A DNA stretch of 64,000 nucleotides from a virus. Shown one piece after another: positions 1 to 64,000 of this stretch. The stretch is from IMG/VR virus record IMGVR_UViG_3300028844_004840, positions 62,001 through 126,000 of that record; one strand, 5' to 3'. The translations under genes were made by a program, and so were the position numbers. Position 1 is the first letter of the stretch. Each line of letters opens with the position of its first letter. The notes below the pieces were generated by a model. The model saw only the letters and a program-made list of their open reading frames with translations, did not search any database and was not told where the DNA came from.

Positions 1-1752
1 TACGAATATGCAGGGGCGCTTGCGGTGGTTGCGTCGGCGCAGGCAAACGTTTCAGACATTTCAACTGATTTCCGAGAACAAAACCGTCTTCGCGTAGAAT
101 TATCCACGCTTGAAGGCGAGGCGCGTGCAGTATTCCAAGATCAAAACTTCGGTAACACTGCGCGCGAAGTCGCGGCAGTAAATAAAGAAATAGCAGCAGC
201 CGAGGACACAATACGAAGCCTATCTACAACAGGTGACGCAATGGGTGCGGAACTCGCCCCCATCAACGCAGAGATTGTGAAATTGTACGATGAACGTGCC
301 CAAATCATGGCAGAGGGAGAAGCCGCAACAACGTCGATTTTTCAGAACAATGAAGCCCGCGCAGCGGCGCGTCGTGAAAGCCCGCGTAGCAAACGCGGTG
401 GTGGAGGCGGTAGTAAAGGCGGTAAATCAGATGCTGCTAAAGCGCTAGAAGCAGAACAGAAAGCATACGAACAAGCCGAAAAAGCGCTTAAAGACTACGT
501 CTTAGGGCTGCAGGATGAGTCAATCGCACTGTCACTCGTTACAACTGGACGAGCGTCTTCCACCGAAGCCGCTAGTCTTTTAATTGAAGCGCAGCGTTTA
601 GGTGTAATTACTTCCGACGAGCAAGCAGACGCATTCCTGCGTCAGGCACGCGCTGCGGAAGAACTCAAGAGAGAAATGGAAGCGCTTGCAAATGACCCTG
701 TAAAGCAGTGGCTTGCGAGTGTCCCTGCATGGCGCGAAGCTGGGCAGCAAATCGAAGTAGGCGTGTTCGAATCACTCAGTGATTCTATTTCAAACTTTAT
801 CAAAACAGGTCAATTTAGTTTCGAAGCTTTAGGAGAGTCAATTTTGAGCACGGTATCCGATATTGTTGCGGATAAAGCCGTTAAGGAGTTGGCAACACTA
901 TTTGGCGGAGGTGAAAATGGTTTTGATCTGGGTGGGATACTGAGCGGAGCCTTTGCTTCTACGGGTGATGACACGGGCGGAATAGATATTGCATCGGCAG
1001 ACCAGTCGGCTGTTATCCAAAATGCCCACAACCTTGGAGGACAGCAGGTTGCTAACGCAATCCAGCAAGCGTTCACAGGAGTGTCTGGACAACTACGCAC
1101 CGACATAAAAAGCGGTGGCTCAGAAGCTGCGGCGAAATTAAAGACAGGCTTACAGACGGGCGGAACAGTCGCGTCGACTCAAATGGGAACACAGGTTAGA
1201 ACTGCTGCAACGTCTGGGGCAGGTAATATGCACAACAAAATTGTTACAGCGTCACGTACAGGGGCATCTGCGATGGGATCAGCAATTGCATCCAGTTCAG
1301 GTGCGCCCGGTGGAGGGGGTTTATTAGGACTCTTCGGAGGCGGCGAAGGCGGTGGCTTATTCGGCGGCGGAGGCGGTGGTGGAAGTTTAGACTCTATACT
1401 ATCCTTTGCCACGGGGTTCTTCTCGGAAGGAGGGATGTCTACAAGTCCAGTTGCAACTCAATCCGTACCCGCATCTGCATTCAAAAACGCACCACACTTT
1501 AGTCGCGGCACCGCGAACACTTCGGGAATACCTGCAATGCTGCACGACAATGAAGCAGTTGTACCGTTGTCAGGGGGTCGAAAGATTCCTGTTGACTTGG
1601 GGGATGCAGGTGGTGTAGGAGGTGGTTCTACTGTAATAAATCAATCGTTCAATATCACGACACCAGACTCTGACAGCTTCCGACGCTCTCAATCACAAAC
1701 CGCCGCTGACGCGGCTGGTGCTGCTAATCGTGCTCTTAGAGCGAATACATGA
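1..1752 (+). CDS. tail tape measure protein, C-terminal part (5' end outside window)
   Basis: The frame is open from base 1, so this is the 3' end of a longer gene (about 583 codons seen). Tape measure proteins fill the tail tube, set its length and exit during DNA delivery. Visible here are Gln/Glu/Ala-rich helical stretches, a Gly-rich linker near residues 125-140, a long Gly/Ser-rich segment near residues 400-460, and the C-terminal signature around AMLHDNEAVVPLSGGRKIPV, which resembles the conserved end of lambda-H-type tape measures. It precedes the distal-tail genes, as expected. The first in-frame GTG at base 25 is not taken as the start. Confidence 0.85.
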   Translation, partial: YEYAGALAVVASAQANVSDISTDFREQNRLRVELSTLEGEARAVFQDQNFGNTAREVAAVNKEIAAAEDTIRSLSTTGDAMGAELAPINAEIVKLYDERAQIMAEGEAATTSIFQNNEARAAARRESPRSKRGGGGGSKGGKSDAAKALEAEQKAYEQAEKALKDYVLGLQDESIALSLVTTGRASSTEAASLLIEAQRLGVITSDEQADAFLRQARAAEELKREMEALANDPVKQWLASVPAWREAGQQIEVGVFESLSDSISNFIKTGQFSFEALGESILSTVSDIVADKAVKELATLFGGGENGFDLGGILSGAFASTGDDTGGIDIASADQSAVIQNAHNLGGQQVANAIQQAFTGVSGQLRTDIKSGGSEAAAKLKTGLQTGGTVASTQMGTQVRTAATSGAGNMHNKIVTASRTGASAMGSAIASSSGAPGGGGLLGLFGGGEGGGLFGGGGGGGSLDSILSFATGFFSEGGMSTSPVATQSVPASAFKNAPHFSRGTANTSGIPAMLHDNEAVVPLSGGRKIPVDLGDAGGVGGGSTVINQSFNITTPDSDSFRRSQSQTAADAAGAANRALRANT

Positions 1753-1791
1753 TCCCTTGACAGGGGCGATATAAATTGCTAAGGCGTAAAC

Positions 1792-3156
1792 ATGGCACTA
1801 GGTTTTCATAATGTTAGATTCCCCACTGATGTAAGCTTTGGATCGCAGGGCGGACCAGAATTCAAGACGCAGGTATTCACCTCACACAGAGGGTACGAAA
1901 AACGCAACATTGAATGGTCTCAACCGATGATGCGATTCAACGTTGCCTACGGAATAAAAACCGACGAACAGATGATGCAGGTTCTTGAGTTTTTTAACGC
2001 CCGCCAAGGACAGGCGTACGCTTTCCGATATAAGAACTGGGGAAATTTCCAAGTAGTTAACGAAGCCATCGCCACTGGGGATGGTACATCGACAAGTCTA
2101 CCTCTTTGGAAGTTTTATGGCTTTCAAGGCGCACGTCAGTATAAACGTCTGCGTAAGATTGTTAGAGGAACTGTAACGGGTGTTGGTATCGGCGCAGTAG
2201 GTGCCCTCGTAGAGGGTATTGACTACAACGTAAATTACGATGAAGGTGAGATTGCCTTAAATCAAGCGCCTGGATATGCTGTTCCTATATATGCCTCCAC
2301 ACTGGAATTCGATGAGCCAGTGCGATTCGCCCAAGATTCTGTTCAAAATGTAATTGATCAGTACAACAATAACTCACTAAATAGATTAGATTTAATTACG
2401 GTTCGCGCACCATTTACGTCTGGACAGGTGTTTGCCCCCAATCAAGCTAATAATATCTCCGACCCATATTTCGACAAAGTTAGATTACTGCTAAATTTTG
2501 ATGATATTGAAACACCTACTACTACCGTAGATAATTCGGATTTAAGTATTCCTGTAACTTTGACGTCACCAGCGACGCTCGAAACGGTGTCGCATAGTGG
2601 TTCAGGATCATTCAGTGCAGGCGTAGATGGACGCCTACAAACCCCCGGAACCCCGTTCAATCTATCACCTCTACAGCCGTTCACGTTAGAGGTATTTGCA
2701 CAACACCCGCCAGAGACAGGCGGAGAAAACACCCAACAGATCATTGGAAAATGGGACGAAATAAATAACAACCGTTGTTGGGAACTTCGCTATAAAAAGG
2801 AAACCCAAGAGATACAGTTTGCGGTATCTACTGACGGAACAGATGAACGAGTTGTACTTACCTTCCCATGGGCGGTCGGTGTCGCAGAAGACTTCGATTA
2901 CATCACGGTAGATCGACTTACAAATAATTGGTACGTCATGCGTATAAAGGGACAGGTAGTGGCTTCTAGACAGGACTTTTCGGAAGTAAACGACGACGTC
3001 TTTACACTATTAACTGTTGGCCACGCATCAAATCCTGCAGCAAGCACGGGGGCGTATCAGGGTTTGATCGATTCTGTCCGATTGACTGTGGGACGCGCAC
3101 GTCACCTAGATTTTAATGCAATTACAGTGCCTGGACCATACAGCGTCACAGGTTGA
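1792..3156 (+). CDS. DUF2460 distal-tail protein with C-terminal LamG-like domain
   Basis: Residues about 1-200 match the DUF2460 family (gene transfer agent gp12-like distal tail protein): an N-terminal FPTDVSFGSQGGPEFKTQV-type motif, a stretch on page-filling width ending GQAYAFRYKNWGNF, and a DYNVNYDEGEI strand pair. From about residue 220 to the end there is a concanavalin/LamG-like beta sandwich (starts VRLLLNFDD, ends with DSVRLTVGRARH), which DUF2460 proteins normally lack. Start ATG is preceded by TAAGG. A second DUF2460 gene lies at 4230-5156. Role at the tail tip is inferred from family and position. Confidence 0.8.
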   Translation: MALGFHNVRFPTDVSFGSQGGPEFKTQVFTSHRGYEKRNIEWSQPMMRFNVAYGIKTDEQMMQVLEFFNARQGQAYAFRYKNWGNFQVVNEAIATGDGTSTSLPLWKFYGFQGARQYKRLRKIVRGTVTGVGIGAVGALVEGIDYNVNYDEGEIALNQAPGYAVPIYASTLEFDEPVRFAQDSVQNVIDQYNNNSLNRLDLITVRAPFTSGQVFAPNQANNISDPYFDKVRLLLNFDDIETPTTTVDNSDLSIPVTLTSPATLETVSHSGSGSFSAGVDGRLQTPGTPFNLSPLQPFTLEVFAQHPPETGGENTQQIIGKWDEINNNRCWELRYKKETQEIQFAVSTDGTDERVVLTFPWAVGVAEDFDYITVDRLTNNWYVMRIKGQVVASRQDFSEVNDDVFTLLTVGHASNPAASTGAYQGLIDSVRLTVGRARHLDFNAITVPGPYSVTG

Positions 3157-3206
3157 CTTATCCGCACATTGTGTGGTAGTTTCCGATGAAAGAAGGAAAA
3201 TAACAT

Positions 3207-4217
3207 ATGACAATACTTGTTTGTGGTGCAGAGGGTGATTGGGCACTTTTCGAGAACACACTAGATCCCTTGGGTGCTGACGATAAACGTCGCGGGTCAG
3301 TGCGCGTTAACACGGGCCAGCAGATGTTTAAGGAATGGGTCGGGACGGATGATATCTGGGTACACGTCCGCGCCGCCGGACCGCGTACCACCAGCAATAC
3401 CGGAGACGGACTTCCGTGGCTGTCAGTACGAGCATCGGACGGTACTACACTATTGTCGCTGGTTGACGCCAATATTGATTTCTCCACTAACAGACCGTCA
3501 CAAATATATCGCCGAAAAAGAGTCGCCGACGCGGAAACGCCCAACGCAGAGATCTTCACATCAGCCCCAAATGAATTCAACAACTACGATATACGATTTC
3601 AGCGTGCTACAACAACTGATTTGTACGACACGATGACTATGTCCGTGTATATTGATGAAGTCCTGCGTTTTCAAGAAGTAAACACTGATCCTACAGGGTG
3701 GCCTCCACTAAGTCAATTACTTTTGGCCCCCCGCCATACAAACGGATCGCACGACGAGATGTACTATCAGGATGTGATCGTCACAGATTCGTTACCCACG
3801 GTTGGGATGGAATTAGCGACCCTCGTTCCATCTGCGGTGGGTCAGTATAACGAATTTGTGAATGACTACACCAACATTGATGATCTAGGTTATGACCAAT
3901 CCACGGTCATTTCTGCACCTACATCTGGCATACGTGAGAGCTGGGTTTTTGCAACACCAGAATTTGATCTTAGTGATAAAGTCATTTACGGACTCGTTAC
4001 AAACACGGTGGCACAGACCGATGTAGCAGGAGTGGTCGGGGATTTTCAGCCTTTTATTCGTATTGGGATCACAGATTATGACGCCGACGTGAGCCTTGGA
4101 TCAAACAATATTGCTCCGAACAGCTATGTCACTGAGTATCGCATAAATCCTGAGACAGGACAACCGTGGACACAACTACAGCTTTCAGGCCTCCAGTCGG
4201 GCGTGCGTGCTGTATAG
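3207..4217 (+). CDS. hypothetical tail-tip-associated protein, concanavalin-like fold likely
   Basis: 336 aa, beta-rich, lying between the two DUF2460 genes. The first 200 residues look like a LamG/concanavalin A-type sandwich (repeated short hydrophobic strands, YIDEVLRFQEVN, YYQDVIVTD near the end). The last third is a separate region (ESWVFATPEFDLSDK, TEYRINPETGQPWTQ) resembling phage surface-decoration sequences. Start ATG has AGAAGGA upstream. I do not recognise a named family. Location suggests a virion protein, perhaps carbohydrate-binding; this is inference. Confidence 0.65.
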   Translation: MTILVCGAEGDWALFENTLDPLGADDKRRGSVRVNTGQQMFKEWVGTDDIWVHVRAAGPRTTSNTGDGLPWLSVRASDGTTLLSLVDANIDFSTNRPSQIYRRKRVADAETPNAEIFTSAPNEFNNYDIRFQRATTTDLYDTMTMSVYIDEVLRFQEVNTDPTGWPPLSQLLLAPRHTNGSHDEMYYQDVIVTDSLPTVGMELATLVPSAVGQYNEFVNDYTNIDDLGYDQSTVISAPTSGIRESWVFATPEFDLSDKVIYGLVTNTVAQTDVAGVVGDFQPFIRIGITDYDADVSLGSNNIAPNSYVTEYRINPETGQPWTQLQLSGLQSGVRAV

Positions 4218-4229
4218 TAAGGTAATATA

Positions 4230-5156
4230 ATGCCTAATGAAATTCCCAGTAACACTGGATACGTTGTGGGTACTAATCACAGTGCCATTTCTGATTTAAA
4301 GGGATACTCTCTAAGTGCCTTCTCCGCCGTTGGCACCGTATCAAAATTTGGATCACAGGCCGTTTTAGCGCCATCTTCCAGTTTGCAGCGTACGCAGAGC
4401 TACGTTCCATTGGTAAACCCTGCGGCTGCGGTTGATTCTAATACTTACGCTGTGTCTGGCTCGGGAGCGCTACACGCGACTGTTACGGCACAGAAAGGTG
4501 CGGTGGTGATGCAATCATTCTTTCCCCCACACGAGGATCTTATAACAACGATTCCATTCGTTGCACAGCGATTTCCGGAGTGTGTTTCGTACGGATCCTC
4601 CGGCGGGCCGGGGTTCAAAACAACAGTGTTCGAGGTGGACAGTGGTCTTACTTCCACAGAGATCGAGTGGGACAGCATACGTTCCGAATTCGAAGTATCC
4701 TTTGACCACGTACCTCCTAACGACATTGCATCCGTGGAGAGTTTTTTCTATGGCATGCGCGGGAGAGGTGTTGGGTTTCTTTATAAAGATTGGTCTGATT
4801 TTACTATATCCAACCAAAATTTTTTAGTGGGCGACGGTATCGAGCAGAGGTTCCAGCTATTCAAGCGATATAATTCTGGTGGGTATATATTTGACCGTAT
4901 CATACGAAAACCCGTAGTGGGGACAGCGGTGATAGCAGTAAATGGTGTAGTCCTAATTGACAATCAGGATTATTTTATAAATGAATCCACAGGAGAAATA
5001 TCATTCGTCGTCCCCCCGCCCGCCAACGCTCTGGGCACAGTTATTTTCGCAGAATTTGATGTTTCTGTTCGCTTTGATTCCGACTTCTTAAACGTGTCGT
5101 ATGATGATCATCAACAACTTAATATATCCGGCTTACCTTTGATTGAGATACTATAA
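4230..5156 (+). CDS. DUF2460 distal-tail protein, second copy
   Basis: 308 aa. The DUF2460 region is in the C-terminal two thirds (from PFVAQRFPECVSYGSSGGPG near residue 110 to the end) and aligns motif by motif with the first 200 residues of the gene at 1792: a GGPGFKTTVFEVDSG entry, RGRGVGFLYKDWSDF and DYFINESTGEI. An N-terminal extension of about 105 residues is unique to this copy. It overlaps the following DUF2163 gene by one base (TAATG), implying translational coupling. Likely part of the distal tail ring or its adaptor; two copies with different added domains suggest duplication and specialisation. Confidence 0.8.
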   Translation: MPNEIPSNTGYVVGTNHSAISDLKGYSLSAFSAVGTVSKFGSQAVLAPSSSLQRTQSYVPLVNPAAAVDSNTYAVSGSGALHATVTAQKGAVVMQSFFPPHEDLITTIPFVAQRFPECVSYGSSGGPGFKTTVFEVDSGLTSTEIEWDSIRSEFEVSFDHVPPNDIASVESFFYGMRGRGVGFLYKDWSDFTISNQNFLVGDGIEQRFQLFKRYNSGGYIFDRIIRKPVVGTAVIAVNGVVLIDNQDYFINESTGEISFVVPPPANALGTVIFAEFDVSVRFDSDFLNVSYDDHQQLNISGLPLIEIL

Positions 5157-7366
5157 TGAAAACCGTCCCGACAACACTCCAGACACACCTAAACCAAGAG
5201 GTGACCACGCTGTGCACGTGCTGGAGAATAACACGTACAAATGGATCTAAACTGTTTTTCACGGACTCTGACGAAGACGTCGTTGAGGGTGGAGACCGCT
5301 ACTTATCAATTGGGGCGTACAGACGAACCGCCATTGAAAGCACCGCCACACTGTCGGTAGATAATCTAGAAGTAACCGGAGTAGCAAACCAGCTTGTGCT
5401 ACCAGAAAATGAACTACAAGCAGGACTATTCGACAATGCAGAAGTGAATATTTTTGTCACTTCGTGGCAAGGTGGCGTTTCTGGGGAGTTGAAGATGCGT
5501 CGCGGGTTTTTCGGCGACGTCCAATCTATGCCTAACGGGACGTACCAAGTCGAACTACGCGGACTGATGCAGCGATTGGGCTACACGTACACAGACATAT
5601 TTACGTCGAGCTGTCGTCTCGACTTAGGCGAAAGATCCTGTGGTATCCCAATTCCGCGCGGTCAAATGGAGCGTGATACTTCTTATGAGGTGGGAGATGT
5701 TGTCATTGCTCCCAATGCAGGGCAGCAAGATAACGTAGGAACATATAGAAAAATGCCCATCGGCGACGCCAGTTTTGAGCAGGTTGGTGATGCTGAACCT
5801 ACGCCTTCTGTGTACTGGAGATCTGTTGGAAATGTTGATCCCACGTTTCCTGATATCCAACCAGTACAAGGAACCCATGTTCTAAGAGGTGGGGACGGCG
5901 TTACAGATATCATTCAGGACATCGATCTAGTGGATTCCATTGGGATAGCAGCGAAAACTATTGACGACAACAAGGCAACTGCAACCCTGTATGGATGGCG
6001 TCGTGACACCGACGGTGCTGGTCGTTTTCGTATGCAGTTCCTTGATTGTGATATGAGAGATCTGGGATACGGTAGAGCAGTGCTCGCAGGCGCGTCGAAA
6101 ATGACGGCAAGCACTCCAATTGTACTGGGCGGCGATTTTACCGCAGAGGCTTGGGTATACTTAAACGCAACCGCCGATGCATCTGCTGCAGGGATTGGCG
6201 GCGCAGAAACAACTGCGGATGAGTACGCGGATATTCGTTTTAATCCTCCTAGATTATTTCACAAAATCAGCGTCGCAAGCAGCGTGTCTTACGGCACATC
6301 TTCACAAGAGTTAAATGTTGGACAGTGGTACCACGTTGCAGTGTCTCGCCGCGCGTCGGATGGGCAGGTAACAACGTACATAGATGGAATCGAGAAAGGC
6401 CAGTCATCTGGATACACGGACCCATTTACACTAGATTTCTTGATGGCTACCACGGCGGGAACCACAGATGCCATATATGATGAACTCCGTGTCTGGGATG
6501 TGGTTCGAGCGGGTTACGAAATTCGCGATAACATGAAGAAAACTATTTCCGAAACAACGCAAGGACTGATTCATTACTGGCGTTTTAACGATTCGGATGG
6601 CGCTGCTGTAACAGGAACCGTTACTGTAAATACAGGCTTAAACGCTTTTGAAGGAGGCACCATCGCGCCAGTAGCATCAGCTATGATACACACCCCACAT
6701 GTGTCCACAATAGGAACTGGATTTGAGAATGTGGGGGATGTGTGGATACTACGTGAATTGGCTAATAGACCTATCCCTGTAGGCGCTCGTTACGTACAAA
6801 TCTGCTTCGATGCTACCAGTACTGGAAACTATCTTGATAGTGTGTTTGGCTGGACCGTAGACCGTACTGGTGTTGAAATGCCGAGCATCTTATCCGAAAA
6901 CACCTATTATTCTTGCACGGTGGCGGGTACTACCGGAACTACACTACCTGTTCTGGGTGTGGATACTATCGTAGACGGGGGAGCAACGTTCACACGCGCT
7001 GATGATTCTTTTTCACGTGGGGGGCTTGTCACATCTTCCGAAGGCGCGCGTGTATTCACGGCAATCGTGGAGGATACACGTGCGGTCGATGCGTGGTTTA
7101 ACGGAGGGGTTGTAACTTTCGAAACAGGTGCAAACAAGGGAGCTTCCATGGAGGTGAAAAACTGGATGCAAGCTGACGGAAAGCTTGAATTGTTTCTTTC
7201 CATGCCGTTCAATGTCGAGGCAGGGGACCTTTTCCGCGTATATCCGGGGTGTGATAAATCCCGTATATCATGTGCAGCTATTTTTAAAAATATAATAAAT
7301 TTTCGCGGTTATCCAGATGTTCCTGGACAAGACGATTTGTACCGTTATCCGGATGCGCGCCAATGA
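5156..7366 (+). CDS. DUF2163 tail protein interrupted by a LamG-like domain
   Basis: Residues 1-180 match the N-terminal part of DUF2163 (gene transfer agent gp13-like: starts MKTVPTTLQTHLNQEVTTL, contains RRGFFGDV and a SCRLDLGERSCGIPI cysteine cluster). The last 90 residues match its C-terminal part (FETGANKGASMEVKNW, GDLFRVYPGCDKS, NFRGYPDVPGQDDL). Between them lie about 450 residues including a clear LamG/concanavalin domain near 310-480 (FTAEAWVYLNA, GQWYHVAVSRR, VTTYIDG, YDELRVWD, GLIHYWRFND). Usual DUF2163 proteins are near 300 aa, so this is a nested insertion. It overlaps the NlpC/P60 gene by 4 nt. Confidence 0.85.
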   Translation: MKTVPTTLQTHLNQEVTTLCTCWRITRTNGSKLFFTDSDEDVVEGGDRYLSIGAYRRTAIESTATLSVDNLEVTGVANQLVLPENELQAGLFDNAEVNIFVTSWQGGVSGELKMRRGFFGDVQSMPNGTYQVELRGLMQRLGYTYTDIFTSSCRLDLGERSCGIPIPRGQMERDTSYEVGDVVIAPNAGQQDNVGTYRKMPIGDASFEQVGDAEPTPSVYWRSVGNVDPTFPDIQPVQGTHVLRGGDGVTDIIQDIDLVDSIGIAAKTIDDNKATATLYGWRRDTDGAGRFRMQFLDCDMRDLGYGRAVLAGASKMTASTPIVLGGDFTAEAWVYLNATADASAAGIGGAETTADEYADIRFNPPRLFHKISVASSVSYGTSSQELNVGQWYHVAVSRRASDGQVTTYIDGIEKGQSSGYTDPFTLDFLMATTAGTTDAIYDELRVWDVVRAGYEIRDNMKKTISETTQGLIHYWRFNDSDGAAVTGTVTVNTGLNAFEGGTIAPVASAMIHTPHVSTIGTGFENVGDVWILRELANRPIPVGARYVQICFDATSTGNYLDSVFGWTVDRTGVEMPSILSENTYYSCTVAGTTGTTLPVLGVDTIVDGGATFTRADDSFSRGGLVTSSEGARVFTAIVEDTRAVDAWFNGGVVTFETGANKGASMEVKNWMQADGKLELFLSMPFNVEAGDLFRVYPGCDKSRISCAAIFKNIINFRGYPDVPGQDDLYRYPDARQ

Positions 7367-7809
7367 CACCAGCAAACGATATAGTAGAATACGCCAGAAC
7401 GTGGCTTGGATGTAAGTGGCGTCACCAAGGACGTGGCGAGGGCACGCCCCCTACACTGGATTGTGCGGGTCTTTTAATTTTGACTGCAAGACATTTTAAT
7501 CTACCTCACGAAGATTTGAAAGGATACGGACGAAACCCCGCACGTGCGTTCATACAACAAATAGAAACGTTTACCGATCAAGGAGACTTGAACGGACCGA
7601 TGCATGGGGCAATAGGCGTATTTAACGACACCGTCATGCCTTGTCATACAGGAATATTTTCACAACACGATAATGGAGACCTGTACGTAATTCACGCTGA
7701 ATGTAAGCCACGTCGTGTATGTCACGAAGAATCATTTGGAAAATCATTTCCATCATTGCGCGACCGATTAGTCTCTGTTCGCTTGTTTAAGGATGTAGAA
7801 TATGTCTAG
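7363..7809 (+). CDS. NlpC/P60-family tail peptidoglycan peptidase
   Basis: 148 aa, the usual length for the gene-transfer-agent gp14-like family. NlpC/P60 papain-fold peptidases cut peptidoglycan stem peptides and, in this position, open the cell wall locally during infection. The catalytic Cys34 lies in TLDCAGLL; His95 (MPCHTGIF) and His111 (VIHAEC) are candidates for the other active-site positions. It sits between DUF2163 and the tail-tip protein, with 4 nt and 8 nt overlaps, exactly as in the gene transfer agent operon. Confidence 0.88.
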   Translation: MTPANDIVEYARTWLGCKWRHQGRGEGTPPTLDCAGLLILTARHFNLPHEDLKGYGRNPARAFIQQIETFTDQGDLNGPMHGAIGVFNDTVMPCHTGIFSQHDNGDLYVIHAECKPRRVCHEESFGKSFPSLRDRLVSVRLFKDVEYV

Positions 7810-10800
7810 TAGTTTTGGACGTCTCGCGCTCGGTACTGTGGGTGCCATAATCGGCGCACCATTACTCTTATCAGGGGTAGGATTCTCTATTGGGTCTGCA
7901 CTGGGCGGATTTATATTCGCACCAGAGGTGGACGGACCGAATGTCGAAGGACCGCGTGTTGGTGACACTGACGTTGCGACCTCTACGCTTGGTAAAACGT
8001 TGCCGGAGCACTACGGTGTGACACGTTCTGCTGGTAATATAATTTGGTCAGCCGGACTTAAAGAAGTAAAAACGACCGAGGAAATAGAAGGAGGCGGCAA
8101 GGGTGGAGGAAGTGCTGGAACCTCATCCACTTACTCATATTTTGCCAACTTCGCCTCAGCCTTCGGGCGCGGCAGAGCTGCGGATATCCTGCGCCTTTGG
8201 GCCGATGGAAAACTTATTTACGACGTCAGCGGCACGGACGCTATACAAAACGACAAATATAAATTCCGTTTCTATGAAGGGACGTCGGACCAAGCAGTAG
8301 ATCCTTTAATACAAGAATCTGTCAATCGACGTCTACAAGGACTTCCTGACGTAAACGAAGGGAGTGGTCAACAGGCTTCTTTTAGAACTATTTTTGATCT
8401 TGTAAACGACGCTCAGATCGCGGCAGCGGCAGGAGACCCTCGCGCGTCGCTATACGCCACATATTTGGAAGAATTAGAAGCAAACGCCCCTCAAGGGATT
8501 CCAAATGACTACGGGTTTACACCTGCGTATCGCGATACGTGTATGATTGTATTTGAAAACATGCCTCTGGAGGACTTTGGTAACCGAATTCCGAACATAA
8601 CAGCAGAAATTGCGTGGGGGGACATTCCACAATCTATTGCAGATTCGGATGGAGGACCGCGCCAAGTGACTGTCCTAGAGAATTCTTCAAACACCGCTGT
8701 CCCTCTAAATGGTGTTGGGGTAGATTCGGGGCGCGGAATTATTATAGTTCGATCAGAAGACCGCCTGCGAAAGTTCTCCTCCATTGCTGGGTCGGAGACT
8801 TTGAATAGACCTGCCACACAGAGCGTGGGGGAGGTAGGATCCGTCGCCGTCTCTCAAATAATTGGGGAAACCGATACTGGAGACATGGTAACTAAATTAA
8901 CCACCGACACCGGGACAACTATTTTAGGAAAGATAAGCTCCACGTCGCTCTTAATCACTGGCGCGGTTTCCGACGATGGACAGTTACACACATTAGATAA
9001 TCGCGTGTCTGAAATAACTTTCGGGGCGTCTCTAGGAACGCGTACAGATACCGAGTTATTTGCGGGAATTAGTCCTAGTGGATATTTTTACGCCCTGCGC
9101 ACAGATACGCCCAACCTACAGCGTGTATACGGTGGCCCTGAATCAGAGGCTCGTAATGTGCTTGACTTCCTACGCGGTAACGTCAGATTTATAGGCGATG
9201 GTCCGATGTGTAGTGCGGGGTTAGGCACGGTGTACGCTCTTGCGCATGACGATACGAGATGGCAGTTAGTGAGAGCCGAGGTAGAGTGGGGCGGTGAGGT
9301 CAGTTTCGCTACCTTACTTGGTAGAAATTCTTCGGGGGTGGCTGTAGACGGCGACACCGTAACAGATAGATTCTCTCTCGATGGTAGAACGGTGTCCAGT
9401 GTCGTTTACGATTCTTCGGAAAATCGTATTTACACGCTATTCCGCGTCGGAACTACTGCGGGACAGGTTCGTAAGTATACCCCCAACGGCTCGTTGGTAT
9501 ATGCAAAATCACTTACGCTACCACCTCCAATGCCTGAGTCCGGTATTCAAAGATCTTCGATAACAAACGGTAAAATAGTTTACGCCCACGAGGCGTCTGT
9601 AGCAGAAATTGACCTCATTACAGGGGATGAAACCGTGTACGCAGGCGTGTTAACAGGAAACGCTACTGCGGATGTGCAGATATACGAATCTGCTAGAGAC
9701 ACCCTTTATACATGGGTAGACGGATCTCCATACAAAATCGAGTTAGGAAAAAACAGCTCAGTCTCCACGTATCAGACTAATAATACGTTGCAACGCGTGG
9801 TGTCGTCCATATGCACGCGCACTGGAATGCGTGCTGACGAATATGACGTCAGCGGAATTGCCCCAGAGCATTTTGTGCGCGGATACACTGTCGGCAGACC
9901 GTCGACAGGCCGAGCAGCTCTGGAAAAACTTCTCCTAGCTTACTTTGTTGATGGAATAGAAAGTGACTATACGGTAAAATTCAGTGACAGAACAGTAACC
10001 CCCGTGCGTACTATATTTGAGGATGATCTAGGCACATTGAACGGCCCAACAGGTGCAATTAACTTTTTAGAATCACGTGCGCCTGACTACGGATTGCCTG
10101 TTGAGGTGAATGTGGTATACAATGATCAAGACCGCGACTATCAGCAAGGTACGGCGCAGTTTAGACGTGTGTCACAGCCTGTGCAGGTAATGCATTCCAA
10201 TAAAACGGACAATGTGGAAATACCTATAGTATTCACCGAGCCAGAAGCTGCAGACATCGCACAGCGTATATTATTTATGGCGTGGCAGTCCCGCGACTCT
10301 GGTAAAACCCAAACACATTGGTCTCATTTGGATTTGGATCCGGGGGACGTAGTTAATATTGCGTTTAACGATGGGCGAACTATTACAGATAGAATAGGAA
10401 AATCCACAGTCGGAGCAAATTTCGAGATAGAGATGGAGACCTCACGTTCAGGGGATCCGGTATATACGGCAAGTACGTTGTCCCCTTTACTTACGGGGAG
10501 CGTTCCGTCAAATGGAATATTAACGCCCGTACACACCGAACTGTTCGTACTAGATACACCACTACTGGAGGATTACCACGATCTAGGCCGATCCGCGTTC
10601 CGCTACTACACGGCAGTAGGCTCCGAAACAACCCAATGGTTGTCCGCGACCTTGTACGCCTCTTTCAACAGCACACAGTATCAAAGTTTTGATTCATCAA
10701 ATGTAGATATCACGTGGGGGCAATGTCAGAATGTGCTGAAAGCACCGCGCGCGTTGTGGTGCACAGATACTGAAAACACCCTTACAATATTGTTGTCGGT

Positions 10801-11539
10801 GGATAATGAGGACGTCGCGTCGGTTACTCGTGATGAAATTATAAACAATAAAGCTAATCGCGCCTTCGTGTGGAACCCTCACACGGGAGAAGGAGAACTG
10901 ATTCAATTCCAAGATGTTGTAATAAATAGTGATAACTCCATAACGATAAGTAATATATCACGCGGATTGCGCGGTACAGATTATGCCGCGTACACCCACG
11001 TACCCGGAGAATATTTCTTATTTGTAAATGAATCCGCATATTTGTCACAAACCAATCCACTGGAAGTATTGGGGTCAACCGAATATTTTAGAGCCGTATC
11101 CATAGGAGGACTTCTCGCTTCTACACCTACGGTCACAACCACATGGCAGGGACGTGATTTGCGTCCGTATGCTCCGTCACGAATTCGCCGCGCCACTTCG
11201 GGGGAGACCCTAACCGTATCGTGGGAACGTCGTACCCGTATTGGTGGGGAGTGGAACATGTTCGTGAGTGACGTGGAAATAGTACCGCTGAACGAAGACA
11301 GTGAATCGTACGAATTCTATTTACTGCTACAGGGTACAGCGGCGTTGGATGCTTTTGATCCGGACGATGCGTCAACATATTCGCTCAAACGCGTGGTGTC
11401 TTCCCCTAACTATACCGTAACTGCCGAGGAACTAATCGCGGCAGGGCTTACAACAGGCGATCCTATCAATATTGCGGTGGCGCAGGTCAGTGCCCAAGTA
11501 GGGCGCGGCTTTGTAGCCAGCGGAGAACTGGCCCCATAA
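7802..11539 (+). CDS. tail-tip/host-specificity protein (gp15-like, phage-tail_3 type)
   Basis: 1245 aa, last gene of the tail-tip block. The N-terminus has a hydrophobic Gly-rich stretch (residues about 8-40) followed by GPRVGDTDVATSTLGKTLPE, typical of these central tail-hub proteins. Residues about 700-890 resemble the phage-tail_3 domain (LEKLLLAYFVDG, PVEVNVVYNDQDRDYQQGTA, LDLDPGDVVNI). Residues about 280-620 look like a beta-propeller-like insertion rather than the TIM-barrel found in the classical gene transfer agent protein. Likely the tail hub plus receptor-facing region; the exact receptor role is inferred. Confidence 0.82.
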   Translation: MSSSFGRLALGTVGAIIGAPLLLSGVGFSIGSALGGFIFAPEVDGPNVEGPRVGDTDVATSTLGKTLPEHYGVTRSAGNIIWSAGLKEVKTTEEIEGGGKGGGSAGTSSTYSYFANFASAFGRGRAADILRLWADGKLIYDVSGTDAIQNDKYKFRFYEGTSDQAVDPLIQESVNRRLQGLPDVNEGSGQQASFRTIFDLVNDAQIAAAAGDPRASLYATYLEELEANAPQGIPNDYGFTPAYRDTCMIVFENMPLEDFGNRIPNITAEIAWGDIPQSIADSDGGPRQVTVLENSSNTAVPLNGVGVDSGRGIIIVRSEDRLRKFSSIAGSETLNRPATQSVGEVGSVAVSQIIGETDTGDMVTKLTTDTGTTILGKISSTSLLITGAVSDDGQLHTLDNRVSEITFGASLGTRTDTELFAGISPSGYFYALRTDTPNLQRVYGGPESEARNVLDFLRGNVRFIGDGPMCSAGLGTVYALAHDDTRWQLVRAEVEWGGEVSFATLLGRNSSGVAVDGDTVTDRFSLDGRTVSSVVYDSSENRIYTLFRVGTTAGQVRKYTPNGSLVYAKSLTLPPPMPESGIQRSSITNGKIVYAHEASVAEIDLITGDETVYAGVLTGNATADVQIYESARDTLYTWVDGSPYKIELGKNSSVSTYQTNNTLQRVVSSICTRTGMRADEYDVSGIAPEHFVRGYTVGRPSTGRAALEKLLLAYFVDGIESDYTVKFSDRTVTPVRTIFEDDLGTLNGPTGAINFLESRAPDYGLPVEVNVVYNDQDRDYQQGTAQFRRVSQPVQVMHSNKTDNVEIPIVFTEPEAADIAQRILFMAWQSRDSGKTQTHWSHLDLDPGDVVNIAFNDGRTITDRIGKSTVGANFEIEMETSRSGDPVYTASTLSPLLTGSVPSNGILTPVHTELFVLDTPLLEDYHDLGRSAFRYYTAVGSETTQWLSATLYASFNSTQYQSFDSSNVDITWGQCQNVLKAPRALWCTDTENTLTILLSVDNEDVASVTRDEIINNKANRAFVWNPHTGEGELIQFQDVVINSDNSITISNISRGLRGTDYAAYTHVPGEYFLFVNESAYLSQTNPLEVLGSTEYFRAVSIGGLLASTPTVTTTWQGRDLRPYAPSRIRRATSGETLTVSWERRTRIGGEWNMFVSDVEIVPLNEDSESYEFYLLLQGTAALDAFDPDDASTYSLKRVVSSPNYTVTAEELIAAGLTTGDPINIAVAQVSAQVGRGFVASGELAP

Positions 11540-11549
11540 CCACATTTAC

Positions 11550-11578
11550 TTGACAATGGGCACCACACCACGTACAAA
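11550..11578 (+). promoter_or_regulatory. sigma70-type promoter for fibre/lysis block
   Basis: TTGACA (11550-11555), 17-nt spacer, TACAAA (11573-11578), just after the tail-tip gene stop and 26 nt before the next start codon. The same -35/-10 pair recurs on the minus strand at 27230 and 51020. Confidence 0.55.
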
Positions 11579-11604
11579 AATAACACATCCGCAGGAGTTA
11601 CACG

Positions 11605-12342
11605 ATGCCACTAGGTAAAACACCTATACTACAAACCGATTTGATGGCCCAATCCGATAACAACAAATTTTTGTTATTCAATGACGCCATCGTAAAACTA
11701 GAAGATTCCATCCAGCGTTCCAGTATTATTACGATTGGTTCTGATGTGAATATAGCACTGGTGGAATCCCAGTTACTAGGGTTTGGGGTGCAGTTACTGC
11801 AAGACGCGACTGTTCCATATACCGTGACGATCCCCGCAACAGTTGGATCCCCCGCCATACCCACAAATAGAATGTTGGCGTTCATCAACACATCGGGGCA
11901 AACCGCAATAATCACACACGGTGTCGGCGCGTTCGTGACAATTCCGACAGGAGAGGGGGTCATGGTGTATGCTGATGGAACTAATGTCGTCGCGGTTGCG
12001 GGTGCGGGTGCGGGAAGTACTCCACCACCACTGACCATTGTAACTGAATCCGCTGCGAACACATCCCGTACATCGGCTGAAACAGACATTGGTGCGTATA
12101 TAATTTCAAACAACGCAACAGGGTACACGTATAATATCTCGGTAGATGCTTCTGACATCATCCCTATTGGCACCGTGATCAGTTTTGAACAGGGTTCTAC
12201 AGGCCAAATTACTTTCGCCGCCGAGGTCGGGGTGTCGCTTCGAGCTACGGGACAATTGACAACACGTACACAATATTCGGTATGCCGCATAACAAAAGTA
12301 GCGACGGACACGTGGACATTGGATGGCGATACAGCGCCGTAA
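11605..12342 (+). CDS. putative tail fibre/decoration protein
   Basis: 245 aa, beta-rich, Gly/Thr/Ser-rich, start ATG with AGGAGTTACACG upstream. The opening (PILQTDLMAQSDNNKFLLFNDAI) resembles the short N-terminal segment shared by DUF2793-type phage fibre proteins that begin tail-associated genes in Rhodobacterales. The C-terminal half has a repeating strand pattern (IGTVISFEQGSTGQITFA, GVSLRATGQL) like a pyocin-knob or fibre head. It follows the tail-tip gene and precedes lysis genes. Function is inferred from position. Confidence 0.55.
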   Translation: MPLGKTPILQTDLMAQSDNNKFLLFNDAIVKLEDSIQRSSIITIGSDVNIALVESQLLGFGVQLLQDATVPYTVTIPATVGSPAIPTNRMLAFINTSGQTAIITHGVGAFVTIPTGEGVMVYADGTNVVAVAGAGAGSTPPPLTIVTESAANTSRTSAETDIGAYIISNNATGYTYNISVDASDIIPIGTVISFEQGSTGQITFAAEVGVSLRATGQLTTRTQYSVCRITKVATDTWTLDGDTAP

Positions 12343-12361
12343 AGTTATAGGAAATACACTG

Positions 12362-13150
12362 ATGCAAATCACAAACCATAAAATAACACCTTCAATAGAT
12401 TCGCCCTCCCCGAATAAAAGCGGTGTGATCTCACCAAAATTCATCGTCATGCATTACACCGCAGGATTTACAGAGGAGTCTGCCGTCAATACCTTGACTC
12501 GAAGTGGTTCAGGTGTATCGGCACATTTAACACTTGGCCTAAATGGTACCTTATATCAGCACGTTCCCTTTAACCGCAAAGCGTGGCATGCTGGACCTTC
12601 CCGCCACATGGGATACAGCGGATTGAATAGTCATTCAATTGGCATAGAAATTGTGAACGCGGGATGGTTTCGCCGCGATACAGACGGTAATTACGTTCGC
12701 AACAATATCGTCCGTCGTCCTGACCAAATGCCTCCGATGATCGAAGCTGCTAACAGTCGTGTAGGTTCAGGGACGCTTTACTGGCCCCAGTATACAGACG
12801 CACAGTTGGAGGCCCTTGACGACATCACATCGGCAATCGTTACTGACTACAACATTCTCGATATCGTAACCCACGAAGAAATCGACACACGCGGATGGAA
12901 GACTGATCCTGGCCCCGCATTTCCAATGCAACGCTATAATAACCTTATGGGCGGGCGCGACATAGACGCTGATACCTACGCTGTCACCGCAAGCTCGCTT
13001 AACGTTCGTAGTGGCCCCGGTGTGAACTACGCAAAGATTGGGGACTCTCTTTCAAAAGGTTCTCTTGTCACACCGACAGATGTGCGTGGCAACTGGACTA
13101 GAATCAGCGGAGATGGTTGGGTACACAATGGATATCTGCAACGCGTCTAA
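12362..13150 (+). CDS. N-acetylmuramoyl-L-alanine amidase endolysin with SH3 domain
   Basis: 262 aa when started at the ATG at 12362, which has TAGGAAATACACTG upstream; an upstream in-frame ATG at 12323 lies inside the previous gene and lacks a site. Amidase_2 fold: zinc ligands His31 (VMHYTAG) and His171 (VTHEEI), plus His76 (AWHAG), Lys180 and Asp182 in the GWKTDPGPAF end motif. Residues 206-262 form a bacterial SH3 wall-binding domain (SLNVRSGPGVNYAKIG, WVHNGYLQRV). It cleaves the amide bond between MurNAc and L-alanine at the end of infection. No signal peptide, so release by the holin is expected. Confidence 0.9.
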   Translation: MQITNHKITPSIDSPSPNKSGVISPKFIVMHYTAGFTEESAVNTLTRSGSGVSAHLTLGLNGTLYQHVPFNRKAWHAGPSRHMGYSGLNSHSIGIEIVNAGWFRRDTDGNYVRNNIVRRPDQMPPMIEAANSRVGSGTLYWPQYTDAQLEALDDITSAIVTDYNILDIVTHEEIDTRGWKTDPGPAFPMQRYNNLMGGRDIDADTYAVTASSLNVRSGPGVNYAKIGDSLSKGSLVTPTDVRGNWTRISGDGWVHNGYLQRV

Positions 13151-13158
13151 GGATTAAA

Positions 13159-13479
13159 ATGATTTCGTTAATTGCTGTTTTTCTCGGAGGCGTTACGATC
13201 TACCGCGCGCGTCAGTCCGGCATGGAATGGATCGCAATAATAGCGGTGTTATCTAAGTATTTTAATTTTCTTATTGGCGGTGACCTGTACGAGACTTTTT
13301 CCGCCAGAACTGGTCGCCACGTCCGAGACAGTGATGCACCTGCCTATGCTTGGAATATATGCTGCTTAGTGCTCGATTGCGCGTTCATTGTGGTAGAACG
13401 AAATCATTGTCACGCTTCCGCAAGAAGAAAAATAGAATATGATATGAAACTATGTGGTAAACATGCCACATACAAATAG
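13159..13479 (+). CDS. small membrane protein in lysis cassette
   Basis: 106 aa from the ATG at 13159 (GGATTAAA upstream, 8 nt after the amidase stop). Two to three hydrophobic segments (residues 1-13, 21-40, 68-82) with a basic, Cys/His-containing tail. Position between endolysin and other membrane proteins makes a holin or holin-regulator role possible, but nothing in the sequence decides it. Confidence 0.55.
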   Translation: MISLIAVFLGGVTIYRARQSGMEWIAIIAVLSKYFNFLIGGDLYETFSARTGRHVRDSDAPAYAWNICCLVLDCAFIVVERNHCHASARRKIEYDMKLCGKHATYK

Positions 13480-13499
13480 AATGGAGTGAGAGTTTATAG

Positions 13500-13997
13500 A
13501 TGAATCTTAAAGCATTACTACCCGACCCAGCCACCATCGATGAAACACTGCAGCAGATGTATTTTGTACGCGCTGTGCTGAAAGAATCCATTCACCACCA
13601 CGCCACGGAGGCGCTAAAAGACGCCCAGTATATACTGGATGTTGCCCAAGCAAGTGGTCCTGTGGTTGATACGTACACTGCACAGCATTCGTATACAGAA
13701 AATACTAGACGTGTTAAAGATGGAATTAATGCCGCGAGTATAATCAATCAAGGAATTTTAAATCTAGAAGAGACTACTGATCCTGAGATTGACGATTCCA
13801 ACGAAGAATACAAGGTGGATACAATGGATATCCCCGTAATAAGCGCGCTGGTTGAAGGTGCTGCTAATCGTTTTAACGCTGCAGTGGAGTCTTTTCCAAA
13901 AAACCCTCGCCCAGGCACACGCTGCAATGGTAGTATATACTCGGTTCAGTCCCAAGATGAAACCGATGGGGAAGATCCCCATGAACCGGACACATGA
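13500..13997 (+). CDS. hypothetical protein in lysis cassette
   Basis: 165 aa, soluble, mostly helical in the first 100 residues with an acidic, Pro-rich C-terminal tail. GGAGTGAG lies upstream of the ATG. No family recognised. It lies between the small membrane protein and the putative holin, so it is expressed with the lysis genes. Confidence 0.6.
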   Translation: MNLKALLPDPATIDETLQQMYFVRAVLKESIHHHATEALKDAQYILDVAQASGPVVDTYTAQHSYTENTRRVKDGINAASIINQGILNLEETTDPEIDDSNEEYKVDTMDIPVISALVEGAANRFNAAVESFPKNPRPGTRCNGSIYSVQSQDETDGEDPHEPDT

Positions 13998-14008
13998 GGA
14001 GATAAATA

Positions 14009-14326
14009 ATGTCTAAAGATACTAATAAAGTCCTCTCCGAACCCGTAAGCCGATCTAGACGATCCTATTTCATATTTCTTGTTGTAGGATACGCCTTAAT
14101 ATCTGCCACCGTGTTCACAGCCTTGGCTGGTTTAGGACTATTGACAACGCAGGCTTCGCTAATTACACTGTATGTGGAAGCCGCGCTAGGTCTCGCAGGA
14201 ATCTCAACTGTTGCCTATGTGGGCGGATCGTCAATTGACTACAACGGCGGGTTTGGAAACATGTTCCGACGAGACAGTCAGGAAGATCCGTATGCACCTC
14301 CGAAGCAAGAAGAGGCAAAAGGGTAA
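14009..14326 (+). CDS. putative holin (two transmembrane segments)
   Basis: 105 aa. A basic N-terminus (SRSRRS) is followed by two hydrophobic segments at about residues 20-45 and 50-72 and a charged C-terminal tail rich in Asp, Glu and Pro, the layout of class II holins. Start has GAGGAGATAAATA upstream. It overlaps the i-spanin start by one base. Holin assignment rests on topology and neighbours; the 13159 gene is the alternative. Confidence 0.55.
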   Translation: MSKDTNKVLSEPVSRSRRSYFIFLVVGYALISATVFTALAGLGLLTTQASLITLYVEAALGLAGISTVAYVGGSSIDYNGGFGNMFRRDSQEDPYAPPKQEEAKG

Positions 14327-14703
14327 TGAATATTTTAGCTTTACTGAGTTGGTTCAATCCAAAACGTTTGCTCGTACTAGGCGGCGCACTTGTATTGATG
14401 TACGTAGTGTATATGGCGACACTATTCATTGCCGAGAAATATGAGCTAGAGAATCAAGTACGTATGCAGCGAACAGTGATTCAGCAAAATCAGATAAGAA
14501 TAGATGGCCTCGTAACGTCGCTTAACTTAGCGAATGAGGCAACGGCTGTAGCGGAGGAAATATTGAATTCGGAAATACAGCGATCTGTAGAAATTGAATC
14601 TGCGCGTCAGCGCGCTCTGCAAGTGGATCCAGAAGACAACGGTGCGGTGGCCCCAGTTCTACTAGATGCTTTAGATACAATTAGAGAGTTTTCCAATGAA
14701 TAA
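14326..14703 (+). CDS. i-spanin (Rz-like inner-membrane spanin)
   Basis: 125 aa: one N-terminal membrane helix (about residues 14-35, N-in by charge) then a long periplasmic helical region (AEKYELENQVRMQRTVIQQN onward) typical of Rz coiled coils. It overlaps the downstream lipoprotein gene by 8 nt, the classical Rz/Rz1 arrangement. Spanins fuse inner and outer membranes in the last step of lysis. Confidence 0.75.
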   Translation: MNILALLSWFNPKRLLVLGGALVLMYVVYMATLFIAEKYELENQVRMQRTVIQQNQIRIDGLVTSLNLANEATAVAEEILNSEIQRSVEIESARQRALQVDPEDNGAVAPVLLDALDTIREFSNE

Positions 14704-15031
14704 ATTGGCAACATGTATTTCGGTTTTGTGCCTTTTAACGGCGTGCGCCGTGCCTAAAGAAGTGACAGTGGTGGAACCCGTATATATAAATATACAAGTT
14801 CCGGAGACGCTTATGGCTTCCTGTAATATTCCCGTACCGCCTACTCGTGCAACTCTTGAATCGCTTGGTGCAGAAGCCCAAAGTGTTGTCGCTGCATGGA
14901 CGTTGGCGCTTCACGGAGCACTAGAAACCTGTGCGGATCGTCAAGATGGATTAGTACGTGTAATACGTAATTATCAGGCAGAAATACGTCGTCAAAACGC
15001 GATGAAGTCAGGTAAAATTAAAGGGCCGTGA
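14696..15031 (+). CDS. o-spanin (Rz1-like outer-membrane lipoprotein)
   Basis: 111 aa with a lipoprotein signal: hydrophobic h-region and lipobox LLTAC, giving mature Cys17. After that come a Pro-containing stretch and a conserved-looking region (AEAQSVVAAWTLALHGALETC) shared with Rz1-like proteins of other phages. Its stop codon TGA lies in the loop of the terminator hairpin at 15016-15045. It partners the overlapping i-spanin. Confidence 0.78.
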   Translation: MNKLATCISVLCLLTACAVPKEVTVVEPVYINIQVPETLMASCNIPVPPTRATLESLGAEAQSVVAAWTLALHGALETCADRQDGLVRVIRNYQAEIRRQNAMKSGKIKGP

Positions 15032-15045
15032 AAGGCCCTTTAATT
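15016..15045. terminator. hairpin between convergent gene blocks
   Basis: A perfect 12-bp stem (AATTAAAGGGCC with GGCCCTTTAATT) and a 6-nt loop, AT-rich at its base on both sides, sits between the last + gene and the dUTPase gene on the minus strand. The layout fits a bidirectional intrinsic terminator. Confidence 0.8.
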
Positions 15046-15055
15046 AATAGGTATA

Positions 15056-15511
15056 TCAACGTCCTGTAGAACCGAATTTACCCGACCCACGCGCCGTGTC
15101 ATCAAGATCTTCAACTACGCATGGCGTGCTCAATTCACACGGCAGTATTAGCATCTGAGCGATACGATCCCCGTGATTAAATGCTATAGGGTACTCGCCA
15201 GAGTTTAACACAGCTACCATTATCTCACCACGGTAATCAGAATCGATTACTCCTGCGAGAATTTCCAATCCGTGTGCTACGGCTAGCCCGCTACGCGGGG
15301 CGATCTGACCATAAAACCCGTCAGGAATAGCCACGGCGATACCAGTTTTAAGAACCGCGCGTTCGTTTGTGTCGAGAAAGAACGTGGCAGCAGGCTTTTG
15401 ATTGATCCCGTACTGTGATGCCTCATCCCAATATAAGTCTAATCCTGCGGCAGTTTCGGACCCACGCGTCGGGAGCGTGGCAGTGTTCGTAAGTAGTTTT
15501 GTCGGGAGCAT
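15056..15511 (-). CDS. dut: dUTPase
   Basis: 151 aa trimeric-type dUTP diphosphatase, converting dUTP to dUMP and PPi. All five motifs are present: AGLDLY (22-27), APRSGLA (71-77), GVIDSDYRGEIMV (87-99), GDRIAQM (114-120) and RGSGKFGSTG (141-150). It keeps uracil out of phage DNA and feeds dUMP to ThyX encoded at 18782-19780. Last gene of the minus-strand block. Confidence 0.95.
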   Translation of the reverse strand: MLPTKLLTNTATLPTRGSETAAGLDLYWDEASQYGINQKPAATFFLDTNERAVLKTGIAVAIPDGFYGQIAPRSGLAVAHGLEILAGVIDSDYRGEIMVAVLNSGEYPIAFNHGDRIAQMLILPCELSTPCVVEDLDDTARGSGKFGSTGR

Positions 15512-15515
15512 AAGT

Positions 15516-15644
15516 TTAGTCCTTTGTTACTAAATCAGTTACTTCACCAATAGCCCATTTGCGCCAACCGTTGATGGTCATGCGGGCTACTGGACCAAGT
15601 GCGGCACCGATTAAGATGCCAATTCCAAGCGATAGTACACTCAT
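15516..15644 (-). CDS. 41-aa small membrane protein
   Basis: An ORF of 41 codons starting ATG at 15644 with a strong site (TAGGAGAACTACC) 4 nt upstream of the dut start. The product begins MSVLSLGIGILIGAALGPVA, a single Gly-rich membrane helix, then a Trp/Arg segment and an acidic tail. It is too short for a 60-residue ORF cut-off. Function unknown. Confidence 0.6.
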   Translation of the reverse strand: MSVLSLGIGILIGAALGPVARMTINGWRKWAIGEVTDLVTKD

Positions 15645-15700
15645 GGTAGTTCTCCTAGCATTTATTGTCCTAATGGACAAGAGTTAAAGTAATTTAAAGT

Positions 15701-15725
15701 GAAAACGCCGCAGAAAATGCGGCGT
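15701..15725 (-). terminator. intrinsic terminator after ribonucleotide reductase
   Basis: On the minus strand a 7-bp GC stem (ACGCCGC with GCGGCGT, loop ATTTTCT) is followed by TTTTCACTTT, 26 nt beyond the reductase stop. A second small hairpin, TTGTCC-ATTA-GGACAA, follows at 15665-15680. Confidence 0.75.
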
Positions 15726-15751
15726 GATTTAGATGCAGACCCCACACGTGT

Positions 15752-17806
15752 TCATCGGATCGGACACGCACCCCCCGCGCATTCATCAAGATCTAGAAGT
15801 CCTTCCTGATCAGTGCCCTCGAAGTTCACTGCTTTTAGGGTCACGACATACGCTGCGTAGTCGTCTTGTGACACGGGCGTTTGCGGTAGATACGAATATC
15901 CAGCGTCTTTTGCGTATCCTTCTGGATCGCTAACCATCTTTACAGGATCGGGGCGGTACAAAAATGACACACCTACGTAAGAATCCCAATTAGCCAATAA
16001 CCAATCAATGATAGTCTCCACTTCTGTTAAATCATAGTAAATTGTGATTGAACAGTTGTGATCAACGTAGTGATCCTGCATCATCTTGTATCGTTCAAGT
16101 TGATCTAGAGCAGGCTCCATATTAACCTCAACGTTGACACCGTTAACTTCTACTGTGTCGAAATCTACATTACTGTATTCCGCAGGAATCACAACCAAGC
16201 GTGCTGTAGGATCGTATGGGTTTGGCTCGGTTTTGTACCCCGCCGCCTCCAAAGCTTTTAACATCGGATCTGCACCAGAAAAGTTGATGCGGTTGAAAAG
16301 ATACTTACCTAGAGGACGGTGCGCACCTTCCGATACTTCGTCGCCAACTAGGCCAAACACTTTAGATTGTGTTCCCGATGGTTTGATAGTGGTTTTCAGT
16401 TTCGCGCGTGGTAGTCCCAGCTCATCTGCCATGCTGTCACAGCCGTTATGCGCGACTGTACGAAGCCCTTCGAGCTGTTCGGCACTCGTGTGGCCTTCCC
16501 ATCCAATAATCCCTGTCAGACCCACTCCACACAAGCGGAGGAACTCATTCAATTCGTGCCACGTCTCTTGAAGCACGCCATCTTTAAGGTTGACGCAGGT
16601 TTGGCGATAGTTTGCGCGGGATATCAAATATATTGCGCGGTGAAGTCCTGCAAGATCTCCATTGAAGCGGGATACGGCAACCTCTACGAGGTTACAGAAT
16701 GATTTGTCCCCAAGCAAGATCTCCGCACAGGGATTTACACCCTTAAAGTGTGGCGCACGCTTTAGCGCTGCGATGGCGTTGATGAAGCCTGGCTCCGACC
16801 CCCCTGCATCCTCCATCAGTTCAAATATTTCGTGTAAGTCAGATTTAGTTGGAGTGTGGTAAAACAGCAACGAATTATTGGACATACCACGATGCCACAA
16901 CCCGTTCTCGTTGTGACCTTTCTTGGCTGTTGCAAATTCTTTCCACTCAGGCTCACCGAATGGATAGAGAGCGATTTCAGCAGAACGTCGGGATGACAGA
17001 ATCGTCCCCAAGAAATTTTCAATGTCTAGAATATCGATTGCGGTGAGAAGTTCACCCGCAGCTCTGTTCATGACCCCCACAATACCGTGAAGTGCCGTCG
17101 TAATCTGTTCGTCTCCAGAACTGATCCAACCGTAACCTGACAGGCGATAACCAGCAGGACGGATTTCAGATAAATCAATGATCAACTTTTTGGCACGTTT
17201 CTTACCTGCCATGATTTTACCGAAAAGCTTTGCCCAAGCCTCCGCGCTGTCTCCGACCTTGATCGTCCATACACCTGTACGCTTATTAAAAAACTCACGG
17301 TTGTTAGGGCGTCCTTTTAGAGCTGGATCAGAAATTGGATTTCCAGCTTCGTCGTGCGGGAGGACCTTAGTCGAACGAATGATTTCCAATTCAACGGGAG
17401 CAGTGAACCCGTTCAGAACTCCTACATTTCCGCGAAAGCCGACACCACAACCCTGTAGAAGAAGCCAAATTGTATCTACCACATCATGTACGGTCTGGAC
17501 TTCACCGAATGAGCAATTGAATTGGGAGGCTTCACGTTCTTTCGCCACATCTGTTCCACCCAGCCAGCGTGTACGCCCTGACACGGTAGCCTTTCGATCA
17601 ATAAATAGTTGGTAAAGTTCTTCTAGTTCATCTGCTTGGTCTGCATCAAGCGCATCGCCCTGCGCACGTTCCCACAACCAACGCTGATGATCAATGACGC
17701 GTCGCCACGCCTGATCAGGGGTTTCAAATTCTGTGCCGTTTTTGTTTGTGGGGCGTAGATACGTGCGACGCTCTACAATTTGAGCGCGTGCGCTTTGTTC
17801 AATCAT
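15752..17806 (-). CDS. nrdJ: adenosylcobalamin-dependent ribonucleotide reductase, class II monomeric
   Basis: 684 aa from ATG 17806, which has GGAGAATATCGA upstream; an in-frame TTG at 17860 would add 18 residues but lacks a site. It reduces ribonucleoside triphosphates to dNTPs using coenzyme B12 and needs no oxygen. The active-site NPCAEILL motif, the FNCSFGEVQT region and the C-terminal redox pair (CAGGACPIR) are all visible, and the layout resembles the Lactobacillus leichmannii-type monomeric enzyme. Phage copies of this type are common in marine phages. The dithiol donor would be host thioredoxin; the phage thioredoxin-like protein at 53613 lacks one active Cys. Confidence 0.93.
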   Translation of the reverse strand: MIEQSARAQIVERRTYLRPTNKNGTEFETPDQAWRRVIDHQRWLWERAQGDALDADQADELEELYQLFIDRKATVSGRTRWLGGTDVAKEREASQFNCSFGEVQTVHDVVDTIWLLLQGCGVGFRGNVGVLNGFTAPVELEIIRSTKVLPHDEAGNPISDPALKGRPNNREFFNKRTGVWTIKVGDSAEAWAKLFGKIMAGKKRAKKLIIDLSEIRPAGYRLSGYGWISSGDEQITTALHGIVGVMNRAAGELLTAIDILDIENFLGTILSSRRSAEIALYPFGEPEWKEFATAKKGHNENGLWHRGMSNNSLLFYHTPTKSDLHEIFELMEDAGGSEPGFINAIAALKRAPHFKGVNPCAEILLGDKSFCNLVEVAVSRFNGDLAGLHRAIYLISRANYRQTCVNLKDGVLQETWHELNEFLRLCGVGLTGIIGWEGHTSAEQLEGLRTVAHNGCDSMADELGLPRAKLKTTIKPSGTQSKVFGLVGDEVSEGAHRPLGKYLFNRINFSGADPMLKALEAAGYKTEPNPYDPTARLVVIPAEYSNVDFDTVEVNGVNVEVNMEPALDQLERYKMMQDHYVDHNCSITIYYDLTEVETIIDWLLANWDSYVGVSFLYRPDPVKMVSDPEGYAKDAGYSYLPQTPVSQDDYAAYVVTLKAVNFEGTDQEGLLDLDECAGGACPIR

Positions 17807-17816
17807 TCGATATTCT

Positions 17817-17915
17817 CCGAAAATGGGATGGGATAGTGACGTCAAATTCACCTCTATCAAAGATGATTACGTGAACGACAACACTATAGGTGGTATGCGA
17901 TAACCCGAAAATGGG
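17817..17915 (-). promoter_or_regulatory. leader region with 11-bp direct repeat upstream of nrdJ
   Basis: CCCATTTTCGG occurs twice on the minus strand, at 17905-17915 and 17817-17827, 88 nt apart, the second just ahead of the nrdJ ribosome site. No clear -10/-35 pair was found. The repeat could be a binding site for a regulator; this is only a suggestion. Confidence 0.3.
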
Positions 17916-17979
17916 TAAGACTTGTAATTTACCTCGAAAAAATCAGGATGTCAAACTAAATGATGTCAAGGCCGTGCGG

Positions 17980-18330
17980 TTATAATTTGTGGGGGATAAG
18001 CCCCGCCGCTTCGATGATTCTGTCGATGTGTGCGGGGCGACCGTCCAGTAAGTACCCGATATGGCGTTTTTCTGTAAATCTATCCCCCAATATCTCTTGC
18101 GCCTGTTCGAGCATGGATCGATCATCTTTTAGGTGCACGATGATCTCACCATTACGTGATAGGTGGCTTTCACGCTTTCGTCGGGCTTGTTTTGAGGGGC
18201 GGGGGATTCTGTACTGTTTGATGCATCGTCGGATAGTTGTGATACTCACATCAAAATGTTCGGCAATCTTTTCTCTTGTTAATCCCTGCTCTCGGAGAGC
18301 TACAATCTCTTCACGGGTCGGTGTCACCAT
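17980..18330 (-). CDS. helix-turn-helix DNA-binding protein
   Basis: 116 aa. Residues 5-45 form a homeodomain-like/resolvase-type HTH (REEIVALREQGLTREKIAEH, then VSITTIRRCIKQY), followed by a basic stretch (SKQARRKRES) and a C-terminal region of unknown fold. Likely a transcription regulator or a terminase-small-subunit-like DNA binder. Its start overlaps the preceding ORF by 20 nt, and a GC-rich dyad (CCGCC-GTA-GGCGG) lies about 21 nt upstream of the ATG. Confidence 0.65.
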   Translation of the reverse strand: MVTPTREEIVALREQGLTREKIAEHFDVSITTIRRCIKQYRIPRPSKQARRKRESHLSRNGEIIVHLKDDRSMLEQAQEILGDRFTEKRHIGYLLDGRPAHIDRIIEAAGLIPHKL

Positions 18331-18565
18331 TTCCGTATCTTTCCTTTACTGCCGCCGTAGGCGGTATTTCATTTTCAAGGGCTTTGACAGCAATAGCCCC
18401 CGCTTGCGCAAGTATGCCCGTTTCAAATAAAGCCATAGCACCTAACATCATAACACTCGCCGCCGTAGGCGGTGATTGGTTCTCTAGGGATGTGACCTCT
18501 TCCATTTCTGTCGTCATCTCGACCGTACCGTCACGCAGGTCTCGAAGAATTATTGCGGCTCTCAA
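18311..18565 (-). CDS. hypothetical protein with repeated PPTAA segment
   Basis: 84 aa using a TTG start at 18565, supported by GGAG six bases upstream and by overlap with the previous stop (TTGA). The middle is hydrophobic (ASVMMLGAMALFETGILA). Two 15-bp DNA repeats (18351-18365 and 18459-18473), each a palindrome, encode the repeated PPTAA-like segments. Function unknown. An ATG start at 18517 is the alternative. Confidence 0.45.
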   Translation of the reverse strand: MRAAIILRDLRDGTVEMTTEMEEVTSLENQSPPTAASVMMLGAMALFETGILAQAGAIAVKALENEIPPTAAVKERYGNGDTDP

Positions 18566-18789
18566 TGTGTTCTCCCCAAGGCGAACGCATCCAAAGATTC
18601 TTGATCAGCGCGTTCCTCGTCATTAATGTATTGGCGCATTCGAGGGAGAATAACAGAAAGGCGTTCAACATGTGATGTGCGGGAAGAGTGAATGGATGTT
18701 GGGTGAAATTTTTCACCCGAATCCGTTTCCTCGACTAGGTCCAGAATTTCGAAAAACTCTCTCAAGTATTCACACAGTTGATCAGTCAT
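18562..18789 (-). CDS. hypothetical small acidic protein
   Basis: 75 aa from the ATG at 18789, which overlaps the end of thyX by 8 nt; a longer reading frame extends upstream but lies inside thyX. Helical, with an acidic N-terminal half (CEYLREFFEILDLVEETD). Probably translated by coupling with thyX. No family recognised. Confidence 0.5.
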   Translation of the reverse strand: MTDQLCEYLREFFEILDLVEETDSGEKFHPTSIHSSRTSHVERLSVILPRMRQYINDEERADQESLDAFALGRTH

Positions 18790-19780
18790 AGATATCGTCG
18801 TCCCATTGTGGTGTTCGAATGGATTCATGGTCCAGCGTCTTGCGATACTGAATCCACCCGCCGCCGAAGTTTCCCGACAAATGTTCATTCTCCCACTTAG
18901 CCACATCTACGCCGCTGCAACCAAAGTACGTTAAAGTGTCCATCTTTGCTTGGTGTTCTGCAGGAGATGCATGTAGCGGTACAGAGCCAAGGAGGCGTTC
19001 GTACAAGGCCATGTCTGCTTCAACGGATGTTGGTGTACCGTCATGCGTTTTGTACGACACACGGGCGCAGCGAGCGACGCTGACCTTGATAAGATCGTCC
19101 ACCGTCATAGGCACCGCGTCATGTACAAGGTTTTCCGCCGACTGGATGTAATCAAGCTCGGCGTCCGTCACATACGGCAGGTGCCAGTCCTCGTTGGATA
19201 GCTCGCGCGGTGTTGATTCCGCATATGCTGCCATCATCAGATCGGACAAAACTTTGATTTCCGGCTGGGCGTCTTTGTGGCTGCGCAGGTGGAAGAAGTT
19301 ATCGTAGTTTGTTGCGGTGACAACTACCTTGATGTGTGAGAATGGTTCGAGGATGCGGTTGACCACTTGCTTGTGATAACCTGCGGCGACAAATGCCTCG
19401 GCGACTTCGATGGCGCGATCTCGGGCTTCGTTCCAAGCACCTTCTGCCGAGTACATAATTCTATGTTCAAGCAGACCACAACGATCATCACCATCATCGT
19501 AATATTCAAATCCGTTGACAAATACAGCGGCGTCAGTTTCTTGCTCCGCCTGCATGCCCGACTGGTTCATCCCCCAGTGTACGGGCATCGCCGTGTCTTC
19601 GATAATTGCGGCAATTTGACGCTCTACAGGAATGGCGCGGGACGACGAAGCGTTACGGCTGAACATGCGGTGGGTCATTAATTCGGCATGAATGAAGCGC
19701 GGGTAGTGCAATTCAAATGTGGTAATGCGTGGAGATTTTGGTCCAACGCTGTCTGCGATTATTTTAGCTGTGATTGTCAT
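18782..19780 (-). CDS. thyX: flavin-dependent thymidylate synthase
   Basis: 332 aa. ThyX makes dTMP from dUMP using methylene-tetrahydrofolate, FAD and NADPH. The signature is at residues 36-50 (THRMFSRNASSSRAI), a variant of RHRxxSxNxxSxR. Further conserved pieces are WHLPYVTD and RCARVSY. It is longer than the 220-250 aa typical enzyme, as in several phage and alphaproteobacterial forms. It acts downstream of the phage dUTPase and reductase. Confidence 0.92.
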   Translation of the reverse strand: MTITAKIIADSVGPKSPRITTFELHYPRFIHAELMTHRMFSRNASSSRAIPVERQIAAIIEDTAMPVHWGMNQSGMQAEQETDAAVFVNGFEYYDDGDDRCGLLEHRIMYSAEGAWNEARDRAIEVAEAFVAAGYHKQVVNRILEPFSHIKVVVTATNYDNFFHLRSHKDAQPEIKVLSDLMMAAYAESTPRELSNEDWHLPYVTDAELDYIQSAENLVHDAVPMTVDDLIKVSVARCARVSYKTHDGTPTSVEADMALYERLLGSVPLHASPAEHQAKMDTLTYFGCSGVDVAKWENEHLSGNFGGGWIQYRKTLDHESIRTPQWDDDIYD

Positions 19781-19869
19781 GGTGTTCCTTGCCGATGTTG
19801 TCTGGCTAAATGTCCGGTTTAATGTACGTGATTGTCGTTTATGTTCAGTTAGTTATACAGTAAATTCCA

Positions 19870-20427
19870 CTAAACTGTAAACGTTTTTTGATCCAGTTTA
19901 GGAACAATATCAGCGACGTTCTGGTGAAGGTCTTCCAGAGAACGGTTGTTGTCGATGCGGTAGTCAGCGCCACTGTTCTCGTATGTAATATCCATCGAAC
20001 CTGTTTCTGGTGGATGGCGGTCGCTACCATCAACCCAAATCACTGCGTCGAAAATGCCTTGCGCCTGACATGCCTGTAATTCATCGAGACGGCGCATGCC
20101 GACGTACAAGTTGAATCCACGTTTCAACATCGTCTTTGCTGTCATGGTTTTGTCTGGCGTGTTGAACGCGCTGATCATTTGCATCCACAAGACACGGTTG
20201 TTGACACGGTCTGCGAACATTTCATCAAAGTCTTTGTACACCGCGCAGCCCCAGTTGTCCCACATGACTTCGCGTCCGACAAACTCGGATGAAGATGTGA
20301 ACTTAAAACCGTAATCATCGCGCAGGATTTCACCAACAGTGTCTTTGCCGTGGCGGGCGTATCCTAGGATCAGTATGTTTGGTCGCGACGATTGGTGGTC
20401 GCTGTCCATGCCTGCGTATGCCATCAT
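19870..20427 (-). CDS. P-loop kinase, deoxynucleoside monophosphate kinase-like
   Basis: 185 aa with Walker A GYARHGKDT at 22-30. The layout (P-loop, SSSEFVGR, NLYVGMRRLDEL, VIWVDGS near residue 133) resembles phage dNMP kinases such as T4 gp1-like enzymes that phosphorylate dTMP, dGMP and hydroxymethyl-dCMP. Its setting among reductase, thyX and a MazG-like gene supports dNTP supply. Substrate is not decided by the sequence. Start overlaps the preceding stop (ATGA). Confidence 0.72.
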   Translation of the reverse strand: MMAYAGMDSDHQSSRPNILILGYARHGKDTVGEILRDDYGFKFTSSSEFVGREVMWDNWGCAVYKDFDEMFADRVNNRVLWMQMISAFNTPDKTMTAKTMLKRGFNLYVGMRRLDELQACQAQGIFDAVIWVDGSDRHPPETGSMDITYENSGADYRIDNNRSLEDLHQNVADIVPKLDQKTFTV

Positions 20428-20603
20428 TCTACTTTCGGGTCTGTGAAGGTGAAGGTTCCGTCGATGTGCCTCGCGTAGTCAGGTGTTTCGCCCATCTCCC
20501 ACAATTCGGAGAACAGCCACGCGTCCCATTCATCTTGTTTCTCGATGGGGATATAGAAGTGGTCCCCGCTGTCGTTACTGGCGATAATGTATCGTTGTGT
20601 CAT
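20424..20603 (-). CDS. hypothetical 59-aa protein
   Basis: 59 aa from ATG 20603 with AAGGAAACCCCC upstream; upstream in-frame codons overlap the next gene and lack a site. Begins MTQRYIIASNDSGDHFYIP and is acidic and Trp-rich (DEWDAWLFSELWEMGE). No family recognised. Confidence 0.5.
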   Translation of the reverse strand: MTQRYIIASNDSGDHFYIPIEKQDEWDAWLFSELWEMGETPDYARHIDGTFTFTDPKVE

Positions 20604-20614
20604 GGGGGTTTCCT

Positions 20615-21052
20615 TCAAATATTTTGTGTATACATCGGACTGTCTCTGGTGATCGACACCGTACATCGAGAGACGCGTGTCTGCATTTCTTCGAGGGTCA
20701 AAGCGATGGACCAGCTTTCTTCCCAGTTGGCACGATCCCATCCATCAGGGTCGTGAATCGTGACGCCTTCGAATTCGGGTTGACCCATCCAGTCTTCTGG
20801 TTGACGCTTGCCTGTCAGAAGAAACAGTTCATCTGAATCATCTTCTGCCATTATCTCTATCTTGAGTCCTTCGGAATCGATGTTGGCAAAACGTCCGTCA
20901 TAAAATTCGTGGGCGGGTCGCACCCACGTCTGACCATCTTCTAGGCTCTGATAAATCACCGCCTCAGTCATCGTCGCCTCAATCAGGCAGTTACCGCTGA
21001 CGCGGTATACTCCGCCAGATTTGACGTGCATCCATACTTCTGTTTTGCTCAT
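20615..21052 (-). CDS. DUF1653-like protein
   Basis: 145 aa. The first 55 residues follow the DUF1653 pattern (VKSGGVYRVSGNCLIEAT, VIYQSLEDGQTWVRP, HEFYDGRF), a small beta-barrel domain of unknown role found in many phages. The remainder is acidic and unassigned. A hairpin TACCGC-TGAC-GCGGTA (20992-21007) of the dispersed repeat family lies within it. Confidence 0.65.
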   Translation of the reverse strand: MSKTEVWMHVKSGGVYRVSGNCLIEATMTEAVIYQSLEDGQTWVRPAHEFYDGRFANIDSEGLKIEIMAEDDSDELFLLTGKRQPEDWMGQPEFEGVTIHDPDGWDRANWEESWSIALTLEEMQTRVSRCTVSITRDSPMYTQNI

Positions 21053-21243
21053 TATACGTGTGTCCAGTTGAATTGAAGAAATAGCCAGCCCGCGAATATT
21101 CGGGTGTATTCAACACCAGAAAAGTCGTCGGCTCCGTTTAGGTGTGCAGCCCATGGTAGGAAACGAAAGCCATGCGCCTGCCAAGAAACTTCGCCACGAC
21201 GTGCGTGCCACATGAAAGATTTTAGATATTTCATTTTATCCAT
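21052..21243 (-). CDS. hypothetical 63-aa protein
   Basis: 63 aa, Trp- and Phe-rich (FMWHARRGEVSWQAHGFRF), probably soluble or peripheral. One-base overlap with the DUF1653-like gene (TAATG). No family recognised. Confidence 0.5.
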   Translation of the reverse strand: MDKMKYLKSFMWHARRGEVSWQAHGFRFLPWAAHLNGADDFSGVEYTRIFAGWLFLQFNWTHV

Positions 21244-21323
21244 CCCATAATTTTGTATTTAAGGAAGTTGCCTATCTTTGCAGCAGCCCCACAGTGTGCC
21301 TTGTTGACGCCATAGGTTGTCAT
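21231..21323 (-). CDS. possible 30-aa basic peptide
   Basis: An ATG at 21323, 4 nt after the stop of the preceding gene and behind GGGGGGTGAG, opens a 30-codon frame (begins MTTYGVNKAHCGAAAKI) ending inside the next start region with a 13-nt overlap. It fills an otherwise empty 84-nt gap. Existence is uncertain. Confidence 0.35.
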   Translation of the reverse strand: MTTYGVNKAHCGAAAKIGNFLKYKIMGWIK

Positions 21324-21327
21324 ATGC

Positions 21328-21807
21328 TCACCCCCCATCAGGACCCACTTTTCGGGCGTATATGATCACCTGATCGCAGCCGTACTGGCAAGCGATCAAG
21401 TCAGCTTCTTTGATGGGGATGGGTTTCATGTCTTGGCCTATTCCCGCGTAGCGGGTGATCCAGTTTACGTGTGGCTCTGCTGTAATTAGTCCTGATTCAC
21501 GCAGTCTTTCGATGAATTCTTCCTTTTGTTCAGGTGGGATAACTTTACCACGCAAAGGTGCAGAATATCGTTCCATTGCGGCTACGCCGAGAGCACTGAC
21601 CTTGCGGATATGTTCCATGCATGCCTCGCCACCATTTGGCTTGTACCAAGCCTCGCGTGCATCTGCCAGACATTTCTCCATACAGAGAATGTACTCGCCG
21701 GGTGTCATTGCAGGTTGTCCTTCATGGCGTTTCGCATTGCCACGTTGGGCATCTTGATAGGCGCGTTCGGTGTTTATTGCGCGGTAAACGGCATCACGTG
21801 TTGGCAT
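21328..21807 (-). CDS. hypothetical protein, MazG-adjacent phage family
   Basis: 159 aa. The N-terminal half contains a helical pattern seen in several phage proteins near MazG genes (NTERAYQDAQRG, EYILCMEKCLADAREAW, IRKVSALGVAAMERY). The C-terminal part is unassigned. A hairpin of the dispersed CCGC/GCGG family lies at 21443-21455. Function unknown. Confidence 0.55.
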   Translation of the reverse strand: MPTRDAVYRAINTERAYQDAQRGNAKRHEGQPAMTPGEYILCMEKCLADAREAWYKPNGGEACMEHIRKVSALGVAAMERYSAPLRGKVIPPEQKEEFIERLRESGLITAEPHVNWITRYAGIGQDMKPIPIKEADLIACQYGCDQVIIYARKVGPDGG

Positions 21808-21845
21808 ATTTATGGCTTTCTGTTTGTCCGCGTAGCGGGTGATTA

Positions 21846-22223
21846 CTACGATTCAACTGGTAGTGCTGAGCCGTCTGTTGGGCGGAGCTTACGCTTTGCG
21901 ATAATTTTGTCACGGTTCTTGTGTGCGCGATACATCACGGCATACGCCGACTTGTCCATGGAGATGTTGCGTGATGAAGCCAGCCCTGCCAGCGTCAGCA
22001 TAACGTCACCGACTTCGGAGAAAGGGTCTCCGGCTTCACGGTCATAGACATAATCTACCAGTTCCAGCACTTGAGATTTCGTTAATCCCGTTGCTTGGAC
22101 CAGTTCCAAGGCTTCCTCAAAAAAGCGCATCGGGCGATCTTTCGCCACCTCTTCTGGCGTGCCGAAACATTCCTGCATCCAGTTCCAAATCCATGTTTGG
22201 AAGTCTTCAATTTCTCGTTTCAT
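21846..22223 (-). CDS. MazG-like nucleotide pyrophosphohydrolase
   Basis: 125 aa, all-alpha NTP-PPase pattern: FFEEALELVQA (EExxE-type metal-binding helix) and FSEVGDVMLTLAGLA (ExxD). Such enzymes hydrolyse (d)NTPs to monophosphates and PPi, and phage copies may also lower ppGpp-related signals. The start ATG overlaps the end of a candidate small ORF at 22220. Confidence 0.75.
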   Translation of the reverse strand: MKREIEDFQTWIWNWMQECFGTPEEVAKDRPMRFFEEALELVQATGLTKSQVLELVDYVYDREAGDPFSEVGDVMLTLAGLASSRNISMDKSAYAVMYRAHKNRDKIIAKRKLRPTDGSALPVES

Positions 22224-22399
22224 TCGTAGTCTGCCTTTCCAAAGAAACTGGGTCTAGTACCGTTCTGCACCTCTTTCCAGCGAATTGCTGGGTCCCAATT
22301 AGGCGGGGCGACGCAGAGGTACACAACGGATGCGGTGGTAATAAATATTGAATTCAGGATTGCGTGGTACGAGATACCAGCGTTCCATGTATGGGTCAC
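22220..22399 (-). CDS. possible 59-aa small membrane protein overlapping another ORF
   Basis: A GTG at 22399 opens a 59-codon frame with one hydrophobic segment (AILNSIFITTASVVYLCVA) and a plausible soluble tail (WDPAIRWKEVQNGTRPSFF), ending in TGA that overlaps the MazG-like ATG (ATGA). It overlaps the 55-aa ORF at 22299-22466 in another frame by about 100 nt. The stop/start overlap and protein-like composition argue for it; the weak start argues against. Confidence 0.35.
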   Translation of the reverse strand: MTHTWNAGISYHAILNSIFITTASVVYLCVAPPNWDPAIRWKEVQNGTRPSFFGKADYE

Positions 22400-22466
22400 C
22401 TTCGGGACCGATCAAGAAGTCTGGTTCACGATCCGGTCTCATGTTATTGATTGTTCCAAAAAGCAT
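22299..22466 (-). CDS. 55-aa protein, N-terminal part of a phage cupin-like family
   Basis: ATG at 22466 shares its A with the stop of the coiled-coil gene (TAATG) and is preceded by GGAGGATAC. The product (PDFLIGPEGDPYMERWYLVP, then RNPEFNIYYHRI) resembles the first 45 residues of a cupin-like phage family that normally continues with a His/Asp-rich metal site, but here it ends after 55 codons. It may be a truncated remnant or a shortened functional form. Confidence 0.5.
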   Translation of the reverse strand: MLFGTINNMRPDREPDFLIGPEGDPYMERWYLVPRNPEFNIYYHRIRCVPLRRPA

Positions 22467-22750
22467 TAGTATCCTCCTTCGGATGCATCTAAAGCAGCTT
22501 CGGCTTCGAACAATTCGTCGCGAACTTCGTCAAGCTGTCTTTCAAGATCATCGATTTCGTATTGCAGTACGTCGGCACGCATTTCGTTATTATCACGTTC
22601 TGTCGTGACGGTGTAGACCTCTTCTTCAAGGTCCGATTCACGCGATTCGAGTCCTGAGATTTCTATATCCTGCGCCACAATTGTTTGGCGAAGTTCGTGG
22701 ATCACTTTGCGTTGATCTGCGATGATTGTTTCATAGGTTACTTCTGACAT
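22466..22750 (-). CDS. coiled-coil protein
   Basis: 94 aa, almost entirely heptad-patterned and strongly acidic (about residues 12-88), consistent with a long coiled coil. One-base overlaps with the genes on both sides suggest coupling to the helicase gene. No specific function can be assigned. Confidence 0.6.
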   Translation of the reverse strand: MSEVTYETIIADQRKVIHELRQTIVAQDIEISGLESRESDLEEEVYTVTTERDNNEMRADVLQYEIDDLERQLDEVRDELFEAEAALDASEGGY

Positions 22751-24189
22751 TATACGATCACCGTTAATTTGTGGCTGGCGCGGGTTATCCCCGTATACAA
22801 CCAGCGTTGCGCGTCTTGGCGGAACACGGGACTTTCGTCGTGCAGCGCCACATCTTCAAACTCTGAACCCTGTGATTTGTGGACCGTGATAGCGTGGCCC
22901 CAGTCAACATGTTCACACTCTTTATTGGCACGAAATGCTTCACGGTCGGGGGCAGAATGTGACCCCTTGTTACGGAATGCATGTTCTTCGAATAGGCCTT
23001 GGGTAGCCCATATATCATATTCCATCCCGCCAACGTCTTCATCAATGGCTTTCAAGTTGATTCGGGCGCTCGCGTTGTTGAGATTTCCAATGTCTTCTGT
23101 ACAACGAAGGAGCGTTCCGTTCACCAGTCCTGGGTACTGTCTCGAATTGCGGCATACCAGTAAAGGCTCATCTTTCATTGGTCCAGTTTCTTCCCACCCA
23201 CACTCCGTACGGATTTTGGCTGTGACATCCCAACGCTTTTTATTAGTACCAACAAGAACCATTGCATCGCGTTTCATGTTGAACGTGACGTCATCATTTC
23301 GGCGGGCGACCACGCGTACATCGTCACCATAATCAGCGATAGGAATATTGCGCCCCTCTCGGGCCATCGTGGCTAAACGAATTATGGGGTTGTCTGCAGC
23401 TTGGCGATGTATTTCTTTTAAAAACACATTCGGCATTTCCATATCGAAGCCCCAAGAGTCTCCTACAGGAGGGAGCTGCCCCGGATCACCGATGGCCATA
23501 ATTGGAATACCAAAAGATTCAAGATCCGCAACGATTTCGGTGCCCACCATGGAAGCCTCATCGATAACGATCAGCTTAACTTCGGGAGGAAGCTCTGACG
23601 CTGATTTTAGGTTAAATTTCGGACCCTCATTGTTCATTGCGTCTCCTAACTCTATGATAAGACCAGCAATTTTAGATTCTGCGGTCTTTACATCCATGGA
23701 AGCAATGGAATGATCGGGGTGTTTTGCGCCTGCGTCTCCGTTTGTACGTAAAAATAATACGTGGTTCTCAATCCCTTTTATCTGTATTTCAAGGGCATCG
23801 GCACGTGCAGATTTAGGCATGTAGATGGCTTTGTGAATAGTTGTTGCACCAGACGGCCAACCACTCTCCTTTAGTTTTCTGGACAGCACTTTCGCCGCCT
23901 TGCCTGTCGGAGCCATGAACATTACTTCATCTGGTGTTAATCCTATATGTTCGATCATGGATCCAACACAAGTGGATTTACCACTACCCGCAAATCCTGT
24001 AAACACGAAAGGCTGAATGCTAGAGGGAGCTACATTTCTGGAGGCGTAATCATACGATTCACGCTCTTCGTTCCATGTTTTTGTCTCAACTTCAAATCCA
24101 TATTGATCAATGGAGTTCTCGCAATTTTCATACCACAGTGCACCTTCTTTGACACCGCTAAATTGTTCGTCTGTTAATGTGATAGACAT
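22750..24189 (-). CDS. SF1B RecD/Dda-like DNA helicase
   Basis: 479 aa. Helicase motifs in order: Walker A GFAGSGKST (65-73), Walker B VIDEAS (about 210), motif III GDPGQLPPVG, motif IV EIHRQ, motif V ITVHKSQGSEFEDV and motif VI YTGITRA. It fits 5'-3' helicases such as T4 Dda and RecD2 that act in replication start and recombination. A promoter-like site lies 42-70 nt upstream. Confidence 0.88.
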   Translation of the reverse strand: MSITLTDEQFSGVKEGALWYENCENSIDQYGFEVETKTWNEERESYDYASRNVAPSSIQPFVFTGFAGSGKSTCVGSMIEHIGLTPDEVMFMAPTGKAAKVLSRKLKESGWPSGATTIHKAIYMPKSARADALEIQIKGIENHVLFLRTNGDAGAKHPDHSIASMDVKTAESKIAGLIIELGDAMNNEGPKFNLKSASELPPEVKLIVIDEASMVGTEIVADLESFGIPIMAIGDPGQLPPVGDSWGFDMEMPNVFLKEIHRQAADNPIIRLATMAREGRNIPIADYGDDVRVVARRNDDVTFNMKRDAMVLVGTNKKRWDVTAKIRTECGWEETGPMKDEPLLVCRNSRQYPGLVNGTLLRCTEDIGNLNNASARINLKAIDEDVGGMEYDIWATQGLFEEHAFRNKGSHSAPDREAFRANKECEHVDWGHAITVHKSQGSEFEDVALHDESPVFRQDAQRWLYTGITRASHKLTVIV

Positions 24190-24230
24190 GTATAATTCCG
24201 TTGTTCAGATGGATTCATTTTATTAAAGCC

Positions 24231-24283
24231 TTTCTACATGCAGGGGGGTAGATGGTCAAGGACAAAATCGGATGTCCTTGACC
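24231..24283 (-). promoter_or_regulatory. promoter with -35 inside an inverted repeat, upstream of helicase gene
   Basis: Minus strand: TTGACC (24254-24259), 17-nt spacer, TAGAAA (24231-24236). The -35 is the edge of a perfect 11-bp hairpin (24254-24283, GGTCAAGGACA with TGTCCTTGACC), which on the + strand is followed by TTTTT. It may combine an operator or terminator with the promoter. Confidence 0.45.
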
Positions 24284-24291
24284 TTTTTCAT

Positions 24292-25092
24292 TTAGAAGTT
24301 TTTGGCACCACGGCGACCGCGTCGCTTCGGAGCTTCATCTTCGGTAGGAGTTGAATCGTCAGCCCCTTCGGATTGGTCTTCGATTTGTACAGACTCCTCG
24401 TTAGTTTCTGGCTCTTGATCGTAATCGCCGCCATCTTCTCCAACCATAGCCAGCAGTTCTTCTTCCGAAGCCCAGTCAACAATTTTCAGTTGGGGAGCAT
24501 AGCGCCATCCCACGTTTTTAGCCTTTGCCTTGTACTTGTTCGCATCAATTTCGATGATCGGTGTAAGGCCTGCTTTAATTTTGTAGGACTTGCCGAATTG
24601 AGCCACTAGTGTGCGGAAACCGTTTAAGGCTACGCCTTGGTTTAGCTTGATAGTGTACTCTTCTTCATCTCCGTCAACAGGGCGCATGCCCAGAACGGCT
24701 TGACAGGTCCAACCATCCATGAAGTTATTGCTGCGGTCATTCTGCTTTGCACGAATTTCGTCAAGAGACATGTCAACCTTCTCTTCTGGATCGTCTGGGA
24801 GACGGTTAGGACCGTTTTTCCATCCGTTTGGATCCGCTGTCAACATTACGTCAACAGTTTCGAGAACTTCCCCATCCCACCAGAATGACCAAGACCATAG
24901 AGAATTTTCTACATCAGCAGCGAACTGCGTTCCGTGGTCCAACTCTGTTTCGTCTTGTCCCGCCACAAATTGTCCAGTTACACCTTTAAACTTGACATAT
25001 GTTGTTCCGCTTGCCCCAGCACCAGCTTGAGCAAATGGGTTTGCGCCTGCGACCGCTAGGCCTGCGTTTTGCGCTTCAACAAGTGCGTTCAT
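24292..25092 (-). CDS. putative single-stranded-DNA-binding-like protein
   Basis: 266 aa. The first 200 residues are beta-rich (TTYVKFKGVTGQFVAG, LWSWSFWWDG, YKIKAGLTPIIEIDANKYKA); residues 215-255 are strongly acidic, ending in a short basic tail (KRRGRRGAKNF). Homologues with this opening are often found beside Cas4-like nucleases in phages. An acidic tail and setting between helicase and nuclease genes suggest an SSB-type role, but no OB-fold signature is certain. Confidence 0.5.
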   Translation of the reverse strand: MNALVEAQNAGLAVAGANPFAQAGAGASGTTYVKFKGVTGQFVAGQDETELDHGTQFAADVENSLWSWSFWWDGEVLETVDVMLTADPNGWKNGPNRLPDDPEEKVDMSLDEIRAKQNDRSNNFMDGWTCQAVLGMRPVDGDEEEYTIKLNQGVALNGFRTLVAQFGKSYKIKAGLTPIIEIDANKYKAKAKNVGWRYAPQLKIVDWASEEELLAMVGEDGGDYDQEPETNEESVQIEDQSEGADDSTPTEDEAPKRRGRRGAKNF

Positions 25093-25144
25093 ATTTTCTT
25101 TCCTTCTTCGATTTTATTTTTACATTCATACCCGTTTTCATTAA

Positions 25145-25172
25145 ATGTAAAACGCACGGGTTCGTTTTACAT
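25145..25172. terminator. hairpin after Cas4-like nuclease gene
   Basis: A perfect 10-bp stem, ATGTAAAACG with CGTTTTACAT, loop of 8 nt, lies between the nuclease stop and the SSB-like start. There is no long T-run, so it may be a weak terminator or an mRNA-processing hairpin. A dispersed-family palindrome CCGC-TAGC-GCGG is adjacent at 25179-25190. Confidence 0.5.
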
Positions 25173-25192
25173 ATAGTACCGCTAGCGCGGCG

Positions 25193-26353
25193 CTATTTCG
25201 ATACGGTTACGGTTAATTTTTCAAAACCATTCCCTTGTTCTTTGTAGTCTTCTGGATCTAGTCCAGCCTCTTCCATGAGTGCCGTAGATAGTCGTTTTGC
25301 GCCAGCTTGTGCACTGTAAAAGACTTTCCAATTCTCACCCACCGCTCGACTTGTTCCAGCGTTTATCATTTCTTGTCGAATAGCCTCGTTAGCTTCCTTG
25401 ACATCTCTCTCGGTCTGCTTTTCCAATGCTTTCAATTTAGCTTGATTAGCGACAAGAATGTCCATGCGTGATATCATATCTGGATCCTGTCCGTCAATCT
25501 CTCCAGCTTTCAGAGGGTCACGTTTTTCAGGAACACGTCCAGTTGATACGATGCTGCATGCGTCTTTAAACTTACAGTACTTACAATCCCCGTCTAATTT
25601 TCCTTCTGGAGCAAACAGCGCAGGATCTTCCACTTCGAAAACCTTTTTATTACGCTCGCGTCCGATTTGGTATTCGCTCTCCGAGAACGGTACTAAAAAC
25701 GGGCGAATGTCATCATACCAAGAGGCATTCACGTATATGACAATAGCGTATTCGGGTTTGTACTCCGTAGTGTCGCGCACAAGTCCCATCTGCATCTGCG
25801 TCTGTCCGTGGTGAATGGCTTTAGCTTGTTTGATTTCAATTCTAGGGTCAAAAGACTTCATCTCTAAAACAACACTGTCGGCGTCTAAATCTCCTTCGAA
25901 ACCGTAGTATTCTAAAAAATCTTTGGGTAGTTTACCACCCATTTCTGGATCAATGGGAACGATTAATCCGTCCAGTGTTGCAGAATTACATCCATCACGA
26001 ATTGTCTCTTGATCGTCTCCTTCCATAATCAAATCAAGTCCACGACGGTTCAAACCTTGGCGGATTGCGGGGACGATAAGATAGTTCTCCATTATATCCC
26101 CACGACGCATCGCGCCCCAGTTCTCTTCGTGGTCTTTATCTACTTCGTGTCCAAATTTCTTTCCGTGCTTCCCGAACCAAGTCTTACGGATGCACCCAAA
26201 ACATTCGGAGGCACCTACCATTTCATTACGGTCATATTTCCACGTCTTCTGGTGGCTGGCGACGAATTCGTCAAAACAATCCTCAAACGTGAACCCGCCC
26301 GCAGGGATGTCCTTAGGGACACCTGTCGCCATGAGTTCTTCGTAATAGCTCAT
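25193..26353 (-). CDS. Cas4/RecB-like PD-(D/E)XK nuclease
   Basis: 386 aa. Nuclease core: RRGDIMENYLIVPA, ATLDGLI (Asp), VVLEMKSFDP (ExK) and QTQMQMGL (Gln helix), as in Cas4 and AddB-type nucleases. Cys51 and Cys54 (ECFGC) with the C-terminal CKYCKFKDAC cluster are positioned to bind an iron-sulphur cluster. Phage enzymes of this kind act as recombination exonucleases, usually near an SSB-like gene as here. A C-terminal coiled segment (about 290-330) is extra. Confidence 0.85.
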   Translation of the reverse strand: MSYYEELMATGVPKDIPAGGFTFEDCFDEFVASHQKTWKYDRNEMVGASECFGCIRKTWFGKHGKKFGHEVDKDHEENWGAMRRGDIMENYLIVPAIRQGLNRRGLDLIMEGDDQETIRDGCNSATLDGLIVPIDPEMGGKLPKDFLEYYGFEGDLDADSVVLEMKSFDPRIEIKQAKAIHHGQTQMQMGLVRDTTEYKPEYAIVIYVNASWYDDIRPFLVPFSESEYQIGRERNKKVFEVEDPALFAPEGKLDGDCKYCKFKDACSIVSTGRVPEKRDPLKAGEIDGQDPDMISRMDILVANQAKLKALEKQTERDVKEANEAIRQEMINAGTSRAVGENWKVFYSAQAGAKRLSTALMEEAGLDPEDYKEQGNGFEKLTVTVSK

Positions 26354-26622
26354 TATACGTTACCATACCCCATTGATTTTGCTGGATCATCCATTTGTGG
26401 TACCTTCAAATTGTGGTCCTGACACGCCATCATGTATCCGATCTGCATTGCACGTCTAATGCTTATTTCATTGATGTCGTTGGAGACTTTCTGTACCAAG
26501 CGTTCCCCTCCGCGAGTGATATCACTCATATACACTGAAATACGTTCGTTGTAAAGAGGATTTTCATTAGACCCTGTATCTTGAGTAGATGTCGGGTTAT
26601 TGTAGTTATTATTCGGTTCCAT
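26353..26622 (-). CDS. hypothetical 89-aa protein
   Basis: 89 aa with an Asn-rich N-terminus and a helical C-terminal half (QKVSNDINEISIRRAMQIGY). It overlaps its neighbours by 14 nt and 1 nt, so it is translated with the exonuclease and nuclease genes. No family recognised. Confidence 0.55.
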   Translation of the reverse strand: MEPNNNYNNPTSTQDTGSNENPLYNERISVYMSDITRGGERLVQKVSNDINEISIRRAMQIGYMMACQDHNLKVPQMDDPAKSMGYGNV

Positions 26623-27220
26623 TGAACACTCCTAAATCCAGTAGATGGTAGAATACTTTTGCAGTCCCTTTAACGTCAACCAAGGCGTCGTGGGCACCGT
26701 CTAGTTCTTCGCCGAAAAAGTGCATCATACATTCTTCCAGCTTAGGCCACTTATATTTACCGTAGCGCATAGGCAGGGCCTTAACGATGTTCGTTGAGTT
26801 CACCATTGTACACGCTAAGGTTTTTCCAATAAACGGGTCGGTGTATTTTTGATCTGTGCGCTCGCTGTACACTTTACACATACGGCGCATCACCGTGACG
26901 TCAAAAGCGATGTTATGTGCCACAATTGTGTCAGCGTTTTCCATCATATCAAGAAACATTTCAACACCTGTTATCAGGTCACATCCATACTCGTCGGCGA
27001 TATCGTTGTCAATTCCGGTAATTTCGGCAGCTTTTGGGTTTACAATCCAATCTCCGTTTGTACGGATACAGTAATTAAAGGCACCACGCTCGTTACGGTT
27101 CATCCCGTCCAGCTTCATACCTATTTGTACAGCCATAGGCTGTCTCGGGTGAATATCTTCGAACTTATCCAACTTTAATCCAGTGGTTTCAGTATCGAAA
27201 AAGAGTACGTTTTTGTTCAT
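26609..27220 (-). CDS. DnaQ-like 3'-5' exonuclease (DEDDh)
   Basis: 203 aa. ExoI FFDTETTGL (residues 7-15), ExoII AHNIAFDVTVMRR (about 101) and ExoIII HDALVDVKGTA (about 178) give the DEDDh set. It removes nucleotides from single-stranded 3' ends, probably for proofreading or end processing with the adjacent family A polymerase, which has its own DEDDy domain. A promoter-like site lies just upstream. Confidence 0.87.
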   Translation of the reverse strand: MNKNVLFFDTETTGLKLDKFEDIHPRQPMAVQIGMKLDGMNRNERGAFNYCIRTNGDWIVNPKAAEITGIDNDIADEYGCDLITGVEMFLDMMENADTIVAHNIAFDVTVMRRMCKVYSERTDQKYTDPFIGKTLACTMVNSTNIVKALPMRYGKYKWPKLEECMMHFFGEELDGAHDALVDVKGTAKVFYHLLDLGVFNGTE

Positions 27221-27229
27221 TGCTTTGCC

Positions 27230-27258
27230 TTTGTATAGTTATATATCTCGTATGTCAA
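27230..27258 (-). promoter_or_regulatory. sigma70-type promoter upstream of DnaQ-like gene
   Basis: Minus strand: TTGACA (27253-27258), 17-nt spacer, TACAAA (27230-27235). It lies in the gap between the polymerase stop and the exonuclease start. Confidence 0.5.
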
Positions 27259-27268
27259 CAAGAAAAAT

Positions 27269-29524
27269 TTAGTGAGTAGCGGCCCACGTCATACCAATAG
27301 CGGATTCGGCGGTTACAGGGCAGTTGAAATTAAAATGCTCCCCTGCAAGAGGTGCCGCAGCTTCCATTATTTCAGCGGCGCGTTCTGCCAAGTCTTCGCG
27401 TACTGCGATCTGAATTTCGTCGTGAGACCACGAGCAGAAGAAATATTCTAAATTGGGGCCGTGATCCCACCCTTCTTCATAGAACATATCGTCAACAAGT
27501 AGACACCATTTCTTCGCAATTAGCGCACCGTCAGATTGCAGGCGAAGATTCAACGCAGAATGCTTTGAGCGTGCATATAATCGACGTCCGTCCAGTCCGC
27601 GAATGGTGTTAGAGTTCTTTCGCATCTCTTTGTGAATTTCACGGATCGCCTTCTGTAGTGAAGGCATCGCCGCCATGAGCTTTGATCGAAGTGTCTTACC
27701 TAAAGACTGCTGACGGGCTGCGGATGAGAATGGCTCAACAATAGAACCAAGCTTTCCGTCCCCTCCGCCATACATGGCGGCGTACAGGAGGCGCTTAGCC
27801 ACTGATCGTGTAATTCCCGCCAACTGGGCGTTTCGAGCGTGAATATCTCCGTTGAGTACTACGTCCACGATTTCTCCACCATCAAACGGGAACGTAAGAT
27901 TCCCTAGGCAACGAAATTCGATTCCCGAGAGATCGCATCCTACCAGCTTATAGCCTTTAGGTACGGTAAACAATTCGCGGCAATCGTATCCGTAATCCCC
28001 CGCGCGTCCGCGTGCCACGATAGACCACTCAGATTTATTCTCTTTCCACTTTGATGATACGATGATAGGCGCACTCCAGCTATTTACGTTCCCAGCGTTT
28101 TTAGAAAGAAACTCCTCTCCTTTTTCTTTCGCCATTTCAGGAGTTATTCCTTTGTCTTCGTTAGCTCCAAATTCCACCGCATTTACCCCCGGCACCTGTG
28201 AGATGTTTGGGGAAGAGTGTGTAGCACGTCCTGATACGGTTCCACCTACATTTACACGTCCGTGGATTCGTCCGTCACTGCGGAGTAATTTCAGCCATCC
28301 ATTTTTACCGTCAGATACTTGTCCTAGTCGTTTTTTGTAAAAGAATAATTCCGCCAATGTTGCAGCCAAAGGAACATCATCAGCAAGATCTCGTAGGATT
28401 TCATCATTAACTTTGGCTGCACCTTTTTCCGTGAAGTCTTGCGGTTCCCACCCATACAACGTTTTTAAACGATCTGTAATTTGAGGACGTGAATTGGGGT
28501 TGAATTCTTTCAATTCAATTTTCACTAGAGGAACATCCGCATAAACATCTGGCATCATCTTACGAAAGTCTCCACCAGCCGCAGCCTTTGCACGAGATTT
28601 ACTTCTGTCTATGTTGCGCTTGTAGGTATCAACGTTTCCCCATGTGCGGCGGGCGTGGTGTTCTCCATGTTCTGTTACAAATTCGTCCGTGTGGGCTTTT
28701 AACGGTCGATGCCATTTTCCGATATCCGCCGTAGCTTCCTCTGCGAGTGCATCGTATTGCGTCTGAAAATCTTGAGCCAGTTTGTCCGCTTTATTTTTGT
28801 CAAACACAAACCCATTACGCTCTTGCTTTACCATTAGATCATGTATTTGGTGCTCCATAATGGTAGCTTCGCGGGACCAATTGCAGCGTAGAATACTTGT
28901 CCACACCAACATGTTAACGTCAACATCGTTGATACAGTAGTCGTGCATATTCTGACTCCACGTGCCCCAGACGTAGTGGTGTAACTCCTCTGTAGTCGGT
29001 GCATCTAGTCCTTTTTCTTTGTGAATATCCTTTAGTTCGTTTTCACGGTCTTTCTTATAGTCGCCTTTATGCATCCCAAGACGTTGGCCCCAGCCTTCAA
29101 GGCCCTGTGTACCAATTAGTCGCCCAGCCAGTTTACCTGTTGACGCTAATCGAAAATCTTTTTCCTTTTGATCTGCAAAACACATGCGAACCATGACCAG
29201 TGTGTCAACAATACGGGCTTCGGGAACGAAATATGGATATATAAGTGCAATCGCGGGGATATCAAAGTCGATGATGTTGTGTCCGATGATTGTCTTCGCA
29301 TCCATCAGGATTTTTACACCTTCTTCGAGGTTATTTCCTTCATCGTTGTTAACAAATTCTATCGTCTTTTCAGTGTGAATATCTTTGATCACAAGGCAGT
29401 GAATTCGATCCATGCAGAACGGTGGTTCGACGTGTTCGGGTAAAAGCCCGTTGGTCTCGATATCGAATATTACTTCTTCGAATTCGCCCGTCACGATCTG
29501 GATTGGATTGAATGAGTAAGTCAT
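27269..29524 (-). CDS. polA: family A DNA polymerase with 3'-5' exonuclease domain
   Basis: 751 aa from ATG 29524; an upstream TTG at 29602 lies in a hairpin and has no site. The exonuclease domain carries FDIETNGL (about 19-26), IIGHNIIDFDIPA and YCINDVDVNM. The polymerase domain carries motif A GCDLSGIEFRCLG (about 533), motif B RSVAKRLLYAAMYGGG (about 580) and motif C WSHDEIQI (about 703). The residue equivalent to E. coli Pol I Phe762 is Tyr, as in T7 polymerase. No 5' nuclease domain is present. This is the replicative polymerase candidate. Confidence 0.93.
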   Translation of the reverse strand: MTYSFNPIQIVTGEFEEVIFDIETNGLLPEHVEPPFCMDRIHCLVIKDIHTEKTIEFVNNDEGNNLEEGVKILMDAKTIIGHNIIDFDIPAIALIYPYFVPEARIVDTLVMVRMCFADQKEKDFRLASTGKLAGRLIGTQGLEGWGQRLGMHKGDYKKDRENELKDIHKEKGLDAPTTEELHHYVWGTWSQNMHDYCINDVDVNMLVWTSILRCNWSREATIMEHQIHDLMVKQERNGFVFDKNKADKLAQDFQTQYDALAEEATADIGKWHRPLKAHTDEFVTEHGEHHARRTWGNVDTYKRNIDRSKSRAKAAAGGDFRKMMPDVYADVPLVKIELKEFNPNSRPQITDRLKTLYGWEPQDFTEKGAAKVNDEILRDLADDVPLAATLAELFFYKKRLGQVSDGKNGWLKLLRSDGRIHGRVNVGGTVSGRATHSSPNISQVPGVNAVEFGANEDKGITPEMAKEKGEEFLSKNAGNVNSWSAPIIVSSKWKENKSEWSIVARGRAGDYGYDCRELFTVPKGYKLVGCDLSGIEFRCLGNLTFPFDGGEIVDVVLNGDIHARNAQLAGITRSVAKRLLYAAMYGGGDGKLGSIVEPFSSAARQQSLGKTLRSKLMAAMPSLQKAIREIHKEMRKNSNTIRGLDGRRLYARSKHSALNLRLQSDGALIAKKWCLLVDDMFYEEGWDHGPNLEYFFCSWSHDEIQIAVREDLAERAAEIMEAAAPLAGEHFNFNCPVTAESAIGMTWAATH

Positions 29525-29565
29525 TGTTTTAATGTCCACATTTCGATTAGTTGTTGAGTTAATAA

Positions 29566-29613
29566 CGTGACTCTGCCGTAACAGGTCGGGGGCTGATAAC
29601 AAACAGAGTCACG
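29566..29613. promoter_or_regulatory. long hairpin in polymerase leader
   Basis: A perfect 10-bp inverted repeat, CGTGACTCTG (29566-29575) and CAGAGTCACG (29604-29613), encloses 28 nt between the restriction-enzyme-like gene and polA. It could be a terminator for the first or a regulatory structure for the second. Confidence 0.45.
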
Positions 29614-29648
29614 CGTATTGGCAGCGTGTCGATAGACACATTAATTAT

Positions 29649-30191
29649 TTACGCCGCCGCTACATCCTCAGTAGTGGTTTCCTTGGAAGCCCATGACGGT
29701 GTCACGTCTTTCAGATACATCGCTGTACCGACTTCACGCACGTAGTCGATTGGAATTTTAGGATTATTCAAGTGTGTACGCCCTTTTAAAGAGCGTCGCC
29801 ACTTGGCGAACACAGGCATAAGTGCAGCCGATTCAACCAAGTAGGCTTCGACAAGGGTACTATCTTTATATGTAGCAAACACGAAACGGCGTGCCATAAA
29901 TCGGTCGATAACTGCGGTATTCAGGTGATGATTTGTTGAGAATCCTGAGTTCTTTTTGTTCAAATCGACCGTTTTAATTTCGTATTCGTTTCCAATGCGA
30001 TCCATGGCGTCTGGACCGCGACGTCCTGGGTGGATATCTAGACCAGTTGCTATCGCGATTTGCAGGACTTTTACGCCGTTGTCCGAGAATGGGTCCGCGA
30101 TGCCGTACGACTTGGCGAGGTGTTTCAGCTTGTCAGTGGCTTCGAGTGCGTCTTCCATTTCGGTCCAGCGCAGGTTCATATGTGTTGGCAT
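29649..30191 (-). CDS. R.PvuII-like type II restriction endonuclease homologue
   Basis: 180 aa. It aligns along most of its length with R.PvuII (157 aa; cuts CAGCTG): KSYGIADPFSDNGVKVLQ, TGLDIHPGRRGPDAMDRIG, NEYEIKTVDL, FSTNHHLN and LNNPKIPIDYV all have clear counterparts. The catalytic set maps three residues later than in PvuII: Asp61, Glu71, Lys73. Two of the three recognition-loop histidines are kept (His88, His89). No DNA methyltransferase is visible in the window, and I found no CAGCTG site. It may degrade host DNA or exclude rivals. It lies between HD phosphohydrolase and polA genes. Confidence 0.85.
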   Translation of the reverse strand: MPTHMNLRWTEMEDALEATDKLKHLAKSYGIADPFSDNGVKVLQIAIATGLDIHPGRRGPDAMDRIGNEYEIKTVDLNKKNSGFSTNHHLNTAVIDRFMARRFVFATYKDSTLVEAYLVESAALMPVFAKWRRSLKGRTHLNNPKIPIDYVREVGTAMYLKDVTPSWASKETTTEDVAAA

Positions 30192-30194
30192 TGT

Positions 30195-30776
30195 TTACTC
30201 CTTGATTCCGAGTGCATCGCACGCGGCGAGGTATTCGTCACGCGCTTTCTTTGGTCGCCACGGATAAAAGTCCGAGTCGATTTCGTAAAGTGTCTGCTCG
30301 GCGCGGCCGGGGAACTGGTCCCACTCCCACGGCGAGGTTGTCGTAAGCTCTTCGGCTTCCGCATAAAGCAGTTGAATGTCTGCCCACTTGACGTAGGCTT
30401 CAATGCCATCGTCATATGGAACGCCGTAACGTGTGCGGAATGCTTGAGCACTTCCGTTTTCGAAACGGCGGTAGTCTGGTAAAAGTGATTTGAGGGGAGA
30501 GTTTACATCGCCCCATGCGTATTCAGGGGCGTCGTGGGTCAAAGCCCACTTGCGTACATACTCTGGTGCTCCTCGCTGTACCAAAAGACGCTCAACGTAC
30601 ACGCTATGTTGCGCAACTGAGTATATGTCGTCTTCGTATCTGTCTGAGAGATGTCCTGTGAATCGGCAGATACGGCTTAGCGCTCGTGCAATATCCGGTA
30701 GATAAAATTCAGATGGATCGTGAGGACCGAAGTGAAACTTACGTCCGGTCGCGGTTGTGATATACGGGTGTGTCAT
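30195..30776 (-). CDS. HD-domain phosphohydrolase, YfbR-like 5'-nucleotidase
   Basis: 193 aa. HD metal site: His57 (SVAQHSVYV), His81-Asp82 (ALTHDAPEYAWGD) and an Asp in VKWADIQLL (about 133). This pattern matches the YfbR group, which dephosphorylates deoxynucleoside 5'-monophosphates. In phages it tunes nucleotide pools. It lies 3 nt before the PvuII-like gene and has its own promoter-like site. Confidence 0.8.
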   Translation of the reverse strand: MTHPYITTATGRKFHFGPHDPSEFYLPDIARALSRICRFTGHLSDRYEDDIYSVAQHSVYVERLLVQRGAPEYVRKWALTHDAPEYAWGDVNSPLKSLLPDYRRFENGSAQAFRTRYGVPYDDGIEAYVKWADIQLLYAEAEELTTTSPWEWDQFPGRAEQTLYEIDSDFYPWRPKKARDEYLAACDALGIKE

Positions 30777-30799
30777 TCGTTGTCCTCATTGGTTTGGTT

Positions 30800-30827
30800 C
30801 TTTTATCATAAAACTTGTTGGTGTCAA
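30800..30827 (-). promoter_or_regulatory. promoter-like site for HD/restriction-enzyme genes
   Basis: Minus strand: TTGACA (30822-30827), 16-nt spacer, TAAAAG (30800-30805); the -10 is a weak match. Confidence 0.4.
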
Positions 30828-30864
30828 TACTTAAATTTAAAATATCCCCGCAATCTGCGAAGTG

Positions 30865-32658
30865 TCAATCCAGTGCCTCTTTAATTACGCCCATTTTTTC
30901 TAACAAGGCTATCGCCATTCGGCTTTCAATGGACCCGTCTACCACAAGGTGCTGTACAAGTACAGCATTTAATTGTCCGTGTCGCCATGCACGATCTTCG
31001 GCTTGCTCAATCATCGCAGGAACCCAATCTAGTTCCGCAAATACAACAAAGCGCGCGCGCGTCAATGTAAAACCAACACCCATAGCAATGATGTTTCCAA
31101 GTATCACATCGAGATGCCCGTCTTGGAAATCGTCCACGATGTCCTGGCGCTTGTCTGGATGGACGTCTCCGGTAATCACACCGACGCGAATTCCTTTCTT
31201 TTCAAGGCGCTCTTTGATCGATTTGATTACCGACTTGTGGTATCCAAAACAAATTACAGGCTCGCCGCACTGGACCAGTTTCTCGACGTGCTCTACCACC
31301 AATCCGACCTTGGCTAGTGCCACTTCTTCACGTGCCGAGCTGATTTCGGTGAACATGATTTGTTCTGGTGCGGAGAGCGTTTTTACCGCCTCGCCCCAAT
31401 CAGGTTCTTCTCCTGATTGTTCTGCCAAAGCTGCTGCCAATTTGTCACAAAGGTTGTCGATGTATCGGAACAGATTTGAAGTATCGATTCCCAGTACTGA
31501 TTTCTCGTAGGCTTCCAACGCGTTCTCGACGCGGTTTTGCTCTTTCTTGACAGGTGCTTCCAGTTTGTCTTTTGGAAGTAGAACCATTTCGCGGTTTTTG
31601 TCGGGCAGCTCTTTCAGCACCGATTGCTTATCGCGACGTACCATGAAACGCTCACGCAGGAGACGGTTAAGTTCTTCAAGATTTGACGCGCCGGACGAAT
31701 CAAGGCCCCCGAACGATTCCTGTGCGTCACAGTACGTTAGTGCGTATTTTCTCCAGTTCAGCCCTAGTCCCTCAGGGTCGCACGCTCTAATAATCGTCCA
31801 AAGTTCTGATGGTTTTGAAAGAATTGGCGTCCCAGTTAGGTACAGGTGGTGTGCAGCCTCGATAGGCGTGAATACTTTTTTCGATATTCCTTTCTTTCGA
31901 CTTGCCTTACGCTCTCCGCCAAAAACACACATGGATCGTAGTGACGTTGCCGTTTTTAACAGGTGGGCTTCGTCGCAGATAACAAGGTCCCATTCGACTT
32001 TTTTGATCTGATCATCGAACGCTTCAAGCATGTCGTAGTTGACGATACACACATCAGCGGCAGGCCAGAAGTGTTCCGTACGCGATTTTGATATAGGCTT
32101 ATCGCGGTGATCCCGCGCTCGGCCTCCGTTAGGCATGAACACCGGATCATTGTGCAATATTGACGCAGTTTGTCCCACAGATAACCCGTGAACGTCCCAG
32201 CGCTCCCACTCACGCTTCCAATTGCGTTTCAATGACGCAGGGCAGATGATAAGGATTTTATTCAATTTCTTGGTGTTGTGTAATCCGATAGCCTGAATCG
32301 TTTTACCCAGCCCCGGAGGGTCGGCTATCAGAGTTCTGGAGCGCTTGGAGGCGTACTCTATCCCAGCGCGTTGGAAGGGCATGTAAGCAAGCCCCTCAGG
32401 GGCAGGGAATTCTGCCACGGTGTCTTCTGCCCAAGATGCGTCAATCGCCGCCTGACGGATCGCTAGGGCGTTGTCAAGGTACTCTTTAGCTGCACCAATC
32501 GCCCAATCCTTTACAAGTAGAGCTTTTTCTTCATCAGCAGTCCACCAATGCTTTCGACGGAAGTCGTACTTCCACTTAGCACGTTTCAGTGCAAAACGAT
32601 CTTTCTCGTATTTACGTGTGGTTACAAACTTACCATCAATACGGTCAAATTGGGTCAT
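30865..32658 (-). CDS. SNF2-family DNA translocase/helicase
   Basis: 597 aa. Motifs: Walker A DPPGLGKT (about 113-120), motif Ia LIICPASLKRNW, DEAH-type box CDEAH (about 228), LTGTP, then C-terminal FGYHKSVIKS, GVGFTLTRARFV and QAEDRAWRHGQ. The single-protein SMARCAL1/UvsW-like layout suggests annealing or fork-remodelling activity on DNA. Common in large replicating phages. Start ATG is followed by MTQFDRIDGKFV, a short N-terminal substrate-binding region. Confidence 0.87.
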   Translation of the reverse strand: MTQFDRIDGKFVTTRKYEKDRFALKRAKWKYDFRRKHWWTADEEKALLVKDWAIGAAKEYLDNALAIRQAAIDASWAEDTVAEFPAPEGLAYMPFQRAGIEYASKRSRTLIADPPGLGKTIQAIGLHNTKKLNKILIICPASLKRNWKREWERWDVHGLSVGQTASILHNDPVFMPNGGRARDHRDKPISKSRTEHFWPAADVCIVNYDMLEAFDDQIKKVEWDLVICDEAHLLKTATSLRSMCVFGGERKASRKKGISKKVFTPIEAAHHLYLTGTPILSKPSELWTIIRACDPEGLGLNWRKYALTYCDAQESFGGLDSSGASNLEELNRLLRERFMVRRDKQSVLKELPDKNREMVLLPKDKLEAPVKKEQNRVENALEAYEKSVLGIDTSNLFRYIDNLCDKLAAALAEQSGEEPDWGEAVKTLSAPEQIMFTEISSAREEVALAKVGLVVEHVEKLVQCGEPVICFGYHKSVIKSIKERLEKKGIRVGVITGDVHPDKRQDIVDDFQDGHLDVILGNIIAMGVGFTLTRARFVVFAELDWVPAMIEQAEDRAWRHGQLNAVLVQHLVVDGSIESRMAIALLEKMGVIKEALD

Positions 32659-32696
32659 GAAATCGAAACACCTTAACGGATTAGAGAAACTTGAGT

Positions 32697-33167
32697 TTAT
32701 CCTAGTAGATTGGAAAAGATTTTAATAACAGCGTTTTCACCTTCCTCAAGCGTGACTCTGTCAGGAACCGCGATATAACCATCAGGAGGAATCACCGTAA
32801 ACGTGTCAGGGTCATTACCGCTACGCGGTTCTGGCACAACAATAACAACTTCACCTTTTATCTGAAAGTCGTACCGAGTGTGTGTCGTATCCGCGAACAC
32901 CAATCGGTTGTGGATAGTCACGTCAGCAAAGTGAAACTCACCTTCGGCAGGACTTTCAACAGCTATCAGCATAGGAGTATGTACGGCTGCTCTGGAGACG
33001 GCTGGAGATGTAAACGGCCTGTTTTCAGTGCCTTTGAAAGGCTCTGTACTCTGTCCACAGCAAGGTGCAGTTCTGCTTCCGTCTCCATGTTCTAGGTAGA
33101 TGCCATGCCCATCTGCATATGCAGATGAACATGTAATCAGGGCAATTAAAGATACCCAGCGACGCAT
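32697..33167 (-). CDS. exported hypothetical protein
   Basis: 156 aa from ATG 33167, which overlaps the preceding stop (TGATG). A Sec signal peptide is clear (MRRWVSLIALITCSSAYADG, cleavage after AYA). The mature part is beta-rich with two adjacent Cys (APCCGQ). It could be periplasmic, perhaps modifying the envelope during infection; no family is recognised. A dispersed-family hairpin lies at 32817-32829. Confidence 0.6.
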   Translation of the reverse strand: MRRWVSLIALITCSSAYADGHGIYLEHGDGSRTAPCCGQSTEPFKGTENRPFTSPAVSRAAVHTPMLIAVESPAEGEFHFADVTIHNRLVFADTTHTRYDFQIKGEVVIVVPEPRSGNDPDTFTVIPPDGYIAVPDRVTLEEGENAVIKIFSNLLG

Positions 33168-33388
33168 CACGCAGTTCCAGCCATGTGTTGGATAACCGCC
33201 AAGCGGAAATCCTGTGGACACGTGTTAGACGTGAATTTACGACGCCCCGCACGATTGAGTGGTAGGGGAGATTTCATTCGTGAAATATTTTTTCCCTTAA
33301 CAACCTCGTTTTCGTGTCGTCTGCGATATTTTTCTGCTCGGCGATTCTCGGCGCGGAGTACTTGGCGTGTGGGAGTGTTGGTATTCAT
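33167..33388 (-). CDS. small basic hypothetical protein
   Basis: 73 aa, strongly basic with an Arg-rich N-terminal half (RQVLRAENRRAEKYRRRHEN), pI high, suggesting nucleic-acid contact. GGAGACCAAC precedes the ATG, and a promoter-like site lies 36 nt upstream. Confidence 0.5.
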   Translation of the reverse strand: MNTNTPTRQVLRAENRRAEKYRRRHENEVVKGKNISRMKSPLPLNRAGRRKFTSNTCPQDFRLAVIQHMAGTA

Positions 33389-33423
33389 GTTGGTCTCCTT
33401 ATGATATGATTCGATAATAACCT

Positions 33424-33451
33424 ATACTATCATCTTGGGTTTCGTAGTCAA
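33424..33451 (-). promoter_or_regulatory. promoter-like site
   Basis: Minus strand: TTGACT (33446-33451), 16-nt spacer, TAGTAT (33424-33429), in the 97-nt gap before the gene starting at 33388. Confidence 0.45.
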
Positions 33452-33485
33452 GAGTAACTTTTCCGTCGAAAATTCTGTCACCTGT

Positions 33486-33788
33486 TTATGACACAGTCTT
33501 GATAAGACAGCGCCGTGTTTGTTGCTTCAAGCGAGTTTTCACCTCTTCATGAAATTCGACGCGTTTATCTTTTGATTGCTGTATGAAATATTCGTCGGTG
33601 GGATAGCAATCACTGATGAGGCAATGAAAACCATATTCGTCAAGGCCTTCTTTCACCCATAAATCATACGCGTGTAGGGCTTGCTGAATTGCGTCATCGC
33701 GGTCGGTGGCTGCGACAATCACGTCTGAGCAATAAAAGCCCATCAATACATCGCTATCCATGTACCAGAGTGCAGGTGTCTTGTGCAT
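33486..33788 (-). CDS. hypothetical 100-aa protein
   Basis: 100 aa, soluble, alpha/beta, Cys- and Tyr-containing (CLISDCYPTDEYF). GGAGACTAAC precedes the ATG. One nt from the upstream gene. No family recognised. Confidence 0.55.
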   Translation of the reverse strand: MHKTPALWYMDSDVLMGFYCSDVIVAATDRDDAIQQALHAYDLWVKEGLDEYGFHCLISDCYPTDEYFIQQSKDKRVEFHEEVKTRLKQQTRRCLIKTVS

Positions 33789-33789
33789 G

Positions 33790-34080
33790 TTAGTCTCCTT
33801 TTATTGTGGATAGTAGGTTTTGAAAGTGTTTTTCTGCTGCAGCGGTTGCATGCGTTTCGGTGTCGAATCCTGTCACAAAATTAACCGGAAAATATTTCGA
33901 TTCTTGTGCGAGCAATCTTGTGTCAAATTCATCGTATTGTTCCAGCGAGGTAAAGAATCCAAAACTGTATCCAGAAGTCGGCCTGATTGGATGGGTCACA
34001 TGATTCTGTCCCACAGAGTAAGCGCACCCAATGCATGGAATTACGGCGTCTCCTTCTTCATTCCAATTTAAATCCACCAT
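33790..34080 (-). CDS. hypothetical 96-aa protein
   Basis: 96 aa with a possible small metal site (IPCIGCAYSVGQNH). GGAGGAATTT precedes the ATG. No family recognised. Confidence 0.55.
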   Translation of the reverse strand: MVDLNWNEEGDAVIPCIGCAYSVGQNHVTHPIRPTSGYSFGFFTSLEQYDEFDTRLLAQESKYFPVNFVTGFDTETHATAAAEKHFQNLLSTIKGD

Positions 34081-34089
34081 AAATTCCTC

Positions 34090-34572
34090 CTATAATTCAA
34101 TTAACTCCGCGTTAGCGGGAAGATACAACGGGTGTTTCGGGTGTCCGTCCTTTGTCTTACCAAGACACATAATAGGTTTCTCCACCGATTGCAACAAAGA
34201 AATAACTTTTTCATTTCGTTCGTACAATGCGCCGTTAGTTCCCCAAGCACATACGATGATATCAGCCTCTTCTGCTGCCATCACAATGATTTCATCATTG
34301 TCCGCACCGATTGGTTCTTCCGCCGTCTTCAACTCTTTTGGGTCAGTGGCGCGGAAGGCAAATAGGTTTACAACTTCGATCATGCCGCAGTTCTCTCGTT
34401 GGGCGAAACTAGTACAGCGACGTATTGTAGGGTCATCGTCAACCGCGTCAGCGGTCGATGGGTTCAGCATGATGAATAGCATCACCGGATCCATCGAATC
34501 CCATTCACGGATTAGATTGTAGCGGTACACGCCATCCTCAGATAAAATTGCGTCTTTTAGAATGTCAGTCAT
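34090..34572 (-). CDS. DUF1643 family protein
   Basis: 160 aa from ATG 34572. The DUF1643 pattern is clear: YRYNLIREWD, MLNPSTADAVDDDPTIRRC, NLFAFRATDPKEL, CAWGTNG and KTKDGHPKHPLYL. The family occurs in phages and bacteria and has no established biochemical role. Overlaps the upstream gene by 8 nt. It carries two dispersed-family hairpins (34107-34118 and 34442-34455). Confidence 0.8.
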   Translation of the reverse strand: MTDILKDAILSEDGVYRYNLIREWDSMDPVMLFIMLNPSTADAVDDDPTIRRCTSFAQRENCGMIEVVNLFAFRATDPKELKTAEEPIGADNDEIIVMAAEEADIIVCAWGTNGALYERNEKVISLLQSVEKPIMCLGKTKDGHPKHPLYLPANAELIEL

Positions 34573-34912
34573 AATATACTTGTCCTTCAAGTGTTGCGGC
34601 TTGACTATACATATTTGATGAATAGTTTGATATGGATACGGTTCGAAACATCACCTTGGCAGGGCCTTGCATGCCAATAAAATCATACGACTCTCCGTTT
34701 ATCTCGCCTGGATTAGTGTGCGCGCCAATGTGCATGTATATTGTTACGGATTCTTGTTGAGAATGATTCATTGAACAAATTTTGTGATGCACCGATATTA
34801 ACTCGGCTTCGTGGAATTCATCACAAATATCCACGGCCAATTCGAACGCAGTGGGAGGGCGGTGCCCATCATCGAAATGGTCCCACGTGTACGGTATGAT
34901 AGGTTCACCCAC
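34565..34912 (-). CDS. hypothetical 115-aa protein
   Basis: 115 aa using a GTG start at 34912 with GGAGGAAATAGAA upstream. Mixed alpha/beta, His-rich centre (SVHHKICSMNHSQ). Overlaps by 8 nt on each side. No family recognised. Confidence 0.5.
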   Translation of the reverse strand: MGEPIIPYTWDHFDDGHRPPTAFELAVDICDEFHEAELISVHHKICSMNHSQQESVTIYMHIGAHTNPGEINGESYDFIGMQGPAKVMFRTVSISNYSSNMYSQAATLEGQVYYD

Positions 34913-35099
34913 TTCTATTTCCTCCTAGCCACTGAAATACAGTTACCGATACGTGTGGTGGGGGGAATTGGCTTTGCACTGCCAGGCGTTCTGTTACAAC
35001 GACCTCGACTTTACAGGTTCGCGGAAGTTGATAAATAAGATCGTTCAGCTCCGCCGTCTTCTCGCCAATAAGTTTTGTTTGCGCAGTTATATCCATCAT
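34905..35099 (-). CDS. hypothetical 64-aa protein
   Basis: 64 aa from the ATG at 35099, which overlaps the RNA ligase stop (ATGA). Short helix (LIGEKTAELNDLIYQL) then two strands (KVEVVVTER, VSVTVFQWL). Coupled to the ligase gene. No family recognised. Confidence 0.5.
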   Translation of the reverse strand: MMDITAQTKLIGEKTAELNDLIYQLPRTCKVEVVVTERLAVQSQFPPPHVSVTVFQWLGGNRSG

Positions 35100-36085
35100 A
35101 CGATTGCCGTCGCTTTGGCGCGGAACCACAGTTTCGCTGCGGTGATGACGTACTTTTGCACCTGTTTCCATTCGAGATCCATTTCAGAGAGTTCTTCGCC
35201 ACTTTCTTTCGCCACGTCTTGTCCAATCCACTTGAGAAAGTCGCCAGTCTTTTCCAGTGTTGCAATCCCGCCACACCCTTCGGAAACAGCCTGTTCACAG
35301 CGTGCTTCGGTAACAAACGTCTTCACAAAGTCTTCTACACCTTTTGGAATGACCAAATCACGAACGACCGCTGGACCCGCTTTAGCACCGTGTCCTTCGC
35401 ACTTGGCTTTGAACGTTAGCGCACTGTACACGTTTCGGTCGATGCCCTGCGCCATTGGAACGAACACCAGACCTTCCCCAGGACCTTCTACGCCGAAAAT
35501 TTCTTCTATGAAAGGATCTCGTTCACCGATGATATTTGCCTGACGATTTGCCCAACTGGCAAAATAGTCACACAAACTGGCATCCGCGAAATTCATCATA
35601 TTAGGAACTTCGATGAACCATGGCAGAACTAAAAGGTTGTCAAGATCAGGCACGGCTGCTTCGATCACGTCAGGATCTGTGTACATGGCGTCCCCAACTT
35701 GTACCGCAAAAATGAAGAAGTATTTCTTTGCCAACGTAGAGACTGCATCTTTTTTCTGGATGCCCGGACCTGCCCATTCTCCGTGAACCACTACGTCATC
35801 GCGTTGTAGGCTCAGTGCCGTCAGGAATTTAGTGGCAGCTACGCGCCAGTCGCTGTCGTTCTTGTCCACGAAACCTGCAAAACCAAATTGATCTTCTCCT
35901 ACGAATATATCGCGGTTGCGTCCCTGCGCTACCACGTCCCCCTTCGCTGAAATACGTACGGCGGCATTGGTGCCGTGGAGTTTGATCTTCGCGCCATACT
36001 TTACCGATGAAGGTACGTCGAAACGTTGTTGGCTGCGGTATACGTGTGCGTAGCTCTCGATGCTTGGAAATTTGATATGTGACAT
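35096..36085 (-). CDS. RNA ligase, T4 Rnl2-like
   Basis: 329 aa. Adenylate-forming ligase motifs: motif I KLHGTNA with Lys35 as the nucleophile (same position as in T4 Rnl2), motif IIIa HGEWAGPG, motif IV EGLVFVP and motif V LTFKAK. Rnl2-type ligases seal nicked double-stranded RNA from 3'-OH and 5'-PO4 ends. The C-terminal 90 residues form a helical domain. A promoter-like site lies just upstream, so it starts its own operon. A second RNA ligase (Rnl1-like) is at 47079-48365. Confidence 0.88.
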   Translation of the reverse strand: MSHIKFPSIESYAHVYRSQQRFDVPSSVKYGAKIKLHGTNAAVRISAKGDVVAQGRNRDIFVGEDQFGFAGFVDKNDSDWRVAATKFLTALSLQRDDVVVHGEWAGPGIQKKDAVSTLAKKYFFIFAVQVGDAMYTDPDVIEAAVPDLDNLLVLPWFIEVPNMMNFADASLCDYFASWANRQANIIGERDPFIEEIFGVEGPGEGLVFVPMAQGIDRNVYSALTFKAKCEGHGAKAGPAVVRDLVIPKGVEDFVKTFVTEARCEQAVSEGCGGIATLEKTGDFLKWIGQDVAKESGEELSEMDLEWKQVQKYVITAAKLWFRAKATAIV

Positions 36086-36113
36086 TAGGTCCTCCTATTT
36101 GTTGTTGTAGCTG

Positions 36114-36142
36114 AACCTAAGTGATTCGCCCTACATCGTCAA
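36114..36142 (-). promoter_or_regulatory. promoter-like site for Rnl2-like operon
   Basis: Minus strand: TTGACG (36137-36142), 17-nt spacer, TAGGTT (36114-36119), ahead of the ligase gene and its TAGGAGGACC ribosome site. Confidence 0.45.
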
Positions 36143-36179
36143 GTGGTTTTGAATACTTTCGAAATAGCCTCTCCATTAT

Positions 36180-36431
36180 TCATCCTTTCGTCCAGCCTGA
36201 ACCAGATTCTGCTCCAGTTGTCAGTTCGTGTAAGATTTTACGCATATCGCGTCTCAATTGATTTGTGGCATGTCGGCATGAGGGGGTACTGCTCGCCGTT
36301 ATCTTTCTGGCCCTGCCCGAATGTCGAACAACAATATCAATATGTTTCTTTCCCTGTACAATGTCATAGTCGGTAAAAAGTTCGCCGACAACTGATTCAA
36401 CATCACGGAAGTGCTTTTTAGTTCTGCTCAT
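36180..36431 (-). CDS. small phage protein of unknown function
   Basis: 83 aa from ATG 36431 with GGAGAATTCT upstream. Pattern (KKHIDIVVRHSGRARKITA, ATNQLRRDMRKIL) matches a small phage family seen near replication and recombinase genes; possibly DNA-binding, with a basic C-terminal helix. Confidence 0.55.
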   Translation of the reverse strand: MSRTKKHFRDVESVVGELFTDYDIVQGKKHIDIVVRHSGRARKITASSTPSCRHATNQLRRDMRKILHELTTGAESGSGWTKG

Positions 36432-36455
36432 AGAATTCTCCAAACATCCCTGTAA

Positions 36456-37130
36456 TTACCACATGGCCTCTGTTGTACGTGCCTGTCCTGACAGATTTTC
36501 GTCAATGTATGCTTGAGTCGTCTTGATGCTGGCGTGTCCTGCCATACTTTGAATGTCGCGAATAGATGCTCCATTCATATTGGCGACACGCGCGCCTCTT
36601 GTAATATACGAACGCCGCCCACTATGAGAAGAGTGTTCTTCTAACCCTAATTTTGTGTACACGCGTTTAATCCGCATACGCAGGGCGTGCGCACGATGCT
36701 TTAGATTTTCTCGTGCGCCTGAGTTTCCACTCGGAATGACCCACTCACTTTCGCTGACAGAATAAAGTGATTCTAATTCTTTTTTCAAATCGGTGTGGCA
36801 AGGTATTTCACGTTCACCCGTGTATTTTGAAATATCTGAGCCAATGAAAATGGTGGGAAGTCTTTCACTGACAATATTCCCAAGGTTGTCCCGAAGTAGA
36901 TTCCCCGGTCCCTCGGTAATGGGGTATTCGTGTGTACGAACCTCCCCCCGATGATCAATGACGTGTGGTGTCCAGCGTAGTCCAGCAATTTCTTGAACAC
37001 GCATTCCTGCGTAATACGATAGCATAAAAGCCACGGACATTACCTGTGGTTGCGGGTTGCTTTTCAAAACCTGATCAAGCAAATCAGTTAAGCCGCTCCG
37101 ATCCAAAATTGGTGCATGTGAATTAGCCAT
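36456..37130 (-). CDS. tyrosine recombinase, catalytic domain only
   Basis: 224 aa. Catalytic residues: Arg in YYAGMRVQEIAGLRW (box I), HSGRRSYITRGA (His-x-x-Arg), GHASIKTTQAYID (His plus Tyr nucleophile), with a Lys-bearing strand before box II. The usual N-terminal core-binding domain (about 90 residues) is short or absent. It could be an integrase or a resolvase of genome multimers. No adjacent attachment-site repeat or repressor was recognised, so lysogeny is not established. Confidence 0.8.
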   Translation of the reverse strand: MANSHAPILDRSGLTDLLDQVLKSNPQPQVMSVAFMLSYYAGMRVQEIAGLRWTPHVIDHRGEVRTHEYPITEGPGNLLRDNLGNIVSERLPTIFIGSDISKYTGEREIPCHTDLKKELESLYSVSESEWVIPSGNSGARENLKHRAHALRMRIKRVYTKLGLEEHSSHSGRRSYITRGARVANMNGASIRDIQSMAGHASIKTTQAYIDENLSGQARTTEAMW

Positions 37131-37133
37131 TAC

Positions 37134-37391
37134 CTATCCTTTCGGTCCTTCTGGTGCAAAACGCCAGTGTGTTACGCGCTCATTTTCGACCGGATCCCAT
37201 CCCTCAACCCCATCGTAGTCAACTTGTTCGTAGCTACAAATGGTTTCTGGTTGACTAGGCGGTGCTCGATTCGGTTCCCATGGATAGACAAAGGCGCAGT
37301 CGGGGATCCGGATCCCTTCTATTGTCCACACGTCAAACACAGTGCCATCTTTAGGAATAGTAGTTAAGTCTGCGTTCCAGCCGTTGTCCAT
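37134..37391 (-). CDS. DUF551-like protein
   Basis: 85 aa. WNADLTTIPKDGTVFDVWT at the start and VTHWRFAPEGP at the end match the short DUF551-type pattern common in phages. The middle is Pro-rich with one Cys. Function unknown. Confidence 0.55.
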   Translation of the reverse strand: MDNGWNADLTTIPKDGTVFDVWTIEGIRIPDCAFVYPWEPNRAPPSQPETICSYEQVDYDGVEGWDPVENERVTHWRFAPEGPKG

Positions 37392-37426
37392 GATATTCTC
37401 CTACGAATCAGTATTATTATTATTAT

Positions 37427-37456
37427 TGTATACCAAATTCGGTAGAAAGAAATCAA
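37427..37456 (-). promoter_or_regulatory. promoter-like site with ATT repeat downstream
   Basis: Minus strand: TTGATT (37451-37456), 18-nt spacer, TATACA (37427-37432), then five ATA/AAT triplets in the untranslated leader before the gene starting at 37391. Confidence 0.5.
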
Positions 37457-37463
37457 GTATTTT

Positions 37464-37868
37464 TTAATGCATCCACGTATTATCGGTTTCGACCCCACAC
37501 AATTCCGCATATTTGTGTGTCAGTTTTATGTACCACAATTCGCTATGCGCAATTGCCAACTCGTTAAAGGTGGCGTCTCCTACACCGTATTCTTCTGCCG
37601 TGCGGAACGTTTGATATCTGAGGAGGTATTTGAATGCAGTGGATTTTGTTATGGTAGAATCACCACTTTCCATGACTGCCTCTGGATCAAGGTCAGCAAA
37701 AAGATCGAAATGATCCACATCTTCTATCTCACAGATTTCGTCACACATCTGTTCGTTAGTGTGCTCCACCCCTGAACCAATATTTGGAATAGTATCCGAA
37801 CACACGTGAGTGGCTAATTCGTCGTATTGCTCAAAAAAGTCTTCGATATTTGTCGTATTATTCATCAT
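37464..37868 (-). CDS. hypothetical acidic protein
   Basis: 134 aa, strongly acidic, helical (EDFFEQYDELATHV, EICEIEDVDHFDLFAD). Start ATG overlaps the preceding stop region by 11 nt. The acidic, compact composition resembles DNA-mimic proteins, but no specific family is seen. Confidence 0.5.
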   Translation of the reverse strand: MMNNTTNIEDFFEQYDELATHVCSDTIPNIGSGVEHTNEQMCDEICEIEDVDHFDLFADLDPEAVMESGDSTITKSTAFKYLLRYQTFRTAEEYGVGDATFNELAIAHSELWYIKLTHKYAELCGVETDNTWMH

Positions 37869-38049
37869 TTAGGACCTTATATCCATGTTTCGGGCAATCT
37901 TTGTGGAATATATGAACCTGATTCCCGTCCACACGTCGTTCAGGTCCTTGTTGTGTCATTACTGTCACATCGGCTTCTGGACTATACACGTATACACGGT
38001 AATCTCGGTCGATCTCTCTCCCATCTTTCGGGCAGGTGCATTCACTCAT
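37858..38049 (-). CDS. hypothetical Cys-containing 63-aa protein
   Basis: 63 aa with three Cys and a His (CTCPKDGR at the N-terminus, FHKDCPKHG at the C-terminus), a likely small zinc-binding fold. Overlaps the upstream gene by 4 nt (ATGA). Confidence 0.5.
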   Translation of the reverse strand: MSECTCPKDGREIDRDYRVYVYSPEADVTVMTQQGPERRVDGNQVHIFHKDCPKHGYKVLNDE

Positions 38050-38222
38050 AGTTTCACAAGCCCTCCGTCACATAACATGCGAAGCCAATTATACCCCGGT
38101 ACTGGGTGATGATCATAGAATAGATGTCCGCAAATATCACAGATGCAGTCACCGCTTGCGCGTTGCCAATCATACATTTCTTCAATTCTAGTTCTATCTG
38201 CTTTCGATGGCTTATTATACAA
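38046..38222 (-). CDS. small Cys/His protein
   Basis: 58 aa from a TTG at 38222, chosen because GGAGGAAGACTAAA lies directly upstream and it begins 1 nt after the primase stop. It contains CICDICGHLFYDHH, a probable metal-binding cluster. An ATG further in (residue 16) is the alternative. No family recognised. Confidence 0.45.
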   Translation of the reverse strand: MYNKPSKADRTRIEEMYDWQRASGDCICDICGHLFYDHHPVPGYNWLRMLCDGGLVKL

Positions 38223-38223
38223 T

Positions 38224-41200
38224 TTAGTCTTCCTCCCCGCCTGCAGGTATAAGTGTCCAAAGGGTGCCGTGCTTATGACGTGTTGCCAATTTTTCAATCA
38301 TGACTTCTTCGCCGCTTGTCAGTACGAACACACGTCCGCGATGTTGTGATAGAAGTTTACCGAAAGCGCGTCCGTCAAGTGTTCGGTCACCGTCTACCGT
38401 CACTTTCATTCTAATGGGTAGTTGAATGTCATTTTCCAGCGCTACTTCCATAAGACTTGGAATATCCTTGTTCAGCTTAACCACAACCTTGTCTTCTGGG
38501 TGTAGATCCCACCATGTATCTAACAACGGAACGATGTCATCGTCCGCATCATCGCTGGCGATTTCTTTCAACTCATCACGGTTTCCAAGGAATCCGCCCA
38601 AACCAGCAGTGGTGAGAATTCCGCCCATAACACGAGACCAGTTCTCGAATGAATTTAAAATAGGACCTTCGTATTCAGGTTTACCTTGTGCAATCCAGTT
38701 TTGAATTATGGTCAAACACGCGTGTACAAGTATGCCTCGATTCTCTTTGGCCCATGTTACAATATCTTTACGCTTAAATTTAGTACGCATTTCAGGGTTG
38801 GCCATACGGGCGTCTAAATCGATCATAACCAAACGGCGCAATAGTTCACTCGATAGTTGTACGTTGTTACCTGTAAACACCCACACACAGCGTACTTCGG
38901 CTTCAACCGTCTGAGATTTCCCCAGCATACGCGCCTTGTACTTTGGTGCCGTCATTGCTGACGCAAGCTCGCCACTATCCACTCCCGCACTAATGTTATC
39001 AAAGTAGATGATTGGAGAACCGTCAGCCATGAACGTAATTAATGTTTTTGACATCTCTTCTGGATTACGTGGCATGGCAACAGCAGGTGTTGGCTGCCCT
39101 GTGGCAATAATAGAACAAACGTCGTTCAGTAAAGACGCACCTGTACCAGGAGCAGGCTTGGTCATCAAGTGTCCCGGCGTAGAACCTGCAACCATTTCAC
39201 GGGCGAACAGCAAAAGAATCATTGATAGGCAGTGCGTAACCGCTGGAATACCTTCTTCACTGAATGCTTTCTCAACTATTTCTTTACGGGCCATGCCTCC
39301 AAGTGGAAAGTCAGCAATGGTATCAACTAAAAGTTCTAGTGCGCCATCAACTTCTTCTTGCGTTGGTTTTGTACTCACCTTCGGAATGTCTACAGATAAA
39401 TCCGGCTCATAATATAGCCCACTTGATGTGTGATATCCTGCTGTAGTGAGTAGCTCTCCCTTCTTAGTGAAGATGGGAGACGTCACCATCCCGCGTAGCG
39501 GGGGAAGTGCGTTACGGCGTGCGTTGTACAGATGTTTTACGACTTCGATTGGTGCTGGCACCCCGCGCTCAACTTGCGTCTCCCCTGCAAATGATATGGT
39601 GTTCCACTTTGTCATTGTATTGAGTTCCGCTCCAAATTGATCTTGCGATAGCATGCGAACTTTTGGCACACCTTCACCGTCTTGTTCGATTCGGGCCATT
39701 TCATCCATGTAGTGAAACAGGAATGGGTGCTTCGTGTTTTCATCATGGATACGTAGGCGCGCGTATTCTACCTGCATATCATAATCCCATTGGTTCACGA
39801 TTGGTACCCCTTTGAAATTAGTCAGGTCTTCGGCAGCAATTTCTTTTTGTTCTGCAGTTGCGTCGCGTTCAAGTCCGCGCCACATTTTGTTCAGATTTCC
39901 CTTAGTCAGTGCTGTCTTTTTTTCTAGAATGTCTGTTATCATGTTGCGTGTAGACTGATCCACACCCATGCTGCGGATACGTTTCATGAAAGCCACCACT
40001 TTATCATCTGTGATGGTGTCAGGAAGATCGCGTGTCATCGCGATGGGCGTTCGTATATTTCCGTCCGCATCCTTTGGAGCTTCCGCACGCGCTTTCTCAA
40101 TCTTTTCCTCTTCGTCGTCTTCGTCGCTTGGGATCAGATACTCTTCACTCGTCAAGCAGTCTTCATCAAACCATCCAGCCTTAAGCATCTCTGCGAGGTG
40201 TGCAAGCTTGTGACGGCCTTGGCAGGCGTCGTGTGGGCAACTGATGCTCCAGTAGCCGTTCTCGTTTACGTGCGGGGACATTGCCAACGTCCCTGTGCCA
40301 CCTTCACTGGAATGCTCATGTTCGAAGGGGCACTCAATCTCGATTTTTCCGTCGCTTACTTCACGGCGGATTTTGTCGGAGGCCTCTACCATAATTACTT
40401 CGTCTAGCAAAAAGCGCTCTTTTGCTTTGGTATGCCAGGCATTGAGCACCATACCGGAGGGAGTCAGGCACTGCGGTGGACGGTCATCATCAACATCTCC
40501 GCCCGTACCCGCTGCTACAAAAGGATCTAACGGTTCACGATTTTTGAGGTAAGCGTTCTTGGAATAGGTCTCGACTTCGTCAACACGCAGTGCGCGGCCT
40601 TGGATTACGGTTGCTTCCCAGTCACCGCCTTTTGGATGCCGGGCGGTATAAAACAGGCGATTAACGTCACAGCTAGTGCTATCGAAACTTATTTTCAGCG
40701 TGGAAACACAGTATCCAGTGACAATATCTGCCCACGCATTTTTCCACTGCGCACTTGTTGTCCCCAATGAAGCCAACTCTACAGGCTCCCAGAGAGGAAG
40801 AACAACACGAAACTTGTGAAGGGGCGGGGTTTTCAGGATTATTTGCAGGCCCTTTGGCCCGTGGTGTCGGGCGTCTACGATTTCGATCCCTTGCAAAAAT
40901 GCGGCATCGTATCGGTCCTTATGATGCAATTTTATGTACTCTATCACCTGGAGGCGATTTGGCGTGTCGTCCAGTTTCAGCTTACGTACAACCTCGTCGT
41001 GTTTTAGCACGATTTCCGTTTTTTTGTTGTTAAAACTGGTGTACATGATCGCGAATTGACCAAGCTCTTCCAATTGGTCGCGCACTGATTCATATGTTGG
41101 TCCGCTGTCGATATCTAGCACAACTGCGCCGATTGACTTGACAGATTCCGCGTTTCGATTTCCTTCGATTGTCTCCCCGACGACGATGGCCGCGCCTTGC

Positions 41201-41922
41201 TTTCCTTTAGATTCGGCATGAACCGTAAATGGTGACCACTCTGCCATTAGCAAGCTTAACCACGTTTGCTCATTCTTCTGCCATCCGCCTGACTGCGTAT
41301 TACGGCGATTCCCTTGATCCCATAACTCCCCGGTCATGAATGTAACAGGTTTGGCGAGAATCTCTTGCATATCCGGATGGGCAGCGTCACCAATTACCTG
41401 TGCGTCGTTGATCAGAGTAGGTTCTTGCGGGGGGGTAGTCCCATCTTCATTAGGTGCTTGTTCTGTTCCTTGATCGCTTGTTTCATCTTCCACTTCCAGC
41501 GTAGTCGGTTCCACAATATTGTCGTCTTGTGCCAAAGCATGCACGTCTCCCATCCCATAAAGGTTTCCAGTTCCAGAATGGACTTTCCACGTCAATGGTA
41601 TCTCTGTTAATAGATTTTCGTCTGACAGCTTGTCAGCATGTAAAGGATCTTCCAGTACCCAAATAGATAGCACACGTCCATCGTCATTTTTCAACAACAC
41701 GGTGGCGTGTTCATTCTCTTCCCAAGAGGCGACGGCAAATACTTCATCGTCAATAATAAGAGAAACACAAGGACCTTGCATCAACGCGACACCTAGATCC
41801 ACCTTGTCAAAACTGCTTACGATGAAATCGTTATCGTTGTCGTTGTTCTCGTCAAGCTGATCAAATATTTCTATGCCAACAGGCTCTTCAAAAATCAGTT
41901 CGAGAAGTTCAGCCAAATTCAT
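38224..41922 (-). CDS. primase-helicase (AEP primase, zinc ribbon, SF3-type helicase)
   Basis: 1232 aa. An acidic N-terminal region (1-190) is followed by an AEP-like primase region with the metal-binding pair in VVLDIDSG (about 269) and RLFYTARHPKGGDW (about 430). A zinc-ribbon-like cluster (CPFEHEHSS ... SCPHDACQGRH) follows at about 530-575. The C-terminal half resembles a superfamily 3 helicase: PAPGTGASLL at the P-loop position (about 925), SPIIYFDNIS (about 970) and VWVFTGNN. The P-loop lacks the usual GKS/T lysine. Likely makes primers and unwinds DNA at forks. Confidence 0.78.
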   Translation of the reverse strand: MNLAELLELIFEEPVGIEIFDQLDENNDNDNDFIVSSFDKVDLGVALMQGPCVSLIIDDEVFAVASWEENEHATVLLKNDDGRVLSIWVLEDPLHADKLSDENLLTEIPLTWKVHSGTGNLYGMGDVHALAQDDNIVEPTTLEVEDETSDQGTEQAPNEDGTTPPQEPTLINDAQVIGDAAHPDMQEILAKPVTFMTGELWDQGNRRNTQSGGWQKNEQTWLSLLMAEWSPFTVHAESKGKQGAAIVVGETIEGNRNAESVKSIGAVVLDIDSGPTYESVRDQLEELGQFAIMYTSFNNKKTEIVLKHDEVVRKLKLDDTPNRLQVIEYIKLHHKDRYDAAFLQGIEIVDARHHGPKGLQIILKTPPLHKFRVVLPLWEPVELASLGTTSAQWKNAWADIVTGYCVSTLKISFDSTSCDVNRLFYTARHPKGGDWEATVIQGRALRVDEVETYSKNAYLKNREPLDPFVAAGTGGDVDDDRPPQCLTPSGMVLNAWHTKAKERFLLDEVIMVEASDKIRREVSDGKIEIECPFEHEHSSEGGTGTLAMSPHVNENGYWSISCPHDACQGRHKLAHLAEMLKAGWFDEDCLTSEEYLIPSDEDDEEEKIEKARAEAPKDADGNIRTPIAMTRDLPDTITDDKVVAFMKRIRSMGVDQSTRNMITDILEKKTALTKGNLNKMWRGLERDATAEQKEIAAEDLTNFKGVPIVNQWDYDMQVEYARLRIHDENTKHPFLFHYMDEMARIEQDGEGVPKVRMLSQDQFGAELNTMTKWNTISFAGETQVERGVPAPIEVVKHLYNARRNALPPLRGMVTSPIFTKKGELLTTAGYHTSSGLYYEPDLSVDIPKVSTKPTQEEVDGALELLVDTIADFPLGGMARKEIVEKAFSEEGIPAVTHCLSMILLLFAREMVAGSTPGHLMTKPAPGTGASLLNDVCSIIATGQPTPAVAMPRNPEEMSKTLITFMADGSPIIYFDNISAGVDSGELASAMTAPKYKARMLGKSQTVEAEVRCVWVFTGNNVQLSSELLRRLVMIDLDARMANPEMRTKFKRKDIVTWAKENRGILVHACLTIIQNWIAQGKPEYEGPILNSFENWSRVMGGILTTAGLGGFLGNRDELKEIASDDADDDIVPLLDTWWDLHPEDKVVVKLNKDIPSLMEVALENDIQLPIRMKVTVDGDRTLDGRAFGKLLSQHRGRVFVLTSGEEVMIEKLATRHKHGTLWTLIPAGGEED

Positions 41923-42131
41923 TACGTCATCCTTATAGTGCAGATGTCAGAAACTACACACATTTATCCCCACACACAACAGGTGCTAGGTGTTTTTATT
42001 ACATTTGATTCAGTAGGCACGTAAGCTATTGCCCCAATTCTTGATATTACTAAAACGTAGTACACTACCTAGTGTAATCTCGTCAAAATATTATACAATC
42101 AAAAAGTGATCAGTGTTGCCGCATTACCTCA
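41923..42131 (-). promoter_or_regulatory. AT-rich intergenic region upstream of primase-helicase
   Basis: About 210 nt without a gene. It holds a 16-bp inverted repeat (42061-42076, TACACTA-CC-TAGTGTA), a perfect TATAAT on the minus strand at 42090-42095 with a poor -35, a second pair TTGACG/TACTAC overlapping the repeat, and a TTATCCCCA word at 41964-41972 that is one base from a DnaA box. A promoter with an operator is likely; an origin is only possible. Confidence 0.45.
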
Positions 42132-42135
42132 GTTT

Positions 42136-42170
42136 AAAAATCTCCAAAAGAGTTTTCGCCTTTTTGGAGA
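42136..42170 (-). terminator. intrinsic terminator after 42199 gene
   Basis: Minus strand: 9-bp stem TCTCCAAAA with TTTTGGAGA (42141-42170, 12-nt loop) followed by TTTTT. An outer GTTTAAA/TTTAAAC pairing (42132-42178) could extend it. Confidence 0.75.
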
Positions 42171-42198
42171 CTTTAAACACAGTGGTAAATTACTTAGA

Positions 42199-42552
42199 TC
42201 AATAACCGCTTTCTTTTTGAGCAACGAGATCCTGTAAATCTCCTAGGCCGTTCTTCGGTGTAAGGGCACTGTCATCGGTGGTTTTTGCTGATAAAGACCC
42301 TAATACTGCCTGTAATTTAGGGGGAGAATTATAATTAGAGTCCCAAGCTTGTGCCCAACGCTGTAGAATATTGCTTGGAACAGACAACACCACCGCCAGC
42401 GCCCAAGCGGTTAAAAAACTTAGTAGAACGACCGTCACCGCCAGAATAAGTCCGGCGAAACTCGCGAGGAAAAGTAAAACCCCCACGGCAAAACCTAAAG
42501 TATCGTACACTTTGTATAGTGTTTTGGGGATTAATGATAGAAATTTTAGCAT
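42199..42552 (-). CDS. membrane protein of unknown function
   Basis: 117 aa with two hydrophobic segments (about residues 18-40 and 42-58) and a soluble C-terminal half. GGAGATCTCAT precedes the ATG. It is isolated between a terminator and the next gene. No family recognised. Confidence 0.55.
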   Translation of the reverse strand: MLKFLSLIPKTLYKVYDTLGFAVGVLLFLASFAGLILAVTVVLLSFLTAWALAVVLSVPSNILQRWAQAWDSNYNSPPKLQAVLGSLSAKTTDDSALTPKNGLGDLQDLVAQKESGY

Positions 42553-42601
42553 ATGAGATCTCCGTATTTGTTTTAATTTACGCTCTTATATCCTACACAG
42601 C

Positions 42602-43105
42602 TCATTTTGCAAGAACTTTTTCAGATAATAATTTAAAAACATCTGGTATCAATCCGACCTTAAACGTCTCTGTACTCCCGTTTCCGATAAGACATTGGGC
42701 GGGTTCTAACCCGTCGACTGTCTTTAAATAATCCAATATAGCACGCTCTGTTTCGCGTGCGGATTCTCCAAAATCATGGGATAAGTGTGTTGTGATATTT
42801 TCAGCTAAGAATGGAAATCTCTTCTCCGCCGAGTGGGTTGTTAGCCCAATTTTGGCAAAGTGATCTAATCCGTGCTCGACTTCTATTAGGTATACTAAGG
42901 AGCCTGTAGAGTAATCGGTGCATTTAGGACATCCATTTCCACTTAAATGATTGGCTGGTTCTTGCGTATAAGCTCCATGCTTATTACAAATTATTTCTAT
43001 TTTTTCCTTACTATGTACGTATTCAACAGAGGAATAATCGTACACGTCTCCGTGCACGCTTATTGCTTTCTCGATAAATTCTTCTGTTGTTAATCGCTTA
43101 GGCAC
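42602..43105 (-). CDS. GIY-YIG-like nuclease domain with DUF723-type zinc module
   Basis: 167 aa from a GTG at 43105 (GGAAGGTAATT upstream). Residues 8-60 match the DUF723-type DNA-binding repeat (FIEKAISVHGDVYDYS, IEIICNKHGAYTQEP, GNGCPKC). Residues 70-150 have a GIY-YIG-like start (SLVYLIEVEH, FAKIGLTTHSAEKRF). Such genes behave like free-standing homing nucleases or phage-exclusion factors. It is placed on its own after the NAD+ genes. Confidence 0.7.
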   Translation of the reverse strand: MPKRLTTEEFIEKAISVHGDVYDYSSVEYVHSKEKIEIICNKHGAYTQEPANHLSGNGCPKCTDYSTGSLVYLIEVEHGLDHFAKIGLTTHSAEKRFPFLAENITTHLSHDFGESARETERAILDYLKTVDGLEPAQCLIGNGSTETFKVGLIPDVFKLLSEKVLAK

Positions 43106-43127
43106 AATTACCTTCCTCAGTAAAGAC

Positions 43128-43149
43128 GCGCCACGCTAACGCGTGACGC
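43128..43149 (-). terminator. GC-rich hairpin after nicotinamide phosphoribosyltransferase gene
   Basis: A 9-bp stem (one G-T pair), GCGTCACGC with GCGTGGCGC, loop GTTA, then TCTTT on the minus strand. Its loop and central CGC/GCG match the dispersed palindrome family. Confidence 0.55.
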
Positions 43150-43156
43150 ATTTCTA

Positions 43157-44554
43157 TTATATTTTTGCACGCTCGCGTACCGTGTCGAAGGTGTCATCAA
43201 TAGACAGGTCTCCATTGAGATACACGGTGCGCAGATAATTACGCTCAACACCGTGCCCTCCTTTAACTAGGTTCTCCGCGCGAATTGTTTCAAACCCTGT
43301 GTCGCGTTTTACCAACGCAAGAACACCTTTCTTAGATCGCTTACCTTGGTCGGTGATTGGGTCTTTATAGACGTCGAACCATTTATCATCAGTCTTACGC
43401 GCGCTAGCTTTCATGGCATATTTACACGTATCACGGTCAACCTTCTGCAACAAGCCGCCTCCCATGCCAACGGCAATGTTGGATACAGACAGCCCACGAT
43501 CATGTAGACATATCATGAGGCGACGGATTTTGTCAATATCCATACCATCACCCTGTAGAACGCGCACCTGCGGAGGAAGAACCTTGAACCCCTTACTGTT
43601 CACTTCGAACCCAAACTTGTCCATCAAGATTTCGATGATGTTGACAGGCATGAGAACCGGATCACCACTGTCGGGGCGTGCGACGAATACGCCGTCGCGA
43701 GCCAAGATTTTTTCTTTCAGCACACCTCCAACAATGTTTCGGGCGAAGTTCTCTGCATCGTAGCTGTCAATAACACAGGCAACCAGTCCTGTGGGGTTGT
43801 TATCGAGCAGGTTTTCCAGCATCGCTGGTTCCCCATCACGCCCCCACGATGTTACAGTGCTGTGCTCCGTTGCAGGGATAGAATACCCTACGGGTCCTTC
43901 TGCATTGTAATAAGCAATGGGTCCAATGAGGCCTTCTACAGTGTCTGTGCCCATGAAGTTAACCAAGTGTGCCATGCCACCCAGTAATGCTGATTCGGAG
44001 CACGTTGCGCCTCGTCCGCCGAAGTCGTGTAGTTTGAACGGGATTTCTTCATCAGGATTGTCCGCAGTCAATACCAGCCCTTGATAGATGATCTTCTTCA
44101 CTTCGCGGCTCAGTGTTGCTACTGTTGATGGATACCACACAGCACGTAGTAGTTTGGTCTCCACATAGGACGTCAACCACGGCAGGCGTGGATCGGTGTT
44201 TACCACCTGTACCTGTACGTTGCCTGTGGGCATCACCGTGCCCTCGGCAACTGCTTTAATTTCGATAGGCAGGATGCCTTCATGTTCATCTACGATGATC
44301 ATCCACCCCTCTTCGTTGAAGGGTTCTCCGTGCGCTTCCAATAGCGCCTTTGCTGCCTGCACGTCCTCTTCGGTGATCGGTGTTTGCAGGTATTCTTTGA
44401 TGAAAGCTTGTAAGCCAAAGAATACGGTCTCATCGTATTCACCGCCACGGGCTTCAATGTAGGACGACACATGGGTTGTGTTATCTGGATATTGCGTGAA
44501 GTGGGATACCTTGTAACTGTCGGTTCGTGTAATGGGTGATAGTAGTTTATGCAT
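43157..44554 (-). CDS. nadV: nicotinamide phosphoribosyltransferase
   Basis: 465 aa, full length for NAMPT/NadV. It joins nicotinamide and PRPP to give NMN. Typical segments: TRTDSYKVSHFTQYP, EARGG, HDFGGRGATC, ATEHSTVTSWGRDGE, VIDSYDAENFARNIVGG, FVARPDSGDP and LLQKVDRDTCKYAMK. Together with the NadM-Nudix gene two positions upstream it forms a two-step nicotinamide-to-NAD+ route, as in vibriophage KVP40 and in the anti-depletion pathway called NARP2. Confidence 0.95.
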   Translation of the reverse strand: MHKLLSPITRTDSYKVSHFTQYPDNTTHVSSYIEARGGEYDETVFFGLQAFIKEYLQTPITEEDVQAAKALLEAHGEPFNEEGWMIIVDEHEGILPIEIKAVAEGTVMPTGNVQVQVVNTDPRLPWLTSYVETKLLRAVWYPSTVATLSREVKKIIYQGLVLTADNPDEEIPFKLHDFGGRGATCSESALLGGMAHLVNFMGTDTVEGLIGPIAYYNAEGPVGYSIPATEHSTVTSWGRDGEPAMLENLLDNNPTGLVACVIDSYDAENFARNIVGGVLKEKILARDGVFVARPDSGDPVLMPVNIIEILMDKFGFEVNSKGFKVLPPQVRVLQGDGMDIDKIRRLMICLHDRGLSVSNIAVGMGGGLLQKVDRDTCKYAMKASARKTDDKWFDVYKDPITDQGKRSKKGVLALVKRDTGFETIRAENLVKGGHGVERNYLRTVYLNGDLSIDDTFDTVRERAKI

Positions 44555-44588
44555 GAGAAAATCTCCTTCTCTCGTTATAGGCTAGAAT

Positions 44589-44897
44589 CTATTCCTTGGC
44601 CTTGAATATGAATGTGGGTATGCCTGTTTCGGAATATGCAGGCTTGTTGTATACAACTTCCCACCCTTGCGCACGGTAAATCTCTTCGATATCAAGCCAC
44701 CCTTCCGCGAAAACTTGCGCGCTCTGTCCATCTTTCGTGTGAGGCATCAGCGTGGCGATGATATCATTTTGACGGACGCACGCTCTTCCGTTGCTGAAAT
44801 TTTTGGCGATAATGTTGTTCCAAGCCGTAATGACTGCGTCTGGCATAGTGGCTGCTTTTGTTTCAGCGACGTCCGTTGGTTTGATTGCTTCAACCAT
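44589..44897 (-). CDS. hypothetical protein between NAD+ salvage genes
   Basis: 102 aa from the ATG at 44897, which shares its A with the NadM-Nudix stop (TAATG). The pattern (AWNNIIAKNFSNGRACVRQN, WLDIEEIYRAQGWEVVYNKP) recurs in phage proteins of unknown function and suggests a small winged-helix-like fold. Coupled to nadM; a role in NAD+ metabolism is not shown. Confidence 0.55.
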   Translation of the reverse strand: MVEAIKPTDVAETKAATMPDAVITAWNNIIAKNFSNGRACVRQNDIIATLMPHTKDGQSAQVFAEGWLDIEEIYRAQGWEVVYNKPAYSETGIPTFIFKAKE

Positions 44898-46021
44898 TAT
44901 AAACCCACCATACATTCAATAATATCGTAGTGATCCTCGAACATTTTGTCGCGGCGTAGCTCAGAAATAGGCACCCATACAGCCTTTACAGCATCATCGG
45001 CCCCTTTAACTTTCGGTAGGCCTCCGCCGTTATTGTCGGACAGTTCGAATTTGTATGCCATGGTGACAGTACGTCCACGCTGTGATCGATACGGATCACT
45101 GAATTCGCGTGACTCGGTAATTGATCCGTTTAGAACGGGTTGTGGCACCGCCAGACGGGTCTCTTCGCGTAGTTCGCGAATAGCCGCTACGCGGCTATCT
45201 TCTGTCTCATTGACAAATCCACCCGGCAACGCCCAGAGACCTTGGCCAGGAAACCCGCCACGTTTCACCAACAGAATGTGACCCGCTTGCACTACAACCG
45301 CGTCAGCGGTGTAGAATACCGGAGGGTATTTTGGACAATATGCATCAGCGAAATCATTGAGCATTTTTACATCAGCACTGATGTAGTCTGCCATCCCGTT
45401 ATTTACAGCGAATTTTCGAATCTCTTTATCAGACGGACGTATGAACTGTTTCTTGTACTTCTTTAATAACGCATGCTCTTGTGCCACTTGTTCGAACCCA
45501 GTACTGTCCTGCCAGTCCTCCAGCCAATGTAAAACTTCCTCTGGCAGTTTCTCAGACCAGCGCGTTTGCCAGTCCTCATTCTCCAGATAATCTTTACGAA
45601 TATCAGTTGCGTTGATGCCTTCCACGTTTGCCGCCTCAATGTTTTCCCATGTTGGAAACGCTTTGAGGTAGAAACTTGACGCATCTTTTGAGTGCCCAAT
45701 AATACCCATATTATGTGTTTTCTGGGCCACTGTAACTGCACTTGATTGAATTCCACCAATCCAGCGGTCTAAGTTGTACGTGTGATCAACCTGTGGACAG
45801 AAATGGAGGCGTCCAGATGCAACCTCGTCTGGATAGACGGCGGTGATCATGTCTATGCGTTCTTGTGTAGTCCACGGGTTACGCGCGTAGCGCGGTTGTT
45901 GATCGCTCCCGATTACCAAGGCAACTTTCTCCGCCTTGGTAAGTGCTTCATCAACTACAGCCTTGTGTCCGTTGTGGAACGGCTGAAAACGACCAATAAA
46001 GGTCAAGACATCATGTGTCAT
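44897..46021 (-). CDS. nadM: bifunctional NMN adenylyltransferase / Nudix hydrolase
   Basis: 374 aa. The N-terminal half is a nucleotidyltransferase with GRFQPFHNGH (10-19) and INATDIRKDYL, converting NMN and ATP to NAD+. The C-terminal half carries a Nudix box (GGFVNETEDSRVAAIRELRE ET), likely acting on ADP-ribose or related products. This fused NadM-Nudix form is known from KVP40-type phages and cyanobacteria. It lies in one operon with nadV, so nicotinamide released by NAD+-cleaving defences could be recycled. Confidence 0.93.
   Translation of the reverse strand: MTHDVLTFIGRFQPFHNGHKAVVDEALTKAEKVALVIGSDQQPRYARNPWTTQERIDMITAVYPDEVASGRLHFCPQVDHTYNLDRWIGGIQSSAVTVAQKTHNMGIIGHSKDASSFYLKAFPTWENIEAANVEGINATDIRKDYLENEDWQTRWSEKLPEEVLHWLEDWQDSTGFEQVAQEHALLKKYKKQFIRPSDKEIRKFAVNNGMADYISADVKMLNDFADAYCPKYPPVFYTADAVVVQAGHILLVKRGGFPGQGLWALPGGFVNETEDSRVAAIRELREETRLAVPQPVLNGSITESREFSDPYRSQRGRTVTMAYKFELSDNNGGGLPKVKGADDAVKAVWVPISELRRDKMFEDHYDIIECMVGL
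45180..45198. repeat. dispersed short palindrome, CCGC-(GTA/GTTA/GTCA)-GCGG family
   Basis: Longest-stem copy: ATAGCCGC-TAC-GCGGCTAT. Other copies with N3 loops: 15287-15299, 21443-21455, 21828-21838, 32817-32829, 39490-39502, 58837-58851. With N4 loops: 1702-1715, 20992-21007, 25179-25190, 34107-34118, 34442-34455, 45297-45310, 63360-63377. Related: 18351-18365, 18459-18473, 43128-43149, 45882-45894. Stem ends differ but stay paired. Most copies lie inside genes. Confidence 0.65.
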
Positions 46022-46054
46022 GCGAAAACTCCTCTCGCTATGTTGTGCGTTGGT

Positions 46055-46588
46055 CTATCCAACGACTGTATATTGTTTAGCAAACTCTTTCGGTGCTGTC
46101 AAGAAAGAACCGTAAGTGGATGTCTCGTGCTCGAAAGTTGTTAGAAACACGGGGCCAATTGAATTTATGTCATATGCGATTGCCGCTTTGACCGCCTCTT
46201 CTGCACCAGCCCCGCAATGCATCGCGCCCATTGCATATGCGCCGCCAGATCCAATAGAGTCATATTCGTACGCTCGTGTCGTTGCGTGGCCTTCCGTAGT
46301 CATTGCCCATATACCTCCGTCTCGGTCAACCATTAGAATGTTAACACCATTATTGGGAGAATTCATTAGTAAATCTTTATCTCGAAACATGGTTGACGGA
46401 TTATCATGTGAATCCTGTATATCGGTTATCCACTCGATGTAAGAAACAACTGCTGCAAAGTTCCCAGAAAGTCCTACTAAATATTTCCCAGTATTGTAAA
46501 TTTTGACGGCGTTTGCACGAATCTCGTCACCCCATGCTTCACCGCTGTCTGCCGCCATGACGCCGTCTCGATAAGTAATTGTTGTCAT
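46055..46588 (-). CDS. HslV/proteasome beta-like Ntn-hydrolase
   Basis: 177 aa. The N-terminus TTITYRDGVMAADS lines up with HslV: Thr after the initiator Met as nucleophile, Asp in MAADS for Asp17, Lys in NAVKIY for Lys33. The later GSGGAYAMGAMHCGAGAEEA matches the HslV/proteasome helix-strand region. No HslU-type ATPase is seen in the window. It may be a phage protease used with a host ATPase or act alone; activity is not established. Overlaps the kinase gene by 4 nt. Confidence 0.72.
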   Translation of the reverse strand: MTTITYRDGVMAADSGEAWGDEIRANAVKIYNTGKYLVGLSGNFAAVVSYIEWITDIQDSHDNPSTMFRDKDLLMNSPNNGVNILMVDRDGGIWAMTTEGHATTRAYEYDSIGSGGAYAMGAMHCGAGAEEAVKAAIAYDINSIGPVFLTTFEHETSTYGSFLTAPKEFAKQYTVVG

Positions 46589-47082
46589 GCGACACCTGTC
46601 AAAATCATGTCGAAACCTTCATCTTTCGTTGGGCGTACGTACGCCGAACGTAATCGATCATCCGCAGCAGCAGGTATCAATTTTCCTTCGCGACCTTTCA
46701 TTCTCATTTGTCTAAGTTCTTCATCGATTTCAAAGTATACAGCTACTTTAGAATAGATCTTAGGTAATTGTGATAAAAACTTTCTACGTGATTTTAGGGA
46801 CAAATTGGTGCGATCAACCGCAATTGATTTTTTCGATTCGATGGCTTCACGGAATTCGATATCCATAGCCTTTGTGGCTTCATCGATGTGTTGCACCCAA
46901 ACACGGTCATAAGTGGTTCCGTATGCTTTCGCTACTTTCTCGACATAGTCGTCTGTCGATAAGAAAGTGTAGTTGGTCCCCAAGCTGGTACGCCATGTGG
47001 ATTTACCCGAACCAGGTAAACCCACAAGCAGAACACATACTGGCCCCGCGATGTTTCCATTAGCCGTTACAAGATCATTCAT
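46585..47082 (-). CDS. polynucleotide kinase-like P-loop kinase
   Basis: 165 aa. Walker A GLPGSGKST (21-29), STDDY (about 42-46), AVDRTNLSLKSRRK (about 88-101) and a basic lid (QMRMKGREGK) match the kinase half of T4 Pnkp. It would phosphorylate 5'-OH ends of RNA or DNA. The phosphatase half of T4 Pnkp is missing here, but a separate HAD phosphatase is encoded at 49039. It overlaps the Rnl1-like ligase gene by 4 nt, giving a heal-and-seal pair. Confidence 0.82.
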   Translation of the reverse strand: MNDLVTANGNIAGPVCVLLVGLPGSGKSTWRTSLGTNYTFLSTDDYVEKVAKAYGTTYDRVWVQHIDEATKAMDIEFREAIESKKSIAVDRTNLSLKSRRKFLSQLPKIYSKVAVYFEIDEELRQMRMKGREGKLIPAAADDRLRSAYVRPTKDEGFDMILTGVA

Positions 47083-48365
47083 TCATTGTCCTCCGTTTCG
47101 TTCCAGTCAAATGAGAATTCCCATTTGTCTTTTATTTCTCGCCACTTAGTTTCAGACACTAGCCCGCTCTCAAGTGCTTTCATTGCTGCTTTCTGGCTGT
47201 CTTCCAGCTTGCCGTCCCACAATGCGAACACGAGTGAACGAATGTGAGGTTGGTCTGCCAATTTACCGCTTACAGCGAAACCTCGTTTTGTGTCGAAATC
47301 CCGTTTTGACCACTCGTAGTAGGTTTCTATCTTGTCTTCAAGCAAATTCATTTCGCCCCAGAAAGAATCTACAAATGCAGTTAGTCGATCTTGATCTTCG
47401 GTGTCCAGTAAGGGAAGAAGATCATCGATTGTATCTGAGAGAATAACGGTGATGAGATTTCGCTCCGTCGCCATCTTCTCTTTCGCTCTGTGTAAATCAA
47501 CGTATTCTTCTGTCTTTACCTTTACAAAGCCCCAACTAGGCCACCACAAGACGACGCCTTCGGGAATGTCCGAAGATTGTCGAATACTTTGGACAAACTT
47601 TGTGGCGAGGCCTTCGTTGGTAGTTGTATCCCATGCATCTAATCCTGTATTATTGCCGATGTCGGCATTATAAACATCTACAACAGGTACGTCGAAAGCG
47701 TTTGCGACTTGGAGAACGTCTTCGCGGGACCAGTATACCCCACTTATAGTTTCTCGAATAGCCAGCAAGACCATGTCACGCTTTGGATAAGATACGACGA
47801 TGCGGTTTTCTTTAGACACATATTCGAAGATGGGGGTAACACCTAGTTCCATGCAGGCGCGCGCCATGTTCTCATACTTATCATACTGTGCTGCGAAAAT
47901 CTGTGCCATTTTTGCAACGTCAGTATCAGGACCCATTTTGGTGCCCCACCGCACTTTATCTGCGACCAAGAACGGGCGCATCATGGATCCATCCATTTTA
48001 TCCATGATAACGTGTGGGGTGTTAAAAGGGAGCGCAGTCATTGATACTTCTTCACGTTCGCCAGCGTTGAAGAACTTGTGGAAAGGGCGGGATGCAATAA
48101 AGCCTGACGCAGTATTAAAGGCAATACCACGGCATTCGCGTCTTAGGGCGCTTCTCAGTGAATCTTGGTCGAGAACGTGGTTTTCCCATTCATCCCCTTG
48201 TGCTTGTTCCCACTCCGCATCGGTTGGCATTGGTGGGAACACGTCGCTGCCCATATGGTTGTAGTTGATATAGGTATATCCACAATCCTTTTCGACCACG
48301 CGGAAGGCGCTATCGCCATCCACCGCTGGGAGTATTTCGGATATATGCTGAATAGCTGGGTACAT
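47079..48365 (-). CDS. RNA ligase, T4 Rnl1-like
   Basis: 428 aa. Rnl1 features: RRECRGIAFN and SRPFHKFFNAGE before motif I, DKMDGSM with Lys123 as the nucleophile, motif IIIa FEYVSKENRIV, motif IV PEGVVLWW and motif V FVKVKTEEYVDLH, then a helical C-terminal domain. Rnl1 enzymes rejoin tRNAs cut in the anticodon loop, as T4 does against PrrC. The adjoining kinase supplies 5'-phosphates. GGAGAACAAT precedes the ATG. Confidence 0.88.
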   Translation of the reverse strand: MYPAIQHISEILPAVDGDSAFRVVEKDCGYTYINYNHMGSDVFPPMPTDAEWEQAQGDEWENHVLDQDSLRSALRRECRGIAFNTASGFIASRPFHKFFNAGEREEVSMTALPFNTPHVIMDKMDGSMMRPFLVADKVRWGTKMGPDTDVAKMAQIFAAQYDKYENMARACMELGVTPIFEYVSKENRIVVSYPKRDMVLLAIRETISGVYWSREDVLQVANAFDVPVVDVYNADIGNNTGLDAWDTTTNEGLATKFVQSIRQSSDIPEGVVLWWPSWGFVKVKTEEYVDLHRAKEKMATERNLITVILSDTIDDLLPLLDTEDQDRLTAFVDSFWGEMNLLEDKIETYYEWSKRDFDTKRGFAVSGKLADQPHIRSLVFALWDGKLEDSQKAAMKALESGLVSETKWREIKDKWEFSFDWNETEDNE

Positions 48366-48374
48366 ATTGTTCTC

Positions 48375-48770
48375 CTATTCTTTGTAGAACGTGTGGCCTC
48401 CAATTGTGCCAATTTGTTCAAATTGTCTGGTCCAGCGATTATTCACCGAGCTTGCGGCAAAGTGTGTCGCTCCTTCTACATACATAGTCGATTCGTCCGT
48501 GACGTCAATAGCGATCTGCTGTGCTCGTTCCCATGCTTCTGTTTCTTGCGTAGTTTCGGGTAAGCCGTCGCACATGTATGAAAACTGGCAGTCGTGCGGT
48601 CGGGGTCCATTGTCTTGGGCGGTCACCGCGCAGGCATTATCCGGATACCGAGGACTGTCCACGCGATTGAGGATTACTTCGGCGACCGCGTACTGACCTT
48701 CAACGGGTTCTCCACGGGCTTCGAAATACACGGCGAGTGCTATACACATCGCCGAAGACGTTAGGATCAT
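48375..48770 (-). CDS. SleB-like cell wall hydrolase, exported
   Basis: 131 aa from ATG 48770, which overlaps the preceding stop (ATGA). An N-terminal hydrophobic signal (MILTSSAMCIALAV) leads into the Hydrolase_2/SleB domain: YFEARGEPVEGQYAVAEVIL, NRVDSPRYP, CQFSYMCDG, GATHFAASSV and the terminal HTFYKE. It would cut peptidoglycan glycan strands from the periplasmic side. It lies 35 kb from the lysis cassette and may serve infection or superinfection control instead. Confidence 0.8.
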   Translation of the reverse strand: MILTSSAMCIALAVYFEARGEPVEGQYAVAEVILNRVDSPRYPDNACAVTAQDNGPRPHDCQFSYMCDGLPETTQETEAWERAQQIAIDVTDESTMYVEGATHFAASSVNNRWTRQFEQIGTIGGHTFYKE

Positions 48771-49039
48771 TGTGACGAAAACTCGACCATGTTGGGGCGG
48801 TCCCGACACGGTATATGCGCCATAGCTGGTCCCCCTGTGCCAAGCGTTGGCAGGAAGCTGAAACAGTCACCAGTGAATGTGTCATGCAGATATAGCATGT
48901 CTTCTTCCAGATGTAGAACAAAATAATCCGTTCTAATTACCTCCCGCTCAGTAATAACATGGGGTTGTTTTTCGTACAAAAAAACTGCCGCGACCGTTCC
49001 CAACACTGCCGTCCATAAAATTGTTGTTAACCAATTCAT
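48767..49039 (-). CDS. membrane-anchored hypothetical protein
   Basis: 90 aa from ATG 49039, sharing its A with the HAD gene stop (TAATG). One N-terminal membrane helix (MNWLTTILWTAVLGTVAAVF) and a periplasmic domain with two Cys. Overlaps the SleB-like gene by 4 nt, so the two may act together in the envelope. Confidence 0.55.
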   Translation of the reverse strand: MNWLTTILWTAVLGTVAAVFLYEKQPHVITEREVIRTDYFVLHLEEDMLYLHDTFTGDCFSFLPTLGTGGPAMAHIPCRDRPNMVEFSSQ

Positions 49040-49599
49040 TAGAAATCTCCTTCTGCAACTTGAACACACATGATACCGTGCGAGCGCCACATATCTACAA
49101 CCTGATTTCGATCATCAAATACCAGTGTTGGATCGTATCCATCCGCACGCGCCTTTGCCAATAACTCTGTTTTCACGATATCGTCTTTACGGCTGTCTGG
49201 CATTTGCTTGCCCTTGCGGGTCAGTTTGATGGAGCCATCTTCATTGCGCACCCAATCGTCGCGGATATAGATTGCATCGTAGGTTATGCCGTATTTTGCT
49301 AACCACTCTTCGGTGACCTCCAAATCAATGCGACTGCGGGCTGTCATCATAACCACGACCCATCCGGCAGCTTTCAACGTCTTAACGGCGTCTATGATTG
49401 GCTGGATTGGCAGGTCCTGATCCATGTTCTTCCGAAACACGGGCCATTTATACGCCTTTGGAACAGCTTCGGATGCAAGCCGACGGTGTGTAAAATCAGC
49501 AACAGTTCCATCTACGTCGCAGAATAACACTCCGCCTACTGTTGTGTCGATTTCGGTTGGCCCTTCGTGGGCGTCAATGACTGTGAGTATTGATGCCAT
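49039..49599 (-). CDS. HAD-family phosphatase, Pnkp 3'-phosphatase-like
   Basis: 186 aa. HAD motifs: FCDVDGTVAD (Asp28, Asp30), VVMMTARSRID (motif II), a Lys-containing stretch and VFDDRNQVVDMW (motif IV). The overall order and the RIDLEVTEEWLAKYGI segment resemble the phosphatase half of T4 Pnkp, which removes 3'- and 2',3'-cyclic phosphates. With the separate kinase at 46585 it would rebuild T4 Pnkp from two genes. Confidence 0.8.
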   Translation of the reverse strand: MASILTVIDAHEGPTEIDTTVGGVLFCDVDGTVADFTHRRLASEAVPKAYKWPVFRKNMDQDLPIQPIIDAVKTLKAAGWVVVMMTARSRIDLEVTEEWLAKYGITYDAIYIRDDWVRNEDGSIKLTRKGKQMPDSRKDDIVKTELLAKARADGYDPTLVFDDRNQVVDMWRSHGIMCVQVAEGDF

Positions 49600-49665
49600 A
49601 ATGTCCTCCTAAATTTTGGCGTATATTCAGATGTGGGTGGCGAGGACAAGCCCCGCCTTCCATTT

Positions 49666-50247
49666 TTATCGGTATGGGTTGTTTGCCGTTGGAATTTCAA
49701 AGGGCGTTACAAACGCATCTTGTTCCATATACACCGCGTGAAGTCCTAGATCACCTTCTACCGGACCTGTATTCGGATCGAAAGAACAGATAACGTAAGT
49801 TGCTGCCAATCCTTCGGGCATGAACAAAGCGTTTGGTTCCATTTGTGGGAGAGGCATCGCTCCTCGGGAATCCCCCAAATCGATGTCGGGGGTCAGTTTA
49901 ACGGGGCTGGCGTATTGAATGGAAGAATTGATACCGTATCCGACACTGTCACAAATGTATACAAATGTCCCATCCAACGTAACAAAATAAGTGTACGTCT
50001 GATATTCGGGATTGTCGCGCAATTCATAGATCATCTTCACCATCTGTCGTTCGAAAAAATTAGTGATGGCGGGCATTGGTACTTGTCGTACGCCTTGTGC
50101 TACAAGTCCTTCTAATTGCTGGGAAACTGCTGTGTCCGAAGCGCTTCCAGTACAGGCGGAGCCAAATAAACCGCCGCAGGCTGTCGCGACAGTACCCATA
50201 CTGGTCAGGCCAATAACAAGTGCGAGCGCTTTAAAAATATTTTTCAT
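49666..50247 (-). CDS. exported protein, possible lipoprotein
   Basis: 193 aa behind AAGGAGATATAC. N-terminal signal (FKALALVIGLTSMGTVATAC) with Cys24 where a lipobox could lie, though ATAC is an imperfect lipobox. The rest is beta-rich with further Cys. Envelope location is likely; function unknown. A hairpin-poor GC stretch follows the stop. Confidence 0.6.
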   Translation of the reverse strand: MKNIFKALALVIGLTSMGTVATACGGLFGSACTGSASDTAVSQQLEGLVAQGVRQVPMPAITNFFERQMVKMIYELRDNPEYQTYTYFVTLDGTFVYICDSVGYGINSSIQYASPVKLTPDIDLGDSRGAMPLPQMEPNALFMPEGLAATYVICSFDPNTGPVEGDLGLHAVYMEQDAFVTPFEIPTANNPYR

Positions 50248-50257
50248 GTATATCTCC

Positions 50258-50614
50258 TTAATTCACGTAGATCCCTGCTTCACGCAGAAAATCTTTTTGT
50301 TGTTGTTGTAAGCTGCTTAGCGTGCTGCTGTCGAGTGACCCAAACTGCTGGCGTGCAACAGATAGAATAGCATTACGTGCTCCGACATCGGCGGAGGCGT
50401 AGTCAAGCTGCATTTGATTGATCTGTTGGCGTAGGCCGTCGCGGTATGCTTGGCTGTTTTGCTGTGTTTGGTATCGAGTTTCTTCTTGGAACGGTTTTAC
50501 AAAGCGCTCACCAAAAATAACAAATCCTCCGACACCTCCAACCAAAATAATCGCAGCTAACACAAACAATGAGCTAAATTTTGCAGTTTCTTTTACTTCT
50601 TGTCTATAAGACAT
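50258..50614 (-). CDS. single-pass membrane protein, paralogue 1
   Basis: 118 aa. Residues 1-45 (MSYRQEVKETAKFSSLFVL, then a Gly/Val membrane helix and FGERF) are nearly identical to the gene at 50628-50987. The C-terminal half is a Gln-rich helix (QQNSQAYRDGLRQQINQM). Sits 13 nt from its paralogue. Function unknown. Confidence 0.6.
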   Translation of the reverse strand: MSYRQEVKETAKFSSLFVLAAIILVGGVGGFVIFGERFVKPFQEETRYQTQQNSQAYRDGLRQQINQMQLDYASADVGARNAILSVARQQFGSLDSSTLSSLQQQQKDFLREAGIYVN

Positions 50615-50627
50615 GATGGTCTCCTCT

Positions 50628-50987
50628 TTAATATAAATAGACGCCAGCGTTCTGCATGTAACTTATTTGCCAGTCCTCTAGTTGACATGTAGTAGGCGTG
50701 GACGTTCTGTCAATCTCAAATTGTACGATGAATAAAACAGCATTACGTTCTGCAGCACTTTCGGCGGCGGAGTGTGCAACTATCCCTCGATCTATTGTCA
50801 GGCTCCGTTCTTGGCAAGAAACCTGTCGGATGTGCTGCAGCGCTGTATGCGTATCTTCTTGAAACGGGTTTGTAAAGCGCTCGCCAAAAAGAGCAAATCC
50901 TCCGATACCTACGACCAAAATAATCGCAACTAGCACAAATAATGAACTAAATTTTGCAGTTTCTTTTACTTCTTGTTGGTAAGCCAT
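50628..50987 (-). CDS. single-pass membrane protein, paralogue 2
   Basis: 119 aa. The N-terminal 45 residues match the gene at 50258 closely and both end in a short conserved motif (NAGVYLY here, EAGIYVN there), while the middle differs and holds three Cys. A recent tandem duplication followed by divergence of the periplasmic part is likely. Promoter-like site at 51020-51048. Confidence 0.6.
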   Translation of the reverse strand: MAYQQEVKETAKFSSLFVLVAIILVVGIGGFALFGERFTNPFQEDTHTALQHIRQVSCQERSLTIDRGIVAHSAAESAAERNAVLFIVQFEIDRTSTPTTCQLEDWQISYMQNAGVYLY

Positions 50988-51019
50988 GGTGGTCTCCTCA
51001 TGATTGTTGCGGTTGATTC

Positions 51020-51048
51020 TTTGTAAACAATCGTTGTTTAGCTGTCAA
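51020..51048 (-). promoter_or_regulatory. sigma70-type promoter for paralogous membrane protein genes
   Basis: Minus strand: TTGACA (51043-51048), 17-nt spacer, TACAAA (51020-51025). Confidence 0.5.
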
Positions 51049-51260
51049 TCCTTTTCATATGGATTATCTTCGAGTGTTTGGGCCACTGCCATCCCAATCT
51101 CGTGAAAAGCCTTGGGAACACGTCGTGCAATGCGTGCTGACACGTCCTCTACGCCCTGTGCATACGCCTTAGATGGGTGTGTGGTGCGAAGACCCATGGA
51201 AGTCAGTACACGCGCTCTATCCTGCTTAAATCGAGATATCATGGTATGTATATTCACCAT
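51045..51260 (-). CDS. hypothetical small basic protein
   Basis: 71 aa, basic helical N-terminus (MISRFKQDRARVL), acidic end. The promoter -35 at 51043-51048 overlaps its stop. No family recognised. Confidence 0.5.
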   Translation of the reverse strand: MVNIHTMISRFKQDRARVLTSMGLRTTHPSKAYAQGVEDVSARIARRVPKAFHEIGMAVAQTLEDNPYEKD

Positions 51261-51261
51261 A

Positions 51262-51507
51262 CTATTCCAACGCCTCCCGCGCTATCTCATAGCAAACGCC
51301 TGCCCCTTGTCTTTCTGCCGCTTCCACTACATCGATAAGGGCGCGCTTCATTTTCGTCGCTGTATCCATAATTGGCTCGAACATGATGCACATTGCCTCA
51401 TATTGTTGCTCTTGTGTAAGTCCTTTCCAAAGCGCATCCGCTTCCGCCATATCAATGACCAACCTGCCGTTCTTTATTCCAGCATTCATCGGTTTTGTAA
51501 GTGGCAT
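51262..51507 (-). CDS. hypothetical helical protein
   Basis: 81 aa, almost all helix, ending one base before the next start. Segments LTQEQQYEAMCIMFEPIM and MKRALIDVVEAAERQG. GGAG lies 15 nt upstream of the ATG. No family recognised. Confidence 0.5.
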   Translation of the reverse strand: MPLTKPMNAGIKNGRLVIDMAEADALWKGLTQEQQYEAMCIMFEPIMDTATKMKRALIDVVEAAERQGAGVCYEIAREALE

Positions 51508-51525
51508 CTATTATGTTACTCCATG

Positions 51526-51831
51526 TTATTGATTCGAGGTACCTTCATCAGTATCCCAATGTTGCATATCTTCGTCTACAAGTTCCCATGCACCGCCAGC
51601 GTCCCACGCCATATCAGCAGAGCCAAACGGCTCCCCGTAATTTTGGAGTAAGTCTATCGCGTAATTGGTCGCATCTTCTAGCATGAAACTGCCTCCAGTA
51701 CGTACAACAATTCGCGCCGCCATGCTATTAATGAACTGACCCAGCGTAATTCCATCATATACGGCGACCGGTGCCGCAATTACTTCTTGACAGGGGGGGT
51801 TTTGGGGGCTGGTCTGCGTAGAAGTCGGCAA
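51526..51831 (-). CDS. hypothetical protein, possibly the second half of a frameshifted gene
   Basis: 101 aa if read from a TTG at 51831. That start lies inside the gene at 51755-51946 and has only a weak site, which makes an independent start doubtful. The frame begins to look protein-like after a run of seven C (51791-51797 as G on the + strand): CQEVIAAPVAVYDGITLGQF and acidic helical residues after it. See the note at 51755. Confidence 0.4.
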   Translation of the reverse strand: MPTSTQTSPQNPPCQEVIAAPVAVYDGITLGQFINSMAARIVVRTGGSFMLEDATNYAIDLLQNYGEPFGSADMAWDAGGAWELVDEDMQHWDTDEGTSNQ

Positions 51832-51946
51832 CCTTCATTGGGTTGAAAAATCTTCGGGGTCGTTCGCCTAATTTAACGTAGCACCGCGCACAAATCCAAA
51901 AACCGTTAACAACGTCCCCTTCCCAGTGCTTACAAGTGTATGACAT
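51755..51946 (-). CDS. hypothetical zinc-ribbon-like protein, possible frameshift at C7 run
   Basis: 63 aa with a Cys/His cluster (YTCKHWEG, FWICARCYVK) then a Pro-rich end that runs into a seven-base C tract at 51791-51797. Removing one C would fuse this frame to the 51526 frame and give a single protein of about 140 aa. Either the gene is broken, or the tract is a slippage or sequencing site. AAGGATTGAACAA precedes the ATG. Confidence 0.5.
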   Translation of the reverse strand: MSYTCKHWEGDVVNGFWICARCYVKLGERPRRFFNPMKVADFYADQPPKPPLSRSNCGTGRRI

Positions 51947-51984
51947 TTGTTCAATCCTTTATATATTTCTCTCTGATAACCACC

Positions 51985-52012
51985 AACATACTGTAGTAAA
52001 TCCTGTAGTCAA
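51985..52012 (-). promoter_or_regulatory. promoter-like site
   Basis: Minus strand: TTGACT (52007-52012), 16-nt spacer, TATGTT (51985-51990), in the 129-nt gap before the gene starting at 51946. Confidence 0.45.
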
Positions 52013-52075
52013 TAAGAAAAATGGAGGACCACTTATACGCGCACAAGCATGGGGGCGCTCCATTCAATTCGCCTA

Positions 52076-52387
52076 TTAAGGGTCGGTGCGGTCCTGAAAA
52101 AAGATCGTATCACCATCCTCGTGAAACACTGTAAACGCGTCAGTTTTCATGTCAGGACCTTCGGCGCAAACCTTTGCCCAATTCTCTGGTCCCACCGTCC
52201 ATCTAACGCCATGCGCATTGCGATCTGGCTTTGGTGCCAGTCGATGGATGGTGCCACCGTGGGTACAGGCCAAATCGTTCAGAAATGATTCGTAAAACGT
52301 CGCAGCTTCGTCAGCGGTTGTCAAGTGACCTGTGATCGGGAAAGACACTGGATCAGGGTCATCGTCGTATCGCTTTACCAATGGCAT
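52076..52387 (-). CDS. hypothetical 103-aa protein
   Basis: 103 aa, mixed alpha/beta, acidic (FPITGHLTTADEAATFYESF). Its ATG shares a base with the synthetase-like gene stop (TAATG). Function unknown. Confidence 0.5.
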   Translation of the reverse strand: MPLVKRYDDDPDPVSFPITGHLTTADEAATFYESFLNDLACTHGGTIHRLAPKPDRNAHGVRWTVGPENWAKVCAEGPDMKTDAFTVFHEDGDTIFFQDRTDP

Positions 52388-53106
52388 TACATGGATTCCT
52401 TTCGTGAGGCGTAGTTTTGTTCCGCAATCAATACCGCGCGGTCAAGTCCGAGGGCCAGTTCAAGAACTTCGTATTCGTCGCCAAAATCTGTTCGGGTGGA
52501 AATGCTCGCAATCTCTTTCCACTCACCTTTCCATGGCATTTCAATGTCCATGGTCTGCGTGCTGTAGCTAGGAAGTCGGTCGGATTCCACCAGACGAGAC
52601 GTCCCCAACATCACGGCGTCAAGCGCTGTGCGCATCGCGGTGGTGACTGGCGTGCGATAATCTGCCATAGTCCCTTTGGCATAGATGCACTGGAATTCCA
52701 GTTGGTAGAATTCATTGAATCGGAGGGTGGCAGCGCGCGCGCCGTCTGATGCCTCTACACGGAAGGATTTTCCGGCTTGCCATACACATGCCGGAAAACT
52801 CTTCTTGTTACGGAAGCGCTCACGCGCATACTGATAAGAAGACGGCGTGGTTTCAGGGCGCAAAGCCAGTTGATTTTCCGACTTGAAAACTTGGGTGAAG
52901 AACACGTCGTCACCTGTGTATTCTTTGTTCATGCAAATCTGCGGCGTTAGGATAGGACCGTCTATTTCATGGAACGTCCATGCCTTGTTGATTTCGGAAA
53001 GTGCGGGGATTACCGCATCCGCTACCGCCGAGGTGATTAGGCGGCGTAGCCGCACTTGCTCCGGTGCCCAAAACGGGATTGATTCAATGTTAAGATACGT
53101 TGTCAT
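52387..53106 (-). CDS. class II aminoacyl-tRNA synthetase-like catalytic core
   Basis: 239 aa from ATG 53106 (GGAAGAGACCACT upstream, 17-nt overlap with the preceding gene). Class II motif 2 is clear: ALRPETTPSSYQ, SFRVEAS (115-120), then RFNEFYQLEFQ (129-139). Motif 3 is LALGLDRAVLI (217-227, Arg223). The context WKGEWKEIAS and TRTDFG resembles the glycyl/threonyl (IIa) group. There is no anticodon-binding domain. It might charge an unusual tRNA, such as the one at 56346-56414, or act on another substrate. Confidence 0.75.
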   Translation of the reverse strand: MTTYLNIESIPFWAPEQVRLRRLITSAVADAVIPALSEINKAWTFHEIDGPILTPQICMNKEYTGDDVFFTQVFKSENQLALRPETTPSSYQYARERFRNKKSFPACVWQAGKSFRVEASDGARAATLRFNEFYQLEFQCIYAKGTMADYRTPVTTAMRTALDAVMLGTSRLVESDRLPSYSTQTMDIEMPWKGEWKEIASISTRTDFGDEYEVLELALGLDRAVLIAEQNYASRKESM

Positions 53107-53623
53107 AGTGGTCTCTTCCCCATTCCATTTCTTCAAGAACATCACCCATATCGACTTTATGGTCAAAACATATGTCCTCGATCATTTCTTTAGTTACGCC
53201 ACCCATTCGATTATACGTCAACGCTTCGGCTGCTGCCGTCTTTACATCTTCACTCGCCATTTGATCCCTTTCGAAAAAAAAATTGTCAACCATTCCCTGA
53301 GGCGTTTCGAATACCTGTGCACGCTCACTGATAGTATAAGCGATGATGGCAAGTTGTTCGTAATGCATCATGGTCATCCCAATTATCTTGGAAATATCAG
53401 CATCCGTTCCGAGAATGCGTACAGGAATATTTCGGTCCCGATACACTTTGCCCCCGAAGGACCATTGCCCTGTAACGGGTTTTAGGATGGTCAGTCCGCC
53501 GGACACCATCATCACCTTTCGGTCCCACTCTTTGTGGTGTTTGGTGGTAACCGGAGTGCCGTCGTTATATTGGCAAGGGACGAGAATTTCCCAAAGAGCC
53601 TTGGGGTCCTCTTTAATCGGCAT
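53090..53623 (-). CDS. phage protein of unknown function
   Basis: 177 aa. The first 75 residues match a recurrent phage family (ALWEILVPCQYNDGTPVTTK, WDRKVMMVSGGLTILKPVTG, GQWSFGGKVYRDRNIPVRI) with no known function. The remainder is helical. Overlaps its neighbours by 11 and 17 nt. Confidence 0.6.
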   Translation of the reverse strand: MPIKEDPKALWEILVPCQYNDGTPVTTKHHKEWDRKVMMVSGGLTILKPVTGQWSFGGKVYRDRNIPVRILGTDADISKIIGMTMMHYEQLAIIAYTISERAQVFETPQGMVDNFFFERDQMASEDVKTAAAEALTYNRMGGVTKEMIEDICFDHKVDMGDVLEEMEWGRDHYDNVS

Positions 53624-53921
53624 CGCACATACTCTCTATCAACTCTTCCGTGATTGCGCCTGCTTTCATTCCGACAGGCTTTCCATCGAAGAAAGAAAGA
53701 AATAAAGGAAGTGCTCGCACGTTATACGCCGCAGGAATTTTAGGATTGTCTTCAAGATCGAACGTAGCAAATATAACTTCATTGCCTCGGCGTTGTGCCA
53801 CTGATTGGAAGTTAGGTAACGCCAGATTGCAAGGCCCTGCCCATTTTGCATGAAACATTACTAGCATCGGTGATGATACTTTCAGTGTGGGCATAAAAGT
53901 TCTGTCGTCAAGTTCGATCAT
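53613..53921 (-). CDS. thioredoxin-fold protein with WAGPC instead of WCGPC
   Basis: 102 aa from ATG 53921 (GGAGATTTCAC upstream). Thioredoxin pattern: VMFHAKWAGPC (21-31), a FATFDLEDNPKIPAAYNVRA strand and the cis-Pro region ALPLFLSFFDG. The first active-site Cys is Ala28; only Cys31 remains, so classical disulphide reduction is unlikely. It might bind a partner, or act as a monothiol, or simply be a scaffold. Confidence 0.78.
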   Translation of the reverse strand: MIELDDRTFMPTLKVSSPMLVMFHAKWAGPCNLALPNFQSVAQRRGNEVIFATFDLEDNPKIPAAYNVRALPLFLSFFDGKPVGMKAGAITEELIESMCDAD

Positions 53922-53957
53922 GTGAAATCTCCAAATCATTTCATTTCAATTGAAACG

Positions 53958-53986
53958 TATATAGGAAATTATGAAACGATTCGCAA
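53958..53986 (-). promoter_or_regulatory. promoter-like site upstream of thioredoxin-like gene
   Basis: Minus strand: TTGCGA (53981-53986), 17-nt spacer, TATATA (53958-53963). Confidence 0.45.
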
Positions 53987-54026
53987 CCTCCAAAAATGAA
54001 AAGACCCGCAGAATCGGGGTCAGTTC

Positions 54027-56174
54027 TTATGCGTCAGCCATTTCAGCCAAGATTTCGTCTTGTGCGGCGCGTAGGGCACCTACCGTTGCCTTTGGGGCAT
54101 CTGGATCGTCGCTGCCCGCATACTCGATTATATCCCCGAAAGACGTGCGGTACTTGCCATAGTTGACAAAATAATCCAACGTTTCTTTCAGCGTTCCAGC
54201 CTTGGCGTGGACGTTCGCGCCTTGGTTCCAGTTGCCGGATAGGTCAACATAGATCATTTCACCCGTATCTAGGTCCAGCAGGGCTGGCGTGCAGTTACGG
54301 TTGGCGCTGTCCAAAGACATTTTGCTTTCCACGGTTGAGCACTCGAAGTGGTGCCCCGTTTGCCCGTCGCGGATCATCAGACCAACATTACATTCAAACG
54401 TATCGAAGTTGTTTCCACTGTACACGTTCGCGTTCATGAGGATATAACGAACACCGCGTTCTTTAGCTTTCGCCACGTCAATGTCAATGTATTCCGCTGC
54501 GCCGTTGCTTCCGTTCAAAATGTCGCCGGAATGTTTCATCCCAGTCCCATTCAGATTGTAATAGGCACAATCAAACAGCTTGTCCAAATCTTCATTGTAC
54601 GCGACCGCTGACATGTCTACGTCACAGCTTTCGTGCCAATGCAAGAAGAAGCGAATTGTATCCGAATCTTCGAAGGACAGTTTCACACGGTCGCCGCGAT
54701 TGGAACGCGTGTCCCCCTCAGAAGCATTGCGACCACCGACAGGTACGAACATACCGTAGGCATCCGATGGAATACCCTTGCGGCTGAAAGACAGGGTCCC
54801 TGCGAGACGTTCGCGAAGGTGCTTTTCAAGGTCCGCCTTAACCGTAAACGGGATAGGCTCACGTCCACGCTCAGACTTCATCAACGTGCCGTTAGGCAGC
54901 GCGTGAAAACGATTCACGGTGTTAGCCGTTTTCGCCATGTGCGTGTTAAGCTGTAGCAATGTCATCGCGTTTACCTCAGGCAACGCTGTACGCGCGGCGC
55001 TGATCAAACGGTTGCGGCCTTTTCCTTCGGCATCAACTGCACGGCTAAGCGCAGTCATACGACGAGCAAGCTCGCCCGGACGCTGCATTGCCATATCGAT
55101 CTTCAAGCCGATAGGTGCGGCAGCATACTTTTGCTCCCACGACTGCATGTTTCCCTTGCGGAGGGTGCGCAGGACTTCGGCGGCACGCGGCGCGACCTTG
55201 TTGTGGCGGTTGCTTGCAACGTGGGATGCAAAGCGCTTCCAGAATTCAACGTTACGCATGAAGTCTGTTTCGTGATCGGTGTTGCCGCGTTCCAAGATTG
55301 CGTCGATGATCTTCATCATCTTCTTGCCTTGGTTCTTGTTCAACTTGAAGCGTGGATTCATGTTGAGAGACAAGTCTGGCTCCACTGTTACATTGGATAC
55401 GAGGTGTGCGCGCCATCCGGTTCCGGTCTTGCGAACGACTTGCGTTCCAGACAGGTGTACAGCGAGACGTAAAACATCTGTGACAGAGTTACAGAGAGAG
55501 GCATACACATCCGCTGAGAGGTCTGCGGCTACCAAGGGCAGCTTTTCGCGGAACTTCACGTTGCGTACAACTTCACTCGATACAATGTCAGCATCCAGTG
55601 ACCACTTGACGAAAGCCAGTTCGGTCGGTGTGAATGGTGTTAGGTTGCCCAGCATTGCCGCAGCCTTGTCGCCCAAATCCGCATGGGACATTGGCTTCAA
55701 GAAGCGAATCTTGCGGCGAGAGTTACCCTTTTCTGCCTTGAATTCGAGCGTGTATTCGTTATCGAAGTCCACGTTTGCGCCATGCATGTCGCTTTGGAAC
55801 CCTGTTACCGGGTCAGCACCATATACACGTGCGTCAAATTCGAGGGCGGCTCCGAGTGCACGCAGCATCCACACAGAAATACGTGCTTCAAGAGGCACGA
55901 TAGTGTGATTTGGAAACTGTCGGTACAGTGGCGAGGTCTTCGCCGAGATGCCGTCGATGTTTGTGGAGAGCGCTTCGCCGATGCGTATGAAGATCGTGCC
56001 ACGCTGGGTTCCGGTCATCGCTTCCAACTTCTGAACGAATTCAGGTGTCAGCGAGTAGCGGTATTCAAGCGCCAAGGCGGCGATGTCCACAACTGTGGCT
56101 TCGTTTTCGTTTGCTGGTACGTTGTCCTCAACGAGAACTGCACCAAAAAGGCTCATAATGCGGGCGTCGATCAT
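54027..56174 (-). CDS. TerD-domain protein with large N-terminal helical region
   Basis: 715 aa. The last 200 residues form a TerD-like domain: HESCDVDMSAVAYNED, KLFDCAYYNLNG, HSGDILNGSNGAAEYIDIDV, then the C-terminal VGLMIRDGQTG and LDLDTGEMIYVDLSG. The N-terminal 500 residues are helical (FWKRFASHVAS, AAEVLRTLRKGN, AMQRPGELARRM) and resemble bacterial stress proteins that pair this helical unit with TerD. TerD domains bind calcium in ter stress systems. Why a phage carries it is unknown. GAAGGAGACGCAAG precedes the ATG. Confidence 0.72.
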   Translation of the reverse strand: MIDARIMSLFGAVLVEDNVPANENEATVVDIAALALEYRYSLTPEFVQKLEAMTGTQRGTIFIRIGEALSTNIDGISAKTSPLYRQFPNHTIVPLEARISVWMLRALGAALEFDARVYGADPVTGFQSDMHGANVDFDNEYTLEFKAEKGNSRRKIRFLKPMSHADLGDKAAAMLGNLTPFTPTELAFVKWSLDADIVSSEVVRNVKFREKLPLVAADLSADVYASLCNSVTDVLRLAVHLSGTQVVRKTGTGWRAHLVSNVTVEPDLSLNMNPRFKLNKNQGKKMMKIIDAILERGNTDHETDFMRNVEFWKRFASHVASNRHNKVAPRAAEVLRTLRKGNMQSWEQKYAAAPIGLKIDMAMQRPGELARRMTALSRAVDAEGKGRNRLISAARTALPEVNAMTLLQLNTHMAKTANTVNRFHALPNGTLMKSERGREPIPFTVKADLEKHLRERLAGTLSFSRKGIPSDAYGMFVPVGGRNASEGDTRSNRGDRVKLSFEDSDTIRFFLHWHESCDVDMSAVAYNEDLDKLFDCAYYNLNGTGMKHSGDILNGSNGAAEYIDIDVAKAKERGVRYILMNANVYSGNNFDTFECNVGLMIRDGQTGHHFECSTVESKMSLDSANRNCTPALLDLDTGEMIYVDLSGNWNQGANVHAKAGTLKETLDYFVNYGKYRTSFGDIIEYAGSDDPDAPKATVGALRAAQDEILAEMADA

Positions 56175-56196
56175 CTTGCGTCTCCTTCTATTTTGG

Positions 56197-56265
56197 TCCG
56201 ACTAAAGCGTGAGGCTTTGCTTTGCTAAAATGCATGATAGAAGTATGCCATCACATGCGGTCGGA
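56197..56265 (-). repeat. tRNA-sized structured repeat, copy 2
   Basis: 69 nt, closed by TCCGAC/GTCGGA. It shares with 56477-56552 the words GGCATACTTCTA and AAAGCCTCACGCTTT, the latter able to form a small hairpin next to the closing stem. The closing stems differ in sequence but both pair, which argues for RNA structure. It lies in the leader of the TerD-domain gene. Confidence 0.55.
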
Positions 56266-56345
56266 TATTACGTTCCACCTATTTGATTGGTGGTATATTG
56301 TCAATCTCGAATTTATAAAAAAGAACAAGCTCGCGACTTTTAAAG

Positions 56346-56414
56346 CCTGCTGCTCTACCAACTGAGCTACCCGATGCAAGCACCGAGGTTGGATTCGAAC
56401 CAACGACCCGCAGG
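56346..56414 (-). tRNA. circularly permuted tRNA-like gene
   Basis: Read on the minus strand, the 3' half comes first: anticodon-stem strand CCTGC (56410-56414), variable loop GGGTC, T arm GTTGG-TTCGAAT-CCAAC, acceptor strand CTCGGTG (56381-56387). Then a CTTG tetraloop (56377-56380) and the 5' half: acceptor CATCGGG (56370-56376), TA, D arm GCTC-AGTTGGTA-GAGC, A, anticodon-stem strand GCAGG (56346-56350). The acceptor (7 bp, two G-U) and anticodon (5 bp) stems pair fully across the halves, so they belong to one tRNA in reversed order. C73 and G-1 recall tRNA-His. No CCA is encoded, and the anticodon cannot be read without knowing the join. Confidence 0.7.
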
Positions 56415-56476
56415 TTGACCATTGTTAGAAGTATGTCAACGAATGCGTTCTCTTTCATAAATCCGAGGACTGATAA

Positions 56477-56552
56477 GAAGCGCCAAAGCGTGAGGCTTTG
56501 TGCTCTACTCAAAAAAGAAAATTAGAAGTATGCCGACACATGTGAGCGCTTC
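56477..56552 (-). repeat. tRNA-sized structured repeat, copy 1
   Basis: 76 nt, closed by a 7-bp stem (GAAGCGC/GCGCTTC) directly beside a CAAAG-CCTCACG-CTTTG hairpin with T-arm geometry but no T-loop consensus. It contains GGCATACTTCTA, also found at 56238-56249 and, as CATACTTCTA, at 56426-56435. A short ORF (MKRSHVSAYF) with GAGGATTGTT upstream starts within it. It begins about 25 nt after the promoter -10. Confidence 0.55.
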
Positions 56553-56577
56553 ATAACAATCCTCGTTTCGTGTACCC

Positions 56578-56629
56578 TGTATACGCAGGGGTGTGTGATC
56601 CTGTCAACAACTAAATTGCGGACAGGATC
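56578..56629 (-). promoter_or_regulatory. strong promoter with overlapping inverted repeat, upstream of tRNA-like region
   Basis: Minus strand: TTGACA (56602-56607), 18-nt spacer, TATACA (56578-56583). The -35 overlaps one arm of a 9-bp inverted repeat (GATCCTGTC 56597-56605, GACAGGATC 56621-56629), followed on the + strand by ATTTTTCTTT. It could be a promoter with operator, or a terminator for + transcripts. Confidence 0.65.
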
Positions 56630-56637
56630 ATTTTTCT

Positions 56638-57009
56638 TTAACTGCCCAGTGGGATTTGTCCAGAGGCTTGTGCACGCTCTTGCACCTGGCGCTGCATCTC
56701 CTGATAGATAAGCTGCGTCGCGTCCGATATGGACAGTGCGATAAGCTCCGCATATTCCACAGCTTTCTCACGGTCAGCGGCGTTTTCGACCGGGTTCAGT
56801 TCGACCTGTTCGAGAATGCCAGCGACGATTGGCTTCACAACCTGTTCATGTGCGTCGCCATTTAACGAGCGACAGGCTATGACGACCTTCATGAAGGGAA
56901 GGACTTCGGTGGTTGTTTTGAGGCCGAGCATGCTCTTTACCGTCGCGATGGAATCGCTCACGGAATCCAGAACCATGTCGGATACGCTTACTTGTGGTTG
57001 TGTGTTCAT
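56638..57009 (-). CDS. hypothetical helical protein
   Basis: 123 aa, all-helical, without Cys pairs or membrane segments (SVSDSIATVKSMLGLK, ADREKAVEYAELIALS). Stop lies 9 nt from the promoter hairpin. No family recognised. Confidence 0.55.
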   Translation of the reverse strand: MNTQPQVSVSDMVLDSVSDSIATVKSMLGLKTTTEVLPFMKVVIACRSLNGDAHEQVVKPIVAGILEQVELNPVENAADREKAVEYAELIALSISDATQLIYQEMQRQVQERAQASGQIPLGS

Positions 57010-57013
57010 GTTC

Positions 57014-57364
57014 TCACTTTCGTAGTTTTAGGATTTGGTTGAGTGCTGTCATCATTTGCGCAGCCTCGTCGGGATCGACGGCGATAGATTCTCCGTCGCG
57101 TTGTACGAGAATCTTTGTCCCGCATTCCATCACGGTTATTGGTCCATGTAGGCCCTGCACCGTGATTGAAATTTCTTGTCCAGCCTTGGGTTGGCTTTCC
57201 ATGTTTGGTTCAGTATGGCTTACACGTCCTGAGACTGTGCCACCTATCGAGGCGCGGATGCGGTTCTGCTTACGGTAGCTTTCGCACCCGGCGGCATCAT
57301 TTGTTGTTTTGCAGCGAAACTTGTCGCTGGCATTACAGAAGTCACAGGTAGGTTCAATTGACAT
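57014..57364 (-). CDS. zinc-finger-like protein with a polymerase-like TVSGR segment
   Basis: 116 aa from the ATG at 57364 (TAATG overlap). A Cys cluster (CDFCNASDKFRC, later Cys in GCESY) is followed by ASIGGTVSGRVSHTEPNM, which looks like the family A polymerase segment GGTVSGRATHSSPN of the phage's own polA. The rest is beta then a helix. Function unknown; the similarity may be chance or a borrowed motif. Confidence 0.5.
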   Translation of the reverse strand: MSIEPTCDFCNASDKFRCKTTNDAAGCESYRKQNRIRASIGGTVSGRVSHTEPNMESQPKAGQEISITVQGLHGPITVMECGTKILVQRDGESIAVDPDEAAQMMTALNQILKLRK

Positions 57365-57693
57365 TATGTGTTGTCCTCCGTATCTGCGGTCCATGTTCGG
57401 ACGTATCTGGATTGGAGAGTGTCCGCTCCACGATCTTCTCCAAGCATATCTGGATAGAATTCGCCGCTGCCTAAACGCCACAGGTGGCGAGCATTGACAC
57501 TGTGCACCACTTTAGAAGCGGGTGGGTAGACCTCTATGGCGGCGGTTTCCGGCCCCCACAAAAAATCTTTCACAGCCTGTAGCTGGTCCCATGTGATATT
57601 TCCATCGTGATATACCACAAGGTGTCCTATGTTGTGGTCTATTGTCAAATTGAATCCGTGGACAACTACTTCTTCTACATTGCGCACATTCAT
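57364..57693 (-). CDS. hypothetical phage protein
   Basis: 109 aa from ATG 57693, 2 nt overlap region after the CCA-adding enzyme stop. Contains FNLTIDHNIGHLVVYHDGNI, TWDQLQAVKDFLWGPE and SVNARHLWRL. Resembles a recurrent phage family of unknown function. Confidence 0.5.
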   Translation of the reverse strand: MNVRNVEEVVVHGFNLTIDHNIGHLVVYHDGNITWDQLQAVKDFLWGPETAAIEVYPPASKVVHSVNARHLWRLGSGEFYPDMLGEDRGADTLQSRYVRTWTADTEDNT

Positions 57694-57694
57694 A

Positions 57695-58894
57695 TCAGTC
57701 ACCCATAACTGCAGCGATGCACTCGTCACGTGTTGCCGCCATGTTTCTGTGCAGCCAAAATTCTCTGGCCTGTCGGATTGCTTTACCAAGTTCTTGTCCC
57801 TGTGTAAACCCCCTATCCATGAAATCTACTGCTTTCACAGGAAATTTCTGTTCAGAAGCCACTTGCAAGGCTCTGCCAGTAAAGTCGTCTTTGCGCAGAT
57901 ACCCCAGCTCGCGCGCAAGCGGCATGCCGTGCACCTGTGCCAACGCTTCGAGGGACAGCGTCTGTGGATTGCTGTACAAAGTCGCCAGCGTTTCGACGAA
58001 CACGCGATCTTTTTTCGCCAACGGTAGCGGTACGTTTTTGCCGCATACAGTATATAAACGCGTGCGCCAGTCGGTGTTCGTGCCGCCAAAATCACTTTCG
58101 CCGCTCAGTAGATCAAACAGATTATACAGTGTGTGTCCGTGCGGGAACACTTCATCCAACACCCCATGCGACTGCATGCGGGTAAGTACCAGCCACAGAT
58201 GGGCGTTGTTTGTTGACGGATTGTCGAACCGCGTATTAACAGCAGATAACAGCTTCTGCATCTCCATCAGCACACGCTCACGCGATATGTCTTTTAGTCC
58301 GGCAGCGTACGCTTCGCATGCTATCATACCATCTTTGTCCATGTTGTCGAAGCCGTGCGTCGCATTGAATCGGTAGAATCGCAATATGCGTAGGTAGTCT
58401 TCGCGGCATCGTGTGGCAGCGTCGCCAACGAATCGGATACGACCTGCTTTGGCGTCTTCAATGCCTGTTCTTGTTGGGTCATATACTTCCCCGTTCAGGT
58501 CCATGTACAGCGCGTTCATGGTGAAGTCCCTGCGCTCAGCGTCTTGGTTCATGGTATCAGCGTATGCAATGGTGGCACGACGTCCGTCTGTAGCCACATC
58601 GCGACGGTAAGTTGTCACCTCGAATGTGTGACGATCTTTGACCGCTGTCCATGTGCCGTGCTCAACCCCTGTAGGAACCATTCTCCACCTAGCAGCGTAA
58701 AGCGTGTTGAAAACTTGATCAGGTGTGGCGTTGGTTGACACGTCGATGTCGTTACATGGGCGTCCCATGACAGCATCACGTACGCATCCACCAACAGCGA
58801 AGGCTTCAAAGCCATCATTGTTGAGTGTTTCCAATAGCCCGCGTAGCGGGCCTTGTAGCCATTCAGGATTTAATCGTTCAGAATCTGCTTCCAT
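57695..58894 (-). CDS. cca: CCA-adding enzyme (tRNA nucleotidyltransferase)
   Basis: 399 aa, class II nucleotidyltransferase: AVGGCVRDAVMGRPCNDIDV (33-52, with the DxD pair), TTYRRD, RRDFTMNALYMDL (121-133), EDYLRILRFYRFNA (about 168-181) and a helical tail region. It adds or repairs the CCA end of tRNAs. A phage copy is unusual. The tRNA-like gene at 56346 encodes no CCA, so the enzyme may serve it. AGGAGGACAACCCGC precedes the ATG. Confidence 0.9.
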   Translation of the reverse strand: MEADSERLNPEWLQGPLRGLLETLNNDGFEAFAVGGCVRDAVMGRPCNDIDVSTNATPDQVFNTLYAARWRMVPTGVEHGTWTAVKDRHTFEVTTYRRDVATDGRRATIAYADTMNQDAERRDFTMNALYMDLNGEVYDPTRTGIEDAKAGRIRFVGDAATRCREDYLRILRFYRFNATHGFDNMDKDGMIACEAYAAGLKDISRERVLMEMQKLLSAVNTRFDNPSTNNAHLWLVLTRMQSHGVLDEVFPHGHTLYNLFDLLSGESDFGGTNTDWRTRLYTVCGKNVPLPLAKKDRVFVETLATLYSNPQTLSLEALAQVHGMPLARELGYLRKDDFTGRALQVASEQKFPVKAVDFMDRGFTQGQELGKAIRQAREFWLHRNMAATRDECIAAVMGD

Positions 58895-59298
58895 GCGGGT
58901 TGTCCTCCTGAGAAGAGCATTTCCACGATTTCGTCAAGGAATGCGTTTGTGCGCGGAGCGCGTTTAGGTAACTCGGACAACCCTGTACCGAGTCCATCGG
59001 TTGGGAAGATTACGATCAATCCGTCATCTCGTGCTTGAAAGGCGGCTCGGAAGTCTGTAGCAATTACACGACAGTTCTCAATAAAGTCATCGTCACTGAA
59101 ATAAGCATTACTACCAGACGTTGGTGTGTTCTTCGTGGCGATGCCGATTGCGTTTGGTTCGTCCCGCATTTCTTTTGCCTGCCCACCATAGCCTCTGCGT
59201 TTGCAGTTGTCGCCGAACAAATACACGGCTTTGCCAAAATTGTTTTGTGCATCGGCGCGGAAGTACCATGCCTGTTTAATTACATTTGGTGCGCTCAT
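58870..59298 (-). CDS. macro-like/DUF7831-type hypothetical protein
   Basis: 142 aa. AVYLFGDNCKRRGYGGQAKE, NAIGIATKNTP, then IVIFPTDGLGTGLSEL and AFLDEIVEML follow the pattern of short phage proteins thought to adopt a macro-domain-like fold, which would bind ADP-ribose-type ligands. That would fit the NAD+ theme but is not proven. Overlaps the CCA gene by 25 nt. Confidence 0.55.
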   Translation of the reverse strand: MSAPNVIKQAWYFRADAQNNFGKAVYLFGDNCKRRGYGGQAKEMRDEPNAIGIATKNTPTSGSNAYFSDDDFIENCRVIATDFRAAFQARDDGLIVIFPTDGLGTGLSELPKRAPRTNAFLDEIVEMLFSGGQPAWKQILND

Positions 59299-59411
59299 TT
59301 CCAGTATCCCAACACAAGACGTGGATTGTCGTAATACAGCGCGTGCGGTGCTGTCACCAGTCCCAGCGTCACCGCTGTCATCAATGCAAGTTGTTCAAAA
59401 GCATGTTTCAT
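59295..59411 (-). CDS. 38-aa small membrane protein
   Basis: 38 aa from ATG 59411 with GGAGGACTTAAT upstream, 4-nt overlap with the next gene. A hydrophobic centre (LALMTAVTLGLVTAP) then a short tail. First gene after the promoter at 59443-59471. Confidence 0.55.
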   Translation of the reverse strand: MKHAFEQLALMTAVTLGLVTAPHALYYDNPRLVLGYWK

Positions 59412-59442
59412 ATTAAGTCCTCCGATTCGTTTCGATATAACC

Positions 59443-59471
59443 TGTATAGGCGCTACCAGTTTAGTTGTCAA
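59443..59471 (-). promoter_or_regulatory. sigma70-type promoter for CCA-enzyme operon
   Basis: Minus strand: TTGACA (59466-59471), 17-nt spacer, TATACA (59443-59448), an almost consensus promoter overlapping the end of the phosphoesterase gene. Confidence 0.65.
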
Positions 59472-60114
59472 CAAAGGAAACTTCCAAAGTTTCTGGATCG
59501 ACGTCGACGGCCTCAAGCTCTGCTAGACATAGGAAACGTGTTCCATCCAGCGTGACGTCGCGCGGTGTGTGCCAGTGTCCGAATATCCACAGGTCCGGCT
59601 TGTGGACATAAAACATGTCACGCAAAGCTCCACCAGTGCGTGTGCTGCGAAAATCTCCAAAGTAATTAGGGAATGTAAACATCGCCAGCGCTGCGTCATC
59701 AGGGCAGTCGTGTGTTACCATGATACGCGGTTTGTTTTTTACGTACTGATTGTGTATATCCATAAACTCACGCCCTGAAAGTTCTTCGTCAGGCCACCAA
59801 GATACGCCAGGCGTGCGCATTTTCCAGTCAATCGACCATGCTCCGCCAACATACATGATGCTGCGCTCTGCGTCGAAAGTGCCGTCCTTGATCCATCCTG
59901 TAGCGTTCATACACTGTTCGGGATCATCGTGATTGCCCCGAATGAACTTGTGATCGCCAAGCAGTTTATTGCTGTGCCACCCTTCGATCTTGTTCAGTCG
60001 GGAATCGTTGAACCAACCGAATCCGAAGTCACCAATCTGCACGGTTTCATCCGCATCAAGAAATGTCTCGTATTCATCCAGCTTGCCGTGAATGTCGCCA
60101 ATAAATCTAATCAT
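59461..60114 (-). CDS. calcineurin-like metallophosphoesterase
   Basis: 217 aa from ATG 60114, overlapping the previous stop (ATGA). Metal motifs: FIGDIHG (4-10), QIGDFG, IRGNHDDPEQ, VTHDCPDD and FGHWHTP. The family cuts phosphomono- or diesters, including cyclic nucleotides; the phage substrate is unknown. It could act on RNA ends or defence signals, but nothing in the sequence decides. Confidence 0.87.
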   Translation of the reverse strand: MIRFIGDIHGKLDEYETFLDADETVQIGDFGFGWFNDSRLNKIEGWHSNKLLGDHKFIRGNHDDPEQCMNATGWIKDGTFDAERSIMYVGGAWSIDWKMRTPGVSWWPDEELSGREFMDIHNQYVKNKPRIMVTHDCPDDAALAMFTFPNYFGDFRSTRTGGALRDMFYVHKPDLWIFGHWHTPRDVTLDGTRFLCLAELEAVDVDPETLEVSFVDN

Positions 60115-60359
60115 AATCTTCTTACCCGTGTTTTTGTGTAGTGAAGTACCTCTGGATCTATGCGTCCGAAACATGCAAAATCTGTGAATACGTGCCCGCA
60201 TAACCGTTCCGCGTGTCCTCTCCTATATGCATGAAATATTTTGAATTCACTTCCGCGCCAGATACCATGCATACGATCTCTATCTATAAATTCTGCACCA
60301 TCTTTTGTTAGATCTTCAATGACGTGACTTATTGGACGGGCGATAAGAATAGCTATCAT
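60111..60359 (-). CDS. hypothetical small phage protein
   Basis: 82 aa from ATG 60359, chosen because its ATG overlaps the stop of the 33-aa ORF (ATGA). Contains HGIWRGSEFKIFHAYRRGHA and RLCGHVFTDFA, a pattern seen in several phages. Function unknown. Confidence 0.5.
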   Translation of the reverse strand: MIAILIARPISHVIEDLTKDGAEFIDRDRMHGIWRGSEFKIFHAYRRGHAERLCGHVFTDFACFGRIDPEVLHYTKTRVRRL

Positions 60360-60457
60360 TGGCTTTGTAAAGTCATTATGTGGGACAGTGCTTCGGCATA
60401 CTCTCCTGAGCACGCTCCGGTCGTCTCTACATCATAACATAAATGGTTTACAGTCAT
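60356..60457 (-). CDS. 33-aa peptide with DxETTG segment
   Basis: ATG at 60457 behind GGAGATAGAGAAA; the frame is 33 codons and its TGA overlaps the next ATG. It contains YDVETTGACSGEYAEAL, like the ExoI motif of DnaQ nucleases, so it may be a remnant of an exonuclease start or a coupling leader. Too short for a 60-residue cut-off. Confidence 0.4.
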   Translation of the reverse strand: MTVNHLCYDVETTGACSGEYAEALSHIMTLQSQ

Positions 60458-60534
60458 TTTCTCTATCTCCTTCTATACGTAATGAACCCAGTTTTTATGT
60501 GTGGCATTACTGCCTTCATCTCTAGTCGGTCCCA

Positions 60535-60873
60535 TTATCCCTGCCTCCGTGAATGTTGTCGTATTTCTCTCGCCGCCCATTTGAATTGCTTATCAAGCCA
60601 CGCGGCGAAGTCTTCGGGTGTGCCCTTCTCGTAGAACATTCGTACAGACGAATCCGCGAGAAGTTCGCTCATATTAACGCGGTTTTTGTTATTCCTCAAT
60701 ACATCTTTTACGCACGGAGACATTTCATCAAATACTGCCATTTCATTTCCGTACATGTCGTTATTGTACACCTCGGAACGTCCGACAGAAACTGCAACAC
60801 GGACTGGGTAGTTTGGAATTGACATAACGGCGTACTTTCCGCCGTTATGAAATTCAAATACACCCTGTGTCAT
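60535..60873 (-). CDS. hypothetical 112-aa protein
   Basis: 112 aa, alpha/beta, starts MTQGVFEFHNGGKYAV, with a basic C-terminal helix (FKWAAREIRQHSRR). Overlaps the next upstream gene by 4 nt. No family recognised. Confidence 0.55.
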   Translation of the reverse strand: MTQGVFEFHNGGKYAVMSIPNYPVRVAVSVGRSEVYNNDMYGNEMAVFDEMSPCVKDVLRNNKNRVNMSELLADSSVRMFYEKGTPEDFAAWLDKQFKWAAREIRQHSRRQG

Positions 60874-61292
60874 GTGTTCTCGTATTTTGCCTTCAAAATT
60901 TCTAGTTGGGCACGTTCTTCCATCTCTATTCTACGTGCATTTTCTTCCTCTGCGCGTTCTATGCTGGCTCGGACAGCGCCGCTAACCCACACAGGCTCCG
61001 GAAACTCGATCACAGCGGTTACTATTTCAATATCACCTTTGTATCCCCAAGCTTTCCAAATATCGCCGCTATCTTCGCCTGCACCTTCCACGATAAATAA
61101 CGTATTTGAATATTCTGTTGATACTGATACTAAGTCTCTTTTCCACGAATACCACTTGACAGGATTACCAGTACTCCAAGAGTTATCGCCCGTGAATTGT
61201 CCAACGTATTCCACCGTGGATGCCAGCGCCGCGAGGGCTTTGCGTTTATCGGCCCCCTCAGTGGATACATCGTATTGTGTATAATATCCCAT
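60870..61292 (-). CDS. hypothetical 140-aa protein
   Basis: 140 aa. Starts MGYYTQYDVSTEG and contains NSWSTGNPVKWYSWKRDL, a strand-helix pattern common in phage proteins of unknown function, followed by a charged helical tail (ERAEEENARRIEMEERAQ). Confidence 0.55.
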   Translation of the reverse strand: MGYYTQYDVSTEGADKRKALAALASTVEYVGQFTGDNSWSTGNPVKWYSWKRDLVSVSTEYSNTLFIVEGAGEDSGDIWKAWGYKGDIEIVTAVIEFPEPVWVSGAVRASIERAEEENARRIEMEERAQLEILKAKYENT

Positions 61293-61296
61293 ATAT

Positions 61297-61524
61297 TTAC
61301 CCCTTCTTTACGTTTGGTTGATATTTTCGCGGTACGTTTATTCGATCAAGTAAAGTGTGTGCATCGTCTTCATCGACACATTCTGCAACAAAATTCTGTA
61401 CACTACTGCCCTTGCCACAGTCTGCGAGCATCTGCACGTTATCCACGACCGAAAAGATTTGAATCTTCCCGTCAGAACGGGAAAAAATGTAGCGTGGCGT
61501 GCCGCTGATTGGGAGATTTCCCAT
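61297..61524 (-). CDS. hypothetical 75-aa protein
   Basis: 75 aa, beta-rich, starts MGNLPISGTPRYIFSRSD. Only 4 nt separates it from the next gene. AAGGTCTTTTC precedes the ATG. No family recognised. Confidence 0.5.
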   Translation of the reverse strand: MGNLPISGTPRYIFSRSDGKIQIFSVVDNVQMLADCGKGSSVQNFVAECVDEDDAHTLLDRINVPRKYQPNVKKG

Positions 61525-61794
61525 GAAAAGACCTTTCTAAATGTGCCATTAACAGTTCTACTACCCATTACGACTCATAAATTAAACAAAATATTTCACT
61601 CAATAGTACACACCTAACCCATTATATCCTCTTAACGCCTATTTCAGCGTCAGTGTGGGGAATTCTGCCTCCGACGCGCTTTTCATTAGCTTTCTTCCTT
61701 GAGTACCGTTTTCAGCAGGCGGAGACTTTATAACGTTGGTGGCTACAGTCTCGGCCCTCTCGGAATTTTCGAGGTGTGTACAATAGAATGAAAT
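61525..61794. other. 270-nt intergenic region
   Basis: No convincing gene. One minus-strand frame (61639-61899) has its start inside rIIB and no internal start with a site. A weak promoter-like pair, TTGAGT-17-TTATGA, lies near 61568-61596, and a small GAGG/CCTC inverted repeat lies near 61757-61775. Confidence 0.5.
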
Positions 61795-61818
61795 GGTGGG
61801 CCACGTCAGTAGCCCACC
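61795..61818 (-). terminator. hairpin after rIIB-like gene
   Basis: 7-bp stem GGTGGGC/GCCCACC, 10-nt loop, followed on the minus strand by ATTTCATTC. It lies 8 nt beyond the rIIB stop. Confidence 0.55.
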
Positions 61819-61825
61819 TATGTTA

Positions 61826-63331
61826 TCAATCGTCGCCGAGACGGCGTAAGGCATCTTGAACTGTTGTGCGCGGTACGTCGTATTGACGATCAAAACCACG
61901 CTGCCCTAATTCTTGTACTTTAGCAACAAAGTCTGATGGCGTAAATGCCATTGTAACTCCAGATCGTGATGCAAGTTGCACTGGTTCTGGAATACCTGTT
62001 GTGTTTTCTTGGCGCAAGTAAGCGTTGGCAGGTACACGCGCCGCAACATCGTAACCCGCAGGCCACATATCGTCACGTGTAGCTCCCAACAGACGACATT
62101 CTAGTGCAGTTTTCTCAATTTCTGCAGGATCTTCGTCAACGTAGCATACGATTCCCATGGGTGTCACTGATATCAATTCTCCCTCATGAAGATCGCCACC
62201 ATTTTCCATATCTGTAACAACCCCTTCGGCTTCTTCGTCTGTTACATACGCGAGTTCTGCCAAAACCAGATCGTCGTCATGCTCGTACAGGGTGAATGTT
62301 TCCACATTATCCCCAAAATCTACCTCTAACATGGTTACTGGGTAAATTTCATTTCCGGAAGCGTACCCGTTGAGCCAGTCCGCGTTTTCCGGATGTTCTC
62401 TATCGTTATACTGTGCTACGTACTCACTTACTACTAAGCCTACACGCCCGCTTTCAGGGTGATACGCATGATCACCTTCTGATACAGATTCGTCCATGTA
62501 AATATCGTAACCAGACACCTCGTATTCAATACCAGATCCATTTACAACTGCAGGCATATCTTGTGTCGGATTTTGGGTATCAACGTATGTGGCGTCTGCA
62601 ACTGTATCCTCAGTGTACGATCCTGTTTCATCAACATCGCCAATGACCTCGTATTGGCAGCATCGAATCTTCGCAAACTTATAATCTACCGGAACCGATA
62701 CAACATCACGTGGGTTGACTTTACAGGCAACTGTACGTCCTGTTGAGCCATAGCCGCTGGACAGATACCCAATCGAGCATACGTGAAGACCTGCGGAGCA
62801 TGTTTGGTTAGGATCATCAACAACTTCATTTCGGTCCATCTTTACAACCTGACCGATGCTGTTATCAAATTTTCCGGTGTATACGTCTTTGTAGTCTTGG
62901 CTCACTCGTTTGAACACTAGAAAACATCCGTCTTCTGTGAACGGTGCGTTGAAGGAAGATAGGAAATCAAAAAGCTGTGATTTTGAATTCTCAGACGGGT
63001 TCTGCATAAGGTTATCCATAAACAGTGCCCACGGTTCTGCATCGTATCCCAGATCCAACAATTCAACCAGTTTTGATGTTAGCGTAGAATGTACAGGATT
63101 ACCCATGTAATACACTGTAGACCCCTGAACTGTGATATTTCCTGCGGTCATACGATTGATGAACTTAGCCTTGTCCACACAGTCCTCGATGAACTGCGCG
63201 TCGTGCTCAGGGAGTTTCAGGTGTTCAGACAGCGCACGGAATCCACTGTGGTCTGCGCCAATAATGTGCTGTCGCCCGTTCACGAATACTGTGATCGAGT
63301 GCGGTGATGCTGTGAAAGTAAATCTAGGCAT
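61826..63331 (-). CDS. rIIB: rIIB-like protein
   Basis: 501 aa. The T4 rIIB-type core is at about 130-260: FLVFKRVSQDYKDVYTGKF, VVDDPNQTCSAGLHVCS, YGSTGRTVACKVNPRDVVSV and the Cys pair in KIRCCQYEVIGD. T4 rIIB is 312 aa, so this form has an extra acidic domain of about 180 residues. rIIA and rIIB together counter lambda-Rex-type exclusion. AAGGAGG precedes the ATG. The gene upstream is the rIIA-like ORF, the same order as in T4. Confidence 0.82.
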   Translation of the reverse strand: MPRFTFTASPHSITVFVNGRQHIIGADHSGFRALSEHLKLPEHDAQFIEDCVDKAKFINRMTAGNITVQGSTVYYMGNPVHSTLTSKLVELLDLGYDAEPWALFMDNLMQNPSENSKSQLFDFLSSFNAPFTEDGCFLVFKRVSQDYKDVYTGKFDNSIGQVVKMDRNEVVDDPNQTCSAGLHVCSIGYLSSGYGSTGRTVACKVNPRDVVSVPVDYKFAKIRCCQYEVIGDVDETGSYTEDTVADATYVDTQNPTQDMPAVVNGSGIEYEVSGYDIYMDESVSEGDHAYHPESGRVGLVVSEYVAQYNDREHPENADWLNGYASGNEIYPVTMLEVDFGDNVETFTLYEHDDDLVLAELAYVTDEEAEGVVTDMENGGDLHEGELISVTPMGIVCYVDEDPAEIEKTALECRLLGATRDDMWPAGYDVAARVPANAYLRQENTTGIPEPVQLASRSGVTMAFTPSDFVAKVQELGQRGFDRQYDVPRTTVQDALRRLGDD

Positions 63332-63357
63332 AATGGCCTCCTTGTTTCTGGTTTATA

Positions 63358-64000
63358 CTAAGCCGCGTTAGCGGCTTGATTCGTTGCTGCGTTCGCGATG
63401 TCACAGGTATGCACATATTCTGTGAGCTTGTCAAGCACCTCATCGGCATAGCGACAGTGGGTGCTGATTGCGCGCAGCAAAGGATACTCAGCATCGGTGG
63501 CATCTTCAAAATCAGCGGACTTTAGTACTAATTCGTGATTTACAGGATGCGTGTCCGCGTCTCTGTTTACGGCGCGGGCTAACTGTATCATTATATCCAC
63601 AGCAGGTTTTGGCATGCTTTCCACGGTGTGCTGGAATTCCAGCGCTTTTTTGATGGTGCTCTTTGCCCCAAATTTTTTCGTGTCTAGTTTTTCAGTTAAG
63701 AAGCGGAAGAAACTATTCTTCACTACTAGGCTGATAGCTCTGGAACGCTTCACAGCTTCCTCGTCAAATTGTTTGGCAAAAGTGGCGTCAGCCAATTCAT
63801 ACAAACTGATCCACTGTGTCCCTTCGAAGTGCTTCCACAAAGATTTTGGTGCGCCATATACGTCCGCCCCGACGGGAATTTCTCCACAAGATTTCAATAC
63901 TGAAAACATATCACTAGGGGATGCGTAGCCGTTTGGAACGCGTGGAACCCCGCGCTCAAGTGGGATATAGTATCCGCCTGCTTCAAAGTCTTCTGGTGTC
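63358..64000 (-). CDS. rIIA: rIIA-like protein, C-terminal part (start outside window)
   Basis: The frame is open to the window edge, giving the last 213 residues. Contains YYIPLERGVPRVPNGYASPS, VYGAPKSLWKHFEG, helical DEEAVKRSRAISLVVKN and a C-terminal DIANAATNQAANAA. Position directly upstream of rIIB, and the ProLys-type motif, fit the C-terminal half of rIIA. An internal ATG at 63909 is not taken as the start. Its stop lies in an AAGCCGC-GTTA-GCGGCTT hairpin of the dispersed family (63360-63377). Confidence 0.7.
   Translation of the reverse strand, partial: TPEDFEAGGYYIPLERGVPRVPNGYASPSDMFSVLKSCGEIPVGADVYGAPKSLWKHFEGTQWISLYELADATFAKQFDEEAVKRSRAISLVVKNSFFRFLTEKLDTKKFGAKSTIKKALEFQHTVESMPKPAVDIMIQLARAVNRDADTHPVNHELVLKSADFEDATDAEYPLLRAISTHCRYADEVLDKLTEYVHTCDIANAATNQAANAA

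Follow-up and report, generated by a model that had tools for sequence, protein, structure and literature searches.

A stand-alone class II catalytic core with a glycyl-tRNA synthetase-type pocket in giant phages and soil bacteria

Analysis of a 64,000-base stretch of viral DNA (hereafter the window; positions 62001-126000 in a virus record of 139,562 bases) identified an open reading frame (ORF) on the minus strand, at window positions 52387..53106, that encodes a stand-alone class II synthetase core resembling glycyl-tRNA synthetase (GlyRS). Judged from its sequence, this mini-synthetase probably works like a synthetase core, and it plausibly activates glycine and passes the glycine to the acceptor end of a tRNA, a reading that we hold with slightly less than even confidence. 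Shortened synthetases are already known as a kind, and no description of this particular family was found in the literature searched.

The gene is intact, beginning with an ATG located after GGGGAAGAG, a plausible ribosome-binding site, and ending with a TAA stop codon shared with the next ATG as TAATG. Its start overlaps by 17 bases an upstream ORF of 177 amino acids (53090..53623, minus strand), and its stop overlaps the start of a downstream ORF of 103 amino acids (52076..52387, minus strand); these overlaps with both neighbors indicate that the mini-synthetase is part of an operon. By the similarities of its CCA-adding enzyme and of a 715-amino acid protein encoded nearby, the window belongs with phages of Ruegeria, Phaeobacter, and Rhodobacter of approximately 147-150 kb, and a homologue of the 103-amino acid ORF is present in phages DSS3_MAL1 and MD18. 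In DSS3_MAL1, the operon order cca ... trx ... MAL1_00157 (the homologue of the 103-amino acid ORF) is the same as that of the window, while the synthetase and the 715-amino acid gene, which stand at separate points of the window's operon, are both missing. Also encoded on the minus strand near the synthetase are RNA ligase 1 (47079-48365), a PNKP-type phosphatase (49039-49599), and the CCA-adding enzyme (57695-58894), which likely constitute a tRNA-repair set.

An earlier note on this DNA had described the product as a class II core of 239 amino acids with motifs 2 and 3 intact and no anticodon-binding domain, and each element of that description is borne out. Firstly, the ORF gives a protein of this length, and the protein matches Pfam tRNA-synt_2b above the cut-off (1.2e-9), standing alone and full length as a catalytic core. 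Secondly, all of the expected signatures are encoded in order on the minus strand: LRPETTP (residues 82-88; 52843..52863); motif 2, SFRVEASDGARAATLRFNEFYQLEFQ (residues 114-139; 52690..52767), containing SFRVE...RFNEFYQLEFQ; WKEIASISTRTDF (residues 196-208; 52483..52521), which resembles both GlyRS WGELEGIANRTDF and the SerRS-type E..S.S...DF; and motif 3, ELALGLDR (residues 216-223; 52438..52461), with the pattern E.A.GLDR. Among 65 relatives, 50 columns are conserved at 90% or above, and the window protein carries the family residue in 48 of them, the exceptions being I10 for L and D49 for E. Thirdly, the Pfam HGTP_anticodon domain is absent both from the protein and from the entire 139,562-base record, and it was not found in the complete genomes of three relatives (CcrBL9, Kabachok, and XbC2). 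This genome-wide absence rules out an enzyme split into two proteins, with the anticodon-binding domain encoded apart from the core.

Sequence and structural comparisons agree upon α2-type GlyRS as the closest known enzyme (Thermus thermophilus 1B76/1GGM, Mycobacterium tuberculosis 8U2P, Nanoarchaeum equitans 5Z5E). The best NCBIfam match is glycine--tRNA ligase PRK04173 (7.9e-14, 51 bits, far below the membership cut-off of 312 bits), and all 66 aligned family members match this GlyRS model first. When the family profile was compared with the PDB, α2 GlyRS ranked first (3e-17) with SerRS and PylRS next, near 4e-6, and profile-profile alignment of the family to a GlyRS reached 98% probability. 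An AF2 model of the window protein, confident throughout (mean pLDDT 95, pTM 0.91), likewise returned α2 GlyRS at the top both by VIA-align (Z 22.7, 2.8 A, 227 residues) and by Foldseek, rather than ThrRS, HisZ, or EpmA, which the earlier note had named alongside GlyRS for comparison. Close behind in VIA-align are ProRS (Z 21.7) and the glycine:carrier-protein ligase Bll0957 (Z 20.8), with ProRS and other class IIa cores lying 1-2 Z below GlyRS, and the closeness of these scores means that the fold by itself does not settle the substrate. The mini-synthetase and α2 GlyRS share the class II core with its motifs 1-3 and the RPET, fRxE, QxE, and E-x-[SA]-x-G-x-D-R signatures, but the former, at approximately 240 amino acids as opposed to 440-680, has no anticodon-binding domain, has lost the insertions between motifs, and carries Ala in place of Ser361. 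Given the missing domain and the NCBIfam score below the cut-off, GlyRS is not a suitable label for the protein; the core may descend from the α2-type enzyme or be its sister.

The identity of the amino acid is better addressed by the pocket, whose ATP- and amino-acid-binding residues are intact in the alignment. In T. thermophilus GlyRS, glycine is contacted by E188, R220, E239, E359, and S361. Profile-profile alignment pairs LRPETT of the family with RPETAQ of GlyRS, SFRVE with SFRNE, QLEFQ with QKELE, and LELALGLDR with IEPSLGADR, such that E85 falls upon the Glu of RPET, R116 and E137 upon R220 and E239, and E216 and A218 upon E359 and S361. Four of the five glycine contacts (E85, R116, E137, and E216) are thus retained in the alignment, and these four vary little or not at all across 66 sequences, which points to glycine as the likeliest substrate. 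The replacement of Ser361 by Ala would allow a slightly larger amino acid, and the pocket as a whole appears to favor glycine or another very small amino acid. Most likely, then, the core would bind ATP and glycine and form glycyl-adenylate.

The kinship suggested in the earlier note holds, in that the core is of a kind whose known relatives adenylate amino acids. By analogy with the amino acid:[carrier protein] ligases, EpmA, and GluQ-RS, the core could adenylate an amino acid but deliver it elsewhere than to a tRNA 3' end, for instance to a carrier protein, a peptide, the side chain of a protein, or an RNA base, an arrangement that we regard as the next most likely, though rather unlikely in itself. 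Loss of the anticodon-binding domain is a trait shared by all three of these enzyme groups (PMC9437257), the fit of Bll0957 to the model accords with such an acceptor, and the bacterial copies described below have no adjoining tRNA. The carrier-protein ligases (Bll0957, 4H2S) in particular are, like the mini-synthetase, stand-alone class II cores; they activate glycine and are present in rhizobia. They are, however, derived from SerRS and possess a zinc site and a partner carrier gene, none of which is seen in the mini-synthetase: no Cys occurs among the 50 columns conserved at 90%, indicating that the zinc site (Cys/Glu/Cys) is not kept, no PP-binding carrier is encoded in the phage record (though this record may not be complete, and the host could supply a carrier), and the genes adjoining the synthetase in 72 family representatives include no conserved partner, apart from the synteny that one phage clade shares.

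Alternatively, the core might acylate nothing at all, and either make Ap4A-type nucleotides or serve as a HisZ-like regulatory subunit. α2 GlyRS makes Ap4A, and the window protein weakly matches the NCBIfam HisZ model (25 bits, 6.6e-6, cut-off 272 not reached). This possibility is nevertheless a very improbable one, as the conserved residues include those of the amino-acid pocket and not only those that bind ATP, and the GlyRS score is far above that of HisZ. No EpmA or LysRS match to the window protein was returned by NCBIfam.

The preferred reading, glycine transfer to a tRNA, must also be viewed against the distribution of the family, which comprises 165 members (72 representatives at 80% identity) in a sample from which the closest relatives of the window's own record may be missing; retention of the core in 165 homologues excludes a chance ORF. 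Phage members include Caulobacter Bertelyvirus, Brevundimonas jumbo phages, Sinorhizobium phage Phosso, Xanthomonas phage XbC2, 635-kb metagenomic phages, and many IMG/VR contigs, while bacterial members are found in Rhizobium, Devosia, Phenylobacterium, Mesorhizobium, and Paraburkholderia. Some of these proteins already carry names, namely "aminoacyl--tRNA ligase-related protein" at NCBI (Devosia neptuniae WP_262165526.1) and "serine-tRNA synthetase" or "aminoacyl-tRNA synthetase" in phage annotations; by sequence all belong to the same family, and the names are names only. In a tree rooted for drawing only, bacterial sequences lie among phage sequences in at least two places (alphaproteobacteria, and Paraburkholderia beside XbC2-like phages), and the window sequence occupies a long branch (1.17). 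Presence of the gene in 2 of 151 sampled genomes of the Rhizobium leguminosarum family denotes a patchy distribution.

The bacterial copies are accompanied by a conserved leader. Similarity between the DNA of bacterial copies in unrelated contexts begins 150-180 bases 5' of the gene and stops with the gene, indicating that leader and gene move as a unit. The leader (loci L100-L177, approximately 75-190 bases upstream of the mini-synthetase genes) is covarying and contains a short Gly/Arg-rich ORF, whose last 12 residues are 25% Gly and 23% Arg and in which an in-frame CGA GGT is found in 75 of 79 bacterial loci, usually 75-97 bases before the start codon. The ATG of this leader ORF often lies few bases past a promoter-like site, which suggests a leaderless message. 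The codons after CGA GGT pair with a downstream GGACGT block in 98% of cells, and this helix displays 27 compensatory cells vs. 11 in shuffles (0 of 500 shuffles), with near-total loss when slid. In R. tropici (L108), TGA occupies the position where others have CGA. Conservation of the CGA GGT may reflect RNA pairing and not the encoded amino acids. An attenuator is the natural reading of such an arrangement, with Gly-tRNA, Arg-tRNA, a drug, or RNA structure alone as candidate signals. The leader matches no Rfam family and was not found in the literature searched, and a scan of L131 detected no intrinsic terminator.

If the acceptor is an RNA 3' end, most likely that of a tRNA, recognition would presumably involve the acceptor stem and CCA end, with the anticodon left unread. 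Many phage copies do lie in or beside tRNA arrays: when the genes within each locus are ranked by how far they lie from the nearest tRNA, the mean rank of the synthetase is 0.27 across 29 loci, which are not independent, a value inflated by shared ancestry, and 8 of these loci are within 120 bp of a tRNA vs. 6.0 expected. This association is suggestive. No tRNA partner is common to all family members, and beside bacterial copies ARAGORN finds a tRNA in one of 79 loci, 2.4 kb off.

A more specific association involves amber (CUA) tRNAs and raises the possibility of a dedicated synthetase for such a tRNA, a natural PylRS-like pair. In phage Phosso (tRNA at L004:7594-7669) and in eight giant-phage contigs (L042, L046, L050, L052, L056, L061, L062, and L064), a CUA tRNA, the only tRNA that ARAGORN finds in the stretch, is located 53-1875 bp upstream of the synthetase, and G73 is present in eight of these nine tRNAs (in L046, L042, and L064 counted by the base after C72). 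A CUA tRNA is also encoded by XbC2 and, in a tRNA array approximately 85 kb from the synthetase (L015:9448-9523), by the window's own record. Like the mini-synthetase, the PylRS catalytic domain is a class II core of small size that lacks a classical anticodon-binding domain. The nine loci are, however, syntenic and fall in one supported clade, which also holds L073, a locus without a CUA tRNA, and they may therefore represent a single event; this clade also shares an upstream CysRS-like gene and a PTH2-like gene. Additionally, pattern searches yielded no CUA tRNA in the complete Caulobacter (CcrBL9) and Brevundimonas jumbo phages and only Arg(TCT)-like matches in bacterial genomes, the acceptor stems of the CUA tRNAs differ widely, and the PylRS match of the window protein (5.5e-7; NCBIfam PylS catalytic-domain model, 29 bits, cut-off 178 not reached) is far weaker than that to GlyRS. 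Synthetase-bearing loci also give no general sign of TAG recoding, as TAG still ends genes and coding density is rarely increased when it is read as sense. On this evidence a dedicated amber pair is improbable, and a combined scenario, in which Phosso-type phages carry an orthogonal amber pair built from a GlyRS core independently of pyrrolysine and bacteria carry an attenuator-controlled back-up enzyme, is decidedly improbable. Pairing of the CUA tRNA with the synthetase is thus best treated as a lead and not a conclusion. Amber tRNAs without known targets have been reported in jumbo phage XacN1 (PMC5852040), and proximity of a CUA tRNA to the synthetase in the syntenic clade was not found in Rfam or the literature searched. 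In a separate observation, the coding density of one locus with a family member (L088) rises from 0.15 to 0.53 with TAG as sense, and this may be a TAG-recoded phage.

The earlier note had placed the mini-synthetase approximately 3 kb from a "permuted tRNA" and proposed that the two form a dedicated pair; the location is correct, at 3.2 kb, but the pairing is not supported by comparative data and is exceedingly unlikely. Proximity is what speaks for it, and the RNA does have tRNA-like halves without CCA. This RNA (56348-56412, minus strand), however, matches the tRNA-like part of Rfam YrlA RF02553 (40.3 bits, E 1.3e-7, that part only, gathering score of 69 not reached), and from its sequence it looks like a YrlA-like RNA, a Y RNA that mimics tRNA. 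In Ruegeria phage RpAliso and Rhodobacter phage RcXuper, a YrlA-like RNA is located a few hundred bases upstream of a homologue of the 715-amino acid protein, permuted halves also adjoin such homologues in L224 and Rhodococcus phage Weasels2, the RpAliso and RcXuper genomes give no synthetase match, and no permuted or YrlA-like RNA occurs near any other synthetase locus looked at. In RpAliso and RcXuper the YrlA-like RNA accompanies the 715-amino acid gene and not the synthetase.

The 715-amino acid ORF (54027-56174, minus strand) encodes a helical N-terminal part and, at its C-terminus, a TerD-like domain that matches TerD structures with Z 12.8-15.2. TROVE proteins with tRNA-like partners have been described in phages (PMC7824862); the 715-amino acid protein is not called a Ro protein here, as Pfam gives no TROVE (Ro60) match and only the TerD part is recognized in a low-confidence model (pLDDT 66). 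This TerD-domain protein is possibly a novel kind of Y RNA partner in phages. Several further observations concern the same module. The window's phage record encodes a tmRNA (L015:1509-1871, G000:21509-21871; tag AANDNAAPTEMAIAA; Rfam alpha_tmRNA and tmRNA_permuted), and tmRNAs lie just upstream of the YrlA-like RNAs of RpAliso and RcXuper. A GGCATACTTCTA-like motif, possibly a phage promoter or processing signal, is repeated before the Y-RNA-like elements of the window (about 56245, 56432, and 56534, minus strand) and in the same stretch of RpAliso (L210, about 3222, 3366, 3693, and 3799). Lastly, IMGVR_UViG_3300029911_000001 (L221, L032) encodes a mini-synthetase and, approximately 85 kb away, a distant homologue of the TerD-domain protein.

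Taken together, these analyses separate the synthetase from a module in which a Y RNA is linked to a TerD-domain protein, and describe what would be a natural minimal synthetase: a 240-amino acid core that has its glycine-type pocket intact but lacks an anticodon reader, kept by many giant phages and by several soil bacteria, in the latter under a conserved leader. If the core transfers glycine to tRNA, the phage copy may add to the genes that supplement translation, acquired singly within an operon that lies near the genes for RNA ligase 1, the PNKP-type phosphatase, and the CCA-adding enzyme, while the bacterial copy could act as a back-up glycylation enzyme that is switched on when the ribosome slows at the Gly/Arg codons of the leader ORF. 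Should the core charge tRNA, it would show how much of a synthetase is dispensable and provide a small scaffold for tRNA-charging work; should it acylate something else, it would represent a new phage activity.
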